Assembly (NCBI GenBank): GCA_903909215.1
Contig: CAIVUX010000006.1
Coordinates: 1 to 64,000 of the forward strand
Reading direction: 5' to 3'
From: an uncultured Ferrovum sp.
GTDB lineage: Bacteria; Pseudomonadota; Gammaproteobacteria; Burkholderiales; Ferrovaceae
Length of the DNA stretch: 64,000 bases
Part shown: positions 1 through 64,000 of the stretch, one piece after another
Position numbering within the stretch: the first letter of the stretch is position 1
How the letters are laid out: each line of letters begins with the position of its first letter
Position numbers and translations under genes: made by a program
The notes under the pieces: model-generated
The model's input: the letters and a program-made list of their open reading frames with translations, nothing else
Told to the model about the DNA's origin: nothing
The model's database searches: none

Positions 1-155
1 TACCACTGCAAAACCACACAAAAACCGCATTTACTACACACCTCGGTTTTTGCTTCGGTGTGTAAGCGGTGTGTAAGCAATTTTAACTACCTAATCGACC
101 ACTAAGCTCTTGAAATCATTGAGGTCTTTGTTACAAGACCCCTAGGGCTTCTTTC
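1..155. mobile_element. possible end of an integrated element
   Basis: No gene is seen between the window start and the tRNA fragment. The stretch holds two abutting 11-bp direct repeats (56-77) and a nearby inverted relative of them (TACACACC around 36-42). Short direct and inverted repeats beside a broken tRNA are typical of the arm-type sites that tyrosine integrases bind at the ends of integrated islands. No integrase is visible because the window starts here, so this call is an inference. Confidence 0.3.
56..77 (+). repeat. two abutting 11-bp direct repeats
   Basis: CGGTGTGTAAG occurs at 56-66 and again at 67-77 with no spacer. A diverged inverted copy (CTACACACCTCGG) lies just upstream at about 34-46. 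Possible integrase or excisionase binding sites, given the broken tRNA 80 bp away. Confidence 0.6.
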
Positions 156-194
156 TTATGAGTCCCCTGCTCTAACCAACTGAGCTACGACCCG
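156..194 (-). pseudogene. 5' half of a tRNA with anticodon CAT (Met or Ile2)
   Basis: Reading the minus strand from 194, the sequence has an acceptor strand, a perfect D arm (TAGCTCAGTTGGTTAGAGCA), the 5' anticodon strand GGGGA and the loop CTCATAA. After that the tRNA stops: the next bases GAAAG cannot pair with GGGGA, and no T arm or CCA end follows in the 155 bp available. It starts only about 5 bp after the rpoD stop codon. The break exactly after the anticodon loop suggests site-specific integration there. A self-splicing intron was considered, but no group I core was seen in the visible part. Confidence 0.6.
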
Positions 195-199
195 CGCGA

Positions 200-2089
200 T
201 TAATCTTCGTTATTATCAACAAAACTGCGCAGTCGCTCCGACCGTGATGGATGACGCAACTTACGCAAGGCCTTCGCTTCGATCTGGCGAATACGCTCAC
301 GGGTTACATCAAACTGCTTACCCACTTCTTCTAAGGTGTGATCGGTGTTCATCTCAATACCAAAACGCATACGCAATACTTTGGCTTCGCGCTGTGTCAG
401 TGAATCCAACACATCCTTAGTGGCATCGCGCAGGCTGGCATATAGCGCCGAATCCGCCGGGGCCACCGTGGTAGTGTCTTCAATAAAATCACCCAAGTGC
501 GAATCATCGTCATCGCCAATGGGGGTTTCCATAGAAATAGGCTCTTTGGAGATTTTAAGAATCTTGCGAATCTTTTCTTCCGGCATTTCCATCTTCTTGG
601 CCAATTCGGCAGGATCGGGCTCTTGGCCGGTTTCTTGCAGAATTTGGCGCGAGATGCGGTTCATCTTATTGATGGTTTCAATCATGTGCACCGGAATGCG
701 GATGGTGCGCGCCTGATCGGCAATGGAACGGGTAATGGCTTGGCGAATCCACCAGGTAGCATAGGTGGAAAACTTATAGCCACGGCGGTATTCAAACTTA
801 TCCACGGCCTTCATTAAACCAATATTGCCTTCCTGAATTAAATCGAGGAACTGCAAACCACGGTTGGTGTATTTTTTGGCGATGGAAATCACCAAACGCA
901 AGTTGGCTTCAATCATTTCGCGCTTGGCGCGCCGTGCACGGGCTTCACCCGTGGACATTTGACGGGCAATTTCTTTCAGATCCTTAATGGGGATTCCCAC
1001 TTCTTTTTGCAGGGCGATCAAGTTTTCTTGCTGCTCAATCACGGAATGCTTAAAGCGGCCCAGAATGGTGCAATAGGCCTTGCGGGTGGCCATTTCATCC
1101 AACACCCACTTGGTATTGACTTCATTACCAGGGAAGGACTTAATAAAATGCGCACGTGGCATGCCGGAAGTGGTCACGCAGAGCTTCATAATTTCACGCT
1201 CGTATGAGCGTACGCGGTCTACCAAGCGACGCAGGCCATTACAGAGCGCCTCCACTTGTTTGGCGGAAAAGCGAATGCCCATCAATTCGGCAGTAATGGC
1301 TTCTTGCAAATCTTTGTAAGCACGGCTGCGCGCACCCTTCTCGGTGAGCGCCTTGCGCATGCGCTTATTAAGACTACGAATGGACTTAAAGTGCACCAAG
1401 GCGTCTTGTTTTAATTGCTCAAGATTGGCACTGGCGATGGCGCTGTCTTCATCTTCCTGTTCTTCTTCCGAGAGCTCTACTTCCGGCTCTTCGGCCACCA
1501 CTTCAGGCGCCACTTCATCCTGACCGCTGGCGTCTACCAATCCATCAATCACTTCATCAATGCGCAATTCATTGCGCTCAACCTTATCCACCATGGACAA
1601 GATTTCATCAATGGTAGTGGGGCAGGACGAAATAGCCTGAATCATGTGCTTCAGGCCATCTTCAATACGCTTGGCAATTTCAATTTCGCCCTCGCGCGTC
1701 AGCAGTTCCACCGTGCCCATTTCGCGCATGTACATGCGCACGGGGTCCGTGGTGCGACCAAAGTCTGAATCTACCGTGGAGAGCGCAGCTTCTGCTTCTT
1801 CCATGACCGCTTCATCGGCCACAGGAGGGGGTGCTTCGGACATCAGCAATTGCTCGCTGTCCGGGGCTTCGTCGTAAACGGCGATGCCCATGTCGTTAAT
1901 CATGCCAATCACGGACTCAATCTGTTCCGCATCCAGCATATCGTCGGGAATATGATCGTTAATTTCGGCGTAGGTGAGGAAACCGCGCTCCTTACCCAGG
2001 ACAACCAGGTTCTTTAGGCGGGTGCGTTGTGCTTCAACATCCGCTTGTCGGGATTCTGAACGGGGGCTATCTGTGGCCATATGCGTCAC
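200..2089 (-). CDS. rpoD: RNA polymerase primary sigma factor RpoD (sigma 70)
   Basis: Housekeeping sigma factor, 629 aa, which directs RNA polymerase to -35/-10 promoters. An acidic N-terminal region 1.1 is followed by region 1.2 ([20 protein letters not shown] from about residue 115). An acidic non-conserved insert lies around residues 200-220. Region 2 begins near residue 393 ([18 protein letters not shown], then [20 protein letters not shown] for -10 recognition and melting). Region 4 with its helix-turn-helix ([18 protein letters not shown]) lies near the C-terminus. It is the last gene of the rpsU-yqeY-dnaG-rpoD macromolecular synthesis group, and its stop is nearly contiguous with a broken tRNA. 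MTHMATDS or the internal Met4 could be the start. Confidence 0.98.
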
Positions 2090-2150
2090 GCCTCTTGAAG
2101 AGATTCAATAGATTCTGTTGCAAAACCATATAGTGTATCACAAAGCGTCC

Positions 2151-3902
2151 CTAAACCTTTCGAGGACCCGCACGTGATGATGTAAGTTGTTGAAGTAATT
2201 GCATTTCTTCATCCGTTAGGGGGCGCGAACGGGCGTCCGCCAGCAATGCATCCACAGTCCGATCGTGAGTCAGGGCATTTAAACGTTGCAAGCCCTCTGC
2301 GTAGAGCGTTGCCAATTGCTCTGTTGGACTGGACTCGATGCCGGGAAATTCCCGACGCAGAGCCTCTTGAATAAAATTCTCTTCCGGTTGCCCCCTAAAA
2401 TGTTCCACGATGGCCGCCAGGTTTACAGGGGTCTCTGCGTGATGGATGTAGGCCGTCACGGCCTGCAGCGCCCGTTCGTCAGGCATTACCGTGGGGTAAT
2501 GGGGAAAACCATGGTTCGCCACCAAGGAGGGCTCATGCAACACGCAGGCCATTAAACGGGCCGATAGCGAACTGGGGGCTGCGCGTGGCGCACGGGCCAC
2601 AGGGTTGCGTGTGGCTTGTGTGGGCGCCACACCCATTAACGAATCTACATCCTGGCGCTCTACGCGTGCCAAGGCCCCAATGCGGGTGCGCAGCAGCAAT
2701 GACAACGCGGGCGCGCTAATTTGGTCTAGGGCGGCTTTGGCCCCTTTTAAGAACTGGGCACGACCTTCGGCACGTGTCATATCCACGCCCACAGTAAGCG
2801 ATTCCAACAAATATTCTGATAAGGGCGTGGCTTGGCTCAGCAATTGTTCAAAGGCTTCTTTGCCTTGTGTGCGAACATAACTGTCCGGATCTTCACCCTC
2901 AGGTAAAAACAAAAACGATACTTGTTTGCCATCTACCAAATGCGGCAAGGCAATATCAAGAGCGCGATGTGCGGCATTGCGCCCGGCCTTATCGCCATCA
3001 AAAGAAAAAATGACGGAGTCCGCCATGCGCAATAACTTTTGCACATGCACCGCCGTAGTGGCGGTGCCTAAGGTGGCCACGGCATACTCCACACCGGCTT
3101 GTGCCAAGGCCACCACATCCATATAGCCCTCCACCACCACCACACGCTGCCCATCGCGAATGGCGCGGCGCGCTTGGGTTAGGCCATACAGTTCACGACC
3201 TTTCTCAAAGAGCGGCGTTTCAGGGGAGTTGAGGTATTTCGGTTCGCCCGGGCCAATGACACGACCGCCAAAGCCAATCACTTCGCCGCGGCTATCCAAA
3301 ATAGGAAACATCACGCGCCCACGAAAACGATCGTAGCGTTTGCCCTCTTCCCCTTGAATCACCAAACCCGCTTCCACCAAGCGTGGGGCATCATAATCAG
3401 GAAACACGGCAGAGAGGTTGCGCCAGGCTTCAGGCGCGTAACCCAAGCCAAAGCGTGCAGCGATGGCACCGGTTAGCCCGCGTTGCTTTAAATAAGCGAT
3501 GGCGGTTTCGCTGCCCTTTAATTGCGCGCGGTAATAATCAGTTGCTTGGCGCATGGGGCCTGCCAACTCGCCTTGTGCTTCAACGCGCGCTGCAATGGCC
3601 GGACTGTTTTGTTCATGCGGCACTTCCAAGCCCACTTGCTGGGCCAACTCTTCCACCGCATCCACAAAACTGGCGCCGGTGTATTCCATAATAAAACCCA
3701 AAGCGCTGCCCGTGGCACCGCAACCGAAGCAATAGTAAAACTGCTTGGCGGGGTTAACAGAAAACGAAGGAGATTTTTCAGAATGGAACGGACAGCGTGC
3801 CACAAAATTGGCACCGGTTTTTTTAAGCGGCACATAGCGCTCGATGGTGTCGACAATATCGACCCGGCCCAACAATGTTTGAATGAAATCTCGTGGGATC
3901 AT
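2151..3902 (-). CDS. dnaG: DNA primase DnaG
   Basis: Synthesises RNA primers at the replication fork with DnaB helicase. The 583-aa protein has an N-terminal CHC2 zinc-binding domain (C37, H40, C58, C61 in CPFHSEKSPSF and YYCFGCG). A catalytic core with a TOPRIM fold follows (VVVVEGYMDV with the acidic Glu, and later FSFDGDKAG). The C-terminal helical part should bind DnaB. It lies 61 bp upstream of rpoD on the same strand, the usual arrangement of the macromolecular synthesis operon, which ties transcription, translation and replication initiation together. The ATG at 3902 lies 54 bp after the yqeY stop. Confidence 0.98.
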   Translation of the reverse strand: MIPRDFIQTLLGRVDIVDTIERYVPLKKTGANFVARCPFHSEKSPSFSVNPAKQFYYCFGCGATGSALGFIMEYTGASFVDAVEELAQQVGLEVPHEQNSPAIAARVEAQGELAGPMRQATDYYRAQLKGSETAIAYLKQRGLTGAIAARFGLGYAPEAWRNLSAVFPDYDAPRLVEAGLVIQGEEGKRYDRFRGRVMFPILDSRGEVIGFGGRVIGPGEPKYLNSPETPLFEKGRELYGLTQARRAIRDGQRVVVVEGYMDVVALAQAGVEYAVATLGTATTAVHVQKLLRMADSVIFSFDGDKAGRNAAHRALDIALPHLVDGKQVSFLFLPEGEDPDSYVRTQGKEAFEQLLSQATPLSEYLLESLTVGVDMTRAEGRAQFLKGAKAALDQISAPALSLLLRTRIGALARVERQDVDSLMGVAPTQATRNPVARAPRAAPSSLSARLMACVLHEPSLVANHGFPHYPTVMPDERALQAVTAYIHHAETPVNLAAIVEHFRGQPEENFIQEALRREFPGIESSPTEQLATLYAEGLQRLNALTHDRTVDALLADARSRPLTDEEMQLLQQLTSSRAGPRKV

Positions 3903-3956
3903 GCGCCAGACTCACCCTCGAATGATGCCCCCTGTGGGGCGATAACCGTTTGAGGC

Positions 3957-4406
3957 TTAGCCTGCCACCAAACGGGCTTTGACCAGAGCAGAGACTTGCC
4001 CCATGTCAGAGCGTCCTGCCAACTGAGGCCGCACCAGCGCCATGACGCGCGCCATATCTTGCATACCAGCGGCTCCCGACTCGGCAACCGCTTGATCCAC
4101 AATGTCCGCCACCTCTGTCTCGGAGAGCGCCTGTGGCATATATTCTTGCAATACGCCCACTTCAAACTTTTCTTGATCGGCCAAGTCGTGACGGGCGGCC
4201 GCTTCAAATTGGGTAATAGAATCTTTGCGCTGCTTGAGCATTTTGTCCAAGATGGTCAGCACGTCCGCATCAGTCAATTCAATCCGCTCATCCACTTCTT
4301 TTTGTTTGATGGCCGCCAAAACAAGTCGAATGGCGTTCAGGCGCGCGGCGTCGCGGGCGCGCATGGCCGATTTCATATCTTCCGTGATACGGAGTTTTAA
4401 TGTCAT
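3957..4406 (-). CDS. GatB/YqeY domain protein
   Basis: A 149-aa protein of the YqeY family, which resembles the C-terminal tRNA-binding tail domain of GatB, the amidotransferase subunit that corrects misacylated tRNA. Typical residues are the N-terminal helix (MKSAMRARDAARLNAIRLVL), IKQKEVDERIELTD, and the C-terminal MGQVSALVKARL. It sits between rpsU and dnaG, a position common in betaproteobacteria. Its function as a free-standing protein is not established. One copy of the GGGGTCAGACCCC repeat lies in the 44-bp gap between it and rpsU. Confidence 0.93.
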   Translation of the reverse strand: MTLKLRITEDMKSAMRARDAARLNAIRLVLAAIKQKEVDERIELTDADVLTILDKMLKQRKDSITQFEAAARHDLADQEKFEVGVLQEYMPQALSETEVADIVDQAVAESGAAGMQDMARVMALVRPQLAGRSDMGQVSALVKARLVAG

Positions 4407-4417
4407 GCCCGTTGAGA

Positions 4418-4430
4418 GGGGTCAGACCCC
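4418..4430. repeat. GGGGTCAGACCCC palindrome, single copy
   Basis: Exact copy, extended to a 17-bp palindrome by flanking GA and TC (4416-4432). It lies between rpsU and yqeY on the same transcript and could form a hairpin in the mRNA that separates expression of rpsU from the downstream genes. Confidence 0.9.
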
Positions 4431-4450
4431 TCGCCACAAGTTGGGAGTGA

Positions 4451-4663
4451 TTAATATAACTTAGGGGGCAGCATTTGGCTGCGCAGGCGCTTGTAACGGC
4501 GCTTTACGGCGGCAGCCAGCTTGCGCTTGCGCTCGGCTGTGGGCTTTTCGTAAAACTCACGGGCACGCAATTCGGTCAAAAGCCCTGTCTTTTCAACGGC
4601 GCGCTTAAAGCGGCGCAGTGCGACATCAAAGGGCTCGTTTTCTTTTACACGGATGTTAGCCAT
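4451..4663 (-). CDS. rpsU: 30S ribosomal protein bS21
   Basis: A 70-aa, strongly basic protein typical of bS21: N-terminal [20 protein letters not shown], then [20 protein letters not shown]. It joins the small subunit near the anti-Shine-Dalgarno end of 16S rRNA and aids initiation. It is the first gene of the rpsU-yqeY-dnaG-rpoD group. A good sigma 70 promoter lies upstream at 4707-4736. Confidence 0.97.
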
Positions 4664-4706
4664 TCAAACCTCTAATCAACAACAAAGTCAGTGGGAAAAG
4701 CGTGCG

Positions 4707-4736
4707 ATTATAGCAGTCTCCCACCCATTTTGTCAC
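4707..4736 (-). promoter_or_regulatory. predicted sigma 70 promoter of rpsU
   Basis: On the minus strand, a -35-like GTGACA (4731-4736) is separated by 18 bp from a perfect -10 TATAAT (4707-4712). The rpsU ATG is about 44 bp downstream. tsaD diverges on the other side. Confidence 0.6.
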
Positions 4737-4782
4737 CGGGGTGATTAAAATGACGCCATAAACCTTAGGAAAATCTCATTTT

Positions 4783-5817
4783 ATGCTGATTTTGGGTATT
4801 GAAACCTCTTGTGACGAGACCGGTATCGCCTTATATGACAACGCCTTGGGTCTGCTGGGTGAAGCCCTACACTCACAGGTGGCCCTGCATAACGAATATG
4901 GCGGAGTAGTGCCGGAGTTGGCCTCACGGGACCATATTCGCCGCGTAGTGCCCTTAATTCGCCAAACCCTGAACCAGGCCCAGCGCACTTTAGCTGATTT
5001 GGATGCGGTGGCCTACACGGCAGGACCGGGCCTAGCAGGCGCCCTTTTGGTAGGCGCCTCGGTGGCTGAATCTCTGGCCATGGCGCTGAAGATCCCAGCC
5101 CTACCCATTCATCATCTGGAAGGTCACCTTCTCTCTCCCTTATTGGGCGACAACCCGCCTGCTTTCCCCTTTGTGGCCCTCTTGGTGTCTGGGGGACACA
5201 CGCAGTTCATGTCTGTGGAAGGCGCTGGACAGTATCGACTGCTGGGCGAAACTGTGGACGATGCAGCAGGAGAAGCCTTCGATAAAACGGCTAAGCTGCT
5301 GGGCCTGCCCTATCCCGGTGGACCAGCCTTGGCCCAATTGGCCACCACCGGCCACCCACAGCGCTTTGCGTTACCGCGTCCCATGCAGCACAGCGGCGAT
5401 CTCAATTTAAGCTTCAGCGGACTTAAGACTGCGGTTTCCCTATTGATTAAAACCCATGGGTCTGCAGCACATGCGGATATTGCAGCCAGTTTTGAAGCGG
5501 CGGTGGTGGAGGTGTTGTGCAGCAAGGCTTTGCAAGCCTTACGACAAACGGGATTAAAACAATTGGTGGTGGCCGGCGGTGTGGGGGCCAATAAGCAGCT
5601 GCGCGCTGCACTCACCTCGCAACTGGCCCGGCATGGTGCCACAGTGGCGTTTCCACCCCTGCATTTATGCACCGATAACGGCGCCATGATTGCCTACGCC
5701 GGCGCGCTGCGCTGTCTTGAACAGGGTATTGAGGCGTTGCCCACCCACCAAGGCTTTGCGGTTTATCCGCGCTGGCCGCTGGCCACCACCCGGGGTCAGA
5801 CCCCCCCCGGGGTCTGA
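4783..5817 (+). CDS. tsaD: tRNA N6-threonylcarbamoyladenosine synthase TsaD
   Basis: Transfers the threonylcarbamoyl group from TC-AMP to A37 of ANN-decoding tRNAs, together with TsaB and TsaE. The 344-aa sequence starts [18 protein letters not shown] and has the metal-binding HHLEGH motif (H111, H115). It also has the conserved [26 protein letters not shown] and [10 protein letters not shown]. The last eight residues or so (GQTPPGV) are encoded by a triple GGGGTCAGACCCC array, which also supplies the TGA stop. That tail is therefore not family sequence. The gene converges on moeB and overlaps it by 22 bp inside the same repeat. Confidence 0.97.
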
Positions 5818-5838
5818 CCCCGGGGGGGGTCTGACCCC
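5792..5838. repeat. triple array of the 13-bp palindrome (13-4-13-4-13)
   Basis: Exact copies at 5792-5804, 5809-5821 and 5826-5838, separated by CCCC and GGGG. The array encodes the C-termini of both converging genes, tsaD and moeB, and contains both stop codons. An identical 47-bp array lies at 19680-19726 inside earP. Confidence 0.95.
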
Positions 5839-6581
5839 TTGCAAACGGGGCAATGAGGGTCGCGTGGCACACGAATGCTTTGCCATTCCATGGTGAGGGC
5901 GTTGAGCAGCAGCAAGCGCCCGGCCAAAGTTTGACCAATGCCTGCCAACAGCTTTAGTGTTTCTGCCGCTTGTGTGGCGCCCACGATTCCCACCAAGGGC
6001 GAGAACACACCGGTCAGCGCACAACGCAACTCATCGCTACCCGCCTCCTCTGGAAACAGACAGTGGTAACAAGGGGCGCCCTCACGGCGCGTATCAAATA
6101 CCGCGATTTGTCCATCAAAGCGAATGGCAGCACCCGATACCAAGGGTTTGCGGTGCGCCACACAGGCTCGGTTTACATTGTGACGCGTGTCAAAATTATC
6201 ACTACAATCCAACACCACATCCGCATTGGCTACCAAAGCCTTTAATTCATCGCCTTCCACGCGATGCGTTACCGCGTGCACCACCACTTCAGGGTTAATG
6301 GAGAGCAACGCAGAACGCGTGGCTTCCGCTTTGTTGTGATCAATATCGCAAGTGCGCAAAGCAATTTGACGTTGCAAGTTGGTGAGGTCTGCCACATCAC
6401 CATCGCAGAGGGTGATGTGTCCTACGCCGCTGGCGGCCAAATAAAGTGCTGCGGGAGACCCCAAACCACCGGCTCCGATAATAAGGACGTGAGCCTTTCG
6501 AATAAGGGTCTGACCCTCTACGCCTATTTCATTGAGTAGGATGTGGCGGCTGTAGCGCAGCAGCTGGGTGTCCTCCATCAT
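5796..6581 (-). CDS. moeB: HesA/MoeB/ThiF family adenylyltransferase
   Basis: E1-like enzyme that adenylates the C-terminal glycine of a small sulfur carrier (MoaD or ThiS). It has a Rossmann nucleotide-binding motif ([19 protein letters not shown], from residue 34). [14 protein letters not shown] and two zinc-binding CxxC pairs (CYHC and CPVC) follow. MoeB and ThiF cannot be told apart with certainty from sequence, and no moa or thi gene is nearby. Residues from about 248 to the end ([13 protein letters not shown]) come from the repeat array shared with tsaD, and the TGA stop is part of the repeat. It lies 18 bp from ctpA on the same strand and may be cotranscribed with it. Confidence 0.92.
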
Positions 6582-6599
6582 GAAACCCAGCCGCTAAAC

Positions 6600-8009
6600 C
6601 TAGTTACTCTTGGGGGCTTTGCCGCCCTTCAAGAAGGCAATGGCTTGATCCAACTGATAGTCGGGTTTTTCTTTTCCGTCTTCCGCATGAGCCTCAACCT
6701 TGGTAGCGGGTTTAAGCGCGGTTTCTGGTTTTTTCACAGGCTTATCCACGGGCTTGGCGGCGGCAGAATCATTGGGGTTGGAAAGATGCTTTTCCAAATC
6801 TGATTCGCGAATGCCTAGGTTTTCATCCACCACATTCGGGTCTTCCGGCACCACCACATCCGGCACAATACCCTTGGCCTGAATGGAGCGGCCGCTGGGT
6901 GTGAAGTAACGGGCTGTGGTGAGTTTTAATGCCGTATTGCTGGTAAGAGGCAATATGGTTTGCACCGACCCCTTGCCAAAAGTTTGCGTACCCATAATGG
7001 TGGCGCGATGATGGTCTTGTAGAGCACCCGCTACAATTTCAGAAGCTGAGGCCGAACCATTATTCACCAACACCACCATAGGAATCTTTTTACTATCCAC
7101 CGGTAAATTGGCGGCATAGTCCGCATCTGTTGGGCCGCGTAAATAATTTTCAGGGGTCACTGTAAGACGCATTTTGGCATCGGCCACGCGCCCTTCGGTG
7201 TACACCACCAACGCATCTTTAGGTAAGAAGGCTGCGGACACACCCACTGCCGCATTCAGCAACCCACCCGGATCATTGCGCAAATCCAGCACCAACCCTT
7301 TTAGCTGACCGTTGTTGTCCTTATAGGCTTTCTCAATAGCCGTCGCCAAATCTTCTCCAGTGCGTTCCTGAAATTGACTGACGCGCACAGAGGCATAACC
7401 GGGCTCGATTTCCTTGAGTTTCACGCTCTTCATTTTAATCACCGCACGCACCAAGGTCAGCACCAGGGGCTTATGTTCATTCTTACGCAAGATGGTAATG
7501 ACAATCGGCGTGTCAGGCTTGCCACGCATGCGTTTCACGGCATCGTTTAGGGTTAACCCTTTTACTGCGGTATCGTCTAGCTTGATAATATAGTCGCCGG
7601 GCTTAACGCCAGCACGTGCAGCCGGCGTGTCGTCGATAGGAGAGACCACTTTCACCAACCCATCTTCCATAGTCACTTCAATACCCAAGCCGCCAAACTC
7701 GCCTTGAGTTCCGGCCTGTAATTCCTTGTAAGCGTCTTGATCGAGGTACGCTGAATGGGGATCGAGACCTGCCACCATACCTGTAATGGCTTCTTTGATA
7801 AGCTGCTTGTCGTCCACAGGCTCCACGTAGTCGCTCTTGATGCGGCCAAACACCTCACTGAAGGTGCGCAGTTCCTCTACCGGCAATGGTCCAGGCGTTG
7901 GCGCACGTTCGGCCACCGCAGAAAAATTCAGCGCCAGAGCAAACCCCACAATGGCGCCCAATACCACTAATCCTACTTTTTTTAATTGCCCACCCATGCC
8001 CAATCCCAC
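6600..8009 (-). CDS. ctpA: S41 family C-terminal processing peptidase
   Basis: Periplasmic serine protease of 469 aa with an N-terminal signal/anchor helix (VGLVVLGAIVGFALALNF). A PDZ domain follows (GGLGIEVTMEDGLVKVVSPI ... GVKPGDYIIKLDD). The S41 catalytic core has the Ser in NNGSASASEIVAGALQD and the Lys in GTQTFGKGSVQ, the usual Ser/Lys dyad. Family members trim the C-termini of periplasmic proteins and murein hydrolases. It is preceded by envC with 12 bp between them, a pairing common in proteobacteria and consistent with a role in cell-wall turnover. Confidence 0.95.
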   Translation of the reverse strand: MGLGMGGQLKKVGLVVLGAIVGFALALNFSAVAERAPTPGPLPVEELRTFSEVFGRIKSDYVEPVDDKQLIKEAITGMVAGLDPHSAYLDQDAYKELQAGTQGEFGGLGIEVTMEDGLVKVVSPIDDTPAARAGVKPGDYIIKLDDTAVKGLTLNDAVKRMRGKPDTPIVITILRKNEHKPLVLTLVRAVIKMKSVKLKEIEPGYASVRVSQFQERTGEDLATAIEKAYKDNNGQLKGLVLDLRNDPGGLLNAAVGVSAAFLPKDALVVYTEGRVADAKMRLTVTPENYLRGPTDADYAANLPVDSKKIPMVVLVNNGSASASEIVAGALQDHHRATIMGTQTFGKGSVQTILPLTSNTALKLTTARYFTPSGRSIQAKGIVPDVVVPEDPNVVDENLGIRESDLEKHLSNPNDSAAAKPVDKPVKKPETALKPATKVEAHAEDGKEKPDYQLDQAIAFLKGGKAPKSN

Positions 8010-8021
8010 CCTTAAAATAGT

Positions 8022-9293
8022 TTAAGGCCGTCCCACCCAAGTCATTGGGTCAAACGGCTTACTTTGATAGCGAATCTCGAAGTATAGACCCGATTCACTG
8101 TTTCCACCGGTACTGCCCGCAGTGGCGATGGTGGCGCCCCCTTGAACGGTATCCCCCACCTGAGCATACAAACTCTGCGCGCCCCCATACAAACTCATGT
8201 AACTGCCACCATGATCCATAATCAACAAATTGCCAAAACCACGCAACCAATCGGCAAAGACCACACGCCCAGAAGCCACGGCCCGCACCTCTCGGCCCTC
8301 GGGGGCGCGAATAAATAGCCCCTTCCAACTTAACCCCCCGTCTGAGCGTGGACCACCAAAACGGTTGGTGAGTTCCCCAGCCATGGGTAAACGCAGGTGC
8401 CCCTTCATGTGCGCGAAGGATTCGTCGTCATAGCCTTGTTCGGGCACTTTGTCGATAAGGGCCAATGTGGGCGCACGTGCTGCATCAGAACCCGGTTTGG
8501 TGGCCGGTGCCTTGGCCCCCGCAGCAGCCGCAGCGGCACTCTCAGCTTGTTTTTGTTGACGCGCGCGGCGTTCTTGCTCCCGTTGCGCCAACACGCGCGC
8601 AATATCTTCCACCAACTTGGTGAGCCGCTTTTCATCACGCTGCAAAGAATCTAGACTGCGTTTTTGTTGTTTTAACTTACCCGAAAGCGTGGACACCGCG
8701 AGAGCGCGCGCCACCGTTTCGGCCTGCAAGCGTTTGCGTTGCGCGGCCTGCTGCGTCTGGATTGCCGCCAGTTGTTGTGCCTTAGCCTCACGAGCCGCAG
8801 TGACTTGGCTTAAAACTTGCAAATCGCCACGCAAAGAGCGCACCAAGTCCGCACGTGAGCGCGCAATGTCACGCAGATATTCCATCTCGCGCACCAAGTC
8901 GGCGGGGTCAGACCCCGAAAAAAGCAAAGGCAACGCATCGGACACGCCGCGCTCGTAACGCTGACGCAATAACTGAGCCAAAACCGCTTGGCCATGATCT
9001 ATTTCATCGCGCGTATGTCCGCTGCGGGTATGCAGCTGAGCCAACTCAGTTTGAACTTGACGCTGCTGCTGTTCTAAATCGCGTAAGGTACGGTTGGCCT
9101 CGCTGATGGCGCGCTCGGACTGCTTGAGCGCATCCACAGCTTCGCTGCGCGATCCTTCTGTACTTTGCAAATCTTGCTGCAATTGCTGAATACGGGCGCG
9201 CAGCCCATCCAGATCGTTGACCGGACTCGCCAACACGGGCAGCGCCACAAGGCCGCATAACAGTAAAAATGAAATGTGAAACGGACCACTCAT
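8022..9293 (-). CDS. envC: EnvC-like murein hydrolase activator
   Basis: A 423-aa periplasmic protein with a signal peptide (FLLLCGLVALPVLASP). Long coiled coils run from about residue 28 to 250, then an Ala/Lys-rich linker, then a C-terminal LytM/M23 domain. The M23 zinc ligands are not conserved: NRFGG stands where HxG is expected, and LYFEIR where HxHFE is expected. It is therefore probably catalytically inactive and works as an activator of amidases at the septum, as EnvC does. A GGGGTCAGACCCC copy at 8904-8916 encodes GSDP within the coiled coil and may be native. Its start abuts the gpmA stop. Confidence 0.92.
   Translation of the reverse strand: MSGPFHISFLLLCGLVALPVLASPVNDLDGLRARIQQLQQDLQSTEGSRSEAVDALKQSERAISEANRTLRDLEQQQRQVQTELAQLHTRSGHTRDEIDHGQAVLAQLLRQRYERGVSDALPLLFSGSDPADLVREMEYLRDIARSRADLVRSLRGDLQVLSQVTAAREAKAQQLAAIQTQQAAQRKRLQAETVARALAVSTLSGKLKQQKRSLDSLQRDEKRLTKLVEDIARVLAQREQERRARQQKQAESAAAAAAGAKAPATKPGSDAARAPTLALIDKVPEQGYDDESFAHMKGHLRLPMAGELTNRFGGPRSDGGLSWKGLFIRAPEGREVRAVASGRVVFADWLRGFGNLLIMDHGGSYMSLYGGAQSLYAQVGDTVQGGATIATAGSTGGNSESGLYFEIRYQSKPFDPMTWVGRP
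8904..8916. repeat. GGGGTCAGACCCC copy inside envC
   Basis: Exact 13-mer coding GSDP in FSGSDPADL of envC. Because it fits smoothly into the coiled-coil region and is a single copy, it may be chance or native sequence rather than an insertion. Confidence 0.6.
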
Positions 9294-10043
9294 TCAGGAC
9301 TTGGCACGCCCTTGGTTGGCCACCGCTGCAGCGCTCTGTGCAATTTTTACAGGGTCGCCCAGATAATAGTGCTTCATCGCTTTTAGATTATCGTCTAACT
9401 CATACACCAAGGGGACGCCGGTGGGGATATTAAGGCTCAGGATGGACTCATGGCTAATATTGTCCAAATGCTTCACCAAGGCACGCAGGGAATTACCATG
9501 GGCCACAATGATAATATTGCGACCCTCCTGAATGGAAGGTGTAATGACTTCGTTCCAATAGGGCAACACGCGTGCCACAGTATCCTTAAGGCTTTCACCG
9601 CGCGGAAATTGGTCACGCGTCAAATGAGCGTAGCGCGGATCATTAATTTCGCAGCGCGGGTCATCTAAAGCAATAAGCGGGGGTGGAATGTCATAACTGC
9701 GCCGCCATTGCAGCACTTGCGCCTCACCAAATTGCACCGCCGTCTCAGCTTTGTTAAGCCCTTGCAGATCGCCGTAATGGCGCTCGTTTAAGCGCCAATG
9801 GCCCTGTACCGGCATCCACATGCGCTCCATGGCTTCTAAACCAATCCACAAGGTTTTAATGGCACGCTTTAGCAGCGAGGTGTAGGCCAAATCCAGCTCA
9901 AAGCCCGCTTCTTTAAGAGCCAGGCCCGCTGAGAGCGCCTCACCTCGACCGCGTGCAGACAAATCTACATCGGCCCAACCGGTGAAACGGTTTTCTTCAT
10001 TCCACACACTGTGGCCATGGCGCAGCAGGACAATTTTTTTCAT
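9294..10043 (-). CDS. gpmA: 2,3-bisphosphoglycerate-dependent phosphoglycerate mutase
   Basis: Interconverts 3- and 2-phosphoglycerate in glycolysis and gluconeogenesis. The 249-aa length matches the dPGM family. The phosphohistidine motif is [18 protein letters not shown] near the N-terminus. [14 protein letters not shown] and the second catalytic histidine in [12 protein letters not shown] are also present. It is the first gene of a minus-strand group with envC and ctpA. A 164-bp gap separates it from the divergent rhodanese gene. Confidence 0.97.
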
Positions 10044-10207
10044 GGGACGCTGTATTTGTCGTTGATTAACAGCCTCATTTTATCAGCCTGCCTACAACTC
10101 TGCCCATAAAGCTAAAAAGCGGCAAGCCGGCCCGCCCAACAGTAACGCGTGGAATAAGGGCCGATCTGTTAGAATATGCCCCACTTGAAACCATTGGAGT
10201 AACGCGC

Positions 10208-10633
10208 TTGGACTTCCTTTTACAACATCTGGGTTTGGTGGCTTTGGTCATTGCCAGCGCCCTACTCTTAGCGTGGCCTGAAATTCAGGGTTTAATGGGT
10301 CAACAAAACACCGTGGGCACCTTAGAAGCCACTCAGCTGATCAACCAGAAACATGCCATTATTATCGATTTACGACGCACTCAGGACTATGAGGCGGGTC
10401 ATTTGCCCCAGGCGCGGCACATTCCCGCCGACGAACTATCTTCAAGGGTTGGCGAGGTGGTGCGCTTCCATAGCCGCCCCGCCATCTTGATAACCACCGG
10501 TGCCAGTGCCAATGCAGGGGCGGTTAAAACGCTAAAAGCGCAAGGTTTTACTGACGTTTTCACGCTTAAAGGCGGTGTACTGGCTTGGGTTGAAGCCAGC
10601 CTACCCATCGAGCGCAGCGCTGTTAAGGCTTAA
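10208..10633 (+). CDS. membrane-anchored rhodanese-like protein lacking the catalytic Cys
   Basis: A 141-aa protein with an N-terminal membrane segment (LGLVALVIASALLLAWP) and one rhodanese domain (IIIDLRRTQDYEAGHLPQA, IPADEL, and KGGVLAWVEASLPI at the end). The active-site loop, normally C-x-x-G-x-R, reads TTGASAN, and the whole protein has no cysteine. Sulfurtransferase activity is therefore unlikely. The start is TTG, supported by GGAG about 8 nt upstream; no ATG gives the full domain. The position before grxC and secB matches yibN of other proteobacteria. It is cotranscribed with grxC, whose ATG follows immediately. Confidence 0.85.
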   Translation: MDFLLQHLGLVALVIASALLLAWPEIQGLMGQQNTVGTLEATQLINQKHAIIIDLRRTQDYEAGHLPQARHIPADELSSRVGEVVRFHSRPAILITTGASANAGAVKTLKAQGFTDVFTLKGGVLAWVEASLPIERSAVKA

Positions 10634-10906
10634 ATGGCTTCAGTAACCTTCTACTGCACTGCGTTTTGCCCCTATTGCACCATGGCTGAGCGCTACTTGG
10701 CCAAGAAGGGCGTTACCACCCTAGAAAAAATTCGAGTGGATTTGGACCGCGCACAAAGGGCGGTCATGATGGAGCGCACGGGGCGGCGCACCGTGCCACA
10801 AATTTTTATCAACAATACCCATGTGGGCGGGTATGACGACTTGGTCGCGCTGGACCACGCGGGGGGGTTAGACCCCTTGCTGGCCGACCTTACTTCAGGA
10901 AAATGA
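10634..10906 (+). CDS. grxC: glutaredoxin 3
   Basis: A 90-aa thioredoxin-fold protein that reduces disulfides with glutathione. The active site is CPYC in YCTAFCPYCTMAERYL. The cis-proline motif TVPQIFIN and the glutathione-binding HVGGYDDL also fit GrxC. It starts directly after the rhodanese stop and overlaps secB by a few bases, so the three form one operon. The GGGGTTAGACCCC at 10864-10876 resembles the repeat family but differs at one base and codes for the ordinary family sequence GGLDPLL. Confidence 0.96.
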   Translation: MASVTFYCTAFCPYCTMAERYLAKKGVTTLEKIRVDLDRAQRAVMMERTGRRTVPQIFINNTHVGGYDDLVALDHAGGLDPLLADLTSGK

Positions 10907-11388
10907 AAATGGCTGACGACGCCGCACAAACCAACAATGAACCGGTCTTTGTAATTGAAAAAATTTACGTTAAGGACGCTTCCTTAGAAGTCCCCAACGC
11001 GCCCCAAGTGTTTTTGGAGCGTGAAGCCCCTGAAATCAATGTGGAGCTGAGTAACGGCAGCGAACCCATTGACAACGGCGTGTTTCAAACCACCGTGAAG
11101 GTGACGGTTACCGCCAAGGTAAAAGACAAAACATTATTCTTGGTGGAGGTTGTACAAGCGGGTATTTTTCGCTTGCAAAATATTCCCGGTACCGATATGC
11201 CGATCGTATTGGGCGTGACTTGTCCCAATATTATTTACCCCTACGCCCGTGAAGTGATTTCTGATTTGGTAACACGCGCCGGCTTCCCCACCGTGATGCT
11301 AAATCCGGTTAATTTTGAAGCACTCTACCAACAACGCCTGCAACAAGCAGAAGCGCAAGCGGTAGACGCTCCCGAGGTGGCTCACTAA
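10903..11388 (+). CDS. secB: protein-export chaperone SecB
   Basis: Cytoplasmic tetrameric chaperone that keeps preproteins unfolded and passes them to SecA. The 161-aa sequence has the family blocks FVIEKIYVKDASLEVPNAP, LFLVEVVQAGIF, CPNIIYPYAREVISDLVTR and GFPTVMLNPVNFEALY. The start may be ATG 10903 or the second ATG at 10909 (MADDAAQ). It overlaps grxC and precedes gpsA, a common gene order. Confidence 0.97.
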   Translation: MKMADDAAQTNNEPVFVIEKIYVKDASLEVPNAPQVFLEREAPEINVELSNGSEPIDNGVFQTTVKVTVTAKVKDKTLFLVEVVQAGIFRLQNIPGTDMPIVLGVTCPNIIYPYAREVISDLVTRAGFPTVMLNPVNFEALYQQRLQQAEAQAVDAPEVAH

Positions 11389-11391
11389 ACC

Positions 11392-12375
11392 GTGAATATC
11401 GTCATTCTAGGCAGTGGTGCCTGGGGAACTGCGCTAGCGCTCAGTTTTTCAGGCCGGCATGGTGTGACGTTGTGGGGTCGCGATGCGCATTTTCTCAAAA
11501 CATTAGAGAGCACGCGCCTCAATAGCCGTTATCTGCCCAAACACCCTCTGCCCCCGCACTTGGTGATTGAGGGCCACTTACCACGCGCGTTGGCGCAAGC
11601 GGAACTGGCTGTTGTGGCGGTGCCCGTGGCTGGGCTGCGCGAAACACTTACGCAGGTGGCCCATCAGCAGCCCAACCTGCCTGTGCTGTGGGCCTGCAAA
11701 GGCTTTGAAACCGGCAGCGGCTTTCTGCCTCATCAAATTGTGGCAGAGACGTTGTCCACCAACATTTCTTGCGGCGTTTTGTCAGGGCCCAGTTTTGCCG
11801 AAGAAATCGCCAACGGTCTGCCGGCCGCCATCACTCTTGCCTCTGCCGGCACCGATTTTGCGCGCCAAACCAGCCAGGCCTTACATGGCCATCGTCTGCG
11901 CATTTATTCCAGCAGCGATGTGGTCGGTGTAGAACTGGCGGGAGCATTAAAAAATGTCATCGCCATCGCGGCCGGGCTCTCTGATGGATTAAACCTAGGG
12001 TATAACGCGCGTGCGGCATTAATTACCCGCGGCCTAGCCGAAATAGCGCGTTTAGGGGTAGCTGTAGGTGGGCGCATTGAAACCTTTATGGGGCTATCGG
12101 GCTTAGGCGATTTGGTATTGACTTGCACGGGCGCTCTGTCACGCAATTACCGCGTGGGTTTGGCCTTGGCACGCGGTGAATCGCTGCCGGCCATCCTAAG
12201 TGGGTTAGGACATGTGGCGGAGGGGGTTACATCCGCGGCTGAAGCCTACCGATTGGCCCGTCATCATGAAGTGGAAATGCCCATCACAGAAGCCGTGCGT
12301 GCCGTATTGAGCGGCGAGCTGACCGTTCATAAAGCTGTAGAACAACTTATGGCACGCGAACCCCGTTCAGAATAA
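11392..12375 (+). CDS. gpsA: NAD(P)H-dependent glycerol-3-phosphate dehydrogenase
   Basis: Reduces dihydroxyacetone phosphate to sn-glycerol 3-phosphate for phospholipid synthesis. The 327-aa protein begins with the Rossmann motif MNIVILGSGAWGTALALSF. It contains the conserved GVLSGPSFAEEIANGLP, the catalytic-Lys block GALKNVIAIAAGLSDGLNLG, and GLSGLGDLVLTCTG. It uses a GTG start 4 nt after the secB stop. It is the last gene of the rhodanese-grxC-secB-gpsA group. Confidence 0.97.
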   Translation: MNIVILGSGAWGTALALSFSGRHGVTLWGRDAHFLKTLESTRLNSRYLPKHPLPPHLVIEGHLPRALAQAELAVVAVPVAGLRETLTQVAHQQPNLPVLWACKGFETGSGFLPHQIVAETLSTNISCGVLSGPSFAEEIANGLPAAITLASAGTDFARQTSQALHGHRLRIYSSSDVVGVELAGALKNVIAIAAGLSDGLNLGYNARAALITRGLAEIARLGVAVGGRIETFMGLSGLGDLVLTCTGALSRNYRVGLALARGESLPAILSGLGHVAEGVTSAAEAYRLARHHEVEMPITEAVRAVLSGELTVHKAVEQLMAREPRSE

Positions 12376-12400
12376 CGGCGCTCTCATCAGGACAAGTGGT

Positions 12401-12868
12401 TTACAGCGCGCCGCTAAAACCCAGCTGACGCCAGGCTTCAAACACCATCACTGCTGCGGCGTTCGATAAATTTAAGCTGCGGCTGCCCGCCACCATTGGC
12501 AAACGCAAAGCATGTTCCGCATCAAATTCAGCCAAAATCTCTGCCGGCAGTCCGCGCGTTTCAGGACCCAATACAAACACATCGCCCGCTTTATAGGTGG
12601 GTGCGGTATGCGCTTGCGTGGCTTTGGTGGTGAGAGCAAACCAACGTCGATCACTTAAGGCCGCGCGACACGCGGCCCAATGGACATGAACGCGCAGCAC
12701 TGCTTGCTCATGATAATCAAGTCCGGCACGTCGCAATTGCGTGTCATCAATATCAAAACCTAAGGGTTGCACCAAATGCAAGCGTGCGCCGGTGTTGGCG
12801 CAGAGCCTAATAATGTTGCCCGTGTTGGGCGGAATTTCAGGTTGGTACAGCACCACATCAAACATCAT
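12401..12868 (-). CDS. trmL: tRNA (cytidine/uridine-2'-O-)-methyltransferase TrmL
   Basis: A 155-aa SPOUT methyltransferase that 2'-O-methylates the wobble base of certain leucine tRNAs. Family features are VVLYQPEIPPNTGNIIRLCA at the N-terminus, and LVQPLGF. Near the C-terminus, in the SAM-binding knot, are VLGPETRGLP, LPMVAGSRSLNLSNAAAV and FEAWRQLGF. It converges with gpsA and lies 12 bp downstream of comF on the same strand. Confidence 0.95.
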   Translation of the reverse strand: MMFDVVLYQPEIPPNTGNIIRLCANTGARLHLVQPLGFDIDDTQLRRAGLDYHEQAVLRVHVHWAACRAALSDRRWFALTTKATQAHTAPTYKAGDVFVLGPETRGLPAEILAEFDAEHALRLPMVAGSRSLNLSNAAAVMVFEAWRQLGFSGAL

Positions 12869-12880
12869 ACATCCCTAAAA

Positions 12881-13573
12881 TTAAATCGATTCATCCGGTG
12901 CAGGCGTGTGCGCTAGCACCCAGGCGCTCACGCGCCGAGCGCCCTGCTCTTTTAATACATTTGCTACAGCACTTAAGGTGGCGCCACTGGTACTGACATC
13001 ATCTACCACCGCCACCCATAACCCCTGCACGTTCATGTTACAGGCAAAGAGGTCTCCCACATTGCGCTGGCGCGCCACACGTCCTAAGCCGGCTTGCACG
13101 CGCGCATCGCGTGTGCGCCGCAACCCTTGTGCCCAGAGTGGGCGCCCAACAGCGCGTGCCACACGCCGAGCAATCTCCAGGGCGGGGTTGTACCCCCGTC
13201 TGCGCCAAGCGGTTGTGGATTGCGGAATGGCCACGATGCCATCCACCGCACTGTCCTTACAGCAGCGCGCCAACTCATAAGACAAAGGAGCGGCCAAATA
13301 GAGAGCGCCATGATACTTGAGGCGACGAATCAATACATCCACTGGATAGACGTAGTCGTAGGGCGCACACCACTCATCAACACATTGGGGTCTGACCCCA
13401 ATGGCGCCCCCTCTTTGGGGTGTGACCCCACTTTGGCAGGGTGCGCACATCAGCACCCCTTCATCCAGTGCGGCCCCACACAGACAGCAGCTGCGCGGCA
13501 ACCTCATAAAACTGCGCCATGAGGCCAGCCAGTTTGATCCGAAAGACTGGTGTTGTGCGTGTTGATTTGACAA
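12881..13573 (-). CDS. comF: ComF family protein (double zinc ribbon and phosphoribosyltransferase)
   Basis: A 230-aa protein. The N-terminal zinc ribbon has [18 protein letters not shown] (two CxxC). The C-terminal phosphoribosyltransferase domain has the PRPP loop [17 protein letters not shown]. Family members (ComF/GntX/YhgH) are linked to natural competence or DNA use, but the biochemical role is not settled. Residues about 49-62 are encoded by two copies of the 13-bp repeat ([14 protein letters not shown]). They lie between the zinc ribbon and the PRTase domain, probably as an inserted linker. It diverges from bioB. Confidence 0.9.
13387..13429. repeat. two 13-bp palindrome copies inside comF
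   Basis: An exact copy at 13387-13399 and a one-mismatch copy (GGGGTGTGACCCC) at 13417-13429. The 30-bp period keeps both in the same reading frame of comF, where they encode GVRP and GVTP in the linker between the two domains. Confidence 0.9.
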
Positions 13574-13602
13574 GAAGGTGTGCCGTCCGCGATCATCTTG
13601 GA

Positions 13603-14595
13603 ATGTTGATCGATTCTACCGCCACACAACCTTCTATAACCGCCTCCAGCGCTCCAAACAACGCCACCGTTTGGTCCGTAGATGCCATTGAAGCGCTGTT
13701 TGATCTGCCCTTTAACGACTTGTTGTGGCGCGCACAGACAGTGCACCGCGCTCATTTCGATGCTAATGCCGTACAACTTTCCACCTTGCTGTCGGTTAAA
13801 ACAGGCGGTTGTCCGGAAGATTGTGGTTATTGCCCCCAATCGGTTCGCCACCCCACTGCCGTGGCCAACCAAGCCCTCCTCTCGCAAGAAGAAGTTCTGA
13901 AGGCCGCGCGCGCGGCTAAGGCCGCCGGCGCCAGCCGTTTTTGCATGGGCGCTGCCTGGCGCAGCCCCAAAGAGCGTGATTTAGACGCGGTGATCGACAT
14001 GATCATAGGCGTGCGTGCCTTGGGTCTTGAAACCTGCGCGACCTTAGGGATGTTGAAACCCGCCCAAGCAGACCGCTTAAAAAATGCGGGGTTGGATTAC
14101 TACAACCACAATTTAGACAGCGCGCCCGAGTTCTACGGCGACATTATTTCCACGCGTCAGTATCAAGACCGCTTAGACACTCTTAAAGCCGTGCGCAACT
14201 CTGGCATGCATGTGTGTTGTGGCGGTATTGTGGGTATGGGTGAAACACGGCGCATGCGCGCCGGCTTGCTGCATGAATTGGCCAACCTGAACCCGGCTCC
14301 TGAATCCGTGCCTATTAATTTACTGGTGCAAGTGGAAGGAACACCCTTGCATGGCACCGCGGCATTAGACCTCTTCGAGTTTATTCGCACCATTGCTTGC
14401 GCACGCATCACCATGCCTGAGTCGCGCGTGCGCTTATCGGCCGGACGTGAATCGCTCTCTGATGAGCATCAGGCCCTATGCTTTTTAGCCGGCGCCAATT
14501 CTATTTTTTACGGCGAACAATTGCTCACCACGGGTAACCCCGACGTGGAACGCGACCGGCAACTATTCCAACGTCTCGGTTTGCACAGCGAATAA
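13603..14595 (+). CDS. bioB: biotin synthase
   Basis: Radical-SAM enzyme that inserts sulfur into dethiobiotin. The 4Fe-4S radical-SAM cysteines are in [15 protein letters not shown] (CxxxCxxC). Other blocks are [30 protein letters not shown], and the late Arg/Asn residues around [21 protein letters not shown] 13603 gives about 330 aa, the usual size. The reading frame stays open to 13519, but that start would overlap comF and adds non-family sequence. It is followed at once by bioC, so biotin precursor and product steps share a transcript. Confidence 0.95.
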
Positions 14596-15432
14596 ATGCT
14601 GCAAAAATTGCGTGTCCAGCGTGCCTTCAACCAAACGGCGGGTCGCAGCGCTCAGCATGTTCAACTGCCCCTTGAAATTGCGCGACGCCTCATCACCCAT
14701 TTTGAATTTTTAAAAATTAACCCCGCACTGATCGTGGATTTGGGTGCGGGATCAGGTTTGGTGCAACCCGCTTTGCAGCAGCAATTTCCTCGAGCACAAC
14801 TTATTTCTGTGGATTTTTCTTCGGCACAGCTGGGCGCCGCAATGCCCGGCGGAGCACGCTGGTGGCCTTGGGCCAAGCGCCGTGCCACCCTACTCTGTGC
14901 TGATGCTGAAGCGTTGCCCTTGCGCAGTGGCAGTGTAGACTTAATATGGTCTAACCTCATGCTGCCCTATTGCGATTTAGCCCCTGTGATGCGTGAAGCC
15001 TTGCGCGTTCTAAAACCCGATGGATTGTTTTTATTTAGCACCTTGGGGCCGGACACCTTAAAAGAATGGCGCGAATGTGCCATGGATACTGAGCCGCACG
15101 CCTTCACAGACATGCACGACATTGGCGATGCGTTGGTGGAAAGTGGGTTTTCTAATCCAGTGATGGACAGAGAAAACCTGACCACCCTCTACCTCGACCT
15201 TAAAACCCTCGCGCGCGATCTGAAATGGGCCGGCGGGTCGGCTGCTGCAAGCCATCGTATACAGGGGTTAAATGGACGCGCTCGCTGGAACCGTTTCAGT
15301 GCAGCCTATGAAACACTGCGCTGTGCTGAAGGTTTGCCGGTAACCTTAGAAGTGGTGTACGGCCATGCTTGGAAGCCCGCTGCGCGCAAAACAGCGCAAG
15401 GCAAACCCATTATTGAACTGCGTTCGGTTTAA
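14596..15432 (+). CDS. bioC: malonyl-ACP O-methyltransferase BioC
   Basis: A 278-aa SAM-dependent methyltransferase. It carries motif I (IVDLGAGSGLVQPAL), DAEALPLRSGSVDLIWSNLM, and LRVLKPDGLFLFSTLGPDTL, which is characteristic of BioC. BioC methylates malonyl-ACP so that the fatty-acid machinery can build the pimeloyl chain of biotin. The ATG is directly behind the bioB TAA, so the pair is translationally linked. bioA, bioD, bioF and bioH are not in the window. Confidence 0.92.
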   Translation: MLQKLRVQRAFNQTAGRSAQHVQLPLEIARRLITHFEFLKINPALIVDLGAGSGLVQPALQQQFPRAQLISVDFSSAQLGAAMPGGARWWPWAKRRATLLCADAEALPLRSGSVDLIWSNLMLPYCDLAPVMREALRVLKPDGLFLFSTLGPDTLKEWRECAMDTEPHAFTDMHDIGDALVESGFSNPVMDRENLTTLYLDLKTLARDLKWAGGSAAASHRIQGLNGRARWNRFSAAYETLRCAEGLPVTLEVVYGHAWKPAARKTAQGKPIIELRSV

Positions 15433-15434
15433 AC

Positions 15435-15983
15435 CTAGAACATGGGTTTTTTATCTGCCTTGTTGTAGTTGGCAACACCGGACATAATTTCTGCTTTGGC
15501 CTCTTCAGGTCCTACCCATCCTTCAATCTTCACCCACTTGCCCGGCTCTAAATCTTTGTAATGCTCGAAGAAGTGAGCAATTTGACTGAGTGTGAGTTCG
15601 GGTAAATCGCGCGGTGTTTGAATGGGGCGATAAATGTTGCACAGTTTATCCACGGGTACGGCCAATACTTTTGCATCGCCACCGGCTTCATCCGTCATTT
15701 TCAACAAACCAATGGGCCGACAACGCACCACCACACCCGTGATCAATGGGATAGGGGTCAGCACCAATACATCCACTGGATCGCCATCGGGCGATAAGGT
15801 ATGAGGGATATAACCATAGTTACAGGGGTAATGCATGGCTGTGGACATAAAGCGATCCACGAACATGGCTCCCGTTTCTTTATCCAACTCGTACTTGATC
15901 GGTTCGCCATTCATAGGAATTTCAATAATGACGTTAATATCGTTGGGGAGGTCCCGTCCAGCGGGTACGCGATCAAGATTCAT
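15435..15983 (-). CDS. ppa: inorganic pyrophosphatase
   Basis: Hydrolyses pyrophosphate released by biosynthesis. The 182-aa family I enzyme shows [40 protein letters not shown] (with the metal-binding Asp residues) and [16 protein letters not shown]. It converges with bioC with only 2 bp between the stop codons. A pair of 13-bp repeats lies upstream of its start. Confidence 0.97.
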
Positions 15984-16010
15984 GTGGGTTCCTGTGAGTT
16001 TGGGGTATTA

Positions 16011-16040
16011 GGGGTCAGACCCCATGTGGGGTCTGACCCC
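16011..16040. repeat. pair of 13-bp palindromes (13-4-13)
   Basis: Exact copies at 16011-16023 and 16028-16040 with spacer ATGT, in opposite orientation, forming a strong potential hairpin. They lie in the intergenic region between divergent ppa and dadA. Confidence 0.95.
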
Positions 16041-16149
16041 AAACCAAAAGTGCAATTATAGCGTGCACAGCCCCACTGTGGTTTCTGTTAAACTAAAAAT
16101 CGCCGCCATTACCCCGAGCCTGCGGCAGCTGTTTGAAGGACCTCTGTTT

Positions 16150-17391
16150 ATGCATGCGGTTGTTTTGGGTGCCGGAATTATGGGCGCCACCAGCGCTTGG
16201 TACTTACTGGAAGCCGGCCATGAGGTCACGGTGATAGAACGTCAACCCGCCGCCGCATTAGAAACCAGCTTTGCCAATGGCGGTCAGCGCTCGGTGGGCC
16301 ATGTGGAACCTTGGGCCAGTTGGGCCACCCTCCCCCAAGCCGTACTGTGGAGTTTGCGTGAGGACGCCCCCTTGCTGTTTCGTTTGCGTGCGGACCCAGC
16401 GCAATGGCGCTGGGGTCTGCAATTTTTGCGCGAATGCAGTGCCGCACGCTACCAACATAACTTACAACAACTGTTGCACTTAGGGCTATATAGCCGCGGC
16501 GCCATGAGTGAGCTGCAATCTAAAACCGGTATTCAGAACCACTCGTTAGAGCGCGGTACTCTCAATATTTACAACACTCCCGCTGCTTGGGCGCGTGGTT
16601 GCGCCGCCGCTGAAAAAATTAGCGCGCTGGGTTACCCCCGTTTTAAAACTGATGTGAACGCAGCTTTGGCGTTGGAACCCGCCATGCACGCTTCCAGCAA
16701 ACATTGGGTAGGTGCCACCTATACCCCAGGCGACGGCTCGGGGGACGCCCATTTGTTTATAGACAGGTTGGCCAAACAGTGCGTGGCTCGTGGCGCACGC
16801 TTTCTCTATAATCGTTCTGTGCAGCGCTTGGTGGCCTCAGGAGGCGTGCTGCGCTCCGTGGTTACTGATGGCGAATCCATCACGGCGGATGCCGTGGTGG
16901 TGGCCTGTGGCAGCTTCAGCACCGCTTTACTGCAACCTTTGGGTATTCGCTTGCCCATCTACCCCGTGAAGGGTTATTCCGCCACCGTTCCCATTCGTAA
17001 TGAAAAGGCCGTGCCCACGGTCAGCATCACGGATGACGCCCATAAACTGGTGTTTACCCGTTTGGGCGACACCTTCCGCGTCGCAGGTACAGCTGAATTT
17101 AATGGCTACGATGTCAGCCTAAACGCAAGACGTTGCCAGGCACTGATTGCACGGGCTCAAACGTTATTCCCCGAGGCGGCCCATTACGACCAGCCCACAT
17201 TCTGGGCAGGGTTACGCCCTGCCACACCCTCCAATTGCCCCTTAATTGGACGCACGCGCATCCCCAATCTATATTTAAATACGGGGCACGGTACGCTGGG
17301 TTGGACATTGGGTGCGGGCAGCGGCAAAGCGCTAGCAGAAATAGTAGGTGGCGCCACGCCTGCAGTGGACTTTAACTTTTTAGGGCTTTAA
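16150..17391 (+). CDS. dadA: D-amino-acid dehydrogenase (FAD-dependent, DadA type)
   Basis: A 413-aa FAD-dependent oxidoreductase of the DadA/GlyOx group, which oxidatively deaminates D-amino acids and passes electrons to the respiratory chain. The N-terminal FAD site is VVLGAGIMGATSAWYLLEAG, followed by ETSFANGGQ, typical of DadA. PTFWAGLRPATPSNCPLIGR and GHGTLGWTLGAGSGK near the C-terminus are also typical. The start at 16150 has GAAGGA 9 nt upstream. A longer in-frame extension to 16024 runs through the repeat pair and is rejected. It overlaps the converging esterase gene by 20 bp. Confidence 0.9.
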   Translation: MHAVVLGAGIMGATSAWYLLEAGHEVTVIERQPAAALETSFANGGQRSVGHVEPWASWATLPQAVLWSLREDAPLLFRLRADPAQWRWGLQFLRECSAARYQHNLQQLLHLGLYSRGAMSELQSKTGIQNHSLERGTLNIYNTPAAWARGCAAAEKISALGYPRFKTDVNAALALEPAMHASSKHWVGATYTPGDGSGDAHLFIDRLAKQCVARGARFLYNRSVQRLVASGGVLRSVVTDGESITADAVVVACGSFSTALLQPLGIRLPIYPVKGYSATVPIRNEKAVPTVSITDDAHKLVFTRLGDTFRVAGTAEFNGYDVSLNARRCQALIARAQTLFPEAAHYDQPTFWAGLRPATPSNCPLIGRTRIPNLYLNTGHGTLGWTLGAGSGKALAEIVGGATPAVDFNFLGL

Positions 17392-18475
17392 ATAAAAACG
17401 GTAAACTGGTTTCAAGCCGATAATCAATTCCCGAATGGGTATCATCAAACTCTTCGTAGCGATGGGGAATGTGCAACGTCTCTAACTGCTGCGCCACCAA
17501 ACGTGATCCGTAATGAATATGATATTGATCACGCCATCCGCAGTCGATAAATAACCCCTTCAACGATTTAAGCGCGCGGGTATGGTCTTTCACCATGTGA
17601 ATGGGGTCTTGCGCCAACCATTTTGCCCAGCGCGCGGCAATCAACTCACCAGTTTCTGCATTGAAAGGAATGCGAAAGCCGTTGGGCGCTTTTACGTCGG
17701 GGTCATAACTCGCGGCCATGCACAAATTCATCAGCGCATGCGTCTCAGTGTGCGAGGGTTTTTCCTTTTTCCAGACATGCTGCAAAAAACGCTTCACCCG
17801 TCCGTCGTCTAAACCCTGTGATAATCCACGGGCTTCGCGCTCCACCACAATTGCTCCGGACTTGCGCGCACGGGAACGATAACGCGCCAATTCATTCAGC
17901 GTATTGGGCCAATCGCTGCGATAGACAAAATCGAAATACGAATCACCGGAATGGCAGGCCACGGCACCCCAGGTTTCAGGATATTTCATGCCATGCACCA
18001 AAGCGCCGTAACCGCCGGATGATTTACCAAACACGCCACGGTGATCACGTGCGGCAAGAGTGCGAAACTCGCGGTCCACCAAGGGCACGATTTCACGCGT
18101 CAGGTAATCGGCATAGCGGCCGATGGCGCTGGAATTAATATATTGATTGCCACCTAAGGCGGTAAAGCAATCCGGAAACACCACAATGGCGGGACCCATT
18201 TTTCGCTCATAGATGAGACGTGCCACACGCTCGGGCACATTTTCATCCAAAGGACGCCAATGCGTATGTGAGGGGCCTGCGCCTAAGTAACCCACCAAAT
18301 CATAAAACACAGGAAAGCGTTTGCCGCGCGAGGCGGTGGCATCATACTGGGAGGGTAACCAAACGTGATGACGGCGGTGCGTGGGATCTCCTAGCGGATT
18401 ACCCGCCAAGAGGCGCGATTCATGCTCTAGCGCAACCAGACGCCCGGAGGGGCCCTGCGGACGTTTGAGGGCCAT
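17372..18475 (-). CDS. alpha/beta-hydrolase, putative esterase family
   Basis: A 367-aa protein of the esterase D/enterochelin-esterase-like group. The nucleophile elbow is GKSSGGYGALVHG (G-x-S152-x-G). The likely acid is in LFIDCGWRDQYH and the histidine in EEFDDTHSGIDYR. FPVFYDLVGYLGAGPSH fits the oxyanion region. There is no signal peptide, so it is probably cytoplasmic. The substrate cannot be assigned. It lies 12 bp downstream of efp on the same strand and overlaps the end of dadA. Confidence 0.82.
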   Translation of the reverse strand: MALKRPQGPSGRLVALEHESRLLAGNPLGDPTHRRHHVWLPSQYDATASRGKRFPVFYDLVGYLGAGPSHTHWRPLDENVPERVARLIYERKMGPAIVVFPDCFTALGGNQYINSSAIGRYADYLTREIVPLVDREFRTLAARDHRGVFGKSSGGYGALVHGMKYPETWGAVACHSGDSYFDFVYRSDWPNTLNELARYRSRARKSGAIVVEREARGLSQGLDDGRVKRFLQHVWKKEKPSHTETHALMNLCMAASYDPDVKAPNGFRIPFNAETGELIAARWAKWLAQDPIHMVKDHTRALKSLKGLFIDCGWRDQYHIHYGSRLVAQQLETLHIPHRYEEFDDTHSGIDYRLETSLPFLFKALKS

Positions 18476-18487
18476 GAGTGGGTGTGC

Positions 18488-19048
18488 TTAGCCTGTAATA
18501 CGGCGACGGTAATCGCCCGTGGTGGTATCGATTTCAATTTTATCGCCGGTTTCACAAAATAAGGGTACGGCAATCTTGAAACCATTTTTAAGCGTGGCGG
18601 GCTTTAAAACCTTACCAGAAGTGTCGCCCCGTACGGCGGGTTCGGTGTATTCAATTTCACGCACCAGGGAATTGGGCAACTCAACGGAAATGGCACGGCC
18701 ATCGTAGAGGGTAATTTGCCCAGGCATACCGTCTTCTAAATAATTGATGGCGTCGCCCAAGCTGTCCACATCCATGTCGAAAGAATTGAAGTCGGCATCC
18801 ACAAACACATAAGTGGGATCGGCGTAGTAGGAGAAGGTGACTTCCTTACGCTCCAAGATCACTTGTTCCAGTTTGTCGTCAGCTTTAAACACCACTTCAC
18901 TGGCCGCGCCACTGAGCAGATTTTTAAGCTTCATCTTCATGACCGCAGAGCTGCGGCCACCTTTGTTGTATTCGGCTTTTTGAATCACCATGGGGTCTTT
19001 GCCCACCATGATGACGTTACCGGCGCGAAGTTCTTGTGCTTGTTTCAT
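18488..19048 (-). CDS. efp: translation elongation factor P (Arg32 type)
   Basis: A 186-aa EF-P, which rescues ribosomes stalled at polyproline. The KOW-like N-terminal domain has [17 protein letters not shown]. Counting from Met1, the tip residue is Arg32 and not Lys. In the family, Arg32 is rhamnosylated by EarP, and earP is the next gene upstream on the same strand. [16 protein letters not shown] and the C-terminal [16 protein letters not shown] are conserved. No epmA/epmB lysylation genes are in the window. Confidence 0.97.
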
Positions 19049-19084
19049 GTCATACGTCCCTAAGGGAGTGAATTTAACCTAAAA

Positions 19085-20209
19085 TTATAGCAAATTAGCA
19101 GCAAACTTGGCAAGGTTGCTGGCCAAATCGCTTTGTTTTAACAGACTTTTAGACCAAGTTTCGGCATGTTCTTGTAGTGACGTCCAATCATTTTGCAAGG
19201 CGGTCCAAGCCACTCCGATATCCCCTTCCCCATTCCAAGCCATCGCCAATTGTCGATAACGCTTGCTTAAGCCCGTATTCCATCCCGCGGTGTAGCGATC
19301 GAGGAAGGCATTTAATTTAATCAAATGCGCGTCTTCCGCTTGGGGGTAAATATGCCAAACAAAAGGACGCGCAGCCCATTGCGCACGCACAAAAGAGTCT
19401 TCACCGCGCACAAAGTTAACGTTGGCCGCACGCAGCGGCGCATCAAAATCCACTTGGTCGCAGAAAGGGACCCATTTCATGTGCAAGTTGCCTACGACTG
19501 AAAGGCTGGCGTTTGCCGCACACTCTAGTTGCACGGCAGCCGCTGCTGCCAGAGGCGTGCCCTCACTAACCTCACAATAAATTGGAATCGGAGAATTCGC
19601 CCAGGTGTGAATCATCTCTTGTAGAGGTGCCCCTTCATAACCAAACAAGGTCACGCGCAACGAGGACGGAGTCGAACAGGGGGTCAGACCCCCCCCGGGG
19701 TCTGACCCCGGGGGGGGTCTGACCCCCTCGCGCAACAGGCCTCCGGTGCGCTCAGTAAAACCAGGGAAGAAAAAATAACGCGTGAGGTTCAGTCGTGTTT
19801 GTGGGGAAGGAAGCCCATGGCAGCCTTCTACCCACTCTTCAGCGCTTAAGTGTTCCAAGTTGATCCACAGTGACGCGCGCTGTTGTGCCGCCATGGCCAA
19901 CAAATATTCCTCGGGAAGCCCGCAGCCAAAGGTTTCTATCACAACAGCGGCGGGTTGTTGCAACAGTTGCCCCTGTTTTAATGGATCATGCGGCGCATAG
20001 CCGCATACGCAAAGAGTAACGCCTGCCACCACTTGCTCAGATTTTTGCGGATCGATGCGATGATCTAAGCGCGCTAAGGTGGCGCAATCATCAATGAGTA
20101 GGCGTACTTGAATACCCTGTTCGGCAGACAGCTGTCGGGACAGACGCCAGGCCACGCCGGCATCGCCAAAGTTGTCCACCACTCGGCAAAAAATATCCCA
20201 GCGCTGCAT
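19085..20209 (-). CDS. earP: EF-P arginine rhamnosyltransferase EarP
   Basis: Inverting glycosyltransferase that adds rhamnose from dTDP-rhamnose to Arg32 of EF-P. The N-terminus WDIFCRVVDNFGDAGVAWRL carries the conserved DNFGD block with catalytic Asp. The C-terminal FVWHIYPQAEDAHLIKLNAF is the nucleotide-sugar binding motif. The start at 20209 (MQRWDIF) gives 374 aa; the longer open frame to 20326 would overlap the neighbouring gene. Residues about 161-177 ([16 protein letters not shown]) are encoded by a triple repeat array inserted in frame, near the middle between the two Rossmann-like domains. Activity may survive but is untested. Confidence 0.93.
   Translation of the reverse strand: MQRWDIFCRVVDNFGDAGVAWRLSRQLSAEQGIQVRLLIDDCATLARLDHRIDPQKSEQVVAGVTLCVCGYAPHDPLKQGQLLQQPAAVVIETFGCGLPEEYLLAMAAQQRASLWINLEHLSAEEWVEGCHGLPSPQTRLNLTRYFFFPGFTERTGGLLREGVRPPPGSDPGGGLTPCSTPSSLRVTLFGYEGAPLQEMIHTWANSPIPIYCEVSEGTPLAAAAAVQLECAANASLSVVGNLHMKWVPFCDQVDFDAPLRAANVNFVRGEDSFVRAQWAARPFVWHIYPQAEDAHLIKLNAFLDRYTAGWNTGLSKRYRQLAMAWNGEGDIGVAWTALQNDWTSLQEHAETWSKSLLKQSDLASNLAKFAANLL
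19680..19726. repeat. triple 13-bp palindrome array inside earP
   Basis: Exact copies at 19680-19692, 19697-19709 and 19714-19726 with spacers CCCC and GGGG. It is identical over 47 bp to the array at 5792-5838. It is read through in frame by earP. Confidence 0.95.
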
Positions 20210-20240
20210 GGGGTTCACAGAAAATAAAATTAAGGAATTC

Positions 20241-20657
20241 TTAAGACAACTTAAAGGTTGCAGCCAATGCCGCGCCAGCCTCGGCAATAATGCCGTCTTG
20301 CGCGGATTGCACACCCGACACACCAATCGCCCCGATCAGTTCACCGTCCACCATTAAAGGCAGCCCGCCTTCCACAGGCAAGGCCCCCGGGAGGTTTAGC
20401 ATCACCAAACGACCGCCGGTTACAATCTCTTCAAATTTTTTGGTGGGGCGGCGAAACAAATAGGCGCTGCGTGCTTTCTCTTGCGCCACCTGCACAGAGC
20501 CCAACTGCGTACGGTCCATGCGTTCAAGGTACATGAGATGCCCGCCTTCATCGAGTACGGCAATCACCACGTTCCAGTTGTTGTCCACGGCCTTGGCACG
20601 CGCAGCGGCGGCAATTGCTTTGGCGTCTTCTAATGTAAGGGCAAATTTGTTATACAT
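20241..20657 (-). CDS. GlcG/HbpS family (heme-degrading domain) protein
   Basis: A 138-aa protein of the DUF336/GlcG-HbpS family. The pattern is LTLEDAKAIAAAARAKA, VVIAVLDEGGHLMYLERMD and PTKKFEEIVTGGR. GALPVEGGLPLMVDGELIGA and IGVSGVQSAQDGIIAEAG follow. Some family members bind heme or cobalamin; others are of unknown role beside glycolate or diol genes. It lies at the downstream end of the porin/MFS/outer-membrane-barrel cluster on the same strand and 31 bp upstream of earP. Confidence 0.85.
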   Translation of the reverse strand: MYNKFALTLEDAKAIAAAARAKAVDNNWNVVIAVLDEGGHLMYLERMDRTQLGSVQVAQEKARSAYLFRRPTKKFEEIVTGGRLVMLNLPGALPVEGGLPLMVDGELIGAIGVSGVQSAQDGIIAEAGAALAATFKLS

Positions 20658-20678
20658 AGATTTAAATTCCTTCCGTCT

Positions 20679-20879
20679 TTACAACGTTTCAGGTTTGTTT
20701 ATCACGAACAGTGCGTAGGTGACATCATGCACCATTTTTACCAGTTCACGGTCATCCAACTCCTTACCCACAGTTGGATGGGTACTAAAGGTCATCTGGT
20801 AAGCGTTATTAAGATACAGCTTGACCTCAGCGGTTAGGTAAGTCACTTTACCATTATTAGTGGGAAAACCGTGATGCAA
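20679..20879 (-). CDS. small hypothetical protein, 66 aa
   Basis: Not recognised. The open frame would begin with TTG at 20879, preceded by GGAGAGG at about 4-5 nt, a fair ribosome-binding site. The product is soluble-looking (LTAEVKLYLNNAYQMTFSTH, then ELDDRELVKMVHDVTYALFV). It lies between the OprB-type porin and the GlcG-family gene on the same strand, with 21 bp to the latter. No signal peptide, membrane segment or known motif was seen. It could be a real small gene of this operon or a chance frame. Confidence 0.4.
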   Translation of the reverse strand: MHHGFPTNNGKVTYLTAEVKLYLNNAYQMTFSTHPTVGKELDDRELVKMVHDVTYALFVINKPETL

Positions 20880-20943
20880 CCCCCCTCTCCAACCTTAGTT
20901 ATTGGCGCCGCCCAAGAAACATTCAATAACATAAACCCGGGCC

Positions 20944-22290
20944 TCAAAATTCCCCGTGAAACCTTAGGCTGTAAACATTGACTGGACCGCGATCCTGATT
21001 GTAGGCCGGGTTTTGAATACGCTGCCAATCAGCACTGACATGCACGCCAGGAATAATGCCCAAACGATAGTATGTTTCAAACACTGCTTCTGGTGCGTAG
21101 TTGAATTTCACTATGCCAGACAGGGCGTCCCCAATAAACAAATCTAAATTTCCTGCCGCTAAAAACGCTTGGCGATACTGATTGATTTCGTTGCGAATCA
21201 ACCCCATTCCAACGCCGTCTGAGGGGCGATGCCAAAGCTTGCCGTCAAAGACCAAGCCGGTGCTAAAACTGCTATCGGCTTCAGTAAAGGCCATGGTTTC
21301 GTAATGCCCGCCACTCCAGAAAACGCGTGCGAACAGACCGATATCAGGTGTCACTGCTTGCTGCAAGTTAAGCCCCGCCCCGCCGCGTTTGGCATCGGAT
21401 TTGGGTGCTGTTTCGATACTGACACCGCTTTGGTTGAGAAATTGTGAATAGTCCGCCAGCTTCATGCGTCCCTGATAAGCCAAGAATTTAAGCGCACCGC
21501 CATCCCAGCGCCGCTCCAGTTCCCAATTAACACCAAAATGCTGACCCATTGAAGCATCAATTTCCAATTGATTGGGCAAGCGCGGCATGGCAAACCAACC
21601 GGCGCGCGTGGACCAATTATCCCAATTCAATTCACTGGCTACACCCCAGGTATAACCGCGCGCATCGGCGGCAAAATCGTAAGCGCAATGGGTCATAAAG
21701 CACCAGTTAAGAAACTGATCATCTGACTTATGGACGTAATCGTTATCGTCAAATATCCCCAGCAGATCCATTTTCCCCACGCTCACGTTGATGCGTCGGC
21801 GGGTTGATTCGCGTGCAAACTGATGAGCGTCAGAACCAATGCTTTGCGTCTCGCCTCCCAGATCCCAAGAATGCGTAACAAAACCCAATGCCATATAACT
21901 GACAAAGCGATTCTCCATGATGCGCTGCATATCGTTATTGGTTAGTGCCGCCAAACCACCGGCATTACTCAGGGGAATACCGCGAATGGTTTCGAGGCGC
22001 GCCCAAAATTCAGTGGAAGAGGTTAGCGCATAGCCCAGATTAATGCCCATTACGCTTGAATAGGAGTGCTCAGATGAAGAGGTAAAACTATTAACACCAT
22101 CGGCACCCACCGAGTGAAACGCCGCATGCTGCTGCCCAATCACCGTCACATCGCCATGAATGGCCCAGTTACTGGAGGTGAAATCCGGTGCCGTAATAAA
22201 TTCATCCGCGTGCGCCATAGCGCCCGTGCACCACATCGCCACACAGCCTGCCGCCCATAACCCACCACACCAATTCTTTAATCGGCTCAT
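20944..22290 (-). CDS. OprB-type carbohydrate-selective porin
   Basis: A 448-aa outer-membrane beta-barrel with a signal peptide (ending GAMAHA). The N-terminal part has NWAIHGDVTVIGQQHAAF, and the C-terminal end has QRIQNPAYNQDRGPVNVYSL followed by RFHGEF with a terminal Phe. Both fit the OprB family, whose members let sugars or other small organic solutes across the outer membrane. Two cysteines (WCFMTHC) may form a loop disulfide. The gene starts inside the last codons of the MFS gene (4-bp overlap), so porin and carrier are probably coexpressed and move the same solute. Confidence 0.85.
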   Translation of the reverse strand: MSRLKNWCGGLWAAGCVAMWCTGAMAHADEFITAPDFTSSNWAIHGDVTVIGQQHAAFHSVGADGVNSFTSSSEHSYSSVMGINLGYALTSSTEFWARLETIRGIPLSNAGGLAALTNNDMQRIMENRFVSYMALGFVTHSWDLGGETQSIGSDAHQFARESTRRRINVSVGKMDLLGIFDDNDYVHKSDDQFLNWCFMTHCAYDFAADARGYTWGVASELNWDNWSTRAGWFAMPRLPNQLEIDASMGQHFGVNWELERRWDGGALKFLAYQGRMKLADYSQFLNQSGVSIETAPKSDAKRGGAGLNLQQAVTPDIGLFARVFWSGGHYETMAFTEADSSFSTGLVFDGKLWHRPSDGVGMGLIRNEINQYRQAFLAAGNLDLFIGDALSGIVKFNYAPEAVFETYYRLGIIPGVHVSADWQRIQNPAYNQDRGPVNVYSLRFHGEF

Positions 22291-23498
22291 TCACTCACCG
22301 ACAACGCCGTTAAAATAGCCATCCCTTGCAATAGCGCTACACCGAACAGGACCGCAGAAAAATGCGCCCCGTCCATGAGGGGCCCAAACATTAGGGGCGA
22401 CATAGCCAAACCGGTATCCAGCCCCGAGTACACAAAACCGTACACGCGCCCTAGGGCGCTATGCCCCAAGGAATGAGCGGTGGCTTCGCGCACCATCAAA
22501 TCCCGTGAGGGGCTGGCGATACCCACACCAAACCCCATAATGCTGAGCAATGCAATCACGCTCCAAGCCGGCGGCACAGCAGTGGCCACCAAGGCCGCCA
22601 TTAACGCTCCCACGGCCAATGCTGCGGCAATAATACGCCCATGGGAACGCGCCTTGCTGGCCAGAAAACCACCCACCACCACACCCGCACTGCTGCCCAA
22701 CAAATAACCGGTTAGGCAAGCCGTGGCCGCTGCTAAGGAAAGGCCGTAGAGATTGGACAGTAATGGGGCTACGTAATTTTGCAAGGCCCCAAAAGCGGTG
22801 GTGGAAAAGAAAAAGAAAGCAAAACTCATCCACACCGCACGCACTTTCATGAAGGCAAATAAGGAGGACGTGTTAGGGGTCTGACCCCGAACGGCATGGC
22901 TGGGGATTAATTCATAATGAAGCAGATGACGCTGTGAGATGAGCAGAGCCAGGGTGCATAATGCAATGATACTGGCCACTAAGCCGGCCACATGCCAATT
23001 GGCGAGGCTTGCCACGCCCAACATCAACGGGGGGGCAGCGGCCCAACCCAAGTTGCCTGCCAAGCTGTGCATAGAAAATGCATGAGCCAAACGTGGGCGT
23101 GACACACGGCGGTTTAAAATGGAGTAATCCACAGGATGGAACACCGCGTTACCAGAGCCGGCTAAAAGTGCGGCCACCATCAATAAGTGATAGCTGCTGG
23201 CCAAAAAGACCACCAAACCGGATAGTGCTAAAAAGGTCATCCCCCCATACAGCACGCGCGCAGCACCCAAGCGATCCACCACAAACCCACTCAAGGCTTG
23301 CCCCACACCGGAAGCCACAAAGAACACCGTCATCAAGAGCCCTGCTTCGGTATACGAAAGACCAAAGTCGCGAATAAAGAAAGGGAACAAGGATGGCAGC
23401 ATGAGATGAAAGAAATGCGACGTGCCGTGCGCCCAGGACACCAACGAAATAGTGGGAATATCTTGCTTGGCCGTGAGTTCTGTTGCAACAGTGGTCAT
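22287..23498 (-). CDS. major facilitator superfamily transporter
   Basis: A 403-aa carrier with about 12 membrane segments. The motif-A-like loop between helices 2 and 3 reads GFVVDRLGAARVLYGG. The group resembles FsmR/YfnC-type MFS proteins, but the substrate is unknown. One 13-bp repeat (22876-22888) encodes RGQTP at residues about 204-208, in the cytoplasmic loop between the two six-helix halves, where an insertion is tolerable. It overlaps the porin gene by 4 bp and follows an outer-membrane barrel gene by 9 bp. Confidence 0.88.
   Translation of the reverse strand: MTTVATELTAKQDIPTISLVSWAHGTSHFFHLMLPSLFPFFIRDFGLSYTEAGLLMTVFFVASGVGQALSGFVVDRLGAARVLYGGMTFLALSGLVVFLASSYHLLMVAALLAGSGNAVFHPVDYSILNRRVSRPRLAHAFSMHSLAGNLGWAAAPPLMLGVASLANWHVAGLVASIIALCTLALLISQRHLLHYELIPSHAVRGQTPNTSSLFAFMKVRAVWMSFAFFFFSTTAFGALQNYVAPLLSNLYGLSLAAATACLTGYLLGSSAGVVVGGFLASKARSHGRIIAAALAVGALMAALVATAVPPAWSVIALLSIMGFGVGIASPSRDLMVREATAHSLGHSALGRVYGFVYSGLDTGLAMSPLMFGPLMDGAHFSAVLFGVALLQGMAILTALSVSE
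22876..22888. repeat. 13-bp palindrome inside the MFS gene
   Basis: Exact copy read in frame as part of AVRGQTPN in the central loop of the transporter. Confidence 0.9.
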
Positions 23499-23507
23499 GC
23501 GCGGCTC

Positions 23508-24281
23508 TTATTTAAATGGAATTTCAAATATACCCTTAATGGTCCAATGATCGGCATCGCCCATAAACCCTCTGCCAACCCCAAAATTAAACACCCAGGG
23601 GGCGCGATCTACATCCATCACCCAATACAGGGTATGACTTTGATTGCCTCTCTCCAGGCCATTAAACAGCCTGCCAAAATCCACGTAATACTCAAGCCCA
23701 CTGGCGAAGCCTTCTGTCAGCGTGCGCGACAGTTTAAAACTGGGCATAAATTCAGGACCATTCTCCCGATACCCGGCACGTAGGGCATATTCCACAATAG
23801 GGTTAGTGATGAACAACCAATTCTCTGTGCGATACCCCACAATGGGTTGCAAAGACAAAATGTTCTGCTCTTCGGCGTATTGCGTCCTAAAGGCCGTTAT
23901 TTCGCCATTCAGGCCATAAAACAACCCACCTTTAGGCGCGGCGTGAGGAATCCATTTCAAGCGAAAGCTGGGGCCGGCGAATTGCGTATCGCCACCTGCG
24001 TTGCGCACCACCGGGAGATAAAGCCCTGCCTCCAAAGCGGGTGTGAGCCCATAACTCACTTCCACGGTACTGCGCTGCCCGTGCATGGAACCCACTTCAC
24101 CTGGGTAACTGGGCAATTGACCGCTTGGGGTACTGTTGAGGTGCAGCTCTAACCCCCACTCGCCAACCTTATTAATACTGTCGTCATACACCTGAATTTC
24201 ATCAGGCAACGAACACCGGGCTCCAGAGGCAGCCAATACCATTGCGGCACCGATGATGCCTACACATTGTTTCAAATTCAT
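23508..24281 (-). CDS. predicted outer-membrane beta-barrel protein
   Basis: A 257-aa protein with a signal peptide (MNLKQCVGIIGAAMVLAASG). A series of amphipathic, aromatic-rich strands follows (VEVSYGLTPALEAGLYLPVV, PIVGYRTENWLFITNP, WVFNFGVGRGFMG), and the protein ends in IFEIPFK. This looks like a small barrel of the type often annotated as a transporter or copper/phenol-pathway outer-membrane protein; the exact family was not identified. It is the first gene of the minus-strand cluster with the MFS carrier and the OprB-type porin. A strong terminator of pntB lies upstream. Confidence 0.6.
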   Translation of the reverse strand: MNLKQCVGIIGAAMVLAASGARCSLPDEIQVYDDSINKVGEWGLELHLNSTPSGQLPSYPGEVGSMHGQRSTVEVSYGLTPALEAGLYLPVVRNAGGDTQFAGPSFRLKWIPHAAPKGGLFYGLNGEITAFRTQYAEEQNILSLQPIVGYRTENWLFITNPIVEYALRAGYRENGPEFMPSFKLSRTLTEGFASGLEYYVDFGRLFNGLERGNQSHTLYWVMDVDRAPWVFNFGVGRGFMGDADHWTIKGIFEIPFK

Positions 24282-24332
24282 GAAAATTTTGCCGCCCCAA
24301 TTCGTTTAGAAAGCGATTATAGCAAGCCCAAG

Positions 24333-24367
24333 AAAAAACCCCCGAGCATTCCTGCAACGGGGGTTTT
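24333..24367 (-). terminator. rho-independent terminator after pntB
   Basis: 10-bp arms AAAACCCCCG and CGGGGGTTTT with a 13-nt loop. On the minus strand the stem is followed by a run of six T. It ends the pntAB transcript. Confidence 0.85.
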
Positions 24368-24386
24368 GGTACGCCGCTTGAGTGTA

Positions 24387-25775
24387 TTAAGCTGGAATAT
24401 GCGCCAGGATGTCGTCCACACTCTTTTTCGCATCGCCAAAGAGCATGCGGGTGTTTTCCTTAAAGAACAGGGGGTTGTCCACGCCAGCATAGCCTGTGGC
24501 CATGCTGCGCTTAAACACCACCACGGTTTTGGCCTTCCACACTTCCAAAACCGGCATGCCGGCGATGGGGCTGTTGGGGTCGTCCTGTGCGCTGGGGTTT
24601 ACGATGTCGTTGGCGCCCACCACCAACACCGCATCGGTATTGGGGAAGTCGGCGTTAATTTCATCCATTTCCATCACAATGTCGTAGGGCACTTTGGCTT
24701 CAGCGAGCAACACATTCATGTGCCCTGGCAAACGCCCTGCCACTGGGTGAATGGCAAAGCGCACTTTAATGCCCTTGGCGCGCAACCGTTTGGTAATTTC
24801 ACTAATTACACCCTGCGCTTGCGCCACCGCCATGCCGTAACCGGGCACGATAATCACTTCGCGCGCTTCAGTGAGCAACTCACCGGTATCCGCCGCACTG
24901 ATGGCGACCACTTCTCCTTCCACAGCAGCGGCGCTGGTGCCGCCGCCGGTACCAAAGCCGCCCAAAATCACGCTGACAAAACTGCGGTTCATGGCGCGAC
25001 ACATAATATAGGAGAGGATGGCACCACTGCTGCCCACCAAGGCACCGGTCACAATCAACAAATCATTGGAGAGCATAAAACCTGTGGCCGCTGCAGCCCA
25101 ACCAGAATAGCTGTTCAGCATGGACACCACCACCGGCATATCCGCGCCGCCAATGGCCATTACCAAATGAACGCCAATCAAGAAAGCGATGGCGGTCATG
25201 ATCAGTAGTGCCGTAAGGCCGCTGGTGCCTTCGGCATTCATAAACACATAACCCAAATAAATGGATGCAATGATGCCCGCTAGATTAAGCCAATGGCGTG
25301 CCGGTAAAGTAAGCGGTTTACCAGAAATACTGCCGCGCAATTTACCGAAGGCAATAATGGATCCCGTAAAGGTGATGGCGCCAATAAACACCCCTAAGAA
25401 AATTTCCACTTCGTGGATGGTTTTATCGGCTCCTTCAAAATGCGCGTGAGGGTCCAGATAACTGGCGTAACCCACGAGCGTTGCCGCCAATCCCACAAAG
25501 CTGTGCAAAGAAGCCACCAGTTCGGGCATCTGCGTCATTTCTACCCGCACCGCCAACACCCAACCCACCACCGCACCCACAGCAATGGCTGGCAGCAATA
25601 AGGTAAAGCCCGTCACTTGTGCACCTAAAATGGTGGCAAAAATAGCCAAAGCCATGCCCAATGCGCCGTAGGCATTACCGCGCCGCGCTGTTTCTTGTTG
25701 GGATAAACCACCCAAACTTAAGATAAACAGAATTGCTGCTGCAATATAGGAAACCGTCATTAATCCATTTATCAT
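24387..25775 (-). CDS. pntB: NAD(P) transhydrogenase subunit beta
   Basis: A 462-aa membrane subunit of proton-translocating transhydrogenase, which makes NADPH from NADH using proton motive force. The N-terminal half has many membrane helices. The C-terminal NADP-binding domain (dIII) has [40 protein letters not shown] and [20 protein letters not shown]. It is followed by [11 protein letters not shown] and the Lys/Ser-rich phosphate site [12 protein letters not shown]. It lies 11 bp after pntA. Confidence 0.97.
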
Positions 25776-25786
25776 TTCTCGGCCCC

Positions 25787-27361
25787 TTAATCTTTACGGA
25801 ACATATTCAACATGCGCTGAGTGACGCGAAAGCCACCCGAGATGTTGATGGTGGCAATGAGGACAGAAACTGTGGCCAACACCTTAACCACCATGTCGCT
25901 ACTCGACACTTGCAGCAGCGCACCGATAACAATAATGCCGCTAATGGCATTGGTTACACTCATGAGTGGGGTATGTAAGGCGGGCTTGACATTCCATACC
26001 ACCTGATAGCCAATAAAGCACGCCAGCACAAACACCGTGAAATGCGGCAAGAACGCTGCAGGCGCGTAGGCACCAATAAAACCAAACACCAAGGCACCCA
26101 CTACGGTCATGGTGACCAAACTGCGCACGGTGGCCGGTGCGGATGATTCGCCATGCTTGGGGGCTGCGGCGGGCATGGCCCCTGCAGGCTTAGCCGGTGC
26201 TATGGCCACCACTTTGGGTGGTGGTGCGGGCCAAGTCAGCGCGCCGTTATGGACCACCGTGGCACCACGAATCACATCATCTTCCATGTTCACCACCATC
26301 ACGCCATCTTTGGCAGGCGTAAGATCGGTGAGCAAATGGCGCAGGTTGGTGCCGTACAGTTGACTGGATTGAGTGGCCAGGCGACTGGGTAAATCCGTAT
26401 AACCAATCACCGACACACCATTCACCACAGCCACTTGCCCGGGCACAGTGCATTCACAATTGCCCCCTTGCTCGGCAGCCAAATCCACGATGACGCTACC
26501 GGACTTCATAGACGCCACCATCTCGGCAGTAATCAATTTGGGAGCGGGTTTGCCGGGGATTAAAGCGGTGGTGACAATAATATCCACGTCCCGGGCTTGT
26601 TGGGCGAAGAGCGCCATTTCGGCTTTAATAAACTCCGGGCTCATTTGTTTGGCATAACCGCCCGTACCCGAACCCTCTTCCACAAAATCCATTTCTAAAA
26701 ATTCAGCGCCCATACTTTCAATTTGTTGCTTCACTTCAGGGCGCGTGTCAAAGGCGCGCACGATGGCGCCCATGCTGCGCGCAGCACCAATGGCAGAAAG
26801 GCCCGCCACACCCGCGCCGATCACCATCACTTTGGCAGGCAGAACTTTGCCAGCGGCGGTAATTTGTCCGGTAAAGAAGCGGCCGAAATGCTGCGCGGCT
26901 TCAACAATGGCGCGATAACCGGCGATATTGGCCATGGAGCTTAAGGCATCCATTTTTTGTGCGCGGGAAATCCGCGGAATGCTGTCCATGGCCATGGCAG
27001 TGGCGCCGCGGGCTTTAATTCTTTGTAATAAGTCGGGGTTTTGTGCGGGCCAAATAAAACTGATGAGTGTTTTACCGGGGGACAGCAGTTCGCATTCGTC
27101 AACGCCCAATAGCGTATTCATTTCTGGGGCGCGCACTTTTAAAATGATGTCGGCGTTACTCCACAGCGAGCGCGTATCAGGTACGATCTCAACACCCACT
27201 GCGGCATACAACACATCCGCCAATTGTGATTGCAAGCCTGCACCAGATTCTAAGGAAACCTTGAAACCCAGTTTGATGAGTTGTGTGGCACTCTCTGGTG
27301 TGGCCGCAACGCGCCGTTCCCCAGAATGCACTTCACGGGGGATTCCAATCATCATGGTCAT
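25787..27361 (-). CDS. pntA: NAD(P) transhydrogenase subunit alpha
   Basis: A 524-aa fused alpha subunit, with the NAD-binding domain I at the N-terminus ([40 protein letters not shown]). A Pro/Ala-rich linker follows near residue 390 and then four membrane helices. Many bacteria split this into PntAA and PntAB; here it is a single protein as in Escherichia coli. It pairs with pntB directly downstream. Confidence 0.97.
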
Positions 27362-27430
27362 GTAAAACTCCCTATTAAAGGTGTGGCAAGGTCTTGATAG
27401 CCTCGCTGATTGAACATTCTAACGCGAGCC

Positions 27431-27997
27431 CTAGGCTCTTGGACAGTCCGGCACCGCATTTTGCAAGCGTTGCCAATCAAAAAAGAGGCCGGGGTCGGTT
27501 TTACGACCGGGAGCAATCTGTTCGTGGCCCACCCATGCGGTTAAAGGGTAGACAGAGTACAGGCTATTGGCCAGCGCAATCAATACCTCGTATTGCGCAT
27601 TTTCAAAGGGTTGGGTATCGCAACCCTCCAATTCAATGCCAATAGAAAAATCATTACAGCCTGGGCGTCCCTGCCAATGCGACACACCTGCATGCCATGC
27701 TCGGTTTAAACACGAAACAAACTGGATCAACTCACCATCGCGTCGAATTAAAAAATGAGACGAGACGCGCAAGCCTTGCAAGTGGCGGTACTCGGCACGA
27801 TGCGTGCAATCCAGTTGATTGGTAAAAAGATGGATGATGTCATCGCCCCCAAACACATTGGGCGGCAAGCTGATGTTGTGAATAACAGCCAAAGAAAGTC
27901 GTTCTCCCGCCGGACGGGCATCACAATTGGGCGAAGAAATTTGACGCGCGCGCTGCACAAACCCATGCAAATCCACCGGAAACACCAAACTGCTCAC
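27431..27997 (-). CDS. ampD: 1,6-anhydro-N-acetylmuramyl-L-alanine amidase AmpD
   Basis: A 188-aa cytoplasmic zinc amidase that strips the peptide from anhydromuropeptides during wall recycling. Zinc ligands are visible as H40 in LAVIHNISLPP, His in WHAGVSHW, and the C-terminal VGHEQIAPGRKTDPG with the conserved Lys and Asp. FSIGIELEG is also conserved. It overlaps the small PP0621-type gene by 4 bp. The link to beta-lactamase regulation known in enterics is not implied by anything nearby. Confidence 0.95.
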   Translation of the reverse strand: MSSLVFPVDLHGFVQRARQISSPNCDARPAGERLSLAVIHNISLPPNVFGGDDIIHLFTNQLDCTHRAEYRHLQGLRVSSHFLIRRDGELIQFVSCLNRAWHAGVSHWQGRPGCNDFSIGIELEGCDTQPFENAQYEVLIALANSLYSVYPLTAWVGHEQIAPGRKTDPGLFFDWQRLQNAVPDCPRA

Positions 27998-28230
27998 GGA
28001 TTAGGGCCCGCTTTCCGATGGGTTTCTCCACAATAGGCCAGATCGCCTTGAAACAGGGCTTCTGAACGCAACACAAACACACCACAATGGGCGCAACGCA
28101 CCATGTCCTGTGCGTTCGGGTCGCGCGGTGCGTCCTGCGGGGTGGAATGTGTGGAGAAGCGCTTTAACAGAGGCGGCAGATATTTAAAAGCCAGCCAAAT
28201 GAGAAGGCCCCAAAGCAGTAATTTAACCAT
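27994..28230 (-). CDS. PP0621 family small membrane-anchored zinc-ribbon protein
   Basis: A 78-aa protein with an N-terminal membrane segment (LLLWGLLIWLAFKYLPPLL) and a short zinc-ribbon-like CAHCGVFVLRSEALFQGDLAYC (two Cys near each end of the motif, plus His). It matches the PP0621-type proteins often found beside ampD or two-component genes. Function is not known. It overlaps ampD by 4 bp and diverges from the EamA transporter. Confidence 0.75.
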   Translation of the reverse strand: MVKLLLWGLLIWLAFKYLPPLLKRFSTHSTPQDAPRDPNAQDMVRCAHCGVFVLRSEALFQGDLAYCGETHRKAGPNP

Positions 28231-28306
28231 AACGCTAATTTACCACGCCCCTGAGCTGCATGGAATCGGTGCTAGACTTTACCCTCTTACCTCCTTGAGC
28301 ACTGTC

Positions 28307-29200
28307 ATGACCGTTGAATCTGTGGACCACCCCCGCTGGAAAGGGTTTATAGCCGCCGGGACGGTCATTTGTTGTTGGACAGGATTTAACATTGTGTCGC
28401 GTTTGGGTGGCAAAAGCGTCCTCACGCCTTTCGATATGACCGCCTTGCGCTTTATGGTGTCTGGGCTGTTCATGCTGCCGGTGTTTTTTATATTCAGCAA
28501 TCAGCTGCCCTGGCGCCGCTTGGTGGTATTGGCATGGGTGGGTGGCACGATGTACGCATTGCTGGCCTACAGTGGTTTTGCATTAGCTCCCGCCGCCCAT
28601 GCCGGTATTCTTATTAATGGAGGCGTACCGCTCGCCACCGCGTTAATCGCATGGCTGTGGTTAAAAGACAAACCCTCAGGACGTGCGTTAGTGGCATTGA
28701 CCCTCGCCGCCTCCGGTGTGCTGATTATTGGCGTACAAAGCCTAGGGGCACCGCACCCCGACACCCCGCAAGAATGGTTGGGAGATTTGTTTTTTATAGG
28801 GGCTGCTTGCCTGTGGGCCAGTTATGGCATTTTGGTCCGTCTGTGGCATGTGCGCCCTGTGGACGCCATGAGCGGAATTGCCGTCACTTCTGCAGTGCTT
28901 TATTTGCCGGTCTACATTTTATTTTTACCCAAAGCGCTGGCCGCAGCCTCACTGAATGACATCTTATTGCAAGCGGTCTACCAAGGTATGGTGGCAGCAC
29001 TGGTGGCGGCGTTTTGTTATGCCTACGCCACATTATCGTTGGGCAGCAGTGCGGCTTCTTTAATGTTGGCCATTGTTCCTGCCACATCCGCATTACTGGC
29101 GGTGCCCTTGCTAGGGGAAACCATTACCGCAATAACAGGGTTGGGAGTGCTGCTGGTTACTGCGGGTGCCACCATGGGCGCCTTGCTGAGAAAAAAATGA
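28307..29200 (+). CDS. EamA/DMT-family transporter
   Basis: A 297-aa protein with about ten membrane helices in two EamA repeats. Repeat one ends near LKDKPSGRALVALTLAASGV, and repeat two has the equivalent LLGETITAITGLGVLLVTAG. Family members export amino acids, nucleosides or other metabolites; the substrate here is unknown. ATG 28307 (MTVESVDHPRWKG) fits the family start. The longer open frame from 28103 lies antisense over the PP0621-type gene and is not used. Confidence 0.88.
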   Translation: MTVESVDHPRWKGFIAAGTVICCWTGFNIVSRLGGKSVLTPFDMTALRFMVSGLFMLPVFFIFSNQLPWRRLVVLAWVGGTMYALLAYSGFALAPAAHAGILINGGVPLATALIAWLWLKDKPSGRALVALTLAASGVLIIGVQSLGAPHPDTPQEWLGDLFFIGAACLWASYGILVRLWHVRPVDAMSGIAVTSAVLYLPVYILFLPKALAAASLNDILLQAVYQGMVAALVAAFCYAYATLSLGSSAASLMLAIVPATSALLAVPLLGETITAITGLGVLLVTAGATMGALLRKK

Positions 29201-29229
29201 CAGCCATTGTAAATGTGTAAACGTATCAT

Positions 29230-29261
29230 GGGGTCAGAATCCAAATCTGGGGTCTGACCCC
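29230..29261. repeat. 13-bp palindrome with a degenerate partner
   Basis: An exact copy at 29249-29261 and a degenerate one (GGGGTCAGAATCC) at 29230-29242, separated by AAATCT. They form the 3' end of the small HTH gene on the minus strand and include its TGA stop. Confidence 0.85.
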
Positions 29262-29434
29262 AAGTAACTCTTTTGAATCGCCCCTGTATAAATGACACGG
29301 ACAGGAAACGTATTAGTAGAAACTTGGTTATAAATAGTTTGCTTTGCTTTGCGCAGTATTTTGGCACACTCAGCGGGGGTCAAATTTGGCGTATTTGGAA
29401 AAATATTTTTTAACTCATCTAGGATAGTAGGCAT
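29234..29434 (-). pseudogene. truncated helix-turn-helix (excisionase/AlpA-like) protein
   Basis: A 66-aa frame. LTPAECAKILRKAKQTIYNQ followed by NTFPVRVIYTG looks like the DNA-binding helix-turn-helix and wing of small phage or island regulators of the AlpA/excisionase type. The last nine residues (GSDPRFGF and the stop) are encoded by the 13-bp repeat pair, which seems to have replaced the natural C-terminus. It lies between an EamA gene and a tRNA-Pro half, so it is best read as the remains of an integrated element. The family assignment is by motif only. Confidence 0.5.
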
Positions 29435-29440
29435 TTTTTT

Positions 29441-29510
29441 GTTGAAAATCCGTTGAAAAAAGCGTTGAAAATAAGTAGTAAATGAAGATTCTTGTAGTAA
29501 ACAATAGTAA
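29441..29510 (+). repeat. short iterated repeats near the tRNA-Pro half
   Basis: GTTGAAAA occurs at 29441, 29452 and 29464 (11-12 bp apart). GTAGTAAA follows at 29475 and 29494, and TAGTAA at 29505. Such iterons between a small HTH gene and a broken tRNA resemble integrase or excisionase arm sites. No other feature is seen in 29435-29576. Confidence 0.5.
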
Positions 29511-29576
29511 CTGCCAGTAAGACTAACTCATTGTTAATAAATATAATCCATGTAACTGCTTGCTCTGATATTCGCC

Positions 29577-29615
29577 TCCCGAACGCAGTACTCTACCAGG
29601 CTGAGCTACACCCCG
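29577..29615 (-). pseudogene. 5' half of tRNA-Pro(CGG)
   Basis: From 29615 on the minus strand, the first 39 nt of a tRNA-Pro are intact: acceptor strand CGGGGTG, D arm TAGCTCAGCCTGGTAGAGTA, anticodon strand CTGCG, and loop TTCGGGA with anticodon CGG. The next bases (GGCGAATATC) do not continue the tRNA: there is no CGCAG to close the stem, no T arm and no CCA. As with the CAT tRNA at 156-194, the break is just after the anticodon loop. Confidence 0.7.
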
Positions 29616-29676
29616 AATGTAACGCCATCAACTGGAAACAAAATTCTATCCTAGCGCGCATGCTATCGCTAGAACA

Positions 29677-30384
29677 CTAAACGCGCAGGCCTGTCACCCA
29701 AGTTTTATACACTTGCACCGCCATTTGGTTGAGGGCGGGCAACTTATGCGGAATATCCGCCAGAATGGTCGGCACAGATTGCACAGAGAGAACAGAGTTG
29801 GCGGCAATTTCTACCACACCCTCTTGGCACCAGCGACGGATAACAGGCTCGGTCATCTCAATATGAAATTGCATGCCCAAATGAGGGCCTAAGGCAAACG
29901 CTTGGTGAGCACAGGCTTCACTACCGGCAATTAATTGCGCGTCCGCAGGCAAGCTCCATGTTTCACCATGCCAATGAAAGGCATCAAACTGTTCTGTGCT
30001 ACCAAACCAATGGCGCGCGACGGGCGTCTGGGCTATGGTCACCGCCCTCCAACCAATCTCTTTAACGCCGTTACGCGTCACTTGTCCGCCCAACGCGCGG
30101 CACATCAATTGTGAACCCAGACAATGGCCCAACACGGGGATGTCTTTATCCACGGCCTGACAGATAAGCTGCAACACCGGTTCAATCCAGGGCAAATCAT
30201 CATTCGCACTCATGGGTCCGCCCATAAACACCAGACCGGCAAAATCTTCTGCATACTGCGGCACCATCGCGCCCTCATCTAACGCCATCAGCTGCCAAGG
30301 AATTTGCTGCGCGTCAAGATAATCCGCAAAAAAGGCTGGGCCTTCGGTAGCAGAGTGGCGAAAAATGGCGACGGGTTTATTCAC
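29677..30384 (-). CDS. class I glutamine amidotransferase-like protein
   Basis: A 235-aa protein of the GATase1/GMP-synthase-like family. The triad is visible: Cys88 in VLGHCLGSQLMCRALGG, and His174 and Glu176 in MQFHIEMTE. GLVFMGGPMSANDD is the usual oxyanion-side loop. There is no synthetase partner next to it, so it may hydrolyse gamma-glutamyl compounds rather than feed a synthase. The substrate is unknown. Confidence 0.85.
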   Translation of the reverse strand: MNKPVAIFRHSATEGPAFFADYLDAQQIPWQLMALDEGAMVPQYAEDFAGLVFMGGPMSANDDLPWIEPVLQLICQAVDKDIPVLGHCLGSQLMCRALGGQVTRNGVKEIGWRAVTIAQTPVARHWFGSTEQFDAFHWHGETWSLPADAQLIAGSEACAHQAFALGPHLGMQFHIEMTEPVIRRWCQEGVVEIAANSVLSVQSVPTILADIPHKLPALNQMAVQVYKTWVTGLRV

Positions 30385-30407
30385 GATGCGGATAAACTGA
30401 GTTGAAA

Positions 30408-31376
30408 TTAGCGCGTGCGATGAATGGCCAGATGGGCCAATAACGCCAGCCCTTCGCGTTGCGCAGAAGGGGGCAGTACGGTGAGCGCCGCGCAGGCTGC
30501 ATCCGCTTCACGCTGGGCGCAAGCGCGGGCATAGTCTAGGGCGCCTGATTGTTGAATAACGTTTACTACGGCATCCATTTGTTCCATGCCGCCCTCCGTA
30601 ATGGCGTGACGAATAACTGCGGCTTGCTCTGCTGTCCCTTCGCGCATGATAAAAATAAGCGGGAGCGTGGCCTTGCCTTCTGCCAAATCATCGCCTAAGT
30701 TTTTACCAGTTTGATTGATATCACCCGAGTAATCCAGCACATCATCAATCACTTGAAAGGCGGTTCCCAAATGCGCGCCGTAGGTGGCCATGGCTTCTTG
30801 GACGTCGGTGGGCGCATGGGTCAATAAAGCACCGCAACGCGCGGCGGCTTCAAAGAGCTTAGCGGTTTTGTAGCGAATTACTTGTAGGTAGCGGGTTTCA
30901 TCAATGTCGGGATCGTGGCAGTTAAGCAACTGCAACACCTCCCCCTCCGCAATCACATTGGTGGCATCCGCCAATGTTGCCATGACACGCATGTCATTAA
31001 TGGACACCATCATTTGAAAGGCGCGCGAATAGACAAAGTCGCCCACCAACACGCTGGTGGCATTGCCAAATAATTCGTTGGCGGTTTTTTTGCCACGGCG
31101 CATTTCTGATTTATCCACCACATCATCGTGCAGCAAGGTGGCAGTGTGAATAAACTCCACCACCGCAGCCAAGGTATGGTGGTGATGTCCCGCGTAACTC
31201 AGGGCACGGGCGACCAATACCGTGAGCACCGGGCGCAGACGCTTGCCACCACTTTGGATAATGTATTCAGACACCTGACTGACCAAGGCCACCTCGGAGT
31301 GCAGCTGTTGCCGGATAACCCGATCCACGGCCGCCATATCCTCTTTTACCAACTCGTTAATGCGTTCAAAACCCAC
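30408..31376 (-). CDS. ispB: octaprenyl (polyprenyl) diphosphate synthase
   Basis: A 322-aa trans-prenyltransferase that builds the isoprenoid side chain of ubiquinone. The first aspartate-rich motif is LLHDDVVDKSEMRRG (DDVVD at 84-88) and the second is VIDDVLDYSGD. GGKRLRPVL near the N-terminus binds IPP. It diverges from rplU, the usual arrangement in proteobacteria. The exact chain length cannot be read from the sequence. Confidence 0.95.
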   Translation of the reverse strand: MGFERINELVKEDMAAVDRVIRQQLHSEVALVSQVSEYIIQSGGKRLRPVLTVLVARALSYAGHHHHTLAAVVEFIHTATLLHDDVVDKSEMRRGKKTANELFGNATSVLVGDFVYSRAFQMMVSINDMRVMATLADATNVIAEGEVLQLLNCHDPDIDETRYLQVIRYKTAKLFEAAARCGALLTHAPTDVQEAMATYGAHLGTAFQVIDDVLDYSGDINQTGKNLGDDLAEGKATLPLIFIMREGTAEQAAVIRHAITEGGMEQMDAVVNVIQQSGALDYARACAQREADAACAALTVLPPSAQREGLALLAHLAIHRTR

Positions 31377-31469
31377 GAGACACCAGCCTTTTCGTTAAAC
31401 CCCAGATGGGGCATGTTAGGGATTGGAGGCGACAACTGTCAATGAAGGCCACTATTTAGGACTGTTGTA

Positions 31470-31521
31470 GGGTTTGCTTAGGGGTCAGACCCCTAGGGGG
31501 GTCTGACCCCTAAGCAAACCC
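31470..31521. repeat. 52-nt hairpin built on a pair of 13-bp palindromes
   Basis: 24-nt perfect arms (31470-31493 and 31498-31521) flank the 4-nt centre TAGG. Each arm contains an exact 13-bp repeat plus 11 nt of flank, so the flanks have also become inverted copies. It lies between the divergent ispB and rplU genes, just upstream of the rplU promoter. Confidence 0.95.
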
Positions 31522-31545
31522 CAAGCAGCCTTCGGCTTCTAGACT

Positions 31546-31574
31546 TTGACAATAATGAGAAAAAACGGTATATT
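31546..31574 (+). promoter_or_regulatory. predicted sigma 70 promoter of rplU-rpmA
   Basis: TTGACA (31546-31551), 17 bp spacer, TATATT (31569-31574). The rplU ATG is 40 bp downstream and is preceded by GAAGGAG. Confidence 0.8.
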
Positions 31575-31613
31575 TGTCGATTGTTCGAATCAGACAGTTG
31601 AAGGAGCGTCATT

Positions 31614-31928
31614 ATGTACGCTGTTATTAAGACCGGCGGAAAGCAATACCGCGTTCAGTCCGGCGAAAAATTAAAGATTGAGCTCCTCACCGCAGAAGTG
31701 GGTGCAGAAGTGAATTTGGACCAAGTGCTGATGGTCGCCGACGGCGAAGCCATCTCCGTGGGCCGTCCTATGCTGGCAGGTGCCAATGTCACCGCCACCG
31801 TGTTGGCCCATGGCCGTCACGCCAAGGTAAAAATCTTTAAAATGCGCCGTCGCAAACATTACCAAAAGCATCAGGGGCACCGTCAAGGGTTCACCGAAGT
31901 GCAAATCAACACCATTACAGCAGGTTGA
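31614..31928 (+). CDS. rplU: 50S ribosomal protein bL21
   Basis: A 104-aa protein of the large subunit. [20 protein letters not shown] opens the family sequence, and [16 protein letters not shown] followed by FTEVQINTI closes it. A strong ribosome-binding site (GAAGGAG) precedes the ATG. It begins the rplU-rpmA-obgE-proB group. Confidence 0.98.
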
Positions 31929-31937
31929 GGCTAAAAC

Positions 31938-32207
31938 ATGGCACATAAAAAGGCAGGTGGCAGTTCCCGCAACGGACGCGATTCTGAATCGAAACGACTG
32001 GGCGTAAAAGCCTATGGTGGGGAACTGATCAGCGCGGGCAGCATTATTGTGCGCCAACGCGGCACCCGTATTCACCCTGGTCCTAATGTGGGCATGGGCA
32101 AAGACCATACCCTGTTTGCTAAGGTGGATGGTCATGTGGTGTTTCGCACCAAAGGCCCCTTGCAAGACAAGATTGCCGCCATCGAACCCCTTAGCCAGAC
32201 GGCATAA
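31938..32207 (+). CDS. rpmA: 50S ribosomal protein bL27
   Basis: An 89-aa protein whose N-terminal tail reaches the peptidyl-transferase centre. [20 protein letters not shown] is the standard start, and [20 protein letters not shown] follows. It lies 9 bp after rplU and is followed by a terminator-like hairpin. Confidence 0.98.
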
Positions 32208-32222
32208 GGGCTTACCCCTTAA

Positions 32223-33353
<1,131 letters not shown>

Positions 33354-34475
33354 ATGACCTCTTTTGTGAAAAGCGCCAAACGCTTGGTGGTCAAAATTGG
33401 CAGCAGCCTGCTCACCGATGATGGACGGGGCCTAAACCGTGCCGCCATTAGCGGCTGGGTGGCTCAAGTGGTGGCCTTGCGCGCCGCAGGCAAGGAAGTG
33501 GTGCTGGTGTCCTCAGGTGCTGTGGCGGAGGGCATGCAGAGACTGGGTATGGCGCAACGTCCCAAACAATTACACATGTTGCAAGCGGCAGCTGCCGTAG
33601 GTCAAATGGGATTGGTGCAAGTGTGGGAATCTTGTTTTAGCGAACATGATTTGCGCACAGCGCAGATTTTACTCACCCACGAAGACTTAACCCACCGCCA
33701 ACGCTATTTAAATGCGCGCTCTACTTTGCGCACGTTATTAGAGATGGGTGTGGTGCCCATCATCAATGAAAACGATACCGTGGCCACAGATGAGATCCGC
33801 GTGGGCGATAACGACACCTTGGGCGCCTTGGTGGCCAACCTCATTGAAGCCGATGGGTTGATTATTCTTACGGACCAAGTAGGGCTGTTTACGGCAGATC
33901 CACGTCATCACCCACAAGCCACCTTGGTGAGTGAGGCGCAGGCGGGTGACCCCGCCCTTGAGGTGATGGCCGGAGGGGTGGGCAGCGCTGTGGGGCGCGG
34001 CGGCATGATTACCAAAATTACCGCGGCTGGGCGTGCTGCTCGCAGTGGCGCCCATACCGCCATTGTGTCCGGCCATGAGCCACGCATCTTAGAGCGCTTG
34101 GCCGCAGGCGAGTTAATGGGCACGCAACTCATGGCCAGCACCCAGCAACTCAGCGCCAAAAAACAGTGGCTGGCCGATCACCTACAAATTAAGGGGGACG
34201 TTATCCTTGATGCAGGGGCGGTGCGTGCCTTACGTCGTGAAGGTAAAAGTCTGTTGCCTATTGGCGTGACCGCTGTGAGTGGCACCTTTGAGCGTGGGGA
34301 ACTGGTGCGCTGTGTGGACGCTCAAGGCGTTGAAGTGGCGCGCGGACTGATCAACTACAGTGCGGCTGAAACCGCCAAGATTTTACGTACCGGCTCGGAG
34401 GGTATTGAAGCCGCGCTGGGCTACATCGACAACGAAGAACTGATTCACCGCGACAACCTCGTGGTTCTGGCTTAA
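33354..34475 (+). CDS. proB: glutamate 5-kinase
   Basis: A 373-aa enzyme catalysing the first step of proline synthesis. The amino-acid kinase domain has [41 protein letters not shown] and a glycine-rich [16 protein letters not shown]-terminal PUA domain follows ([19 protein letters not shown] ... [12 protein letters not shown]). It is the last gene of the rplU group and overlaps the converging lipoprotein gene by 4 bp. proA is not in the window. Confidence 0.96.
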
Positions 34476-35293
34476 CGAGGGACGGACAGCTCTATTTCCC
34501 GCCAGCGGTTAGCGATCTGCACTCGGCTTTGAATGGGCAAGGGGATGGGTGTGAAATTGGCGGCGGCGGCTTTGCGCTTTAACTGCTGCAATGACACACC
34601 CGCTTGCTGCAACCAAAACTGTGCGCGCGCTTGCGGAATCCAGCCATAGGCCAATAAGGGCACCGCTTCCGGTGGCGCCGCAGAGACCACATCCGTTTCA
34701 GAAAATTCCTGCTGCCATTGCTCGTAAGGCACACTCTCTACAGCAGCGTCGTGAATAATAAGCGCCATGTCCGCGCCATGACGTTGGGCATTTTCAACCT
34801 TGGCACGCCAATGACCTAAGTTAGAAGCCTTGGGGTGAGCCATGATTTCTCTTGAGGACACGGTGGTGCCATCGGGAATGGGCGGCGCGCCGGAGAGCAT
34901 CACCACGGTTTTTCCATGCATATCCGTGTTTTGATAATGATCCAAACCCAGAGCAGGTACCGTAACGCCATACCCCACAAACACCCAGTCCGATGCCGGC
35001 ACATGCACCGATTTTTCCTGACGATGCGATTTCACAATAAAGTCTTCTGGGGACTTAAGCGTGAGCAGACGACCCTTAATATGCAGCTGCAATGTGGCGC
35101 TGCTGTGAAACAGCAGCAACGCCACAGGCTGTGTGACGACCATTTTGCTGGGCACAGATGCGCCTTTATCCGGCACCGTGGCCAGAGGGGGTTGTGCGGG
35201 GACTGAAGGCCTGTTACCCAATGGACCCCAATCCGCACACCCCGTAAGCCCCAACAGCACCCCCATGAACCCCCAGCGAAATGGCTTCATCAC
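34472..35293 (-). CDS. lipoprotein with a protease-associated domain but no M28 peptidase domain
   Basis: A 273-aa protein with a lipobox ([12 protein letters not shown]). The body resembles the N-terminal half of large M28 aminopeptidases. It has [34 protein letters not shown], the PA-domain-like [19 protein letters not shown], and [20 protein letters not shown]. The sequence stops where the zinc peptidase domain would begin, and no HxD or EE metal ligands are present. It is probably an envelope protein that only binds peptide or partner. Converges on proB. Confidence 0.65.
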
Positions 35294-35394
35294 CCTGCCC
35301 TCAAATCAATTCAATGGAGATTTATTATCCAATGCCGTAACGGGGGCCAGATGGGCTAGAATTGCGGTTTATTTGCCTTTTTCAAGAAAACACC

Positions 35395-37113
35395 ATGCGC
35401 ATATCCCAGTTTTTTGTCTCCACGCTTAAAGAAGCCCCAGCCGAAGCCGAGCTGATTAGCCACCAATTAATGTTGCGTGCGGGCTTTATCCGCCGCTTGG
35501 GCAGTGGGCTGTACAGCTGGATGCCCATGGGGTTGCGCGTCTTGCGCAAAGTTGAGGCCGTGGTGCGGGAAGAAATGGACCGCAGTGGCGGCATTGAAGT
35601 GCTGATGCCCGCCGTGGTGCCGGCCGAATTATGGATGGAAACTGGGCGCTGGGATAAGTTTGGTCCGCAGATGCTCAAAATCAAAGACCGTCACGATCGT
35701 GATTTTTGTTTCGGTCCCACGCACGAAGAAGTGATCACCGACATTGCGCGCCGTGAAATTCGCAGCTACCGTCAACTGCCCATTAATTTCTATCAAATTC
35801 AGACCAAGTTTCGCGATGAAATTCGTCCCCGCTTTGGCGTAATGCGGGCACGAGAGTTTGTGATGAAGGATGCCTATTCCTTCCACACGGATTTGGCCAG
35901 CTTAGAAAAAACCTACGCCCTCATGCGCGACACCTACGCACGCATCTTCACGCGTTTGGGATTGCAGTTCCGCGCCGTGGCGGCTGATACCGGCGCCATC
36001 GGCGGTTCGGGCTCCCACGAATTTCATGTATTGGCCGATTCTGGTGAAGACGCCATTGCCTATTGCCCACAATCGGATTACGCCGCCAACATTGAACTGG
36101 CTGAAGCCTTGGCCCCCGCCACTCCACGCGCTGCTGCTTCTGCGGCCATGGCTCACGTCTCCACACCGCGCACCACCAGCTGCGCTGATGTAGCGGCCCT
36201 ATTAAAAGCGCCTGTCACGCAGGTGTTAAAATCCTTACTGGTGATGTCTGCGGACAACAAACCCTTCTTGCTGTTGCTGCGCGGCGACCATGAATTAAAT
36301 GAAGTGAAAGCGGGAAAATGGGTAGAGGGGTTGCGCTTTGCCTCAGACGCAGAAATTAATACCCTCTTTGGTGCCGTGAAAGGCTACATCGGGCCCATGG
36401 GGGCCAAAGAACGCGGCATTACCGTCATTGCCGATCGCTCGGCGGCGGCCATGGCCAACTTTATTTGTGGCGCCAACCAAGCCGAACAACATCTTACCCA
36501 TGTTAATTTTGCTCGCGACTTGCCCGAGCCTGAACAAGTGGCGGATTTGCGCAACGTGGTGCTAGGCGATACATCGCCCGATGGAAAAGGCGCGCTGGAA
36601 CTCTGTCGTGGCATAGAAGTGGGCCACGTGTTTCAGTTGCGCACCCAATATTCCGAAGCCATGGGGCTAACCTACTTGGATGAAGCGGGGCAAGCCAACC
36701 CGGTGGAAATGGGTTGCTATGGTATTGGGGTAAGTCGTATTGTGGCCGCCGCCATTGAGCAGAACCACGATGCGCGCGGCATTTGTTTTCCTAAAACCAT
36801 GGCACCTTTTCAGGCCAGTTTAATTGCCATTGGTTTGGGCAAGAGTACAGCCGTGAAAGAGGCGGCCGAAGCCCTCTATACCAGCATGAGTGCGGCGGGA
36901 TTGGATGTGCTCTTTGATGACCGCGATGATCGCGTGGGCGTGATGTTGGCCGATCAAGAGCTGATGGGTATTCCCGTGCGTGTAGTCGTGGGAGATAGGG
37001 GGCTAAAAGAAGGTTTGGTTGAAGTGCAAGGAAGACGCATGGAAGCTGCTGAAAAAATCCCCGCAGCCGACGTACTAAAACGCGTACAGACTTTACTGGA
37101 ACAAGCGCCTTAA
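35395..37113 (+). CDS. proS: prolyl-tRNA synthetase
   Basis: A 572-aa bacterial-type class II synthetase. Motifs include [20 protein letters not shown] at the start, LIGHT-like class II motif 2 ([20 protein letters not shown]) and the YbaK-like editing insertion (about residues 230-390, ending near [13 protein letters not shown]). The C-terminal anticodon-binding domain has [23 protein letters not shown] 35395 fits the family; the open frame extends 33 nt further upstream. It converges on yihY with a 4-bp overlap. Confidence 0.97.
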
Positions 37114-37994
37114 CGTTTAAATTCGATATCGTCAATCTTCCATGCTTGGTTTTTAAGAAGCGGGAGGTTGGCGGTGAGCACAGCACAAAACAGCACCACC
37201 ACCCAAGACAAGTCAATCCACAATAAAAAGATAGGGAATGCAGCAAAGGCACCGTACACCAGCTTGTAGGTAGTGAAGCGGGCAATGAATAAGGCAAATC
37301 CACTCCTCATAAATTCAAACAACAGCGCGGCCAACAGGCCACCCCATAGTGCATGACGAGCGCGTACGGCATGACCTGGAATTTTGTAATAGGCCAGCGC
37401 TAAGGTACTGGCCAACAGCAATACTGAAAAAAACCGTAAGGCGCTTTGCGTGGCTTCCGTGCTTTCGCCCACCCACCCCACCGACGTCCTGATCACCAAA
37501 GTGAGCAGCCATAATCCCAAACCCAACAACACGGGCCCCAACAATATCAAGACGGCATAAATGGCCAAGCGCGACCACCATGAACGGCGTGGCGCACTGC
37601 CCCAAATGGCGTTAAAAGTATTGTCCACGGTAACCGCCAACGATAAAGCAGTAACCAACAGCAACGCTAAGCCAGCGTAGGTAAGCTGTGAGGCATGATC
37701 AGAAAACTGAGTCATGTAGATGGAGATGATGCGACTGGCTGCATCAGGCAACATGTTGGCGATGACAAAATTGCGCGCCGCTTGACTGACGCTAATAAAA
37801 CCCGGGAACAGCGAGTACAGAGTAAGGCTTAAGGTCACCAGCGGCACCAAAGAAAATAATGTGGTGGTGGTGAGGCTGGCTGCAGACTGCATACACCGGT
37901 GCTGACGAAATCGGCATGCCACAAACCACGCAAATCCCAACCCGTTCAACAGCGGAAGCGCGCCTCTCGTCAAACGTTCTTTTAACACTTTCAA
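37110..37994 (-). CDS. YihY/BrkB family inner-membrane protein
   Basis: A 294-aa protein with about six membrane helices, with [28 protein letters not shown] and [20 protein letters not shown] as family blocks. Once named RNase BN, these proteins are now regarded as membrane proteins of uncertain, possibly transport, function. It lies 3 bp downstream of leuA on the same strand. Confidence 0.88.
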
Positions 37995-37997
37995 CGC

Positions 37998-39533
37998 TTA
38001 CACCTGCGGGCTAACCCGCTCCATGCGGGCGTCCAATCGATTAAGCGCATTCAAATACGCTTTGGCGGAAGCCACTACAATATCAGTGTCCGCTCCCAAT
38101 CCATTCACGATACGTCCACCGCGCGCCAAGCGTACCGTTACTTCGCCTTGCGATTCGGTGCCACTGGTAATGTTGTTAACCGAATACAGTTGCAATTCAG
38201 CACCGCTGTGAATGACACTTTCGATGGCTTTAAATGCCGCATCCACAGGCCCACTGCCGTTGGAGTGCGCAGATTTTTCCGCGCCCCCCATGGTCAACAC
38301 CAAGCGCGCTTGCGGGGTTTGCCCGGTTTCGCTGTGCGCCATTAAAGACACCAAAGCAAAATGCTCGTTTTCAACTTCGGTCATTTCTTCGCTCACCAAG
38401 GCTTGCAAGTCTTCGTCAAAAATATCGTGCTTCTTGTCCGCCAATTCTTTAAAGCGATCAAAGGCCGCATTTACTTTGGCATCACTATCCAAATCAATGC
38501 CCAACTCAATTAAGCGCGCCCTGAACGCATTACGTCCAGAATGCTTGCCCAATACCAATTTGTTGGCGTTCCAGCCCACGTCTTCAGCACGCATAATCTC
38601 GTAAGTCTCGCGATGCTTGAGTACACCGTCTTGGTGAATGCCGGCTTCATGGGCAAACGCATTCGCCCCCACCACGGCCTTATTGGGCTGCACTGGAAAA
38701 CCGGTAACGGACGACACCAGGCGACTGGCCGCCACAATCTGCGTGGCATCGATGCGCGTTTCCACGGCAAACACATCGCGGCGCGTGCGAATGGCCATGA
38801 CAATCTCTTCCAAAGCGGCGTTGCCTGCGCGCTCACCCAAGCCATTGATGGTGCATTCCACCTGACGGGCACCGGCCAATACCGCAGCCAGGGAATTGGA
38901 AACTGCCAAGCCCAAATCATTATGGCAATGCACCGAAAAAATAGCCTTGTCCGAATTGGGGATACGGCGCATCAAGTCCGCAATCAATTCACCATACTGA
39001 AACGGAATAGCATAGCCCACGGTGTCGGGGATGTTGATGGTGCGAGCGCCGGCTTTAATGGCGGCCTCAATCACGCGACACATAAAGTCCGGGTCCGAGC
39101 GCACCGCATCTTCACAGGAAAACTCCACGTCATCGGTGTAGTTGCGTGCCAAAGTCACGGCCTTGATAGAGGCTTCCAGTACTTGCTCAGGGGTCATGCG
39201 CAACTTCTTTTCCATATGAATGGCGGAAGTGGCGATAAAGGTGTGAATACGCCCAGAGACGGCAGGCGCAATGGCCTCTCCTGCCGCGCGAATGTCTTTT
39301 TCTTGGGCACGCGCCAAACCGCACACGGTACTGTCTTTCACCACCGAGGCTACGGCTTTAACAGACTCAAAGTCCCCTGGACTGGCCGCTGGAAAACCCG
39401 CTTCAATGACATCCACGCGCAGACGTTCCAATTGACGACCGATACGAATTTTTTCATCACGGGTCATGGATGCACCGGGGCTTTGTTCGCCATCGCGCAT
39501 GGTGGTATCAAATATGATCAATTTTTCAGACAT
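37998..39533 (-). CDS. leuA: 2-isopropylmalate synthase
   Basis: First committed enzyme of leucine synthesis, condensing 2-oxoisovalerate with acetyl-CoA. The 511-aa protein has [20 protein letters not shown] at the N-terminus and the metal-binding [17 protein letters not shown] in the barrel. GHKHD-type GKHSGRNAF follows, and a C-terminal regulatory domain for leucine feedback. The start is ATG 39533 (MSEKL); six upstream codons are in frame. Upstream lies a leucine-rich leader peptide and a hairpin, consistent with attenuation. Other leu genes are not in the window. Confidence 0.97.
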
Positions 39534-39564
39534 GATCGACTCCAGAAACAATTAATTAATCCGC

Positions 39565-39587
39565 TCTTCCCAAATGAATCGGGAAGA
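39565..39587 (-). promoter_or_regulatory. hairpin in the leuA leader
   Basis: 7-bp perfect arms (TCTTCCC and GGGAAGA) with a 9-nt loop, between the leader peptide stop and the leuA start. An AT-rich stretch follows, but no clear T run. Possible attenuator element. Confidence 0.4.
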
Positions 39588-39623
39588 CAGGGTATGGACA
39601 CAGGAATAAGGGGGTTTTAAGTT

Positions 39624-39701
39624 TTAGCGCGCGCAGCGCAGCAGCAAAGCCCGTAAGCTTGGCTGAAAGAGTAATGCAGAAGATGTAAAAAAGCGTGCCA
39701 T
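39624..39701 (-). CDS. candidate leucine-rich leader peptide of leuA
   Basis: A 25-aa open frame, MARFFTSSALLFQPSLRALL then LRCAR and stop. It has six leucines, three of them consecutive (TTG CTG CTG). It lies about 90 bp before leuA on the same strand. A TTGCCC-17-TATATT promoter ends so close that transcription would start at or just before the ATG, making the peptide leaderless. This fits an amino-acid attenuator, where leucine shortage stalls the ribosome at the Leu codons. It rests on sequence pattern alone. Confidence 0.45.
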   Translation of the reverse strand: MARFFTSSALLFQPSLRALLLRCAR

Positions 39702-39708
39702 AGCAGTC

Positions 39709-39737
39709 AATATAAAGGGTTTTTGGTGAGTGGGCAA
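39709..39737 (-). promoter_or_regulatory. predicted sigma 70 promoter of the leuA leader
   Basis: On the minus strand TTGCCC (39732-39737), 17-bp spacer, TATATT (39709-39714). The expected start point falls around 39701-39702, at the leader-peptide ATG. Confidence 0.5.
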
Positions 39738-39782
39738 GTATAAGGCCAGATGTGTGGCCCATGCGGGTGCAAGCCCTGATTG

Positions 39783-39816
39783 GGGGTCAGACCCCAAATT
39801 TAAGACCCCAAATTTA
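39783..39816. repeat. 13-bp palindrome followed by AAATTT motifs
   Basis: An exact copy at 39783-39795, then CCCCAAATTT twice (from 39792 and from 39807). The combination of GGGGTCAGACCCC with AAATTT is the form known for REP sequences next to RAYT transposase genes (recalled from general knowledge). Confidence 0.85.
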
Positions 39817-39830
39817 CAAAATTTAAAAAT

Positions 39831-39906
39831 TGGCGTCCCCACGGGGATTCGAACCCCGGTTACCGCCGTGAAAGGGCGATGTCCTAGGCCTCTAGACGAT
39901 GGGGAC
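39831..39906 (-). tRNA. tRNA-Glu(TTC)
   Basis: A complete 76-nt cloverleaf on the minus strand. The acceptor GTCCCCA pairs with TGGGGAC, and the D arm is TCGTCTAGAGGCCTAGGA. The anticodon loop is CTTTCAC (anticodon TTC) and the T arm CGGGGTTCGAATCCCCG. It ends GCCA with CCA encoded. Confidence 0.97.
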
Positions 39907-39981
39907 ACAGAACAACTCAACAAGACTTAGAGGAGCCTTACTGATTACAGCCCGGCATTATAACCAGACCAGCGGCTCTTG

Positions 39982-40767
39982 TCACTTAATCCCTCGGGCG
40001 GATCGGGGGCAACGCCACAGATAGATCTCATAAAAACCCCACCCTAAGGCAGCCAAGGTGAGTATTTTTTGTAACCACCACGCATCCACCATACCCGTAT
40101 GGTTACCCAAGAGGTTGTAGAGGGCCAGAATCAACAATAAGAGCAGTGGCAGTACCCTGCCTCCTCCTGTCTCACCCCAAGGCCAACGACGCGCCAGGGC
40201 CAGGCCCGCTGCCGCACTAAACCAGCCACAGGCGGCGCCGGCCAATACATCCACGGGCCAATGCACGCCCACGCCAATACGCGATAGCCCCACCAATGCG
40301 CCCAAAACCATCAAACCCAGTTGCAGCCCACGGCCGCGCGCCGGCAACCCCAACATCAATAACCCCACCAAAGTAAAAATGGAAGTGGTGTGCCCCGATG
40401 GGAACGAGCCGTGCAATAAGCGCGGCCCCACAACGATCAAATCTTGCAGCACCGCAGGCGGGCGCGCTTCATTCACCCAGGGTTTTAAACCATGCGAGAG
40501 TGCGTAGGCCAATAGCCCCGCTATTACCGCAGCCCACAGCAAATCGGGGCGACGGCGAATAAAAATAACCAATAGCAAAGGGGTTAAGGCCGAATCACCC
40601 AATACGGTGAAGTTGGCCCAAAGCGCTCCACCCCATTGCAGCAGCGCATCATGCAACGTGATAAACAACGGCTGGTTCCAGCCCATGGTCCATAGAAACG
40701 CTGCAACACTCAAGCAACCCACAGGGAAGGCCAGTGTTGCACGCCAAGAAATAGATTTAGAAGTCAT
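39982..40767 (-). CDS. PAP2 family membrane phosphatase
   Basis: A 261-aa protein with about six membrane helices and the three phosphatase motifs: KPWVNEARPP, PSGHTTS and SRIGVGVHWPVDVLAG. Members dephosphorylate undecaprenyl pyrophosphate or lipid phosphates on the periplasmic face. It is followed upstream by an ArnT-like glycosyltransferase on the same strand (19 bp gap). Together they may act on lipid-linked sugars or lipid A, which is an inference from the pairing. Confidence 0.88.
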   Translation of the reverse strand: MTSKSISWRATLAFPVGCLSVAAFLWTMGWNQPLFITLHDALLQWGGALWANFTVLGDSALTPLLLVIFIRRRPDLLWAAVIAGLLAYALSHGLKPWVNEARPPAVLQDLIVVGPRLLHGSFPSGHTTSIFTLVGLLMLGLPARGRGLQLGLMVLGALVGLSRIGVGVHWPVDVLAGAACGWFSAAAGLALARRWPWGETGGGRVLPLLLLLILALYNLLGNHTGMVDAWWLQKILTLAALGWGFYEIYLWRCPRSARGIK

Positions 40768-40786
40768 GGGACTCTCGTGATGAATA

Positions 40787-42370
40787 TTATTTTGTGGGTA
40801 ACGGCCTGCTCATGCGCACCAAGCGCAATCCACCCTTACTGTACAACGTTTCATGGGCGGCTAAATTGGCTTCTGCATCGGCACGCAAAAATACCACATC
40901 CCCAGGTAGTGGCGAACGGTTTACCGTGGCGTGGCCCACCAACACCGCAAAACTTGGCATCCGGTTATCCGCCACAATGGGTTGCGGCAATAAGCGCGCC
41001 AATTGCGCTGCCTCTACTAAGGGGGCTTGCTGTAGGGCAGAAACCGCAGGCAACCACACCCCCCACAGCAACAGATTGGCCGCTAACCCTAATCCTGGCA
41101 ATAAGCGCCAAGGGGCGCGATGCGGTGCGAAGCGATGGGTCACAATTAATATCACTGCGCTAAAGGCTGCCAGCGTGGCCGTGATCACCCAATAACTGAT
41201 ACCAAACACCTCAGGCCCACGCGCGAGCAATTCACGCAGATAAGGACTGTTTTCGCGTACCGCCCATGTGGCCACTAAGGTGGGGAACGCCGCGGTGAAT
41301 GCCAACATTAAAAAGAAGGGGAGCACAGTAAGAAAACGCGACTGTAGGCGCATGCGGTAATGGGCCATCAGCAAAAACACTGGGGTTAGGCCAATTAGCA
41401 GATAATGCGGCAATTTGGTACTGGCCAAACTAAACACCACCAACACCACAGCAAACCAAATTAATAAGAAGCGCACTAAGGGATTCGCACGCTCGGTAAA
41501 TCCCGTGATACCCGTGCGCAGCAGTAAGCTGGTGTGAGGCAGCGCAATCAACAAAATGACCGGCAGGTAATAAAAGATACTGCCGCCATGGCCTTGCAAG
41601 CTGCCCAACATACGACCTAAGTTTTCGCGAAACAAGAAATAGTCGAGGAAAGGTTGCCCCATGGCATGGTATTGCGCTACATACCAAGGCAGCGCAATAA
41701 TCAAAAAGGTCAGCCATCCCAAAGGATTAATGAGGGCTTTCAACCAGCGATCAAAATCTCGCTGTGAGGCGTAAAAGAGTCCGCTCATCAAGAACGGGAT
41801 GATGACGGCTACGGGGCCCTTGGCCAGAAGCCCTAAAGCCATCCACAAATACACACGCCACTGCGCCCAACGACTCTGATCAACCCAAGCACGATAGATA
41901 TCAAAGCCTGCTGCAGCCACCAGAAGGCTGAGCACGCCATCCATGGCGCCGGCGTGACCGGAAACCACTACGCCTAACGACGTGGCGCATAGCACGCCGG
42001 CCAGCCAACCTGCTTCCTCACCAAAAAATCGTCGGCCAAATTGAACCAGTAGCAGTATCCACCCCAAGCAGGCCAATGCCGAGGGCAGGCGAAAGAGGCC
42101 GGCATGCACACCGAAGGCTTGCACCAAGGGGGCTTGCAACCAAAAAGTCAGGATGGGTTTTTCGAAGAACGGTTGGCCGTTTAAGGTGGGGGTAATAAAG
42201 TTACCGCTGTTGGCCATTTCCACGGCCACTTGAGCGTATTCACCTTCATCCTCATCAAATAAGGGCAATCGGCCCAGATTAACAAAGGTAACCAGAATGG
42301 CCAGCAACAAAATGCCCACCAACCAGCGTGAGGACAAATCTATTCTGGCGGAAGAGTATTGAGAAGCCAT
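40787..42370 (-). CDS. ArnT/PMT-type membrane glycosyltransferase
   Basis: A 527-aa GT39/GT83-type protein with many membrane helices. The first periplasmic loop carries the catalytic-type acidic motif LPLFDEDEGEYAQVAVEM and then GQPFFEKPILTFWLQAP. Such enzymes transfer a sugar from an undecaprenyl phosphate donor to lipid A or protein. The arnA-D genes are absent, so the donor sugar is not known. It lies upstream of the PAP2 gene on the same strand. Confidence 0.85.
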   Translation of the reverse strand: MASQYSSARIDLSSRWLVGILLLAILVTFVNLGRLPLFDEDEGEYAQVAVEMANSGNFITPTLNGQPFFEKPILTFWLQAPLVQAFGVHAGLFRLPSALACLGWILLLVQFGRRFFGEEAGWLAGVLCATSLGVVVSGHAGAMDGVLSLLVAAAGFDIYRAWVDQSRWAQWRVYLWMALGLLAKGPVAVIIPFLMSGLFYASQRDFDRWLKALINPLGWLTFLIIALPWYVAQYHAMGQPFLDYFLFRENLGRMLGSLQGHGGSIFYYLPVILLIALPHTSLLLRTGITGFTERANPLVRFLLIWFAVVLVVFSLASTKLPHYLLIGLTPVFLLMAHYRMRLQSRFLTVLPFFLMLAFTAAFPTLVATWAVRENSPYLRELLARGPEVFGISYWVITATLAAFSAVILIVTHRFAPHRAPWRLLPGLGLAANLLLWGVWLPAVSALQQAPLVEAAQLARLLPQPIVADNRMPSFAVLVGHATVNRSPLPGDVVFLRADAEANLAAHETLYSKGGLRLVRMSRPLPTK

Positions 42371-42404
42371 CGCCGCAGACTAACAAAAAAAGAGTGTTCC
42401 TGCA

Positions 42405-42440
42405 TAAAAAATGCCGCACCCCGGTTACAGGATGCGGCAT
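42405..42440 (-). terminator. rho-independent terminator after rhlE
   Basis: 8-bp arms (ATGCCGCA and TGCGGCAT) with a 14-nt loop, followed on the minus strand by T5. It lies 24 bp after the helicase stop. Confidence 0.8.
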
Positions 42441-42463
42441 GGAACGGTCGGCTTACCGCCTAA

Positions 42464-43891
42464 TCAATCCCCAAAGCGCTTGCGCCCTTGTGTGGGGCGA
42501 GCAGACTTGGCCCACGGGGCAGGCGCTGCGGTGCGCGGACGATCGGTATGACCGGTGCGTGCCGGTTGAGCAGCACGAGCCCCATCGCGGTTGCCATCGC
42601 GTGCGAAGGGCTGACCTGTGCGGGCCCCATCGCGGTTGCCATCGCGGGAAAAAGGTTGACCTGTGCGCGCGCCATTCCCACCAAACGGTTTGCCGGAACG
42701 CGCGCCCTTAGGAGCGGGACGGCTTTGACGAATAGGACGCTTGGGTTCAAACCCTTCAATGGTGTGAACCGTAATGGATTTACCCGTGAAGCGTTCAATG
42801 CGTTGCAGATGTAAGGTGTCGCGTCCGCTGGCCAAAGAAATGGCGATGCCCTTGTTGCCCGCACGGCCGGTACGGCCAATACGGTGCACATAGTCTTCTG
42901 CCATCTTAGGCAAATCGTAATTGATGACATGCGAAATGCCGGGCACATCAATACCGCGAGCGGCCACATCGGTGGCGACCAGTACGCGGAAACGACCACG
43001 ACGCAGACCATCTAAGGTGCGCGTGCGCGCACCTTGGTGCATGTCGCCATGCAAGGCTGCAGCGGCGTGACCCATACCGCTTAAATCGCTGGCCAATACA
43101 TCGGCGTCGCGTTTGGTGGCGGTAAACACAATGGCTTGATTAAGCTCTACATCGGCCAACAAGTGCGCCAAGAGGCGGTTTTTATGGGCCAAATCATCCA
43201 CGTAATGCAGACGTTGGTCGATATTTTCATGTGAAGTTTTGCCGCTGTCGGTTTCAATCCGCACGGGATCTTTCAACAAATCGCGCGATAAACGCACGAT
43301 TTCTTTGTCTAGCGTGGCTGAGAACAATAAGGTTTGACGAGTGGTGGGTGTGGCTGCTGCAATGCGTTCCACATCTTCAATAAAGCCCATGTCCAACATA
43401 CGGTCGGCTTCATCCAACACCAACATTTCCACGTTGGATAAATCCACGCGGCCGCGTTCCATTTGGTCAATTAAGCGACCGGGAGTAGCCACCAAGATTT
43501 CATAGGGCTTGGAGAGCATGCGGTTTTGAATGGGGTAAGACATACCGCCCAACACAGAGACGGTACGCACTTGCGGTAAGTGGCGGCCGTACTTCTTGGC
43601 GGCTTCGGTAATTTGTGTGGCCAGTTCGCGAGTGGGGGACAATACCAGCATGCGTGGTCCACGGCCCTTGCCCGGTTGCGTGGCCAAGCGATGCAGAGCC
43701 GGCAACATGAAAGCGGCGGTTTTACCCGAGCCGGTGCGCGAGCACACCAACAAATCAGAGCCAGACAGAAGAGCTGGAATGGCCTCAGCCTGTACGGGTG
43801 TGGGTTCGGTATAGCCGGCCTCAGTCACCGCCGAAATCACACGGGGGTCGAGAGCCAACTGATCAAAACGACAATTTGTTTGCGTATTCAA
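42464..43891 (-). CDS. rhlE: RhlE-type DEAD-box RNA helicase
   Basis: ATP-dependent RNA helicase linked to ribosome assembly and cold growth. It has the Q motif with YTEPTPVQAEAIPALL, motif I CSRTGSGKTAA, PTRELA (Ia) and VLDEADRMLDMGF (DEAD). SATLD (SAT), DVAARGIDVPGIS and HRIGRTGRAGNKG follow. The C-terminal basic tail has 15-residue tandem repeats (ARTGQPFxRDGNRDG). A TTG start at 43891 with GGA 8 nt upstream gives a family-like N-terminus of about 475 aa. The frame stays open to an ATG at 43945, but those 18 residues look non-native. Confidence 0.93.
   Translation of the reverse strand: MNTQTNCRFDQLALDPRVISAVTEAGYTEPTPVQAEAIPALLSGSDLLVCSRTGSGKTAAFMLPALHRLATQPGKGRGPRMLVLSPTRELATQITEAAKKYGRHLPQVRTVSVLGGMSYPIQNRMLSKPYEILVATPGRLIDQMERGRVDLSNVEMLVLDEADRMLDMGFIEDVERIAAATPTTRQTLLFSATLDKEIVRLSRDLLKDPVRIETDSGKTSHENIDQRLHYVDDLAHKNRLLAHLLADVELNQAIVFTATKRDADVLASDLSGMGHAAAALHGDMHQGARTRTLDGLRRGRFRVLVATDVAARGIDVPGISHVINYDLPKMAEDYVHRIGRTGRAGNKGIAISLASGRDTLHLQRIERFTGKSITVHTIEGFEPKRPIRQSRPAPKGARSGKPFGGNGARTGQPFSRDGNRDGARTGQPFARDGNRDGARAAQPARTGHTDRPRTAAPAPWAKSARPTQGRKRFGD
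42564..42671. repeat. 45-bp tandem repeat in the rhlE tail
   Basis: A 45-bp unit (15 codons, ARTGQPFxRDGNRDG) occurs twice in full, and a partial copy follows; the core GCCCCATCGCGGTTGCC starts at 42579 and 42624. It encodes an Arg/Gly-rich, RNA-binding-like tail that could vary in copy number. Confidence 0.85.
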
Positions 43892-44002
43892 AATATTTTT
43901 CCAATAAAAGTTAAGCAAAAACTCAGGGGCAAACCCAAACAGCAATAGCTGAGGGATGCCTCAAGGGCCTTACATAACGGATTTCAGCGGAATAGGCCGC
44001 CG

Positions 44003-44047
44003 GTGACTGTCACTAACCGGCAAACCAGATATTCGAAAATTTCGAAT
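44003..44047. repeat. two palindromes between rhlE and the isocitrate dehydrogenase gene
   Basis: GTGACTGTCAC (44003-44013), itself inside GCCGGT...ACCGGC (43999-44021), and an 8-1-8 palindrome ATTCGAAAATTTCGAAT (44031-44047). A broken copy of the 13-bp repeat (GGGGTCAGAGAC) follows at about 44053. The 339-bp region 43892-44230 contains no gene and holds the promoters of the two divergent genes. Confidence 0.6.
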
Positions 44048-44230
44048 TTAGAGGGGTCAGAGACAACTTATGGGTGCATGTTGCACCGCAATAGTCCGCC
44101 ACTATACGCCAATCCCCTTTATTAGCAAGGATTATTTTGGCAAGAAGCCCGGCTTGGGCGTATCCTTAAGGGTAGACCCGCTGCTGATGGGCTCATTAGA
44201 TCTATTTTGAACCGCTTGAGGCTTAACTTC

Positions 44231-45265
44231 ATGACCCAATCACATTCCACCCCCATTCCCGCCACCCTTATCCCAGGAGACGGCATTGGGCCTGAAATCG
44301 TTAAATCTGTTGTGGCTGTTTTGGCAGCCGTGGGCGCGCCCTTTGCTTGGGATGTGCAAAAAGCCGGCATGTCCGCTGTGGCGGAATCCTTAGACCCCCT
44401 GCCCGAACCCACCTTAGTGAGTATTCGCCGCACCGGTTTGGCTTTAAAGGGCCCTCTCACCACCCCCGTGGGGGGCGGCTTTCGCTCCATTAACGTGCGC
44501 CTGCGCGAAGAATTTAAGCTCTACGCCAATGTGCGCCCCGGGCAAACCTTGATTCCCGGTGGGCGCTACGACAACATCGACATTGTCATGGTGCGTGAAA
44601 ACTTAGAAGGCCTGTATGTGGGTTTTGACCATTACATCCCCATTGATAACGACCCACACGGTGCCGCCATTTCATCAGGCGTAAACACCCGCGCCGGCAG
44701 TCGTCGTATTGCGCGCTACGCCTTTGAATATGCCGTACGCCACGGACGTAAAAAAGTCACCATCGTGCATAAGGCCAACATTCTGAAAGCCTTGACGGGG
44801 ATTTTTCTAGAAACGGCACTGGAAATAGCCAAAGAATACGAAGGCCGCGTGGTCGTGGATGAACGTATTGTGGATGCCTGCGCCATGCAGTTGGTACTCA
44901 ACCCCTGGCAGTTTGACGTCATTCTCACCACCAATTTATTTGGCGATATTCTCTCCGATGAAATCGCGGGTTTGGTGGGTGGATTGGGCTTGGCCCCAGG
45001 CGCCAACATTGGCGAACATGCCGCCATATTTGAAGCGGTGCACGGCTCGGCCCCCGACATCGCGGGCAAAGGCATTGCCAACCCCTTGGCGTTGCTGTCT
45101 GCCGCGGCCATGATGTTGGACCATGTCAATCGCTTAGATTTGGGCAACCGTGTGCGTCAGGCCATACACGAAGTGCTGATCACCGACGGCATTCGCACGC
45201 AAGACTTGGGCGGCAAGGCCACCACAGCGGAAGTCACTGAAGCGTTGTTAAAACGCGTTCAATAA
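44231..45265 (+). CDS. isocitrate dehydrogenase, NAD-type
   Basis: A 344-aa member of the isocitrate/isopropylmalate dehydrogenase family, close to the short NAD-dependent IDH form. It has PATLIPGDGIGPEIVKSVV, GGGFRSINVRLREEFKLYAN, NLEGLYVGFDH, FGDILSDEIAGLVGGLGLAP and EAVHGSAPDIAGKGIANPLA. It carries out the oxidative decarboxylation of isocitrate in the TCA cycle. NAD rather than NADP use is inferred from family size and pattern; 3-isopropylmalate dehydrogenase is a less likely alternative. ATG 44231 (MTQSH) has GAGG about 10 nt upstream. Confidence 0.88.
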   Translation: MTQSHSTPIPATLIPGDGIGPEIVKSVVAVLAAVGAPFAWDVQKAGMSAVAESLDPLPEPTLVSIRRTGLALKGPLTTPVGGGFRSINVRLREEFKLYANVRPGQTLIPGGRYDNIDIVMVRENLEGLYVGFDHYIPIDNDPHGAAISSGVNTRAGSRRIARYAFEYAVRHGRKKVTIVHKANILKALTGIFLETALEIAKEYEGRVVVDERIVDACAMQLVLNPWQFDVILTTNLFGDILSDEIAGLVGGLGLAPGANIGEHAAIFEAVHGSAPDIAGKGIANPLALLSAAAMMLDHVNRLDLGNRVRQAIHEVLITDGIRTQDLGGKATTAEVTEALLKRVQ

Positions 45266-45284
45266 CCTCCCGCAGAGGTTATTG
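45260..45284. terminator. shared hairpin at the ends of two converging genes
   Basis: 9-bp perfect arms CAATAACCT and AGGTTATTG with a 7-nt loop. The left arm contains the stop of the dehydrogenase gene and the right arm the stop of the lipoprotein gene. There is no long T run on either side, so it may stabilise 3' ends rather than terminate. Confidence 0.6.
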
Positions 45285-46973
45285 ACCAAAGGTGTTTGCA
45301 CCACCAGCGCCCACCGCCTCATAGCCATAGGGCACTACGCCGTAATTGCCATTGGGAATACTCTTACCTGTGGTCGGGGCAATGGCATAAAGGTTGGCCG
45401 TCACGCCAGAGCTCTGCAGCGTCCACGTCACACCATCAACACTGGTATAAATCGTGCCGTAATCACCCGTGGCCACAAACTGACTGCCTGTTGTACTGAC
45501 GGTGTAAGGGTCTGCCGGCACGTACAGCAAGCTATGTATGTTGATGTTGCCATGCACGTTATCTGTAAACGCGTTAACAGAATAACTTTTTCCGTTAATA
45601 ATATTTTTAAAGTTGCCGGGTTTGGTCCATGTTAAACCATCCAAACTGGTCAGCAGAACACCGCCATCACCCACCGCAACCCACAACGGCGTAATCACGA
45701 TTGGCAGTTGAAGGGCTACTGTGGAGGGTGCGGTATTGGGCGTACAGGCCACACCGCGCAATGTAGTGGCACTGTTGGGGCCGTCATTAACGGCTACCCA
45801 TGAAGTGGAACCCGAAGGATCGGTAGTGGCCAGAATAGTACCTGCATCTCCCACCGCCACCCAAGCCCAAGCTGCGCCATTAATATTGATGCCGCAATTA
45901 GCGCCATAGGTTACGGCATACAGGTTTTTGTTTGTGGGCAGCGTTACTGTTGTATTGGTGTAGAGCGTACCGATGGCCGCATGGGGGGGGTACCAATTCT
46001 GTCCATCGACGCTGTAAATAATGGTTGGGGATGCCCCTGTGGGGCTTGAGCCCACAGCCACATGAGTTGCCCCACCCAAGTATGAAGTTTGATTGTTTGC
46101 CACAGCATAAAAATTGGTGGTTGGGTACGTGGTGGTGGTAATACCCCCTAGAGTATAGAAAGTACCAGGGCTCCAACTTGCGGCCGCAGGGTCCCAGTAA
46201 TAGGCCCCAACGCTGTTGTTCAGAGCCTTAAAGTTAACCAGCCCGTAAGCATTGGCAAGAGAAGGCCCACTGAAGCAGACTGTTCCGTAATCACCCACAG
46301 CCACAAAGGTTCCACCAGCGTAATCAGTGGCATGCAAATCCCCTGAGGAGGGAGGAATGCAGGCCGCCGTCACAGAGGCTGGTAAGGGGTGCGGCCAAGG
46401 ATTGGCCCATGTTTTTGGATCAAGGGTAGCGTACATAACCCCCTTCGCGCCCACGGCCAAATAAGCGTGAATGGTTTCAGCGTAAAGCCCTTGAAAGGTG
46501 TTGTTGTCACCAAAGCTTACACCGTAGAGTGTGGCACTAGGGCAAACGGAACCCGAACATGCGGTCCAAGAATTGGCGGCTGTCCCCGCTAAGCGCGGCG
46601 TCACTTGTGCGAGATTAGAGGTGGGGCCACCGGGACTATTAATCGTCGTATGGGCGTTCACATAAAAACTGTAAGGCAGTTGATTGGTTAAGGTGCCGGC
46701 AACATAAGGCACCAGGGTTTGCACCAGCCCACCCGTCGGTGCGTTTGGTGGATTGTTCAGATCAAAACCGCCAGCCACCTGAGCTTCCCATAACCAATAG
46801 AAAATCCCACTTGCAGTTAAATCAGGCGTCCAGGTAACGGTGGCTTGCCCATCTCCTGCCGTAGCGGTAATGGTAGGGGCCGAGGCTCCGCCTCCGCCGC
46901 CTCCGCCGCAGCCCGCCATAACCAAGGCCACGCTCGCAGCAGCAAATGCTTTAATCCATTGACGCTTAACCAT
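45279..46973 (-). CDS. lipoprotein with fibronectin-like and Asp-box-like repeats
   Basis: A 564-aa lipoprotein with signal peptide and lipobox VMAGC followed by seven glycines. An Fn3-like segment comes first (APTITATAGDGQATVTWTP). The rest repeats units of the type VAVGDYGTIYTSVDGVTW (also YSVDGQNW, LTSLDGLTW and WVAVGDAGTILATTD). They resemble Asp-box or YCF48-type beta-propeller blades. The start at 46973 has AAGG 6 nt upstream. It lies 137 bp from gspF on the same strand, so it may be a substrate or surface partner of the type II system. Family is otherwise not recognised. Confidence 0.75.
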   Translation of the reverse strand: MVKRQWIKAFAAASVALVMAGCGGGGGGGASAPTITATAGDGQATVTWTPDLTASGIFYWLWEAQVAGGFDLNNPPNAPTGGLVQTLVPYVAGTLTNQLPYSFYVNAHTTINSPGGPTSNLAQVTPRLAGTAANSWTACSGSVCPSATLYGVSFGDNNTFQGLYAETIHAYLAVGAKGVMYATLDPKTWANPWPHPLPASVTAACIPPSSGDLHATDYAGGTFVAVGDYGTVCFSGPSLANAYGLVNFKALNNSVGAYYWDPAAASWSPGTFYTLGGITTTTYPTTNFYAVANNQTSYLGGATHVAVGSSPTGASPTIIYSVDGQNWYPPHAAIGTLYTNTTVTLPTNKNLYAVTYGANCGININGAAWAWVAVGDAGTILATTDPSGSTSWVAVNDGPNSATTLRGVACTPNTAPSTVALQLPIVITPLWVAVGDGGVLLTSLDGLTWTKPGNFKNIINGKSYSVNAFTDNVHGNINIHSLLYVPADPYTVSTTGSQFVATGDYGTIYTSVDGVTWTLQSSGVTANLYAIAPTTGKSIPNGNYGVVPYGYEAVGAGGANTFGQ

Positions 46974-47110
46974 AACCATCCTTAATAATTTGCAGAAGTG
47001 CTGGGAATAACACCCTTTTCCCACGCATGACACCAGATTAACCTGTGCATTTTGCCCTATCCCACCCCCCTTCGCAATCCAAGTGGGTTAAAGCGTTGTG
47101 ACGAACTGTT

Positions 47111-48322
47111 TCAGCGCACCATTTGGTTGATTTCAATAATCGGCATCAATACCGCCAACACAATCAACGCCACAATCAACCCCATCAACAAAATAAGCGC
47201 CGGTTCCATCAAAGTGGTGAGTAATAAAATGCGTCGTTCTAAGGCCGTGGCTTCGCTACGCGCCGCACGGCCCAGCATTTCCGGCAATTGTCCGGTGCTC
47301 TCACCGGACTGTATAAGTTGCAACAAAATAGGAGGGAAACGTTTTTGTAAACTCAGGGCACGCGCCAAGCCACTTCCCTCACGCACCCGCACAATGGCGT
47401 CTGCTACATTTTGTCGCAATGCACTATTAACCAAAGTGTCTGCAGCCCCTTGCAAGGCCGGCAAAATGGGCACGCCACCGCCCACCAAAATAGAGAGCGT
47501 GCTGGCAAAGCGTTCGGTGTTGTAACCGCGCACCAGCTTACCCAATACAGGCCAGGTCAATATGCGCTCATCCCAATCAAGGCGTATGGACGGTTGTGCC
47601 AAGGCGCGCCGAATGGCCCACACCAAGACCACTGCTCCTGCCAAAATGAATAAACCCCAGTGACGAATAAGATCCGACAGGCCAATCATGATGCGGGTTA
47701 ACAGCGGCAACGCCTGATGGTTATTGATGAACACCGACACCACCTGCGGCACCACTGTAGTCATTAAAAAAATAACAATCCCCATGGCCACTACCGACAC
47801 AATGGCAGGATAGGCCAAAGCCATGAATACTTTTTGTTGCAAGGAATCGCGGGTTTCTGCGTAATCGGCCAAGCGCTCCAACACCCAGGCCAATCGACCA
47901 CTCTGCTCGCCGGCCGCCACCAAGGCTTGGTAAATGGCCGGAAAATCACGCGACTGACGTGCCATGGCCGAAGCCAATGAGCTGCCGCCCAACACTTCAG
48001 AGCGCAACGCCACCATGCGATCGCGCACAAACGACTGTTCGGCTTCTGCCGCCACGGCGGCGAGCGCTTCATCTAAGGGGATTCCCGCGCCCATCAAACT
48101 GGCCAACTGGCGAATGACCACCACGCGCTCAGTGCCGGAGAGGCCTTTTTGAAAAAAAGAACGTCGCTGTGATTGCGCTTCATCCTTCTGTGGCTTTACG
48201 GATAAAGGCATTAATAGGCGTAAGCGCAACAGCACGCGAGCATGACGTTGAGAATCGGCTTCAATAACACCGCTTTCACTGCGCCCTGCTTGGTCCATGG
48301 CTTCAAAACGAAAGACGGGCAT
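47111..48322 (-). CDS. gspF: type II secretion inner-membrane protein GspF
   Basis: A 403-aa polytopic protein that connects the GspE ATPase with the pseudopilus. Two T2SSF domains are seen: one with LASLMGAGIPLDEALAAVAA and GEQSGRLAWVLERLADYAE, and the second with ILVGGGVPILPALQGAADT and SGESTGQLPEMLGRAARSE. Three membrane helices are present. It is the last of the gsp run on the minus strand and lies 5 bp after gspE. Confidence 0.96.
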   Translation of the reverse strand: MPVFRFEAMDQAGRSESGVIEADSQRHARVLLRLRLLMPLSVKPQKDEAQSQRRSFFQKGLSGTERVVVIRQLASLMGAGIPLDEALAAVAAEAEQSFVRDRMVALRSEVLGGSSLASAMARQSRDFPAIYQALVAAGEQSGRLAWVLERLADYAETRDSLQQKVFMALAYPAIVSVVAMGIVIFLMTTVVPQVVSVFINNHQALPLLTRIMIGLSDLIRHWGLFILAGAVVLVWAIRRALAQPSIRLDWDERILTWPVLGKLVRGYNTERFASTLSILVGGGVPILPALQGAADTLVNSALRQNVADAIVRVREGSGLARALSLQKRFPPILLQLIQSGESTGQLPEMLGRAARSEATALERRILLLTTLMEPALILLMGLIVALIVLAVLMPIIEINQMVR

Positions 48323-48327
48323 GATAT

Positions 48328-49770
48328 TTAGATGTCGCCTGTCACGCGCAACAATTCTTCAGGGGTGGTAATCCCCGTGCTGACCCAACGTTCACCGTCT
48401 TGACGCAAGGTGCGCATACCCCCCGTCACCGCGGCCTCTTGCAGAATCGATTCCGCAACGTGCTGGTGAATGAGCGCGCGTATGGGCTCATCCACCGTAA
48501 ATAATTCGTAAATACCGGTACGCCCTTGATAGCCCGTGCGGTTGCAGGTTTCGCAATCTGCTGCCGCATCAATTTTACCCAAGCAGACGGGGCAAGCCCG
48601 ACGCACCAAGCGCTGACCCAGCACACCTAACAAGGAGCTCGCCAACAGAAAAGGTTCAATCCCCATATCCACCAAGCGCGTTACAGCACTGGTTGCATCG
48701 TTGGTGTGTAAGGTGGCCAATACCAAGTGACCGGTTAAGCTGGCTTGCACCGCAATCTGCGCCGTCTCGGCATCACGAATTTCACCAATCATGATGACAT
48801 CAGGGTCTTGACGCAGAATGGCGCGCAGCGCTTTGGCAAAGGTTAACTCAATGCGAGGATTTACTTGCGTTTGGCCAATTCCGCCCAATTGATATTCAAT
48901 AGGGTCTTCCACTGTCATGACGTTAGTGGTTTGCGTATCCAAGCGGGAAAGAGCAGCATACAGCGTGGTGGTTTTACCGCTCCCTGTGGGGCCGGTGACC
49001 AATACAATGCCATGGGGACGATGAACAAGGCGATCAAAGCGTGACAGCGTATCGTCCGCCATGCCCAATGTGGCCAAATCAAGACGCCCCGAATCTTTAT
49101 CCAGTAAGCGCAGCACCGCGCGCTCACCAAAGCCCGTGGACAATGTGGATACGCGGACATCTACAGCCTTACCGCCCACCCGCAAAGCGATGCGGCCGTC
49201 TTGTGGCAAACGTTTTTCAGCAATATCCAACTGCGCCATGATTTTGATACGCGATATGAGTGCCGCGTGCAGCGCTTTTTTAGGACGCACCACATCGCGC
49301 AGGGTGCCGTCCACACGAAAACGCACCACCGACACTTGTTCCGCGGGTTCTATGTGAATGTCGGAGGCCCCTTCGCGTGCGGCTTGGGTGAGTAGCGCAT
49401 TGATCATGCGAATAATCGGGGCGTCATCACGAGATTCCAACAAATCTTCAATGGCTGGTAAGTCTTGCATGAGGCGCGACAAATCGATCTCGTCTTCCGC
49501 TTCCCCCACCACCTGTGCCGCCCCACTCTCGCTATTCGCATAAGCTTCCGTTAACGCCGCCTGCCAATCGGGTAAAGGGAGTAACTGTGTGCGCAATGCG
49601 CCATGCACGCGCCCCACTTCGGCCAGTGCTTGTGGGCGCGTTTCTTCGCAAATCCATACTTCCAATGCGTCCGGGTGCTGAGCCGCCACCAACACACGCC
49701 CTTCGCGCGCAAAGCCAAAGGGCAGCAACCGTGCGGCAAGCATTGAAACCTTATGCAGGGTTTGTGCCAT
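48328..49770 (-). CDS. gspE: type II secretion ATPase GspE
   Basis: A 480-aa hexameric ATPase powering pseudopilus assembly. It has the Walker A GPTGSGKTTTLYAALS and an Asp box TVEDPIEYQLGGIGQTQVNP. RQDPDVIMIGEIRDAETAQI (Walker B) and a His box (TGHLVLATLHTNDA) follow. The GspE-type tetracysteine zinc motif (CPVCLGKIDAAADCETC) is present. The N-terminal part would bind GspL. It shares one base with the end of gspD. Confidence 0.97.
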   Translation of the reverse strand: MAQTLHKVSMLAARLLPFGFAREGRVLVAAQHPDALEVWICEETRPQALAEVGRVHGALRTQLLPLPDWQAALTEAYANSESGAAQVVGEAEDEIDLSRLMQDLPAIEDLLESRDDAPIIRMINALLTQAAREGASDIHIEPAEQVSVVRFRVDGTLRDVVRPKKALHAALISRIKIMAQLDIAEKRLPQDGRIALRVGGKAVDVRVSTLSTGFGERAVLRLLDKDSGRLDLATLGMADDTLSRFDRLVHRPHGIVLVTGPTGSGKTTTLYAALSRLDTQTTNVMTVEDPIEYQLGGIGQTQVNPRIELTFAKALRAILRQDPDVIMIGEIRDAETAQIAVQASLTGHLVLATLHTNDATSAVTRLVDMGIEPFLLASSLLGVLGQRLVRRACPVCLGKIDAAADCETCNRTGYQGRTGIYELFTVDEPIRALIHQHVAESILQEAAVTGGMRTLRQDGERWVSTGITTPEELLRVTGDI

Positions 49771-51965
49771 TAAGGGTGCGCCGCTGCACCGGGTAATGGC
49801 GTAGCGGTAGGCTGCGTGGTGGTGGCCCCGGGCACTATAAAGGGTTCGCCCGAACCTTTGGCGTTAGGAAGCTTGGGCAGATCTTCGTTAGATAAAATGC
49901 GCACCAAAGGTTGGTAATGGTCCAGCGCACCCTTCATTTGGCCGTAACGATCATTGGTGAGCGCATCACTTTGCTCGCCGGAGCGAATCACGTAGGGGCG
50001 CAAAAACACCATCAAGTTGTCTTTTACGCGCGTCTTGGTTTCGTACCGGAAAAGAGCGCCCAAAAATGGCAGGTCACCTAAGAAAGGGGTTTTTTCCATA
50101 CTGTCGCTGTAACTGTCCGAGAGCAGGCCCCCTAAAGCCACCAGCTGTCCGTCTTGTACCAATACGTTGGATTCCACCGAACGTTTATTGAAAATGGGGC
50201 CATTAATATTGGTCAGACTGGCAGCATCTACCGTAGAAGACTCTAAGTAGATCTGCATGCGCACCAACCCGCCCTCAGAAATTTGCGGCTTAATTTTAAG
50301 CGTCAAGCCCACGTCTTTGCGGTCCACGGTGGTAAAGGGGTTCACTGTTGCGGTAGTGCCGGTTTGCGCATACTGGCCGGTCACGATGGGTAGATTTTCA
50401 GCGATCACAATCTTGGCTTCTTCATTATCCAAAGTCAGCAGGTTGGGCGTGGAAAGCACGTTGACTCCGGCAATATTGCTCACGGCATGCGCTAAGGCGG
50501 CCAGCCCCATCACGCCATTAAACTTTTGCAGTACACCAATGGAGGTTCCTGCAGCGGGCGCTACAGCAGGTGCGCCTGAGGCACCCAAGGTCAGCAGGTT
50601 ACCCGCTGAAGTGCCTAGCGCCGTTATGTTACTGCCCGGTGTGTTGGCATTAAAGCTGGTACCCAGTAATGTTTGTGTATTACCCGCACCAATAATACCC
50701 TGCATTTGAATACCGAATTCCTCGGCTTTATTATTAGAGACCTCTACGATCAGCGCCTCCACATAAATTTGCGGACGACGTGCATCCAACCGATCAATCA
50801 CATTGCGCAGATTGTTATACACCCGCTCATTGGAGGTGATGATAATGGAGTTGGTGGTGGCATCTGCTTGAATCATCCCCGCCGGTAACGAGCCGCTGGA
50901 ACTGCCTGCGCTGCTGGTGGCCGTGTTGGCTCCAGCATTTACAGGAGCGCCAGCGGTTGGGGTCTGACCCTGAGTGGGGGTCTGACCCTGCGTGGGGTTG
51001 AGGGATTGCGTACCCCCTCCTGTGCTGGTCAGAGATCCATCAGCCGCTACAATGCCACGCAAGGTTTGCGCCAATTTGGTGGCCTCTGCATTCTTTAAAG
51101 GCACCACCCAAATATTGCCCAAAGTCGCTGTGGGTAAGTCCAGTTTTTTGATCAGAGCCTTAATTTGATCGCCACGCGTGGCAGTGGCAGCCTTTAGTAA
51201 GATACTGTTGGTACGGGGTTCGGCCACAGCAATAGTGCGAATAGCGGGGTCGTTACCACTACCCGTGGAATCAGACATGCGGTTAATAATGGCGGCGATA
51301 TCCAGCGCCAATCCATTCTTAATTGGAATAATGTCCACGTCTCCGGCCAGCGGCACATCGATGGCGGCAATAATGCGCGTCACACGGCGAATGTTTTCTG
51401 AATAATCAGTAATCACCAAAGTGTTATTGGCGGAATAGGCAGTAATGGTGTTGTTGGCCGCAATCAAGGGGCGCAGCACCGGCACCAAGTTGGCGGCCGA
51501 TTCATACTTCAAGCGAAACACTTGGGTAATGATCTGATCTCCTACTGGTGCGCTTTCCGTTGCCCCACCACCGCCACTGGCGTCCACAGTGACGCGACCG
51601 CCTTGTAGTTTTGCATCAGCTTCAGGCAGCACACGATAAAACCCTGATCCCTCCACCAAGGCAAACCCCTGTAAGCGCAATGCCGCGGTTAACGTAGCCA
51701 GCGCTTCGGTTTTGGTAAGCGCCTTCTCGCTGGTGAGGGTGATGGTGCCTTTTACACGCGGGTCCACCAAAATATTTTTACCAATCGCCTCTCCCACCGC
51801 CTTAATAACCCCTTCAATATCCGCATCGGTAAAATTAAGTGAAATGAGTGATGATTGTGCGGTATTGGCAGGAGCTGCAACCGGCGCGCTTTGCGCAGCA
51901 CTTGTTACGCACAGTAAAACCATGCTCACTGCCCACATTAATTTAATTTGTTTTTTCATGATCAC
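49770..51965 (-). CDS. gspD: type II secretion secretin GspD
   Basis: A 731-aa outer-membrane secretin channel. It has a signal peptide, an N0 domain (LNFTDADIEGVIKAVGEAIG), N1-N3 repeats with VPLKNAEATKLAQTLRGIVA, and the secretin core (VNVLSTPNLLTLDNEEAKIV, KDVGLTLKIKPQIS). An imperfect pair of the 13-bp repeat (50959-50989) encodes TQGQTPTQGQTP at residues about 326-336, in the loop of the N3 domain before SSAGSSSGSLP. No S domain for a pilotin and no gspS are seen. Confidence 0.96.
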   Translation of the reverse strand: MIMKKQIKLMWAVSMVLLCVTSAAQSAPVAAPANTAQSSLISLNFTDADIEGVIKAVGEAIGKNILVDPRVKGTITLTSEKALTKTEALATLTAALRLQGFALVEGSGFYRVLPEADAKLQGGRVTVDASGGGGATESAPVGDQIITQVFRLKYESAANLVPVLRPLIAANNTITAYSANNTLVITDYSENIRRVTRIIAAIDVPLAGDVDIIPIKNGLALDIAAIINRMSDSTGSGNDPAIRTIAVAEPRTNSILLKAATATRGDQIKALIKKLDLPTATLGNIWVVPLKNAEATKLAQTLRGIVAADGSLTSTGGGTQSLNPTQGQTPTQGQTPTAGAPVNAGANTATSSAGSSSGSLPAGMIQADATTNSIIITSNERVYNNLRNVIDRLDARRPQIYVEALIVEVSNNKAEEFGIQMQGIIGAGNTQTLLGTSFNANTPGSNITALGTSAGNLLTLGASGAPAVAPAAGTSIGVLQKFNGVMGLAALAHAVSNIAGVNVLSTPNLLTLDNEEAKIVIAENLPIVTGQYAQTGTTATVNPFTTVDRKDVGLTLKIKPQISEGGLVRMQIYLESSTVDAASLTNINGPIFNKRSVESNVLVQDGQLVALGGLLSDSYSDSMEKTPFLGDLPFLGALFRYETKTRVKDNLMVFLRPYVIRSGEQSDALTNDRYGQMKGALDHYQPLVRILSNEDLPKLPNAKGSGEPFIVPGATTTQPTATPLPGAAAHP
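50959..50989. repeat. imperfect 13-bp repeat pair inside gspD
   Basis: GGGGTCTGACCCT at 50959-50971 and 50977-50989. The 18-bp period keeps the frame and gives a repeating TPTQGQ peptide in a disordered loop. Confidence 0.8.
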
Positions 51966-51970
51966 GAATC

Positions 51971-52726
51971 CTAATAATGCAGGCGCGTAATGGCCCCTTC
52001 CCGTTTCCCCAAAATGCTAAGCAACCCAATCAACTGCGGCTGCATATCGTCGCTGGCCGTGGCCTGCCCATCAAAACCCAAACGGCCTTGCGTTAGCGTT
52101 CCTTGACCGGACAACATCAACGGTCCGCTCACGGTTTCTAAATCAATACGTCCTCCCAATGGGCCCCACGCCGCGCTGAGGATGTAACTGCCCAAAGGAG
52201 CCACCGGGGATAATCGTGAGCGCAATTGGTTGGCCTGCACGGTCATACTCAGCAACGATTCTGGTGCTGCAGCACCATAAGCCCAATCCAAGGCATTCCA
52301 GTCCACATTCAACGCCCCTTCAAAGCGCAGGGTGTTAAAGGGCGCGCCCAAGCCCATTAATAACTGTGCAGGTAGGACGGCTTGTCCGGCATTTAAATGC
52401 GCCTTGCCCCAGCCTATTGTTCCGCTTAAGCGTGACACCGAGGCGCCCTGCACTTCTTCATCCAGTACCACATCCATTCCATGCAGCGTGGGGCTGAGGT
52501 TCCAGCTTAGTCGCCCGGGCAATACGCCCGCTGCGCTGGGCCCGCTTTGCAATGCCAATTCTGCCGAGCCTTGCCATAAAGTGCCCAGGCTATTGGCCAT
52601 TACCAAACCCGGAACACGCCCTGCCAAGCTTACCGCCAACGCGCTGGCGGGAATATGTGCCACCGCCACCACCGCAAAGGTTAGCAAAAAAACGGCTGTG
52701 GCCATAAAGCGTCCGCTTGGCATCAC
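51971..52726 (-). CDS. gspN: type II secretion protein GspN
   Basis: A 251-aa protein with one N-terminal membrane anchor (MATAVFLLTFAVVAVAHIPA) and a periplasmic domain with the GspN pattern LAVSLAGRVPGLVMANSLGT, LWQGSAEL and LSWNLSPTLHG. GspN is present only in some type II systems and its role is not well defined. It is 3 bp after gspM. Confidence 0.88.
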   Translation of the reverse strand: MMPSGRFMATAVFLLTFAVVAVAHIPASALAVSLAGRVPGLVMANSLGTLWQGSAELALQSGPSAAGVLPGRLSWNLSPTLHGMDVVLDEEVQGASVSRLSGTIGWGKAHLNAGQAVLPAQLLMGLGAPFNTLRFEGALNVDWNALDWAYGAAAPESLLSMTVQANQLRSRLSPVAPLGSYILSAAWGPLGGRIDLETVSGPLMLSGQGTLTQGRLGFDGQATASDDMQPQLIGLLSILGKREGAITRLHY

Positions 52727-52729
52727 GCC

Positions 52730-53218
52730 CTAAGCGCCGTTTTGCAGAACCATGCGGGCATTCACCTGTCCGGGATGCACGGTTCGCTCAAAATAGCCTT
52801 CCACAAGGCTAATCTTCCATTGCTGACGAATCTGATCCAGCCAATCCGCTATTGTACTAAAACCTGTTTCATGAAATTCCACAGCCACCTGACCGTTGGT
52901 CAGTGGTTCTATTTTTTGCGTCAAAAGCCCTGCGCCCTTAAGGGAATCCCGAACTGCGGGCACGAGCGCTTCTGGGGTCAGACCCCTTTGGGGGGCATTG
53001 GCTTTGCTGGCATTGAGTTCTTCAGCCATGGATTGCATGCGAGAGAACTCGTCACGCATTTTGGGCAGCTCATGCTCCAGCTGGCTAATGCCGCGTGCTG
53101 AGGGAATCCACAAAATACTATACCCTACGATGAACGACAGAAACGCAGCCAATGCCACCAGCAACAGCCGCTCAGACAGGGTACGCACTTGCCAAAAACG
53201 CATCACAAAGTGCTTCAT
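52730..53218 (-). CDS. gspM: type II secretion protein GspM
   Basis: A 162-aa protein with a short cytoplasmic tail, one membrane helix (LLLVALAAFLSFIVGYSILW) and a periplasmic ferredoxin-like domain, as in GspM. The start at 53218 overlaps the gspL stop in an ATGA. One 13-bp repeat (52974-52986) encodes RGLTP at residues about 78-82, just before the C-terminal domain. It forms the inner-membrane platform with GspL. Confidence 0.88.
   Translation of the reverse strand: MKHFVMRFWQVRTLSERLLLVALAAFLSFIVGYSILWIPSARGISQLEHELPKMRDEFSRMQSMAEELNASKANAPQRGLTPEALVPAVRDSLKGAGLLTQKIEPLTNGQVAVEFHETGFSTIADWLDQIRQQWKISLVEGYFERTVHPGQVNARMVLQNGA
52974..52986. repeat. 13-bp palindrome inside gspM
   Basis: Exact copy, read in frame as RGLTP between the coiled and C-terminal parts of GspM. 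Confidence 0.9.
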
Positions 53219-54381
53219 TGCGTGGCTCCCGTCAGGCGCCAATTGCCTTTTCCATCCTCACGCAACATCACGCCACGCACGCTGGCTTTTTTAACCAACG
53301 CATCCGCGCTGTAACCGGTTTTAAAACGGATCATCAAGCTCTGGTTGCGGTAATCCAAACGTGCCACAGCATCCCCGGGCTCACCACTCATCAGTTGTGT
53401 GAGCTGCGCCACCAGCACCGGAAAATCTCCCGCTGAAGCGCCGCCTGCGGCCATATGCCGCGCATCCAAGGCACGCTGCAGGGCCAATGCTGGCGCCACG
53501 TCAACGGCCACATTAGGAACAGCGGCGTGCAGCAGCGCATTCATAGATTGCGTGAGGGATTGTTTTTGCCAAGCCAAGCGTGCCCAATATAAGTTCTGCG
53601 CCAACACCTGCAACAGTAACGCCGCCAGCGCGATAACGATTGCGGTTTTCCACGGACGCAATTGGCGCAATAGGGTGCTGCGCGGCGCAAATTCAAACTG
53701 ACATAAATCCATATAGTCTGTTACACCCGCGCTCACAACATTCTCAAAACTGGGACGATGGGCTGCGCCCAAGCCTGCGGGAACACCTGGAATAGTAGGC
53801 CAATCAGAGCCTTCTGGCACGCGCAATCCAATGCCCGTAAAACGCCCCGAACGCCAAGTGATGCTGCGCAGATCGTTTGATGGAGCCCTATCTTCAAATT
53901 GCAAAGTGCCCACAGGTTGCAAGAATTGTCCGGGAATAATTTCCAGCGTGCCGCCCTCGGCGTCCGCAAAGGTTTCATAAACAAAGCGCATCCAACCACG
54001 ATCCACCACCGCCACCGGAATGGTCTGAGAATCTGTGTTGCGCTGACCTAATGAAAAATGGCATTGCTCAGCAGGTTGCACCAAATGTTCTTCCAAAATA
54101 TTGGGCAGTGCTTCACGAATGCGTGCGGTGGGCAATGATTCTAGGCCGGGCCAACGGGTTTCCAACAGCAGTACATCGAAGGCCGGCATCACCAATATGG
54201 TTTTGGCGGCACGGGGCAGGCCTGCACGCGTGCTGCGCCCTTGTTGCAACACGTGCGAAGACGCACCCGTCACCACAAAAGGCATCTCACCCAACAGCCA
54301 GCGCTCGGGCGCTGCAGCAGGACGTGGGGGCAACTGCACCCATAAAGTTAATAATGCCGAAATAGACTCATCCTCCAACAC
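53215..54381 (-). CDS. gspL: type II secretion protein GspL
   Basis: A 388-aa bitopic protein. The cytoplasmic actin-like domain (about residues 1-240, with VLLLETRWPGLESLPTARIR) binds GspE. One membrane helix (TAIVIALAALLLQVLAQNLY) leads to a periplasmic ferredoxin-like domain near ARLDYRNQSLMIRFKTGYSA. It overlaps gspK by 14 bp and gspM by 4 bp. Confidence 0.92.
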   Translation of the reverse strand: MLEDESISALLTLWVQLPPRPAAAPERWLLGEMPFVVTGASSHVLQQGRSTRAGLPRAAKTILVMPAFDVLLLETRWPGLESLPTARIREALPNILEEHLVQPAEQCHFSLGQRNTDSQTIPVAVVDRGWMRFVYETFADAEGGTLEIIPGQFLQPVGTLQFEDRAPSNDLRSITWRSGRFTGIGLRVPEGSDWPTIPGVPAGLGAAHRPSFENVVSAGVTDYMDLCQFEFAPRSTLLRQLRPWKTAIVIALAALLLQVLAQNLYWARLAWQKQSLTQSMNALLHAAVPNVAVDVAPALALQRALDARHMAAGGASAGDFPVLVAQLTQLMSGEPGDAVARLDYRNQSLMIRFKTGYSADALVKKASVRGVMLREDGKGNWRLTGATQ

Positions 54382-55381
54382 TCACGCCATCCGGTAAGCC
54401 GGGTTTAATCCACAATACTCGCGTTGCGTTTCCCGGGCCTGCGCGCCGAGAAATTAAAGCTTGTTGCGTCAACATCAAACGACCGTGGCGCAAACGCTCT
54501 ACCACCCAAAAATATTCCGTACTCACACTCAGGTTGCGGTTGCTGACCGTTATCCATTGCGGGGCACGGCTGCGTATTCGGCTGCTGAGCGACCCGTAAT
54601 CGGGAAAATAGCTCTGCGTGCGATCGGCTACTAACTGCTGAGCCTGGCTTAATGTAACGCCTAAGGCCGCAGCCAACACCATGACTGAGGCCGTATTGGC
54701 ATTTACCGCACTGGGCCTAGGCAAAACAACCGTATATTGCCCCAAAACCGCCAATTGATCAGGGGTTGCCCCGGGAATAATACCCAGTAAATCTGCTGCG
54801 CAGGTTACAGGTAAATGATTATCCCCTTCAGCGCTAATCGGCTGACGCTGTAACAACAGGGCCTGGGCCACCTGCCCTGCCCCCTCCGGGTTTAACCCCA
54901 CACTTTGCAACAAACGGGCGAAAATAGCGATAGCCTCCGGATTTACGCGCGTGGCGCTTACCCAGCCGGCATCTCCTTGAGGGTTGGCGACTTCTATGAG
55001 AGAGGTGAGGTTAAAATGTGAATTGGCATCCACAACCGCTCCTGATAACCAAGTTTCACGATCAGCCTCCGACATCGTAGCCCCTTGGGTTTGCATGAAG
55101 TCTGACAGTGGCGTCTCGTTAATGGGTATAGCCCACACCTCTCCCAATTGATCCACATTACCGGTTTGGTATAAATCTTCACGCAACATTAAACGCGCCC
55201 AATCCAGTGCCCCCACACCCAACCATTGCGCAGAATCGCGCAGGCGTTGGTTTTCTAGAGTGCGAATACGCACCTCTTCGCGCCACAACAAACCACTCAC
55301 CAAGGCGGTGGCCAAGGTCACCACCAAGAGTGCAGCCAATAACGCAGCCCCCTGTTGCCGATTGTGGTTAACGCTTTTCAA
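54368..55381 (-). CDS. gspK: type II secretion minor pseudopilin GspK
   Basis: A 337-aa protein, much larger than other pseudopilins, as usual for GspK. The N-terminal QQGAALLAALLVVTLATALV lacks the Glu at position 5 of the mature protein, which is typical for GspK at the pseudopilus tip. VNANTASVMVLAAALG near the C-terminal third is a helix-hairpin-helix-like block. It forms the tip with GspI and GspJ. It overlaps gspJ by 4 bp. Confidence 0.93.
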   Translation of the reverse strand: MKSVNHNRQQGAALLAALLVVTLATALVSGLLWREEVRIRTLENQRLRDSAQWLGVGALDWARLMLREDLYQTGNVDQLGEVWAIPINETPLSDFMQTQGATMSEADRETWLSGAVVDANSHFNLTSLIEVANPQGDAGWVSATRVNPEAIAIFARLLQSVGLNPEGAGQVAQALLLQRQPISAEGDNHLPVTCAADLLGIIPGATPDQLAVLGQYTVVLPRPSAVNANTASVMVLAAALGVTLSQAQQLVADRTQSYFPDYGSLSSRIRSRAPQWITVSNRNLSVSTEYFWVVERLRHGRLMLTQQALISRRAGPGNATRVLWIKPGLPDGVSVGG

Positions 55382-56019
55382 TTAAACCCCGTCATGGCAA
55401 TTTTGCGAAACGGCGTGTTGCTGTTGTTTAAATACACCACGAGTTCAATGCCCAACAACAGCACACTGCCCTGTGGCGTAATCACGGCCGTTTGCTGTTT
55501 TACTTGTGCATCCGTAGCGCTCCAGGTAAAGCCATCCACCAAGGCATTGCCCTGCAGGCTTATGACGCCGGTGAGCAAGGTTGCCGGTGTAGCGCTATAG
55601 AGCGTTGCGAAGTCGGCGCCTTGCTGCAAGGCCGCCCAATTGCGCTGCAACTCTAGACGAGTATCCACCTGAGTGGATTCCAAGCGCTGAATGGCCTGGT
55701 CTTGATAGCGATACACTACAAATACGGCATGATGAACTCCTTGACCGTCTACGCGGTCGCGAATCAATGCCACTTGGTTATCCCCCAAATGCACGGGCAC
55801 GCCCGCTAACCAACGATCGGGGGCAGCCAAGGCGCGACAGTCCTCGTCCCATTGCGAAAACAGTGCACGCACCCCATCAAACTGCTCGCCACGTTGCGTT
55901 AAGGCTTCGCGCGTGCGCACCATGGAATCCAGCGCGCGCCAAGACAATACCGACATGACTGCCATCAGCAACAGGGCCACCATCACTTCAATCAGTGTAA
56001 AACCCCGCTCAGAGTCCAT
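55378..56019 (-). CDS. gspJ: type II secretion minor pseudopilin GspJ
   Basis: A 213-aa protein with the prepilin cleavage site RGFTLIEVMVALLLMAVMSV at the N-terminus and the GspJ pattern LDSMVRTREAL, FDGVRALFSQWDEDCRALA. Partner of GspI and GspK in the tip complex. It overlaps gspI by 11 bp. Confidence 0.93.
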   Translation of the reverse strand: MDSERGFTLIEVMVALLLMAVMSVLSWRALDSMVRTREALTQRGEQFDGVRALFSQWDEDCRALAAPDRWLAGVPVHLGDNQVALIRDRVDGQGVHHAVFVVYRYQDQAIQRLESTQVDTRLELQRNWAALQQGADFATLYSATPATLLTGVISLQGNALVDGFTWSATDAQVKQQTAVITPQGSVLLLGIELVVYLNNSNTPFRKIAMTGFN

Positions 56020-56389
56020 GGGACGGTCCGTTGGGCAGTAAGGTAATCACCGTGGCCAACACTGTGGGGTCGTCTGGTAGAGCCACAGAAACCTCCACAC
56101 GACGAAAAGCGGGATTGGGGGTAGTGGTTATGATTTCATGGCAGCTGAAGGGCAAGGCGCCTTGCGGACAATCCACGGTGCGCTCGCCGATATCCGGCCA
56201 TAGTCGGCGTAGCCGCAGATCGGCGATGTGATTATCCGCACTCCACTGGGCTGCCAGACGTGGTGATAAATCATTGCTGGCGCGCGTCACTACGCCTAAG
56301 GCGCGCATGGATGCGCTGAGCGCCACGGCCACCACAAAAAGCGCCACCAACACCTCAATTAATGTAAAGCCTTGCGCGCTGCTCTTCAC
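56009..56389 (-). CDS. gspI: type II secretion minor pseudopilin GspI
   Basis: A 126-aa protein with the prepilin motif QGFTLIEVLVALFVVAVALS, followed by a short globular domain with AAQWSADNHIADLRL, typical of GspI. It overlaps gspH by 4 bp. Confidence 0.92.
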   Translation of the reverse strand: MKSSAQGFTLIEVLVALFVVAVALSASMRALGVVTRASNDLSPRLAAQWSADNHIADLRLRRLWPDIGERTVDCPQGALPFSCHEIITTTPNPAFRRVEVSVALPDDPTVLATVITLLPNGPSHGL

Positions 56390-56901
56390 GGTGATCGTTG
56401 TTGCATTGTGTAGCCCCCCAAACCATCGGAGGTTAAGATGATTTGTTGCGCGCCTTGTTGCAACAAAATTCCCATGGGGTCATTGAGGGCTTCGCGTCCC
56501 AGCCAGAGATCTAATGTGTCCACAGATGCATTGGCGTCGATGACCGGCCATAGACCCAAACGATCCAATGGGGGCGAGAAACGGCCGGGGTCGATGGTGG
56601 TGGCGCTGGGCGGACTTGGGGTCAGACCCCCATTGGGGGTCTGACCCCATTCTTGAGCAAATTGCCAACCATTGCGATCCAAGCGCAGCAACAGTGGTTG
56701 CCCTGTGAGGCGTGCTTCATCGGTAGCTAAATTCATAAGAGCCGCCAGATGTCGTCCTTGTTCGGCCAGTTGATTGGATTGAGAAGAGCGGAATGAGAGC
56801 GTCACAAGACCCAAGGTGATGCCCGCTATGACCAGCACCACCAGCAATTCAATTAGAGTGAAGCCTAAATTATGGGCTCCAGTTGCCGATGTCTGCGTCA
56901 T
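56386..56901 (-). CDS. gspH: type II secretion minor pseudopilin GspH
   Basis: A 171-aa protein with the prepilin motif LGFTLIELLVVLVIAGITLG. The body has FRSSQSNQLAEQGRHLAALM and NLATDEARLTGQPLLLRLDR, as in GspH. Two exact 13-bp repeats (56618-56648) encode GQTPNGGLTP at residues about 85-95, an inserted loop in the globular domain. The ATG at 56901 is preceded by GAGG; an upstream frame to 56976 overlaps gspG and is less likely. Confidence 0.9.
   Translation of the reverse strand: MTQTSATGAHNLGFTLIELLVVLVIAGITLGLVTLSFRSSQSNQLAEQGRHLAALMNLATDEARLTGQPLLLRLDRNGWQFAQEWGQTPNGGLTPSPPSATTIDPGRFSPPLDRLGLWPVIDANASVDTLDLWLGREALNDPMGILLQQGAQQIILTSDGLGGYTMQQRSP
56618..56648. repeat. pair of 13-bp palindromes inside gspH
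   Basis: Exact copies at 56618-56630 and 56636-56648 with the 5-nt spacer CATTG. The 18-bp period keeps the reading frame, unlike the 17-bp period seen in intergenic pairs. Confidence 0.95.
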
Positions 56902-57307
56902 CGCCCTCGCCACCGGGTTTTCCATCCGCACCAAAACTCCACACATCAATCTCCCCATGTAATCCGGGGTTGGCATATTGATAGGCGCTTCCCCATGGGT
57001 CCTTGGGTAAATTATCCAGATACGCTTTCCAATTGGTAAGCGGTGGATCCGTTACAGGACGGTTCACCAAGGCCGTAAGACCCTGCTCAGTGGTTGGATA
57101 GCGCGCATTGTCTAGACGGTACAGTTTTAAGGCCTGCACAATGCTGGCAATGTCCTGACGAGCGGCTATACGGCGTGCTTCATCAGGGCGACCCATGACG
57201 CGTGGCACGATTAAAGCAGCCAGAATGCCAATAATGATCATCACCACCATAATTTCTATGAGAGTGAAGCCCTGCTGGCGGTTGAGGGTAGCGGTTTTGG
57301 AATTCAT
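56870..57307 (-). CDS. gspG: type II secretion major pseudopilin GspG
   Basis: A 145-aa major pseudopilin with the cleavage motif QGFTLIEIMVVMIIIGILAA and the GspG signature RQDIASIVQALKLYRLDNAR, YPTTEQGL and the C-terminal calcium-loop region LPKDPWGSAYQYANPG. It is the first gene of the minus-strand gsp run. Copies of the 13-bp repeat lie directly upstream in its promoter region. Confidence 0.97.
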   Translation of the reverse strand: MNSKTATLNRQQGFTLIEIMVVMIIIGILAALIVPRVMGRPDEARRIAARQDIASIVQALKLYRLDNARYPTTEQGLTALVNRPVTDPPLTNWKAYLDNLPKDPWGSAYQYANPGLHGEIDVWSFGADGKPGGEGDDADIGNWSP

Positions 57308-57337
57308 ATATACGCGTTCTTCGGTTTTGGCGGTTTT

Positions 57338-57385
57338 GGGGTCAGACCCCGCATGGGGTCTGACCCCATTAAGTGGTCTGACCCC
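57338..57385. repeat. two exact and one partial 13-bp palindrome
   Basis: Exact copies at 57338-57350 and 57355-57367 (spacer GCAT), and a partial one at about 57373-57385. GTTTTGGGGTCAGACC (57333-57348) and its inverted copy (57375-57390) frame the set. It sits between divergent gspG and gspC. Confidence 0.92.
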
Positions 57386-57468
57386 AAAACAAAGACAATT
57401 CTACCGCAATACCCCTGCTGTTCCACAAATGCTGGAGGTTTGCCGTAAAACTGAGTATCTTAGGCACC

Positions 57469-57930
57469 ATGATTGCTCTGCGCCTACCCTTACACTCGCC
57501 CTTGTTGCCCAAAGCCGCCACGCTCTTGGCTCTTATGGGGTTGGCCACAGTGCTGGGCGTCTGGTCCATGCGTTTTATGGCACCGGCCCCCTTACCCTTG
57601 CCCGTGACGCCTATGGCCACTGTGGCACAACCCACAGGCACCCCTTGGCGCACGGTATTTACCGGCAATGGTGGCGCCCTGGGGCCCATACAATTGCGCG
57701 GTGTGGTTGCAGGAAACGTGCAAGACAGTATTGCCATGTTGTCGGTGAGCGGCACGCCTGGGCGCCCCTATCGCGTGGGCAGTGACATTGCCCCCGGCGT
57801 AACGCTGATAGAGGTTACCCCTCAAGGGGCCACATTAGATCGAAATGGCGTCAGAGAAAGCCTCACCATGACCATCCGGCCTTTGCCCGCCCGTGTTGCA
57901 AAACCCCCCTCGCCGCCAGCCGCGCATTGA
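57469..57930 (+). CDS. gspC: type II secretion protein GspC (HR domain)
   Basis: A 153-aa protein with one membrane helix near the N-terminus (AATLLALMGLATVLGVWSMR) and a homology-region domain: LGPIQLRGVVAGNVQDSIAM, GRPYRVGSDIAPGVTLIEVT, GATLDRNGVRESL. This is the form of GspC without a C-terminal PDZ domain. It couples the GspD channel to the inner-membrane platform. Unlike the usual order, it is divergent from the other gsp genes. The DUF1624 gene starts inside its last 38 bases. Confidence 0.85.
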   Translation: MIALRLPLHSPLLPKAATLLALMGLATVLGVWSMRFMAPAPLPLPVTPMATVAQPTGTPWRTVFTGNGGALGPIQLRGVVAGNVQDSIAMLSVSGTPGRPYRVGSDIAPGVTLIEVTPQGATLDRNGVRESLTMTIRPLPARVAKPPSPPAAH

Positions 57931-58618
57931 TCAACTGCGGGGGGTAGCCATCCTCATGATGGTGGCTTTCCATCTGTGCTACGACTTAACCAGCGTCGGT
58001 TGGGCGCATTTCAAAATGCTCGATGATCCCTTTTGGTTAAACTGGCGCAGCCTGATCGTGGGCAGTTTTGTTTTCTTAGCGGGTGTTAGCTTAAGTCTGT
58101 CGCAACACGGCTCAACACGCAGTGCACATAAACGACTGCTGCAGCTCATTCTTTGCGCCGCACTGGTCAGCCTCGTCACGGGCATCATGTTTAAAGAGCG
58201 CTTCATCTACTTTGGTGTGCTGCACTTTTTTGTGGTGGCCACACTGATTACGCGCCCGCTCTTGCCCTATACCGCTGCCTTAGGTGTTGCAGGTGTACTG
58301 CTGCTCACAGCAGGCGCCGCACCTGGGTTTGATGTCATGAATCCACGCACGCTGAATTGGATTGGCCTGGCCTCACAAAAACCCTTTACGGAAGATTACG
58401 CCCCGCTTATTCCGTGGTTGGGTCTGCTGTGGATAGGCGTCTGGGTGGGAGCACGCTGGCCCATGAAACCCACTGACGCAAGCACCACCGCCTCTTTAAC
58501 GGCCGCAACCTTACTGCCCATCACGCACGGCTTAGGGTTTTTAGGACGTCACAGCCTAATGGTTTACATGGTGCATCAACCGCTGCTGTTGGGTGGACTG
58601 CTGCTGCAGGCGCTTTAA
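57893..58618 (+). CDS. DUF1624 / heparan-acetyltransferase-like membrane protein
   Basis: A 241-aa protein with about seven membrane helices and the N-terminal pattern RIDQLRGVAILMMVAFHLCY of the DUF1624/HGSNAT-like acyltransferase group. The C-terminal LGFLGRHSLMVYMVHQPLLL is shared with OpgC-like acyltransferases. The substrate is unknown. The start is GTG 57893 or TTG 57896, overlapping the end of gspC, so the two genes are probably translated together. Confidence 0.8.
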   Translation: MLQNPPRRQPRIDQLRGVAILMMVAFHLCYDLTSVGWAHFKMLDDPFWLNWRSLIVGSFVFLAGVSLSLSQHGSTRSAHKRLLQLILCAALVSLVTGIMFKERFIYFGVLHFFVVATLITRPLLPYTAALGVAGVLLLTAGAAPGFDVMNPRTLNWIGLASQKPFTEDYAPLIPWLGLLWIGVWVGARWPMKPTDASTTASLTAATLLPITHGLGFLGRHSLMVYMVHQPLLLGGLLLQAL

Positions 58619-58742
58619 TTAAGACCCAATCTTAAACCAATCAGCGATGCGTTCTGCGTTGCCCACATCCCTTAATGAGTGCTAGCATCGGGTGTTTACT
58701 GCACCTGCAGTGTAGATTAATTCTTAAAGAGCGACTCTTTTT

Positions 58743-59780
58743 TTGGCGGCATTGTCTCCTCAGGCAACACCCTCTTCCGCACGCATGCGCTTGGTATGCC
58801 CGGCAGGCACTCTGCCGGCGCTAAAAGTGGCGGTGGACGAAGGGGCGGATGATGTGTATTTGGGTTTTAAAGACCAAACCAACGCGCGCAATTTTGCTGG
58901 CCTTAATTTTAACGACGCCACAATCCGCGAAGGCATTGCCTACGCTCATCGCAAAGGTGCGCAGGTTTTAATTGCACTCAACACCTACCCACAACCGCAC
59001 AACTGGCGCAACTGGCGCGCAGCGGTTGATCGCGCTGCAGAGGTGGGTGCGGATGCCATTATCGTGGCCGATGCGGGTGTGCTGCGCTACGCCTGCAAAA
59101 CCCATCCCAATTTACGCCTGCATCTCTCGGTGCAAGGCTCTGCCACCAGTCACGAAGCCATTAACTTTTATTACGAGCATTTCGGCATTCACCGCGCCGT
59201 GTTGCCGCGTGTGCTGGCGGTGGAACAAGCAGAAAAAGTTATTGCCCGCACACCGGTGGAAATTGAAGTGTTTGGCTTTGGCAGTCTCTCCATTATGGTG
59301 GAGGGGCGCTGCGCACTTTCCTCTTATGCCACGGGCGAATCCCCCAACACCCATGGCGGCTGTTCGCCTGCTAAAGCCATTCGCTGGCAAACCAGCAGCG
59401 CGGGCATGGAATCTCGTTTGGGCGGCGTGTTGATTGATCGTTTTGCTGATAACGAGCATCCGGGATACCCCACGCTGTGCCGTGGGCGCTTTCGTGTGAA
59501 CGGTGATGTGTATTACCCCTTTGAAGAACCCACGAGTCTCAACACATTAGAACTCTTGCAACCCTTGCAAGCCATGGGCGTAAAAGCCATCAAAATTGAG
59601 GGGCGCCAACGCAGCCCCGCGTATGTGGAAGCCGTTACCCGTGTATGGCGCGCGGCGCTGAATCATTGCGCGGCAGAGCCGCAACACTACCACGTGAAAC
59701 CGGAATGGCAAAACGCTCTGGCGCAAATCTCCGAAGGACATCAATGCACTTTGGGTGCTTATCACAGGCCCTGGCGATGA
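58743..59780 (+). CDS. ubiU: UbiU, O2-independent ubiquinone hydroxylation subunit (U32 family)
   Basis: A 345-aa protein of the peptidase U32 family, now known to act with UbiV in ubiquinone ring hydroxylation without oxygen. LVCPAGTLPALKVAVDEGAD and LGFKDQTNARNFAGLNF match. The 4Fe-4S cysteines appear in GRCALSSYATGESPNTHGGC and in PTLCRGRF. IEGRQRSPAYVEAVTRVW is near the end. The start is TTG 58743 or ATG 58785 (MRLVCPAG); neither has a clear ribosome-binding site. The stop overlaps ubiV. Confidence 0.92.
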   Translation: MAALSPQATPSSARMRLVCPAGTLPALKVAVDEGADDVYLGFKDQTNARNFAGLNFNDATIREGIAYAHRKGAQVLIALNTYPQPHNWRNWRAAVDRAAEVGADAIIVADAGVLRYACKTHPNLRLHLSVQGSATSHEAINFYYEHFGIHRAVLPRVLAVEQAEKVIARTPVEIEVFGFGSLSIMVEGRCALSSYATGESPNTHGGCSPAKAIRWQTSSAGMESRLGGVLIDRFADNEHPGYPTLCRGRFRVNGDVYYPFEEPTSLNTLELLQPLQAMGVKAIKIEGRQRSPAYVEAVTRVWRAALNHCAAEPQHYHVKPEWQNALAQISEGHQCTLGAYHRPWR

Positions 59781-60691
59781 GCGCGCCACTTAAATTAACA
59801 TTGGGACCCTTGCTCTATTTTTGGCCACGGGACAGCGTACTGTCTTTTTATAAAGAGGTGGCGAACTGGCCTGTGGACACAGTGTATTTGGGTGAAACCG
59901 TCTGTTCACGCCGGCGCGAACTGCGCTTAAAGGATTGGATAACCATTGGTGAGGCACTGCAAGCAATGGGCAAAGAAGTCGTGCTTTCCACCTTTGAGTT
60001 GATTGAAACCGATGCGGATTTGCGTCTGCTGCAATCCCTAGTGAATCAAAGCCTATTTCGCGTGGAGGCCAACGACATGTCGGCGGTTAGCCGATTGGCT
60101 GGTCGCATTCCGTTTATCGCGGGACCCTTCTTGAATATTTATAACAGTGACACCTTAGCGTTTTTTGCCGAGCAAGGGGCCACGCGCTGGGTGGCCAATG
60201 TGGAGCTTGCGCGCGATGGCATCGCCGCCATTACCGCAGAAACGCCCTTCTCCATAGAAACCGAAGTATTCGCCTATGGTCGCTTGCCCTTGGCGGTATC
60301 CGCACGCTGCTTTACGGCACGCTATCACAACCTCACCAAAGACCATTGCGAGTTCCGCTGCCTGAATTATCCTGATGGCTTGTTGGTGGAAACCCAAGAC
60401 GACCAATCATTTTTGGTGATGAATGGTGTGCAAACCCAATCCGCTGGAGTTCATAACTTATTGCCTGAGCTTGCTGAATTGCGTGCTGTGGAAGCCACTC
60501 ATTTACGCCTCTCACCACAATCGCGGCATATGGCTGAGGTGGTAACATTATTCGCGCAAACCCTTGCCGGAACTTTTAATCCCACATGGGCCAATCAAGA
60601 ATTAACCGCGCTTATGCCCGACGCCCCTTGCAATGGCTATTGGATGGGTAAACCCGGCATCACCTACACAGAAAAAGAGAGGGTCCTATGA
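59777..60691 (+). CDS. ubiV: UbiV, O2-independent ubiquinone hydroxylation subunit (U32 family)
   Basis: A 304-aa U32-family partner of UbiU. LTLGPLLYFWPRDSVLSFYK and VYLGETVCSRRRELRLKDWI open the sequence. Iron-sulfur cysteines appear in SARCFTARYHNLTKDHCEFR and CLNYPDG. ATG 59777 overlaps the ubiU TGA, which points to coupled translation and a heterodimer. A longer open frame upstream lies inside ubiU and is rejected. Confidence 0.93.
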   Translation: MSAPLKLTLGPLLYFWPRDSVLSFYKEVANWPVDTVYLGETVCSRRRELRLKDWITIGEALQAMGKEVVLSTFELIETDADLRLLQSLVNQSLFRVEANDMSAVSRLAGRIPFIAGPFLNIYNSDTLAFFAEQGATRWVANVELARDGIAAITAETPFSIETEVFAYGRLPLAVSARCFTARYHNLTKDHCEFRCLNYPDGLLVETQDDQSFLVMNGVQTQSAGVHNLLPELAELRAVEATHLRLSPQSRHMAEVVTLFAQTLAGTFNPTWANQELTALMPDAPCNGYWMGKPGITYTEKERVL

Positions 60692-61140
60692 CGCTGGCTC
60701 CTTCCCCACGCCTGCCGCGCACTGTTCAAAAAGTGGTTAATCGTCTTCCGCGTTATCCGGCTTCGCGCGCTTTCACCACGCTGCTGAACTTCACCTTGCG
60801 TCGCAAATTTCCTGCGGACGTATTGGAAGCCCTAGAGGACCACTGCTTCGTCATTGAAGCAGAAGATGCTGGAGTGCAATTAATGTTTACGGTGCGCAGA
60901 AAACGTTTCGTCCCCACCAATACTTTAACGGAACCAACGTTGCATTTTCGGGCCAGCACCTGGGACTACATCACCTTGGCCGCGCGCGAGGCCGATCCGG
61001 ATACCCTATTCTTTAATCGACGATTAAGCATAGAGGGCGATACAGAAACTGCGTTACTGGTTAAAAACACAATGGATACCATCGACATCCCGCGCACCCG
61101 CGCACTGCTTAAAATGATGCTGCGTGCACATTCGCCTTAA
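60688..61140 (+). CDS. ubiT: UbiT, SCP2-domain accessory factor for ubiquinone synthesis
   Basis: A 150-aa SCP2-type lipid-binding protein (FTTLLNFTLRRKFPADVLEA; FRASTWDYITLAAREADPDT; FFNRRLSIEGDTETALLVKN). UbiT is needed with UbiU and UbiV for oxygen-independent ubiquinone and probably presents the polyprenyl intermediates. The ATG overlaps the ubiV stop. The complete ubiUVT set suggests that this organism keeps ubiquinone synthesis under oxygen limitation. Confidence 0.92.
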   Translation: MTLAPSPRLPRTVQKVVNRLPRYPASRAFTTLLNFTLRRKFPADVLEALEDHCFVIEAEDAGVQLMFTVRRKRFVPTNTLTEPTLHFRASTWDYITLAAREADPDTLFFNRRLSIEGDTETALLVKNTMDTIDIPRTRALLKMMLRAHSP

Positions 61141-61352
61141 AATGCTGCGCTGCATGATGTTAAAAATATTCTAAATAGATTAATAATCAATTAGTTAACC
61201 TGCTATTTTTTTTCATACTTTTTACCCCCATTTCTGTTTTTTTCCTCTATGATTAGTGCAGCAATTAGCGCGGGCATTCTGTGACTTATAAGATCTTAAT
61301 AGCTCGCATGAATTGCTGTTACACCCTTCATAATAATAGAGGAGCACTGTAT

Positions 61353-61865
61353 ATGAATCAGTTAACAGCATTATCAGTGAGCATTGCAGTACTGGGCGGC
61401 ATTTGGACATTTCTAGCATTGGGCCCTTTATCTGGAGCGGTTTTGGTCTGGGCAGGTTTCATTGCCTGGGGCTGCTACTTCCACACTGGTGGCAACACAG
61501 ATGCATTAAAGAAAACCATAGCAGGCAACATCTACGGCGCCGTGTTAGCTGGCATTGCATTGCTGCTGGTGGTGAATAATCCAGTGGGCTTGCCTGCCGC
61601 CATAGCAGCACCGGTGTATGTAGCGGTGACTGTGTTCTGCTTAGTAATTGTAGCCGGAACGAATCTGCTGTCTGTGGTGCCGGCTAACGTGTACGGCTAT
61701 GCCGCCACCGTGGCCTATTCGCTTTCAAAGGCTGACGTTTTAAGCAATGCAAACTTAACCTCCGTGGGCTTTAATAACCCCGTGGTCCTTCTATCAGCCT
61801 CCTTCATTCTGGGTGCTGTGTTTGGATCGCTGTCGGGTCAATTGGCCGGCAAGTTGGGTAAGTAA
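61353..61865 (+). CDS. DUF1097 family membrane protein
   Basis: A 170-aa inner-membrane protein with about five helices: ALSVSIAVLGGIWTFLALGP, GAVLVWAGFIAWGCYFHTGG, GNIYGAVLAGIALLLVV. It resembles YcdZ-like DUF1097 proteins of unknown function. GAGGAG sits about 8 nt before ATG 61353, which decides the start. The 212 bp between ubiT and this gene are AT-rich and contain no other gene or clear signal. A terminator follows. Confidence 0.82.
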   Translation: MNQLTALSVSIAVLGGIWTFLALGPLSGAVLVWAGFIAWGCYFHTGGNTDALKKTIAGNIYGAVLAGIALLLVVNNPVGLPAAIAAPVYVAVTVFCLVIVAGTNLLSVVPANVYGYAATVAYSLSKADVLSNANLTSVGFNNPVVLLSASFILGAVFGSLSGQLAGKLGK

Positions 61866-61893
61866 ACACCCGTCGCAATATAAGCAACAAATG

Positions 61894-61930
61894 AAAAGCC
61901 GTTCTTGTTTCAATCAGGGACGGCTTTTTT
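61894..61930 (+). terminator. rho-independent terminator after the DUF1097 gene
   Basis: 9-bp arms AAAAGCCGT and ACGGCTTTT with a 17-nt loop, then further T residues. Confidence 0.85.
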
Positions 61931-61974
61931 ATGAGCAAAAATTGAGCTCTGCATATCTGATACAATAACCACCG

Positions 61975-62007
61975 TTTGATCAGTTAATCAAAGTGTTACG
62001 CTTTGAT
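61975..62007. promoter_or_regulatory. overlapping TTTGAT/ATCAAA palindromes
   Basis: TTTGAT (61975-61980) and ATCAAA (61987-61992) form one inverted repeat. ATCAAAG (61987-61993) and CTTTGAT (62001-62007) form a second, perfect 7-7-7 one that shares the middle element. They lie just before the lipoprotein start and resemble an operator. The spacing differs by two from an FNR/CRP-type box. Confidence 0.4.
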
Positions 62008-62028
62008 GCAATTTACTCAAGGAAAATG

Positions 62029-62814
62029 ATGTTACACATAAGAAAAGTGGTTGCTGCCCTATCTGTGGGCGCTCTGTTATCCGGTTGTGGTGGTGGTGGT
62101 AATGGTGCGAGCAATTTGCTACCGGGTTTTCCTATACAGGTCCCCATGCAGGCTTTCTATACGACTGGGTTTACATCACCTACTCTTTCTGCCAGCGGAA
62201 TAGCAGCAGGATCGACCATCACCCCAGGAACCGGTACTGAAGTCATTACCATAAATGCGGCAACGGCCAGCAGTACATTTACTGCAGCGGGCACTTCACT
62301 GCAATCAACTTACACGATTATTCCGTCGAGCACCGTACAAACAACCAGCAGTTCAGTCTCCCTTAGCCCTGTGGCAACAACCGCAGGTACTTACTATTTT
62401 AATAGCGGTTATTCGCCCACGGGATACATTGACAGCAATGGCAATTATTGCAAAACCATTAACCTGTACGGTTTCCCGGCCACATTGACTGCCCAACAAA
62501 GCGGCATTATCGCCACCTACAATTGCTACAGCAATTACTCTGCCGGTGTTTTCAGTGGGACTGTTTCTACTCAACAATTAAATTACGCCACTTTCGCGGG
62601 GTCATCAACCGCCACACCCCCCACTAACCTAAATTTGGTACTGACCAACACAACTTACAGTGGCAGCGTCATCAGCCCCGGTCAAATTGTGTCTAATGTG
62701 TACCAGACATTTGTAATTACCAGCACAGGCACCAATACAGCGACCGCCAGCTTGATTAAAACAGAATCGCAATTTACCTCAGGTGGTTTGGCATGGGACA
62801 TCACGTTCCAGTAA
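62029..62814 (+). CDS. Ser/Thr-rich lipoprotein
   Basis: A 261-aa lipoprotein with signal peptide KVVAALSVGALLSGC and CGGGGNGAS after the cleavage site. The rest is rich in Ser, Thr, Tyr and Asn (TTSSSVSLSPVATTAGTYYF, TSTGTNTATASLIKTES). It has two internal cysteines (YCKTINLYG, TYNCYSNYS) that could form a disulfide. No family is recognised; it looks beta-rich and extracellular. ATG 62029 has AAGGA 5 nt upstream. It shares the Gly run after the lipobox Cys with the lipoprotein at 45279-46973. Confidence 0.75.
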   Translation: MLHIRKVVAALSVGALLSGCGGGGNGASNLLPGFPIQVPMQAFYTTGFTSPTLSASGIAAGSTITPGTGTEVITINAATASSTFTAAGTSLQSTYTIIPSSTVQTTSSSVSLSPVATTAGTYYFNSGYSPTGYIDSNGNYCKTINLYGFPATLTAQQSGIIATYNCYSNYSAGVFSGTVSTQQLNYATFAGSSTATPPTNLNLVLTNTTYSGSVISPGQIVSNVYQTFVITSTGTNTATASLIKTESQFTSGGLAWDITFQ

Positions 62815-62838
62815 CCCAGAAGATGTGTTCGCTTGACA

Positions 62839-62865
62839 GAAAAACCGCTCACGGGCGGTTTTTTT
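62839..62865 (+). terminator. rho-independent terminator after the lipoprotein gene
   Basis: AAAACCGC and GCGGTTTT arms with a 6-nt loop, followed by T7 overlapping the right arm. Confidence 0.85.
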
Positions 62866-62904
62866 ACGTGCTTAGAAGCCGTTTCTTATTTAGAATTGGG
62901 GAGT

Positions 62905-62946
62905 AACTTAGGGGTCAGACCCCGCATGGGGTCTGACCCCTAAGTT
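62905..62946. repeat. 42-nt hairpin built on a pair of 13-bp palindromes
   Basis: Exact copies at 62911-62923 and 62928-62940 (spacer GCAT), with six further flanking bases (AACTTA and TAAGTT) also inverted. It lies between the lipoprotein terminator and tRNA-Ala. Confidence 0.95.
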
Positions 62947-62954
62947 TGGTGAAG

Positions 62955-63030
<76 letters not shown>

Positions 63031-63077
63031 ACAGAGAAGTCCGCCATTATAGCGGGTCGGCTCCTGACCCACAAGAC

Positions 63078-64000
63078 TTAGCCAATCTGCGCTTTCAATC
63101 GGGACAGCACTGTATCGCGCCCAATGAGCTGCAAAGTCACGTCCAGCGAGGGGGTTTGAGTCTCACCACACACTGCCACCCGCATGGGAATGCCCACCTG
63201 TCCCATCTTAAGACCATGCTCGGCCGCTACAGCTTTGAGTAGCGCGCCAATCTCGGGTGCACTCCACACCACACTCTGCAAACGCTCTGCCAGGGTGCGT
63301 AGCGCAGGCAAGGTTTCAGCGGTGAGGTGCTGCGCCTTGAGTTCTGCCGTGGGCTGCAAGGTGCGGTAAAAATACACCGCCGCATCAGCAATTTCAGGAA
63401 TTTGGTTGGCACGGGTTTTAAGCAGCGCCACCACCGCGGACAGCGGTGGACCCCCCGCATCGGGGTTGGCCTCACGCACTTGCAGTAAAGGCCTTACCAG
63501 CTCTGCCAAGCGTGCATCATCCACGGTTTTAAGGTATTGCTGATTCAACCAATCCAACTTTTCTGAGTTAAAGCGCGCCGGTGAATGGCTGATGTGCTTT
63601 AAGTCAAACCATTCCACCAATTGCTCACGGGTAAACATTTCTTCATCACCATGGGACCAGCCTAGCCGTGCTAAGTAATTCACCAAGGCTTCTGGCAAAT
63701 AGCCTTCGTCGCGGTATTGCATCACGCTCACCGCCCCGTGGCGCTTGGACAGGCGCTCGCCATCATGACCTAAAATCATGGGCACATGAGCAAATTCGGG
63801 TAGAGCCGCACCCAGCGCCTTAATGATATTAATCTGGCGCGGCGTGTTGTTTACATGGTCATCCCCACGAATCACATGGGTGATGTTCATATCCAAATCA
63901 TCCACCACCACACCAAAGTTATAGGTGGGCACACCGTCGCCGCGCATCAACACCAAATCATCCAACTCATTGTTGGCTACGGTGATAGGGCCTTTCACTA
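63078..64000 (-). CDS. gltX: glutamyl-tRNA synthetase, partial (N-terminus beyond window)
   Basis: The C-terminal 306 residues or so of a class I synthetase. Visible motifs are [36 protein letters not shown] and the KMSKS-equivalent [11 protein letters not shown]. The anticodon-binding helical domain follows. The window cuts off the N-terminal Rossmann half with the HIGH motif. It is adjacent to tRNA-Ala(GGC). Confidence 0.96.

Follow-up and report, generated by a model that had tools for sequence, protein, structure and literature searches.

How does a tRNA gene come to end at its own anticodon loop and run on into DNA of a different character? This question is raised by an interval of 476 bp (29201–29676) that lies between an EamA gene and an amidotransferase gene in the genome of an uncultured Ferrovum sp. 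The interval is part of a stretch of 64,000 nucleotides that was analysed as a whole and is called the window here. In it, the sequence of a native tRNA gene breaks off where its anticodon loop ends, and AT-rich DNA of foreign appearance follows. We consider it quite probable that the locus preserves the remnant of an element that had integrated into the anticodon loop and whose deletion also took the tRNA.

A native tRNA gene cut at its anticodon loop

The first 39 nucleotides of a tRNA-Pro(CGG) gene are found on the minus strand at 29577–29615. They are identical (39/39) to the intact syntenic genes of four genomes of the same family (G004, G006, G007 and G012), which served as the reference for this alignment, and the 5' half named in the preliminary description is thereby borne out. 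The half closes with the anticodon loop TTCGGGA (29583–29577, minus strand). Identity to the intact genes stops at the seventh base of this loop, and the alignment places the junction between the tRNA half and the foreign DNA at its 3' edge, between 29576 and 29577. In a blastn search of its own genome with tRNA-Pro(CGG), the half aligned over positions 1–42 at 98%. When the window was scanned with ARAGORN and Rfam, no tRNA was called at 29577–29615, as expected, because only a tRNA half is present. A 3' half hidden beyond the junction was also considered and ruled out, since the similarity of the next 80 nucleotides to the lost half does not rise above that of shuffled sequences (797 of 1000 score as high).

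Is this the place where the gene belongs? In all four reference genomes this amidotransferase gene, downstream of ispB, is directly followed by an intact tRNA-Pro(CGG), so that a look at relatives, as had been advised, did find the intact gene at the corresponding place. The amidotransferase gene and the tRNA are about 40–75 bp apart in these genomes and 61 bp apart here, the gap at 29616–29676 (minus strand) representing the native upstream region of the tRNA gene. On a larger scale, at least 24 of 60 relatives show a match to tRNA-Pro that follows ispB on its strand at a distance of up to about 1.5 kb, a count that includes the two weakest matches (G039 and G052), taken without an anticodon check. 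In at least three further relatives of the 60 the match is divergent beside ispB, and in at least four others (G013, G019, G024 and G028) it is about 5 kb away. Because the complete identity over 39 positions is accompanied by the same neighbouring genes in relatives, tRNA-Pro(CGG) is native at this locus.

The seven nucleotides of the anticodon loop are the usual crossover segment of tyrosine integrases that target tRNA genes. As far as a tRNA target broken at a known sublocation marks an island, what is found here is a native tRNA-Pro(CGG) cut at the edge of its anticodon loop.

The EamA gene is also on the downstream side of tRNA-Pro(CGG) in G012, about 10 kb off. There (contig C230, about 2080–12130) the two are separated by roughly 10 kb of metabolic genes, recognized by eye as coding for an ATPase, an MFS transporter, an aldehyde dehydrogenase and an amidase.

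Islands at the same gene in related genomes

Within the family, an integrase domain was detected at this tRNA in five of the 24 relatives searched (G001, G006, G007, G008 and G014), each time some 1.5 kb beyond tRNA-Pro(CGG) on its downstream side. The five islands present the tRNA, phased repeats, a small protein ORF and the integrase, in the same order as the parts of the remnant, and an ORF of 76–77 aa precedes the integrase ORF in every one of them. Their repeats are of the GTGCC or GGTG (GGTGAC) types with a phasing of 10–11 bp; they begin 83–137 bp after the tRNA and are located at +83 to +169 from its end. The one integrase tested, that of G007, matches PHROG_1 (integrase) with an E-value of 2e-58 and has an arm-binding domain.

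Displaced 3' tRNA fragments that are not at contig ends occur in at least four relatives (G006, G007, G014 and G018), and in all of these the homology begins at the anticodon loop. A displaced 5' fragment that would be convincing was not seen in relatives among the matches listed; a 5' tRNA piece on contig C9 of G047 and a tRNA piece on contig C4 of G025 were dropped as evidence, as both are at contig ends. The integrase islands and the fragments starting at the loop therefore establish tRNA-Pro(CGG) as a used integration site in the family, and the crossover point of the relatives is the very position where the gene of the window is broken.

The remnant thus resembles the five islands in its target gene, its crossover point and the order of tRNA, repeats and small gene, and these likenesses support the earlier suggestion of a mostly deleted element. 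It differs from them in that their tRNA is restored with a 3' half, in that their motifs are GTGCC and GGTGAC, and in its small protein, which is unrelated where compared (G007).

A further arrangement was observed in G015 (contig C4), where two tRNA-Pro copies (4335–4411 and 7165–7239) are 2.8 kb apart. The second copy is degenerate, with a TTAGGGA loop and a shortened anticodon stem, and similar GTGCC repeats follow each copy, so that the whole looks like tandem island ends.

AT-rich DNA with phased repeats

The DNA next to the junction (29263–29576), which we regard as the probable remnant of the inserted element, has a GC content of 34.4% versus 53.7% in the window and is the lowest in GC among all 314-bp stretches of the window. 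From the junction outward it contains TTTACTAC twice, TTTTCAAC three times and then the small HTH ORF, which reads away from the tRNA. Counted from the junction in the sense of the tRNA, the positions are +95 and +76 for the two TTTACTAC repeats (29475–29501) and +106, +118 and +129 for the three TTTTCAAC repeats (29441–29471), which are spaced by 12 and 11 bp. The iterated repeats reported at the outset could accordingly all be located, with copies of GTTGAAAA at 29441–29448, 29452–29459 and 29464–29471 and copies of GTAGTAAA at 29475–29482 and 29494–29501. Some 8-mer is present three times in 27 of 2000 mononucleotide shuffles, a figure that does not demand the phasing of 11–12 bp.

We propose the TTTTCAAC repeats as putative arm sites of an integrase or excisionase. 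It is possible, if only tentatively so, that they are instead the operator through which the HTH gene regulates itself: the last TTTTCAAC repeat ends 6 bp ahead of the presumed ATG at 29434, and repeats of this kind often occur elsewhere with no tRNA nearby, whereas the phased repeats of the relatives (10–11 bp) are found at a comparable distance with a small gene that does not start right after them. The two roles are mutually compatible.

Could the repeats serve as a fingerprint of the element? The pattern of three GTTGAAAA repeats recurs in at least 119 genome stretches elsewhere and in one viral contig, and at three of the 119 loci listed a tRNA is at most 600 bp away. One of these, from a MAG of Methanimicrococcus, has a simple tandem repeat of great length, and the other two, when read through, revealed no island end. 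Since none of the three resembles an island end, the triple repeat was rejected as a fingerprint; being frequent without island ends, the repeats alone are therefore not diagnostic. The 16-mer at the junction, which occurs in two viral contigs, was set aside too, for the similarity is limited to the pattern itself and lies within apparent coding DNA. Comparison of the remnant DNA with the arms of eight relatives gave similarities that 12 to 198 of 200 shuffles match as well, and in a search of the stretch's DNA against phages and plasmids, the matches listed are confined to that part of the query which is tRNA.

The small HTH protein and the palindrome at its end

The ORF of the small HTH protein (29234–29434, minus strand) is an excisionase candidate by its position. 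It had been described as a protein of excisionase type, and the HTH part of this description finds a match in Pfam HTH_17 (E 8e-4, 20 bits), under the cut-off of 27 bits. The excisionase label itself is positional, combined with this weak HTH match, and is weak by sequence: PHROG_66 (excisionase and transcriptional regulator) is reached only with an E-value of 0.049. A single-sequence structure model is poor, with a mean pLDDT of 61.5. No homologues were found in 60 relatives, where its own genome is the sole match among 61, and a survey of 369 genomes returned its own match plus three weak ones (E 0.004–0.009). Genome contigs, viral contigs, phages and plasmids contain no close relatives of the protein, and no alignment was obtained with the small protein from G007, the only relative whose island was compared.

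The left edge of the remnant is formed by a REP-like hairpin of 34 bp (29229–29262; z −5.5) of the GGGGTCWGACCCC family, which encodes the last nine or so residues of the HTH protein. To this extent the repeat pair that had been said to truncate the protein does supply its end. The GGGGTCWGACCCC core, however, has 329 sites in the 1.53-Mb assembly, 23 of them within the window, and a reversed control pattern has none; the palindrome is therefore neither specific to this locus nor a product of the element. As a member of this genome-wide family, the 13-bp repeat is ruled out as an att site. What remains of its proposed place at a deletion edge is that the palindrome may mark the left edge of the remnant and with it a possible deletion end. 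Like REP elements, it is a hairpin in hundreds of copies, intergenic here; unlike them, it comes without a detectable Y1_Tnp (RAYT-type) transposase, as a search of this assembly for PF01797 gave no match. A literature search by the exact motif returned no relevant REP paper.

A sequence with 329 sites might also have misled the assembly by joining, between the EamA gene and the remnant, two pieces that do not belong together. In this draft of 51 contigs, several (C3, C5, C9 and C27) do end in or near GGGGTCWGACCCC palindromes. The hairpin, however, measures just 34 bp, the EamA gene of G012 is likewise downstream of tRNA-Pro(CGG), and there is no repeat at the junction of tRNA and remnant, so that we hold such an artefact to be very unlikely.

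What the assembly lacks

A search of the genome's own assembly found no intact tRNA-Pro(CGG) and no 3' half of it; next in similarity come tRNA-Pro(GGG) at 84% and tRNA-Pro(TGG) at 81%. Genes with a Phage_integrase domain number only two, neither of them at this locus, and from their number and length they are probably XerC and XerD. No other integrase was found in the assembly. The preliminary description, which had noted the missing 3' half and integrase and had called for a search for the tRNA elsewhere, was right on this point, apart from the two probable Xer genes. A regenerated tRNA and a displaced fragment at two ends of an island are not seen here, where a single 5' fragment is present. 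With no integrase, no second fragment and no restored tRNA, we therefore speak of a remnant and not of an island.

Only 34 tRNA genes were found in the assembly, and anticodons for Phe, Asn and Ile are absent as well. To our knowledge there is no cell without these tRNAs. Gaps in the assembly therefore hide some tRNAs, and the absence of tRNA-Pro(CGG) is not proof of its loss. If it is truly gone, CCG codons, which account for 26 of the 117 proline codons counted in eight neighbouring genes, must be read by another tRNA. The wobble of tRNA-Pro(UGG) is widened by the enzyme CmoB. A search of the assembly with the PF08003 profile produced one match of 24.2 bits in an ORF of 238 aa, which by eye looks like UbiG, and no convincing CmoB.

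Might ordinary decay suffice, with no element at all? A deletion in a dispensable tRNA-Pro(CGG) would then have joined its 5' half to AT-rich intergenic DNA with a chance HTH gene. tRNA-Pro(TGG) is present and might cover CCG, no integrase is left besides the two probable Xer genes, and the HTH match is weak. Yet the gene is broken precisely at the anticodon loop's edge, which is also the point used by the islands of relatives, and the adjoining DNA is the most AT-rich in the window, with phased repeats where islands have arm sites. On balance we judge decay to be unlikely.

How the scar may have formed

If the locus is the remnant of an integrated element, a tyrosine integrase would have recombined the attachment site of the element with the anticodon loop of 7 bp. 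In this view the phased repeats would have been the arm-type sites of the integrase, and the HTH protein would have served the element as excisionase. The integrase, the cargo and the remaining tRNA would have been lost later, in a deletion that took out DNA between the HTH and EamA genes, at a site that may now be marked by the REP-like palindrome.

Elements that form tRNA islands normally restore the tRNA and displace a 3' fragment of it, which is why the missing 3' half needs explaining. Within this explanation we weighed three courses by judgement. The first, for which the chances seem about evenly balanced, is an element carrying a 5' half: the remaining piece would be the 5' fragment that such an element displaces, and its intact counterpart, a full tRNA at the far end, would have been lost in the same single deletion to the EamA side. 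In our judgement, this explains everything at least cost. An integration that did not restore the tRNA, followed by one deletion, is rather doubtful, and so, to the same degree, is an element of the ordinary 3'-half type followed by a second deletion, which requires that one deletion ended by chance exactly at the loop edge.

If the element integrated at the anticodon loop without any tRNA half, integration itself would have destroyed tRNA-Pro(CGG), and the lineage would have survived by reading CCG with tRNA-Pro(UGG) in a genome with no convincing CmoB. We think this improbable. A literature search on integration that leaves a tRNA unrestored found no report.

Relation to known integrated elements

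Classical tyrosine recombinases use an overlap-and-core layout (PMC8371274), which is matched by the anticodon loop of 7 bp and the palindromic stem around it. The Islander collection (PMC4383910) comprises 3760 islands in which the tRNA fragment is a 3' one and 159 in which it is a 5' one; anticodon-centred sites number 2083. With the anticodon-loop class (Islander site A) the locus shares the tRNA target, the break at the loop, the phased repeats and a small gene for a putative DNA-binding protein by the junction; it differs as a remnant that has no integrase, cargo, second tRNA fragment or restored tRNA. The islands with a 5' fragment are alike in having a 5' tRNA piece at one end; they differ in that an intact tRNA is to be expected at their far end, which the remnant lacks.

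The scar is thus of an ordinary, known kind, and no general picture is changed by it; what is unusual is a tRNA lost along with the element. It records a mobile element that would have cost its host a tRNA gene instead of leaving the tRNA restored, and it accounts for a small AT-rich stretch that annotation would label a hypothetical gene.

The same genome also contains, at 6155–6199 of contig C4, a 3' half of tRNA-Lys(CTT) of 45 nt, identical to the intact gene on contig C34. The half starts exactly at the anticodon loop, and the DNA before it is AT-rich with ACTACACAC repeats; judged by these features, it appears to be a second island end. The 9-mer TTTACTACA is common to this region and to the remnant in the window, which may be chance.
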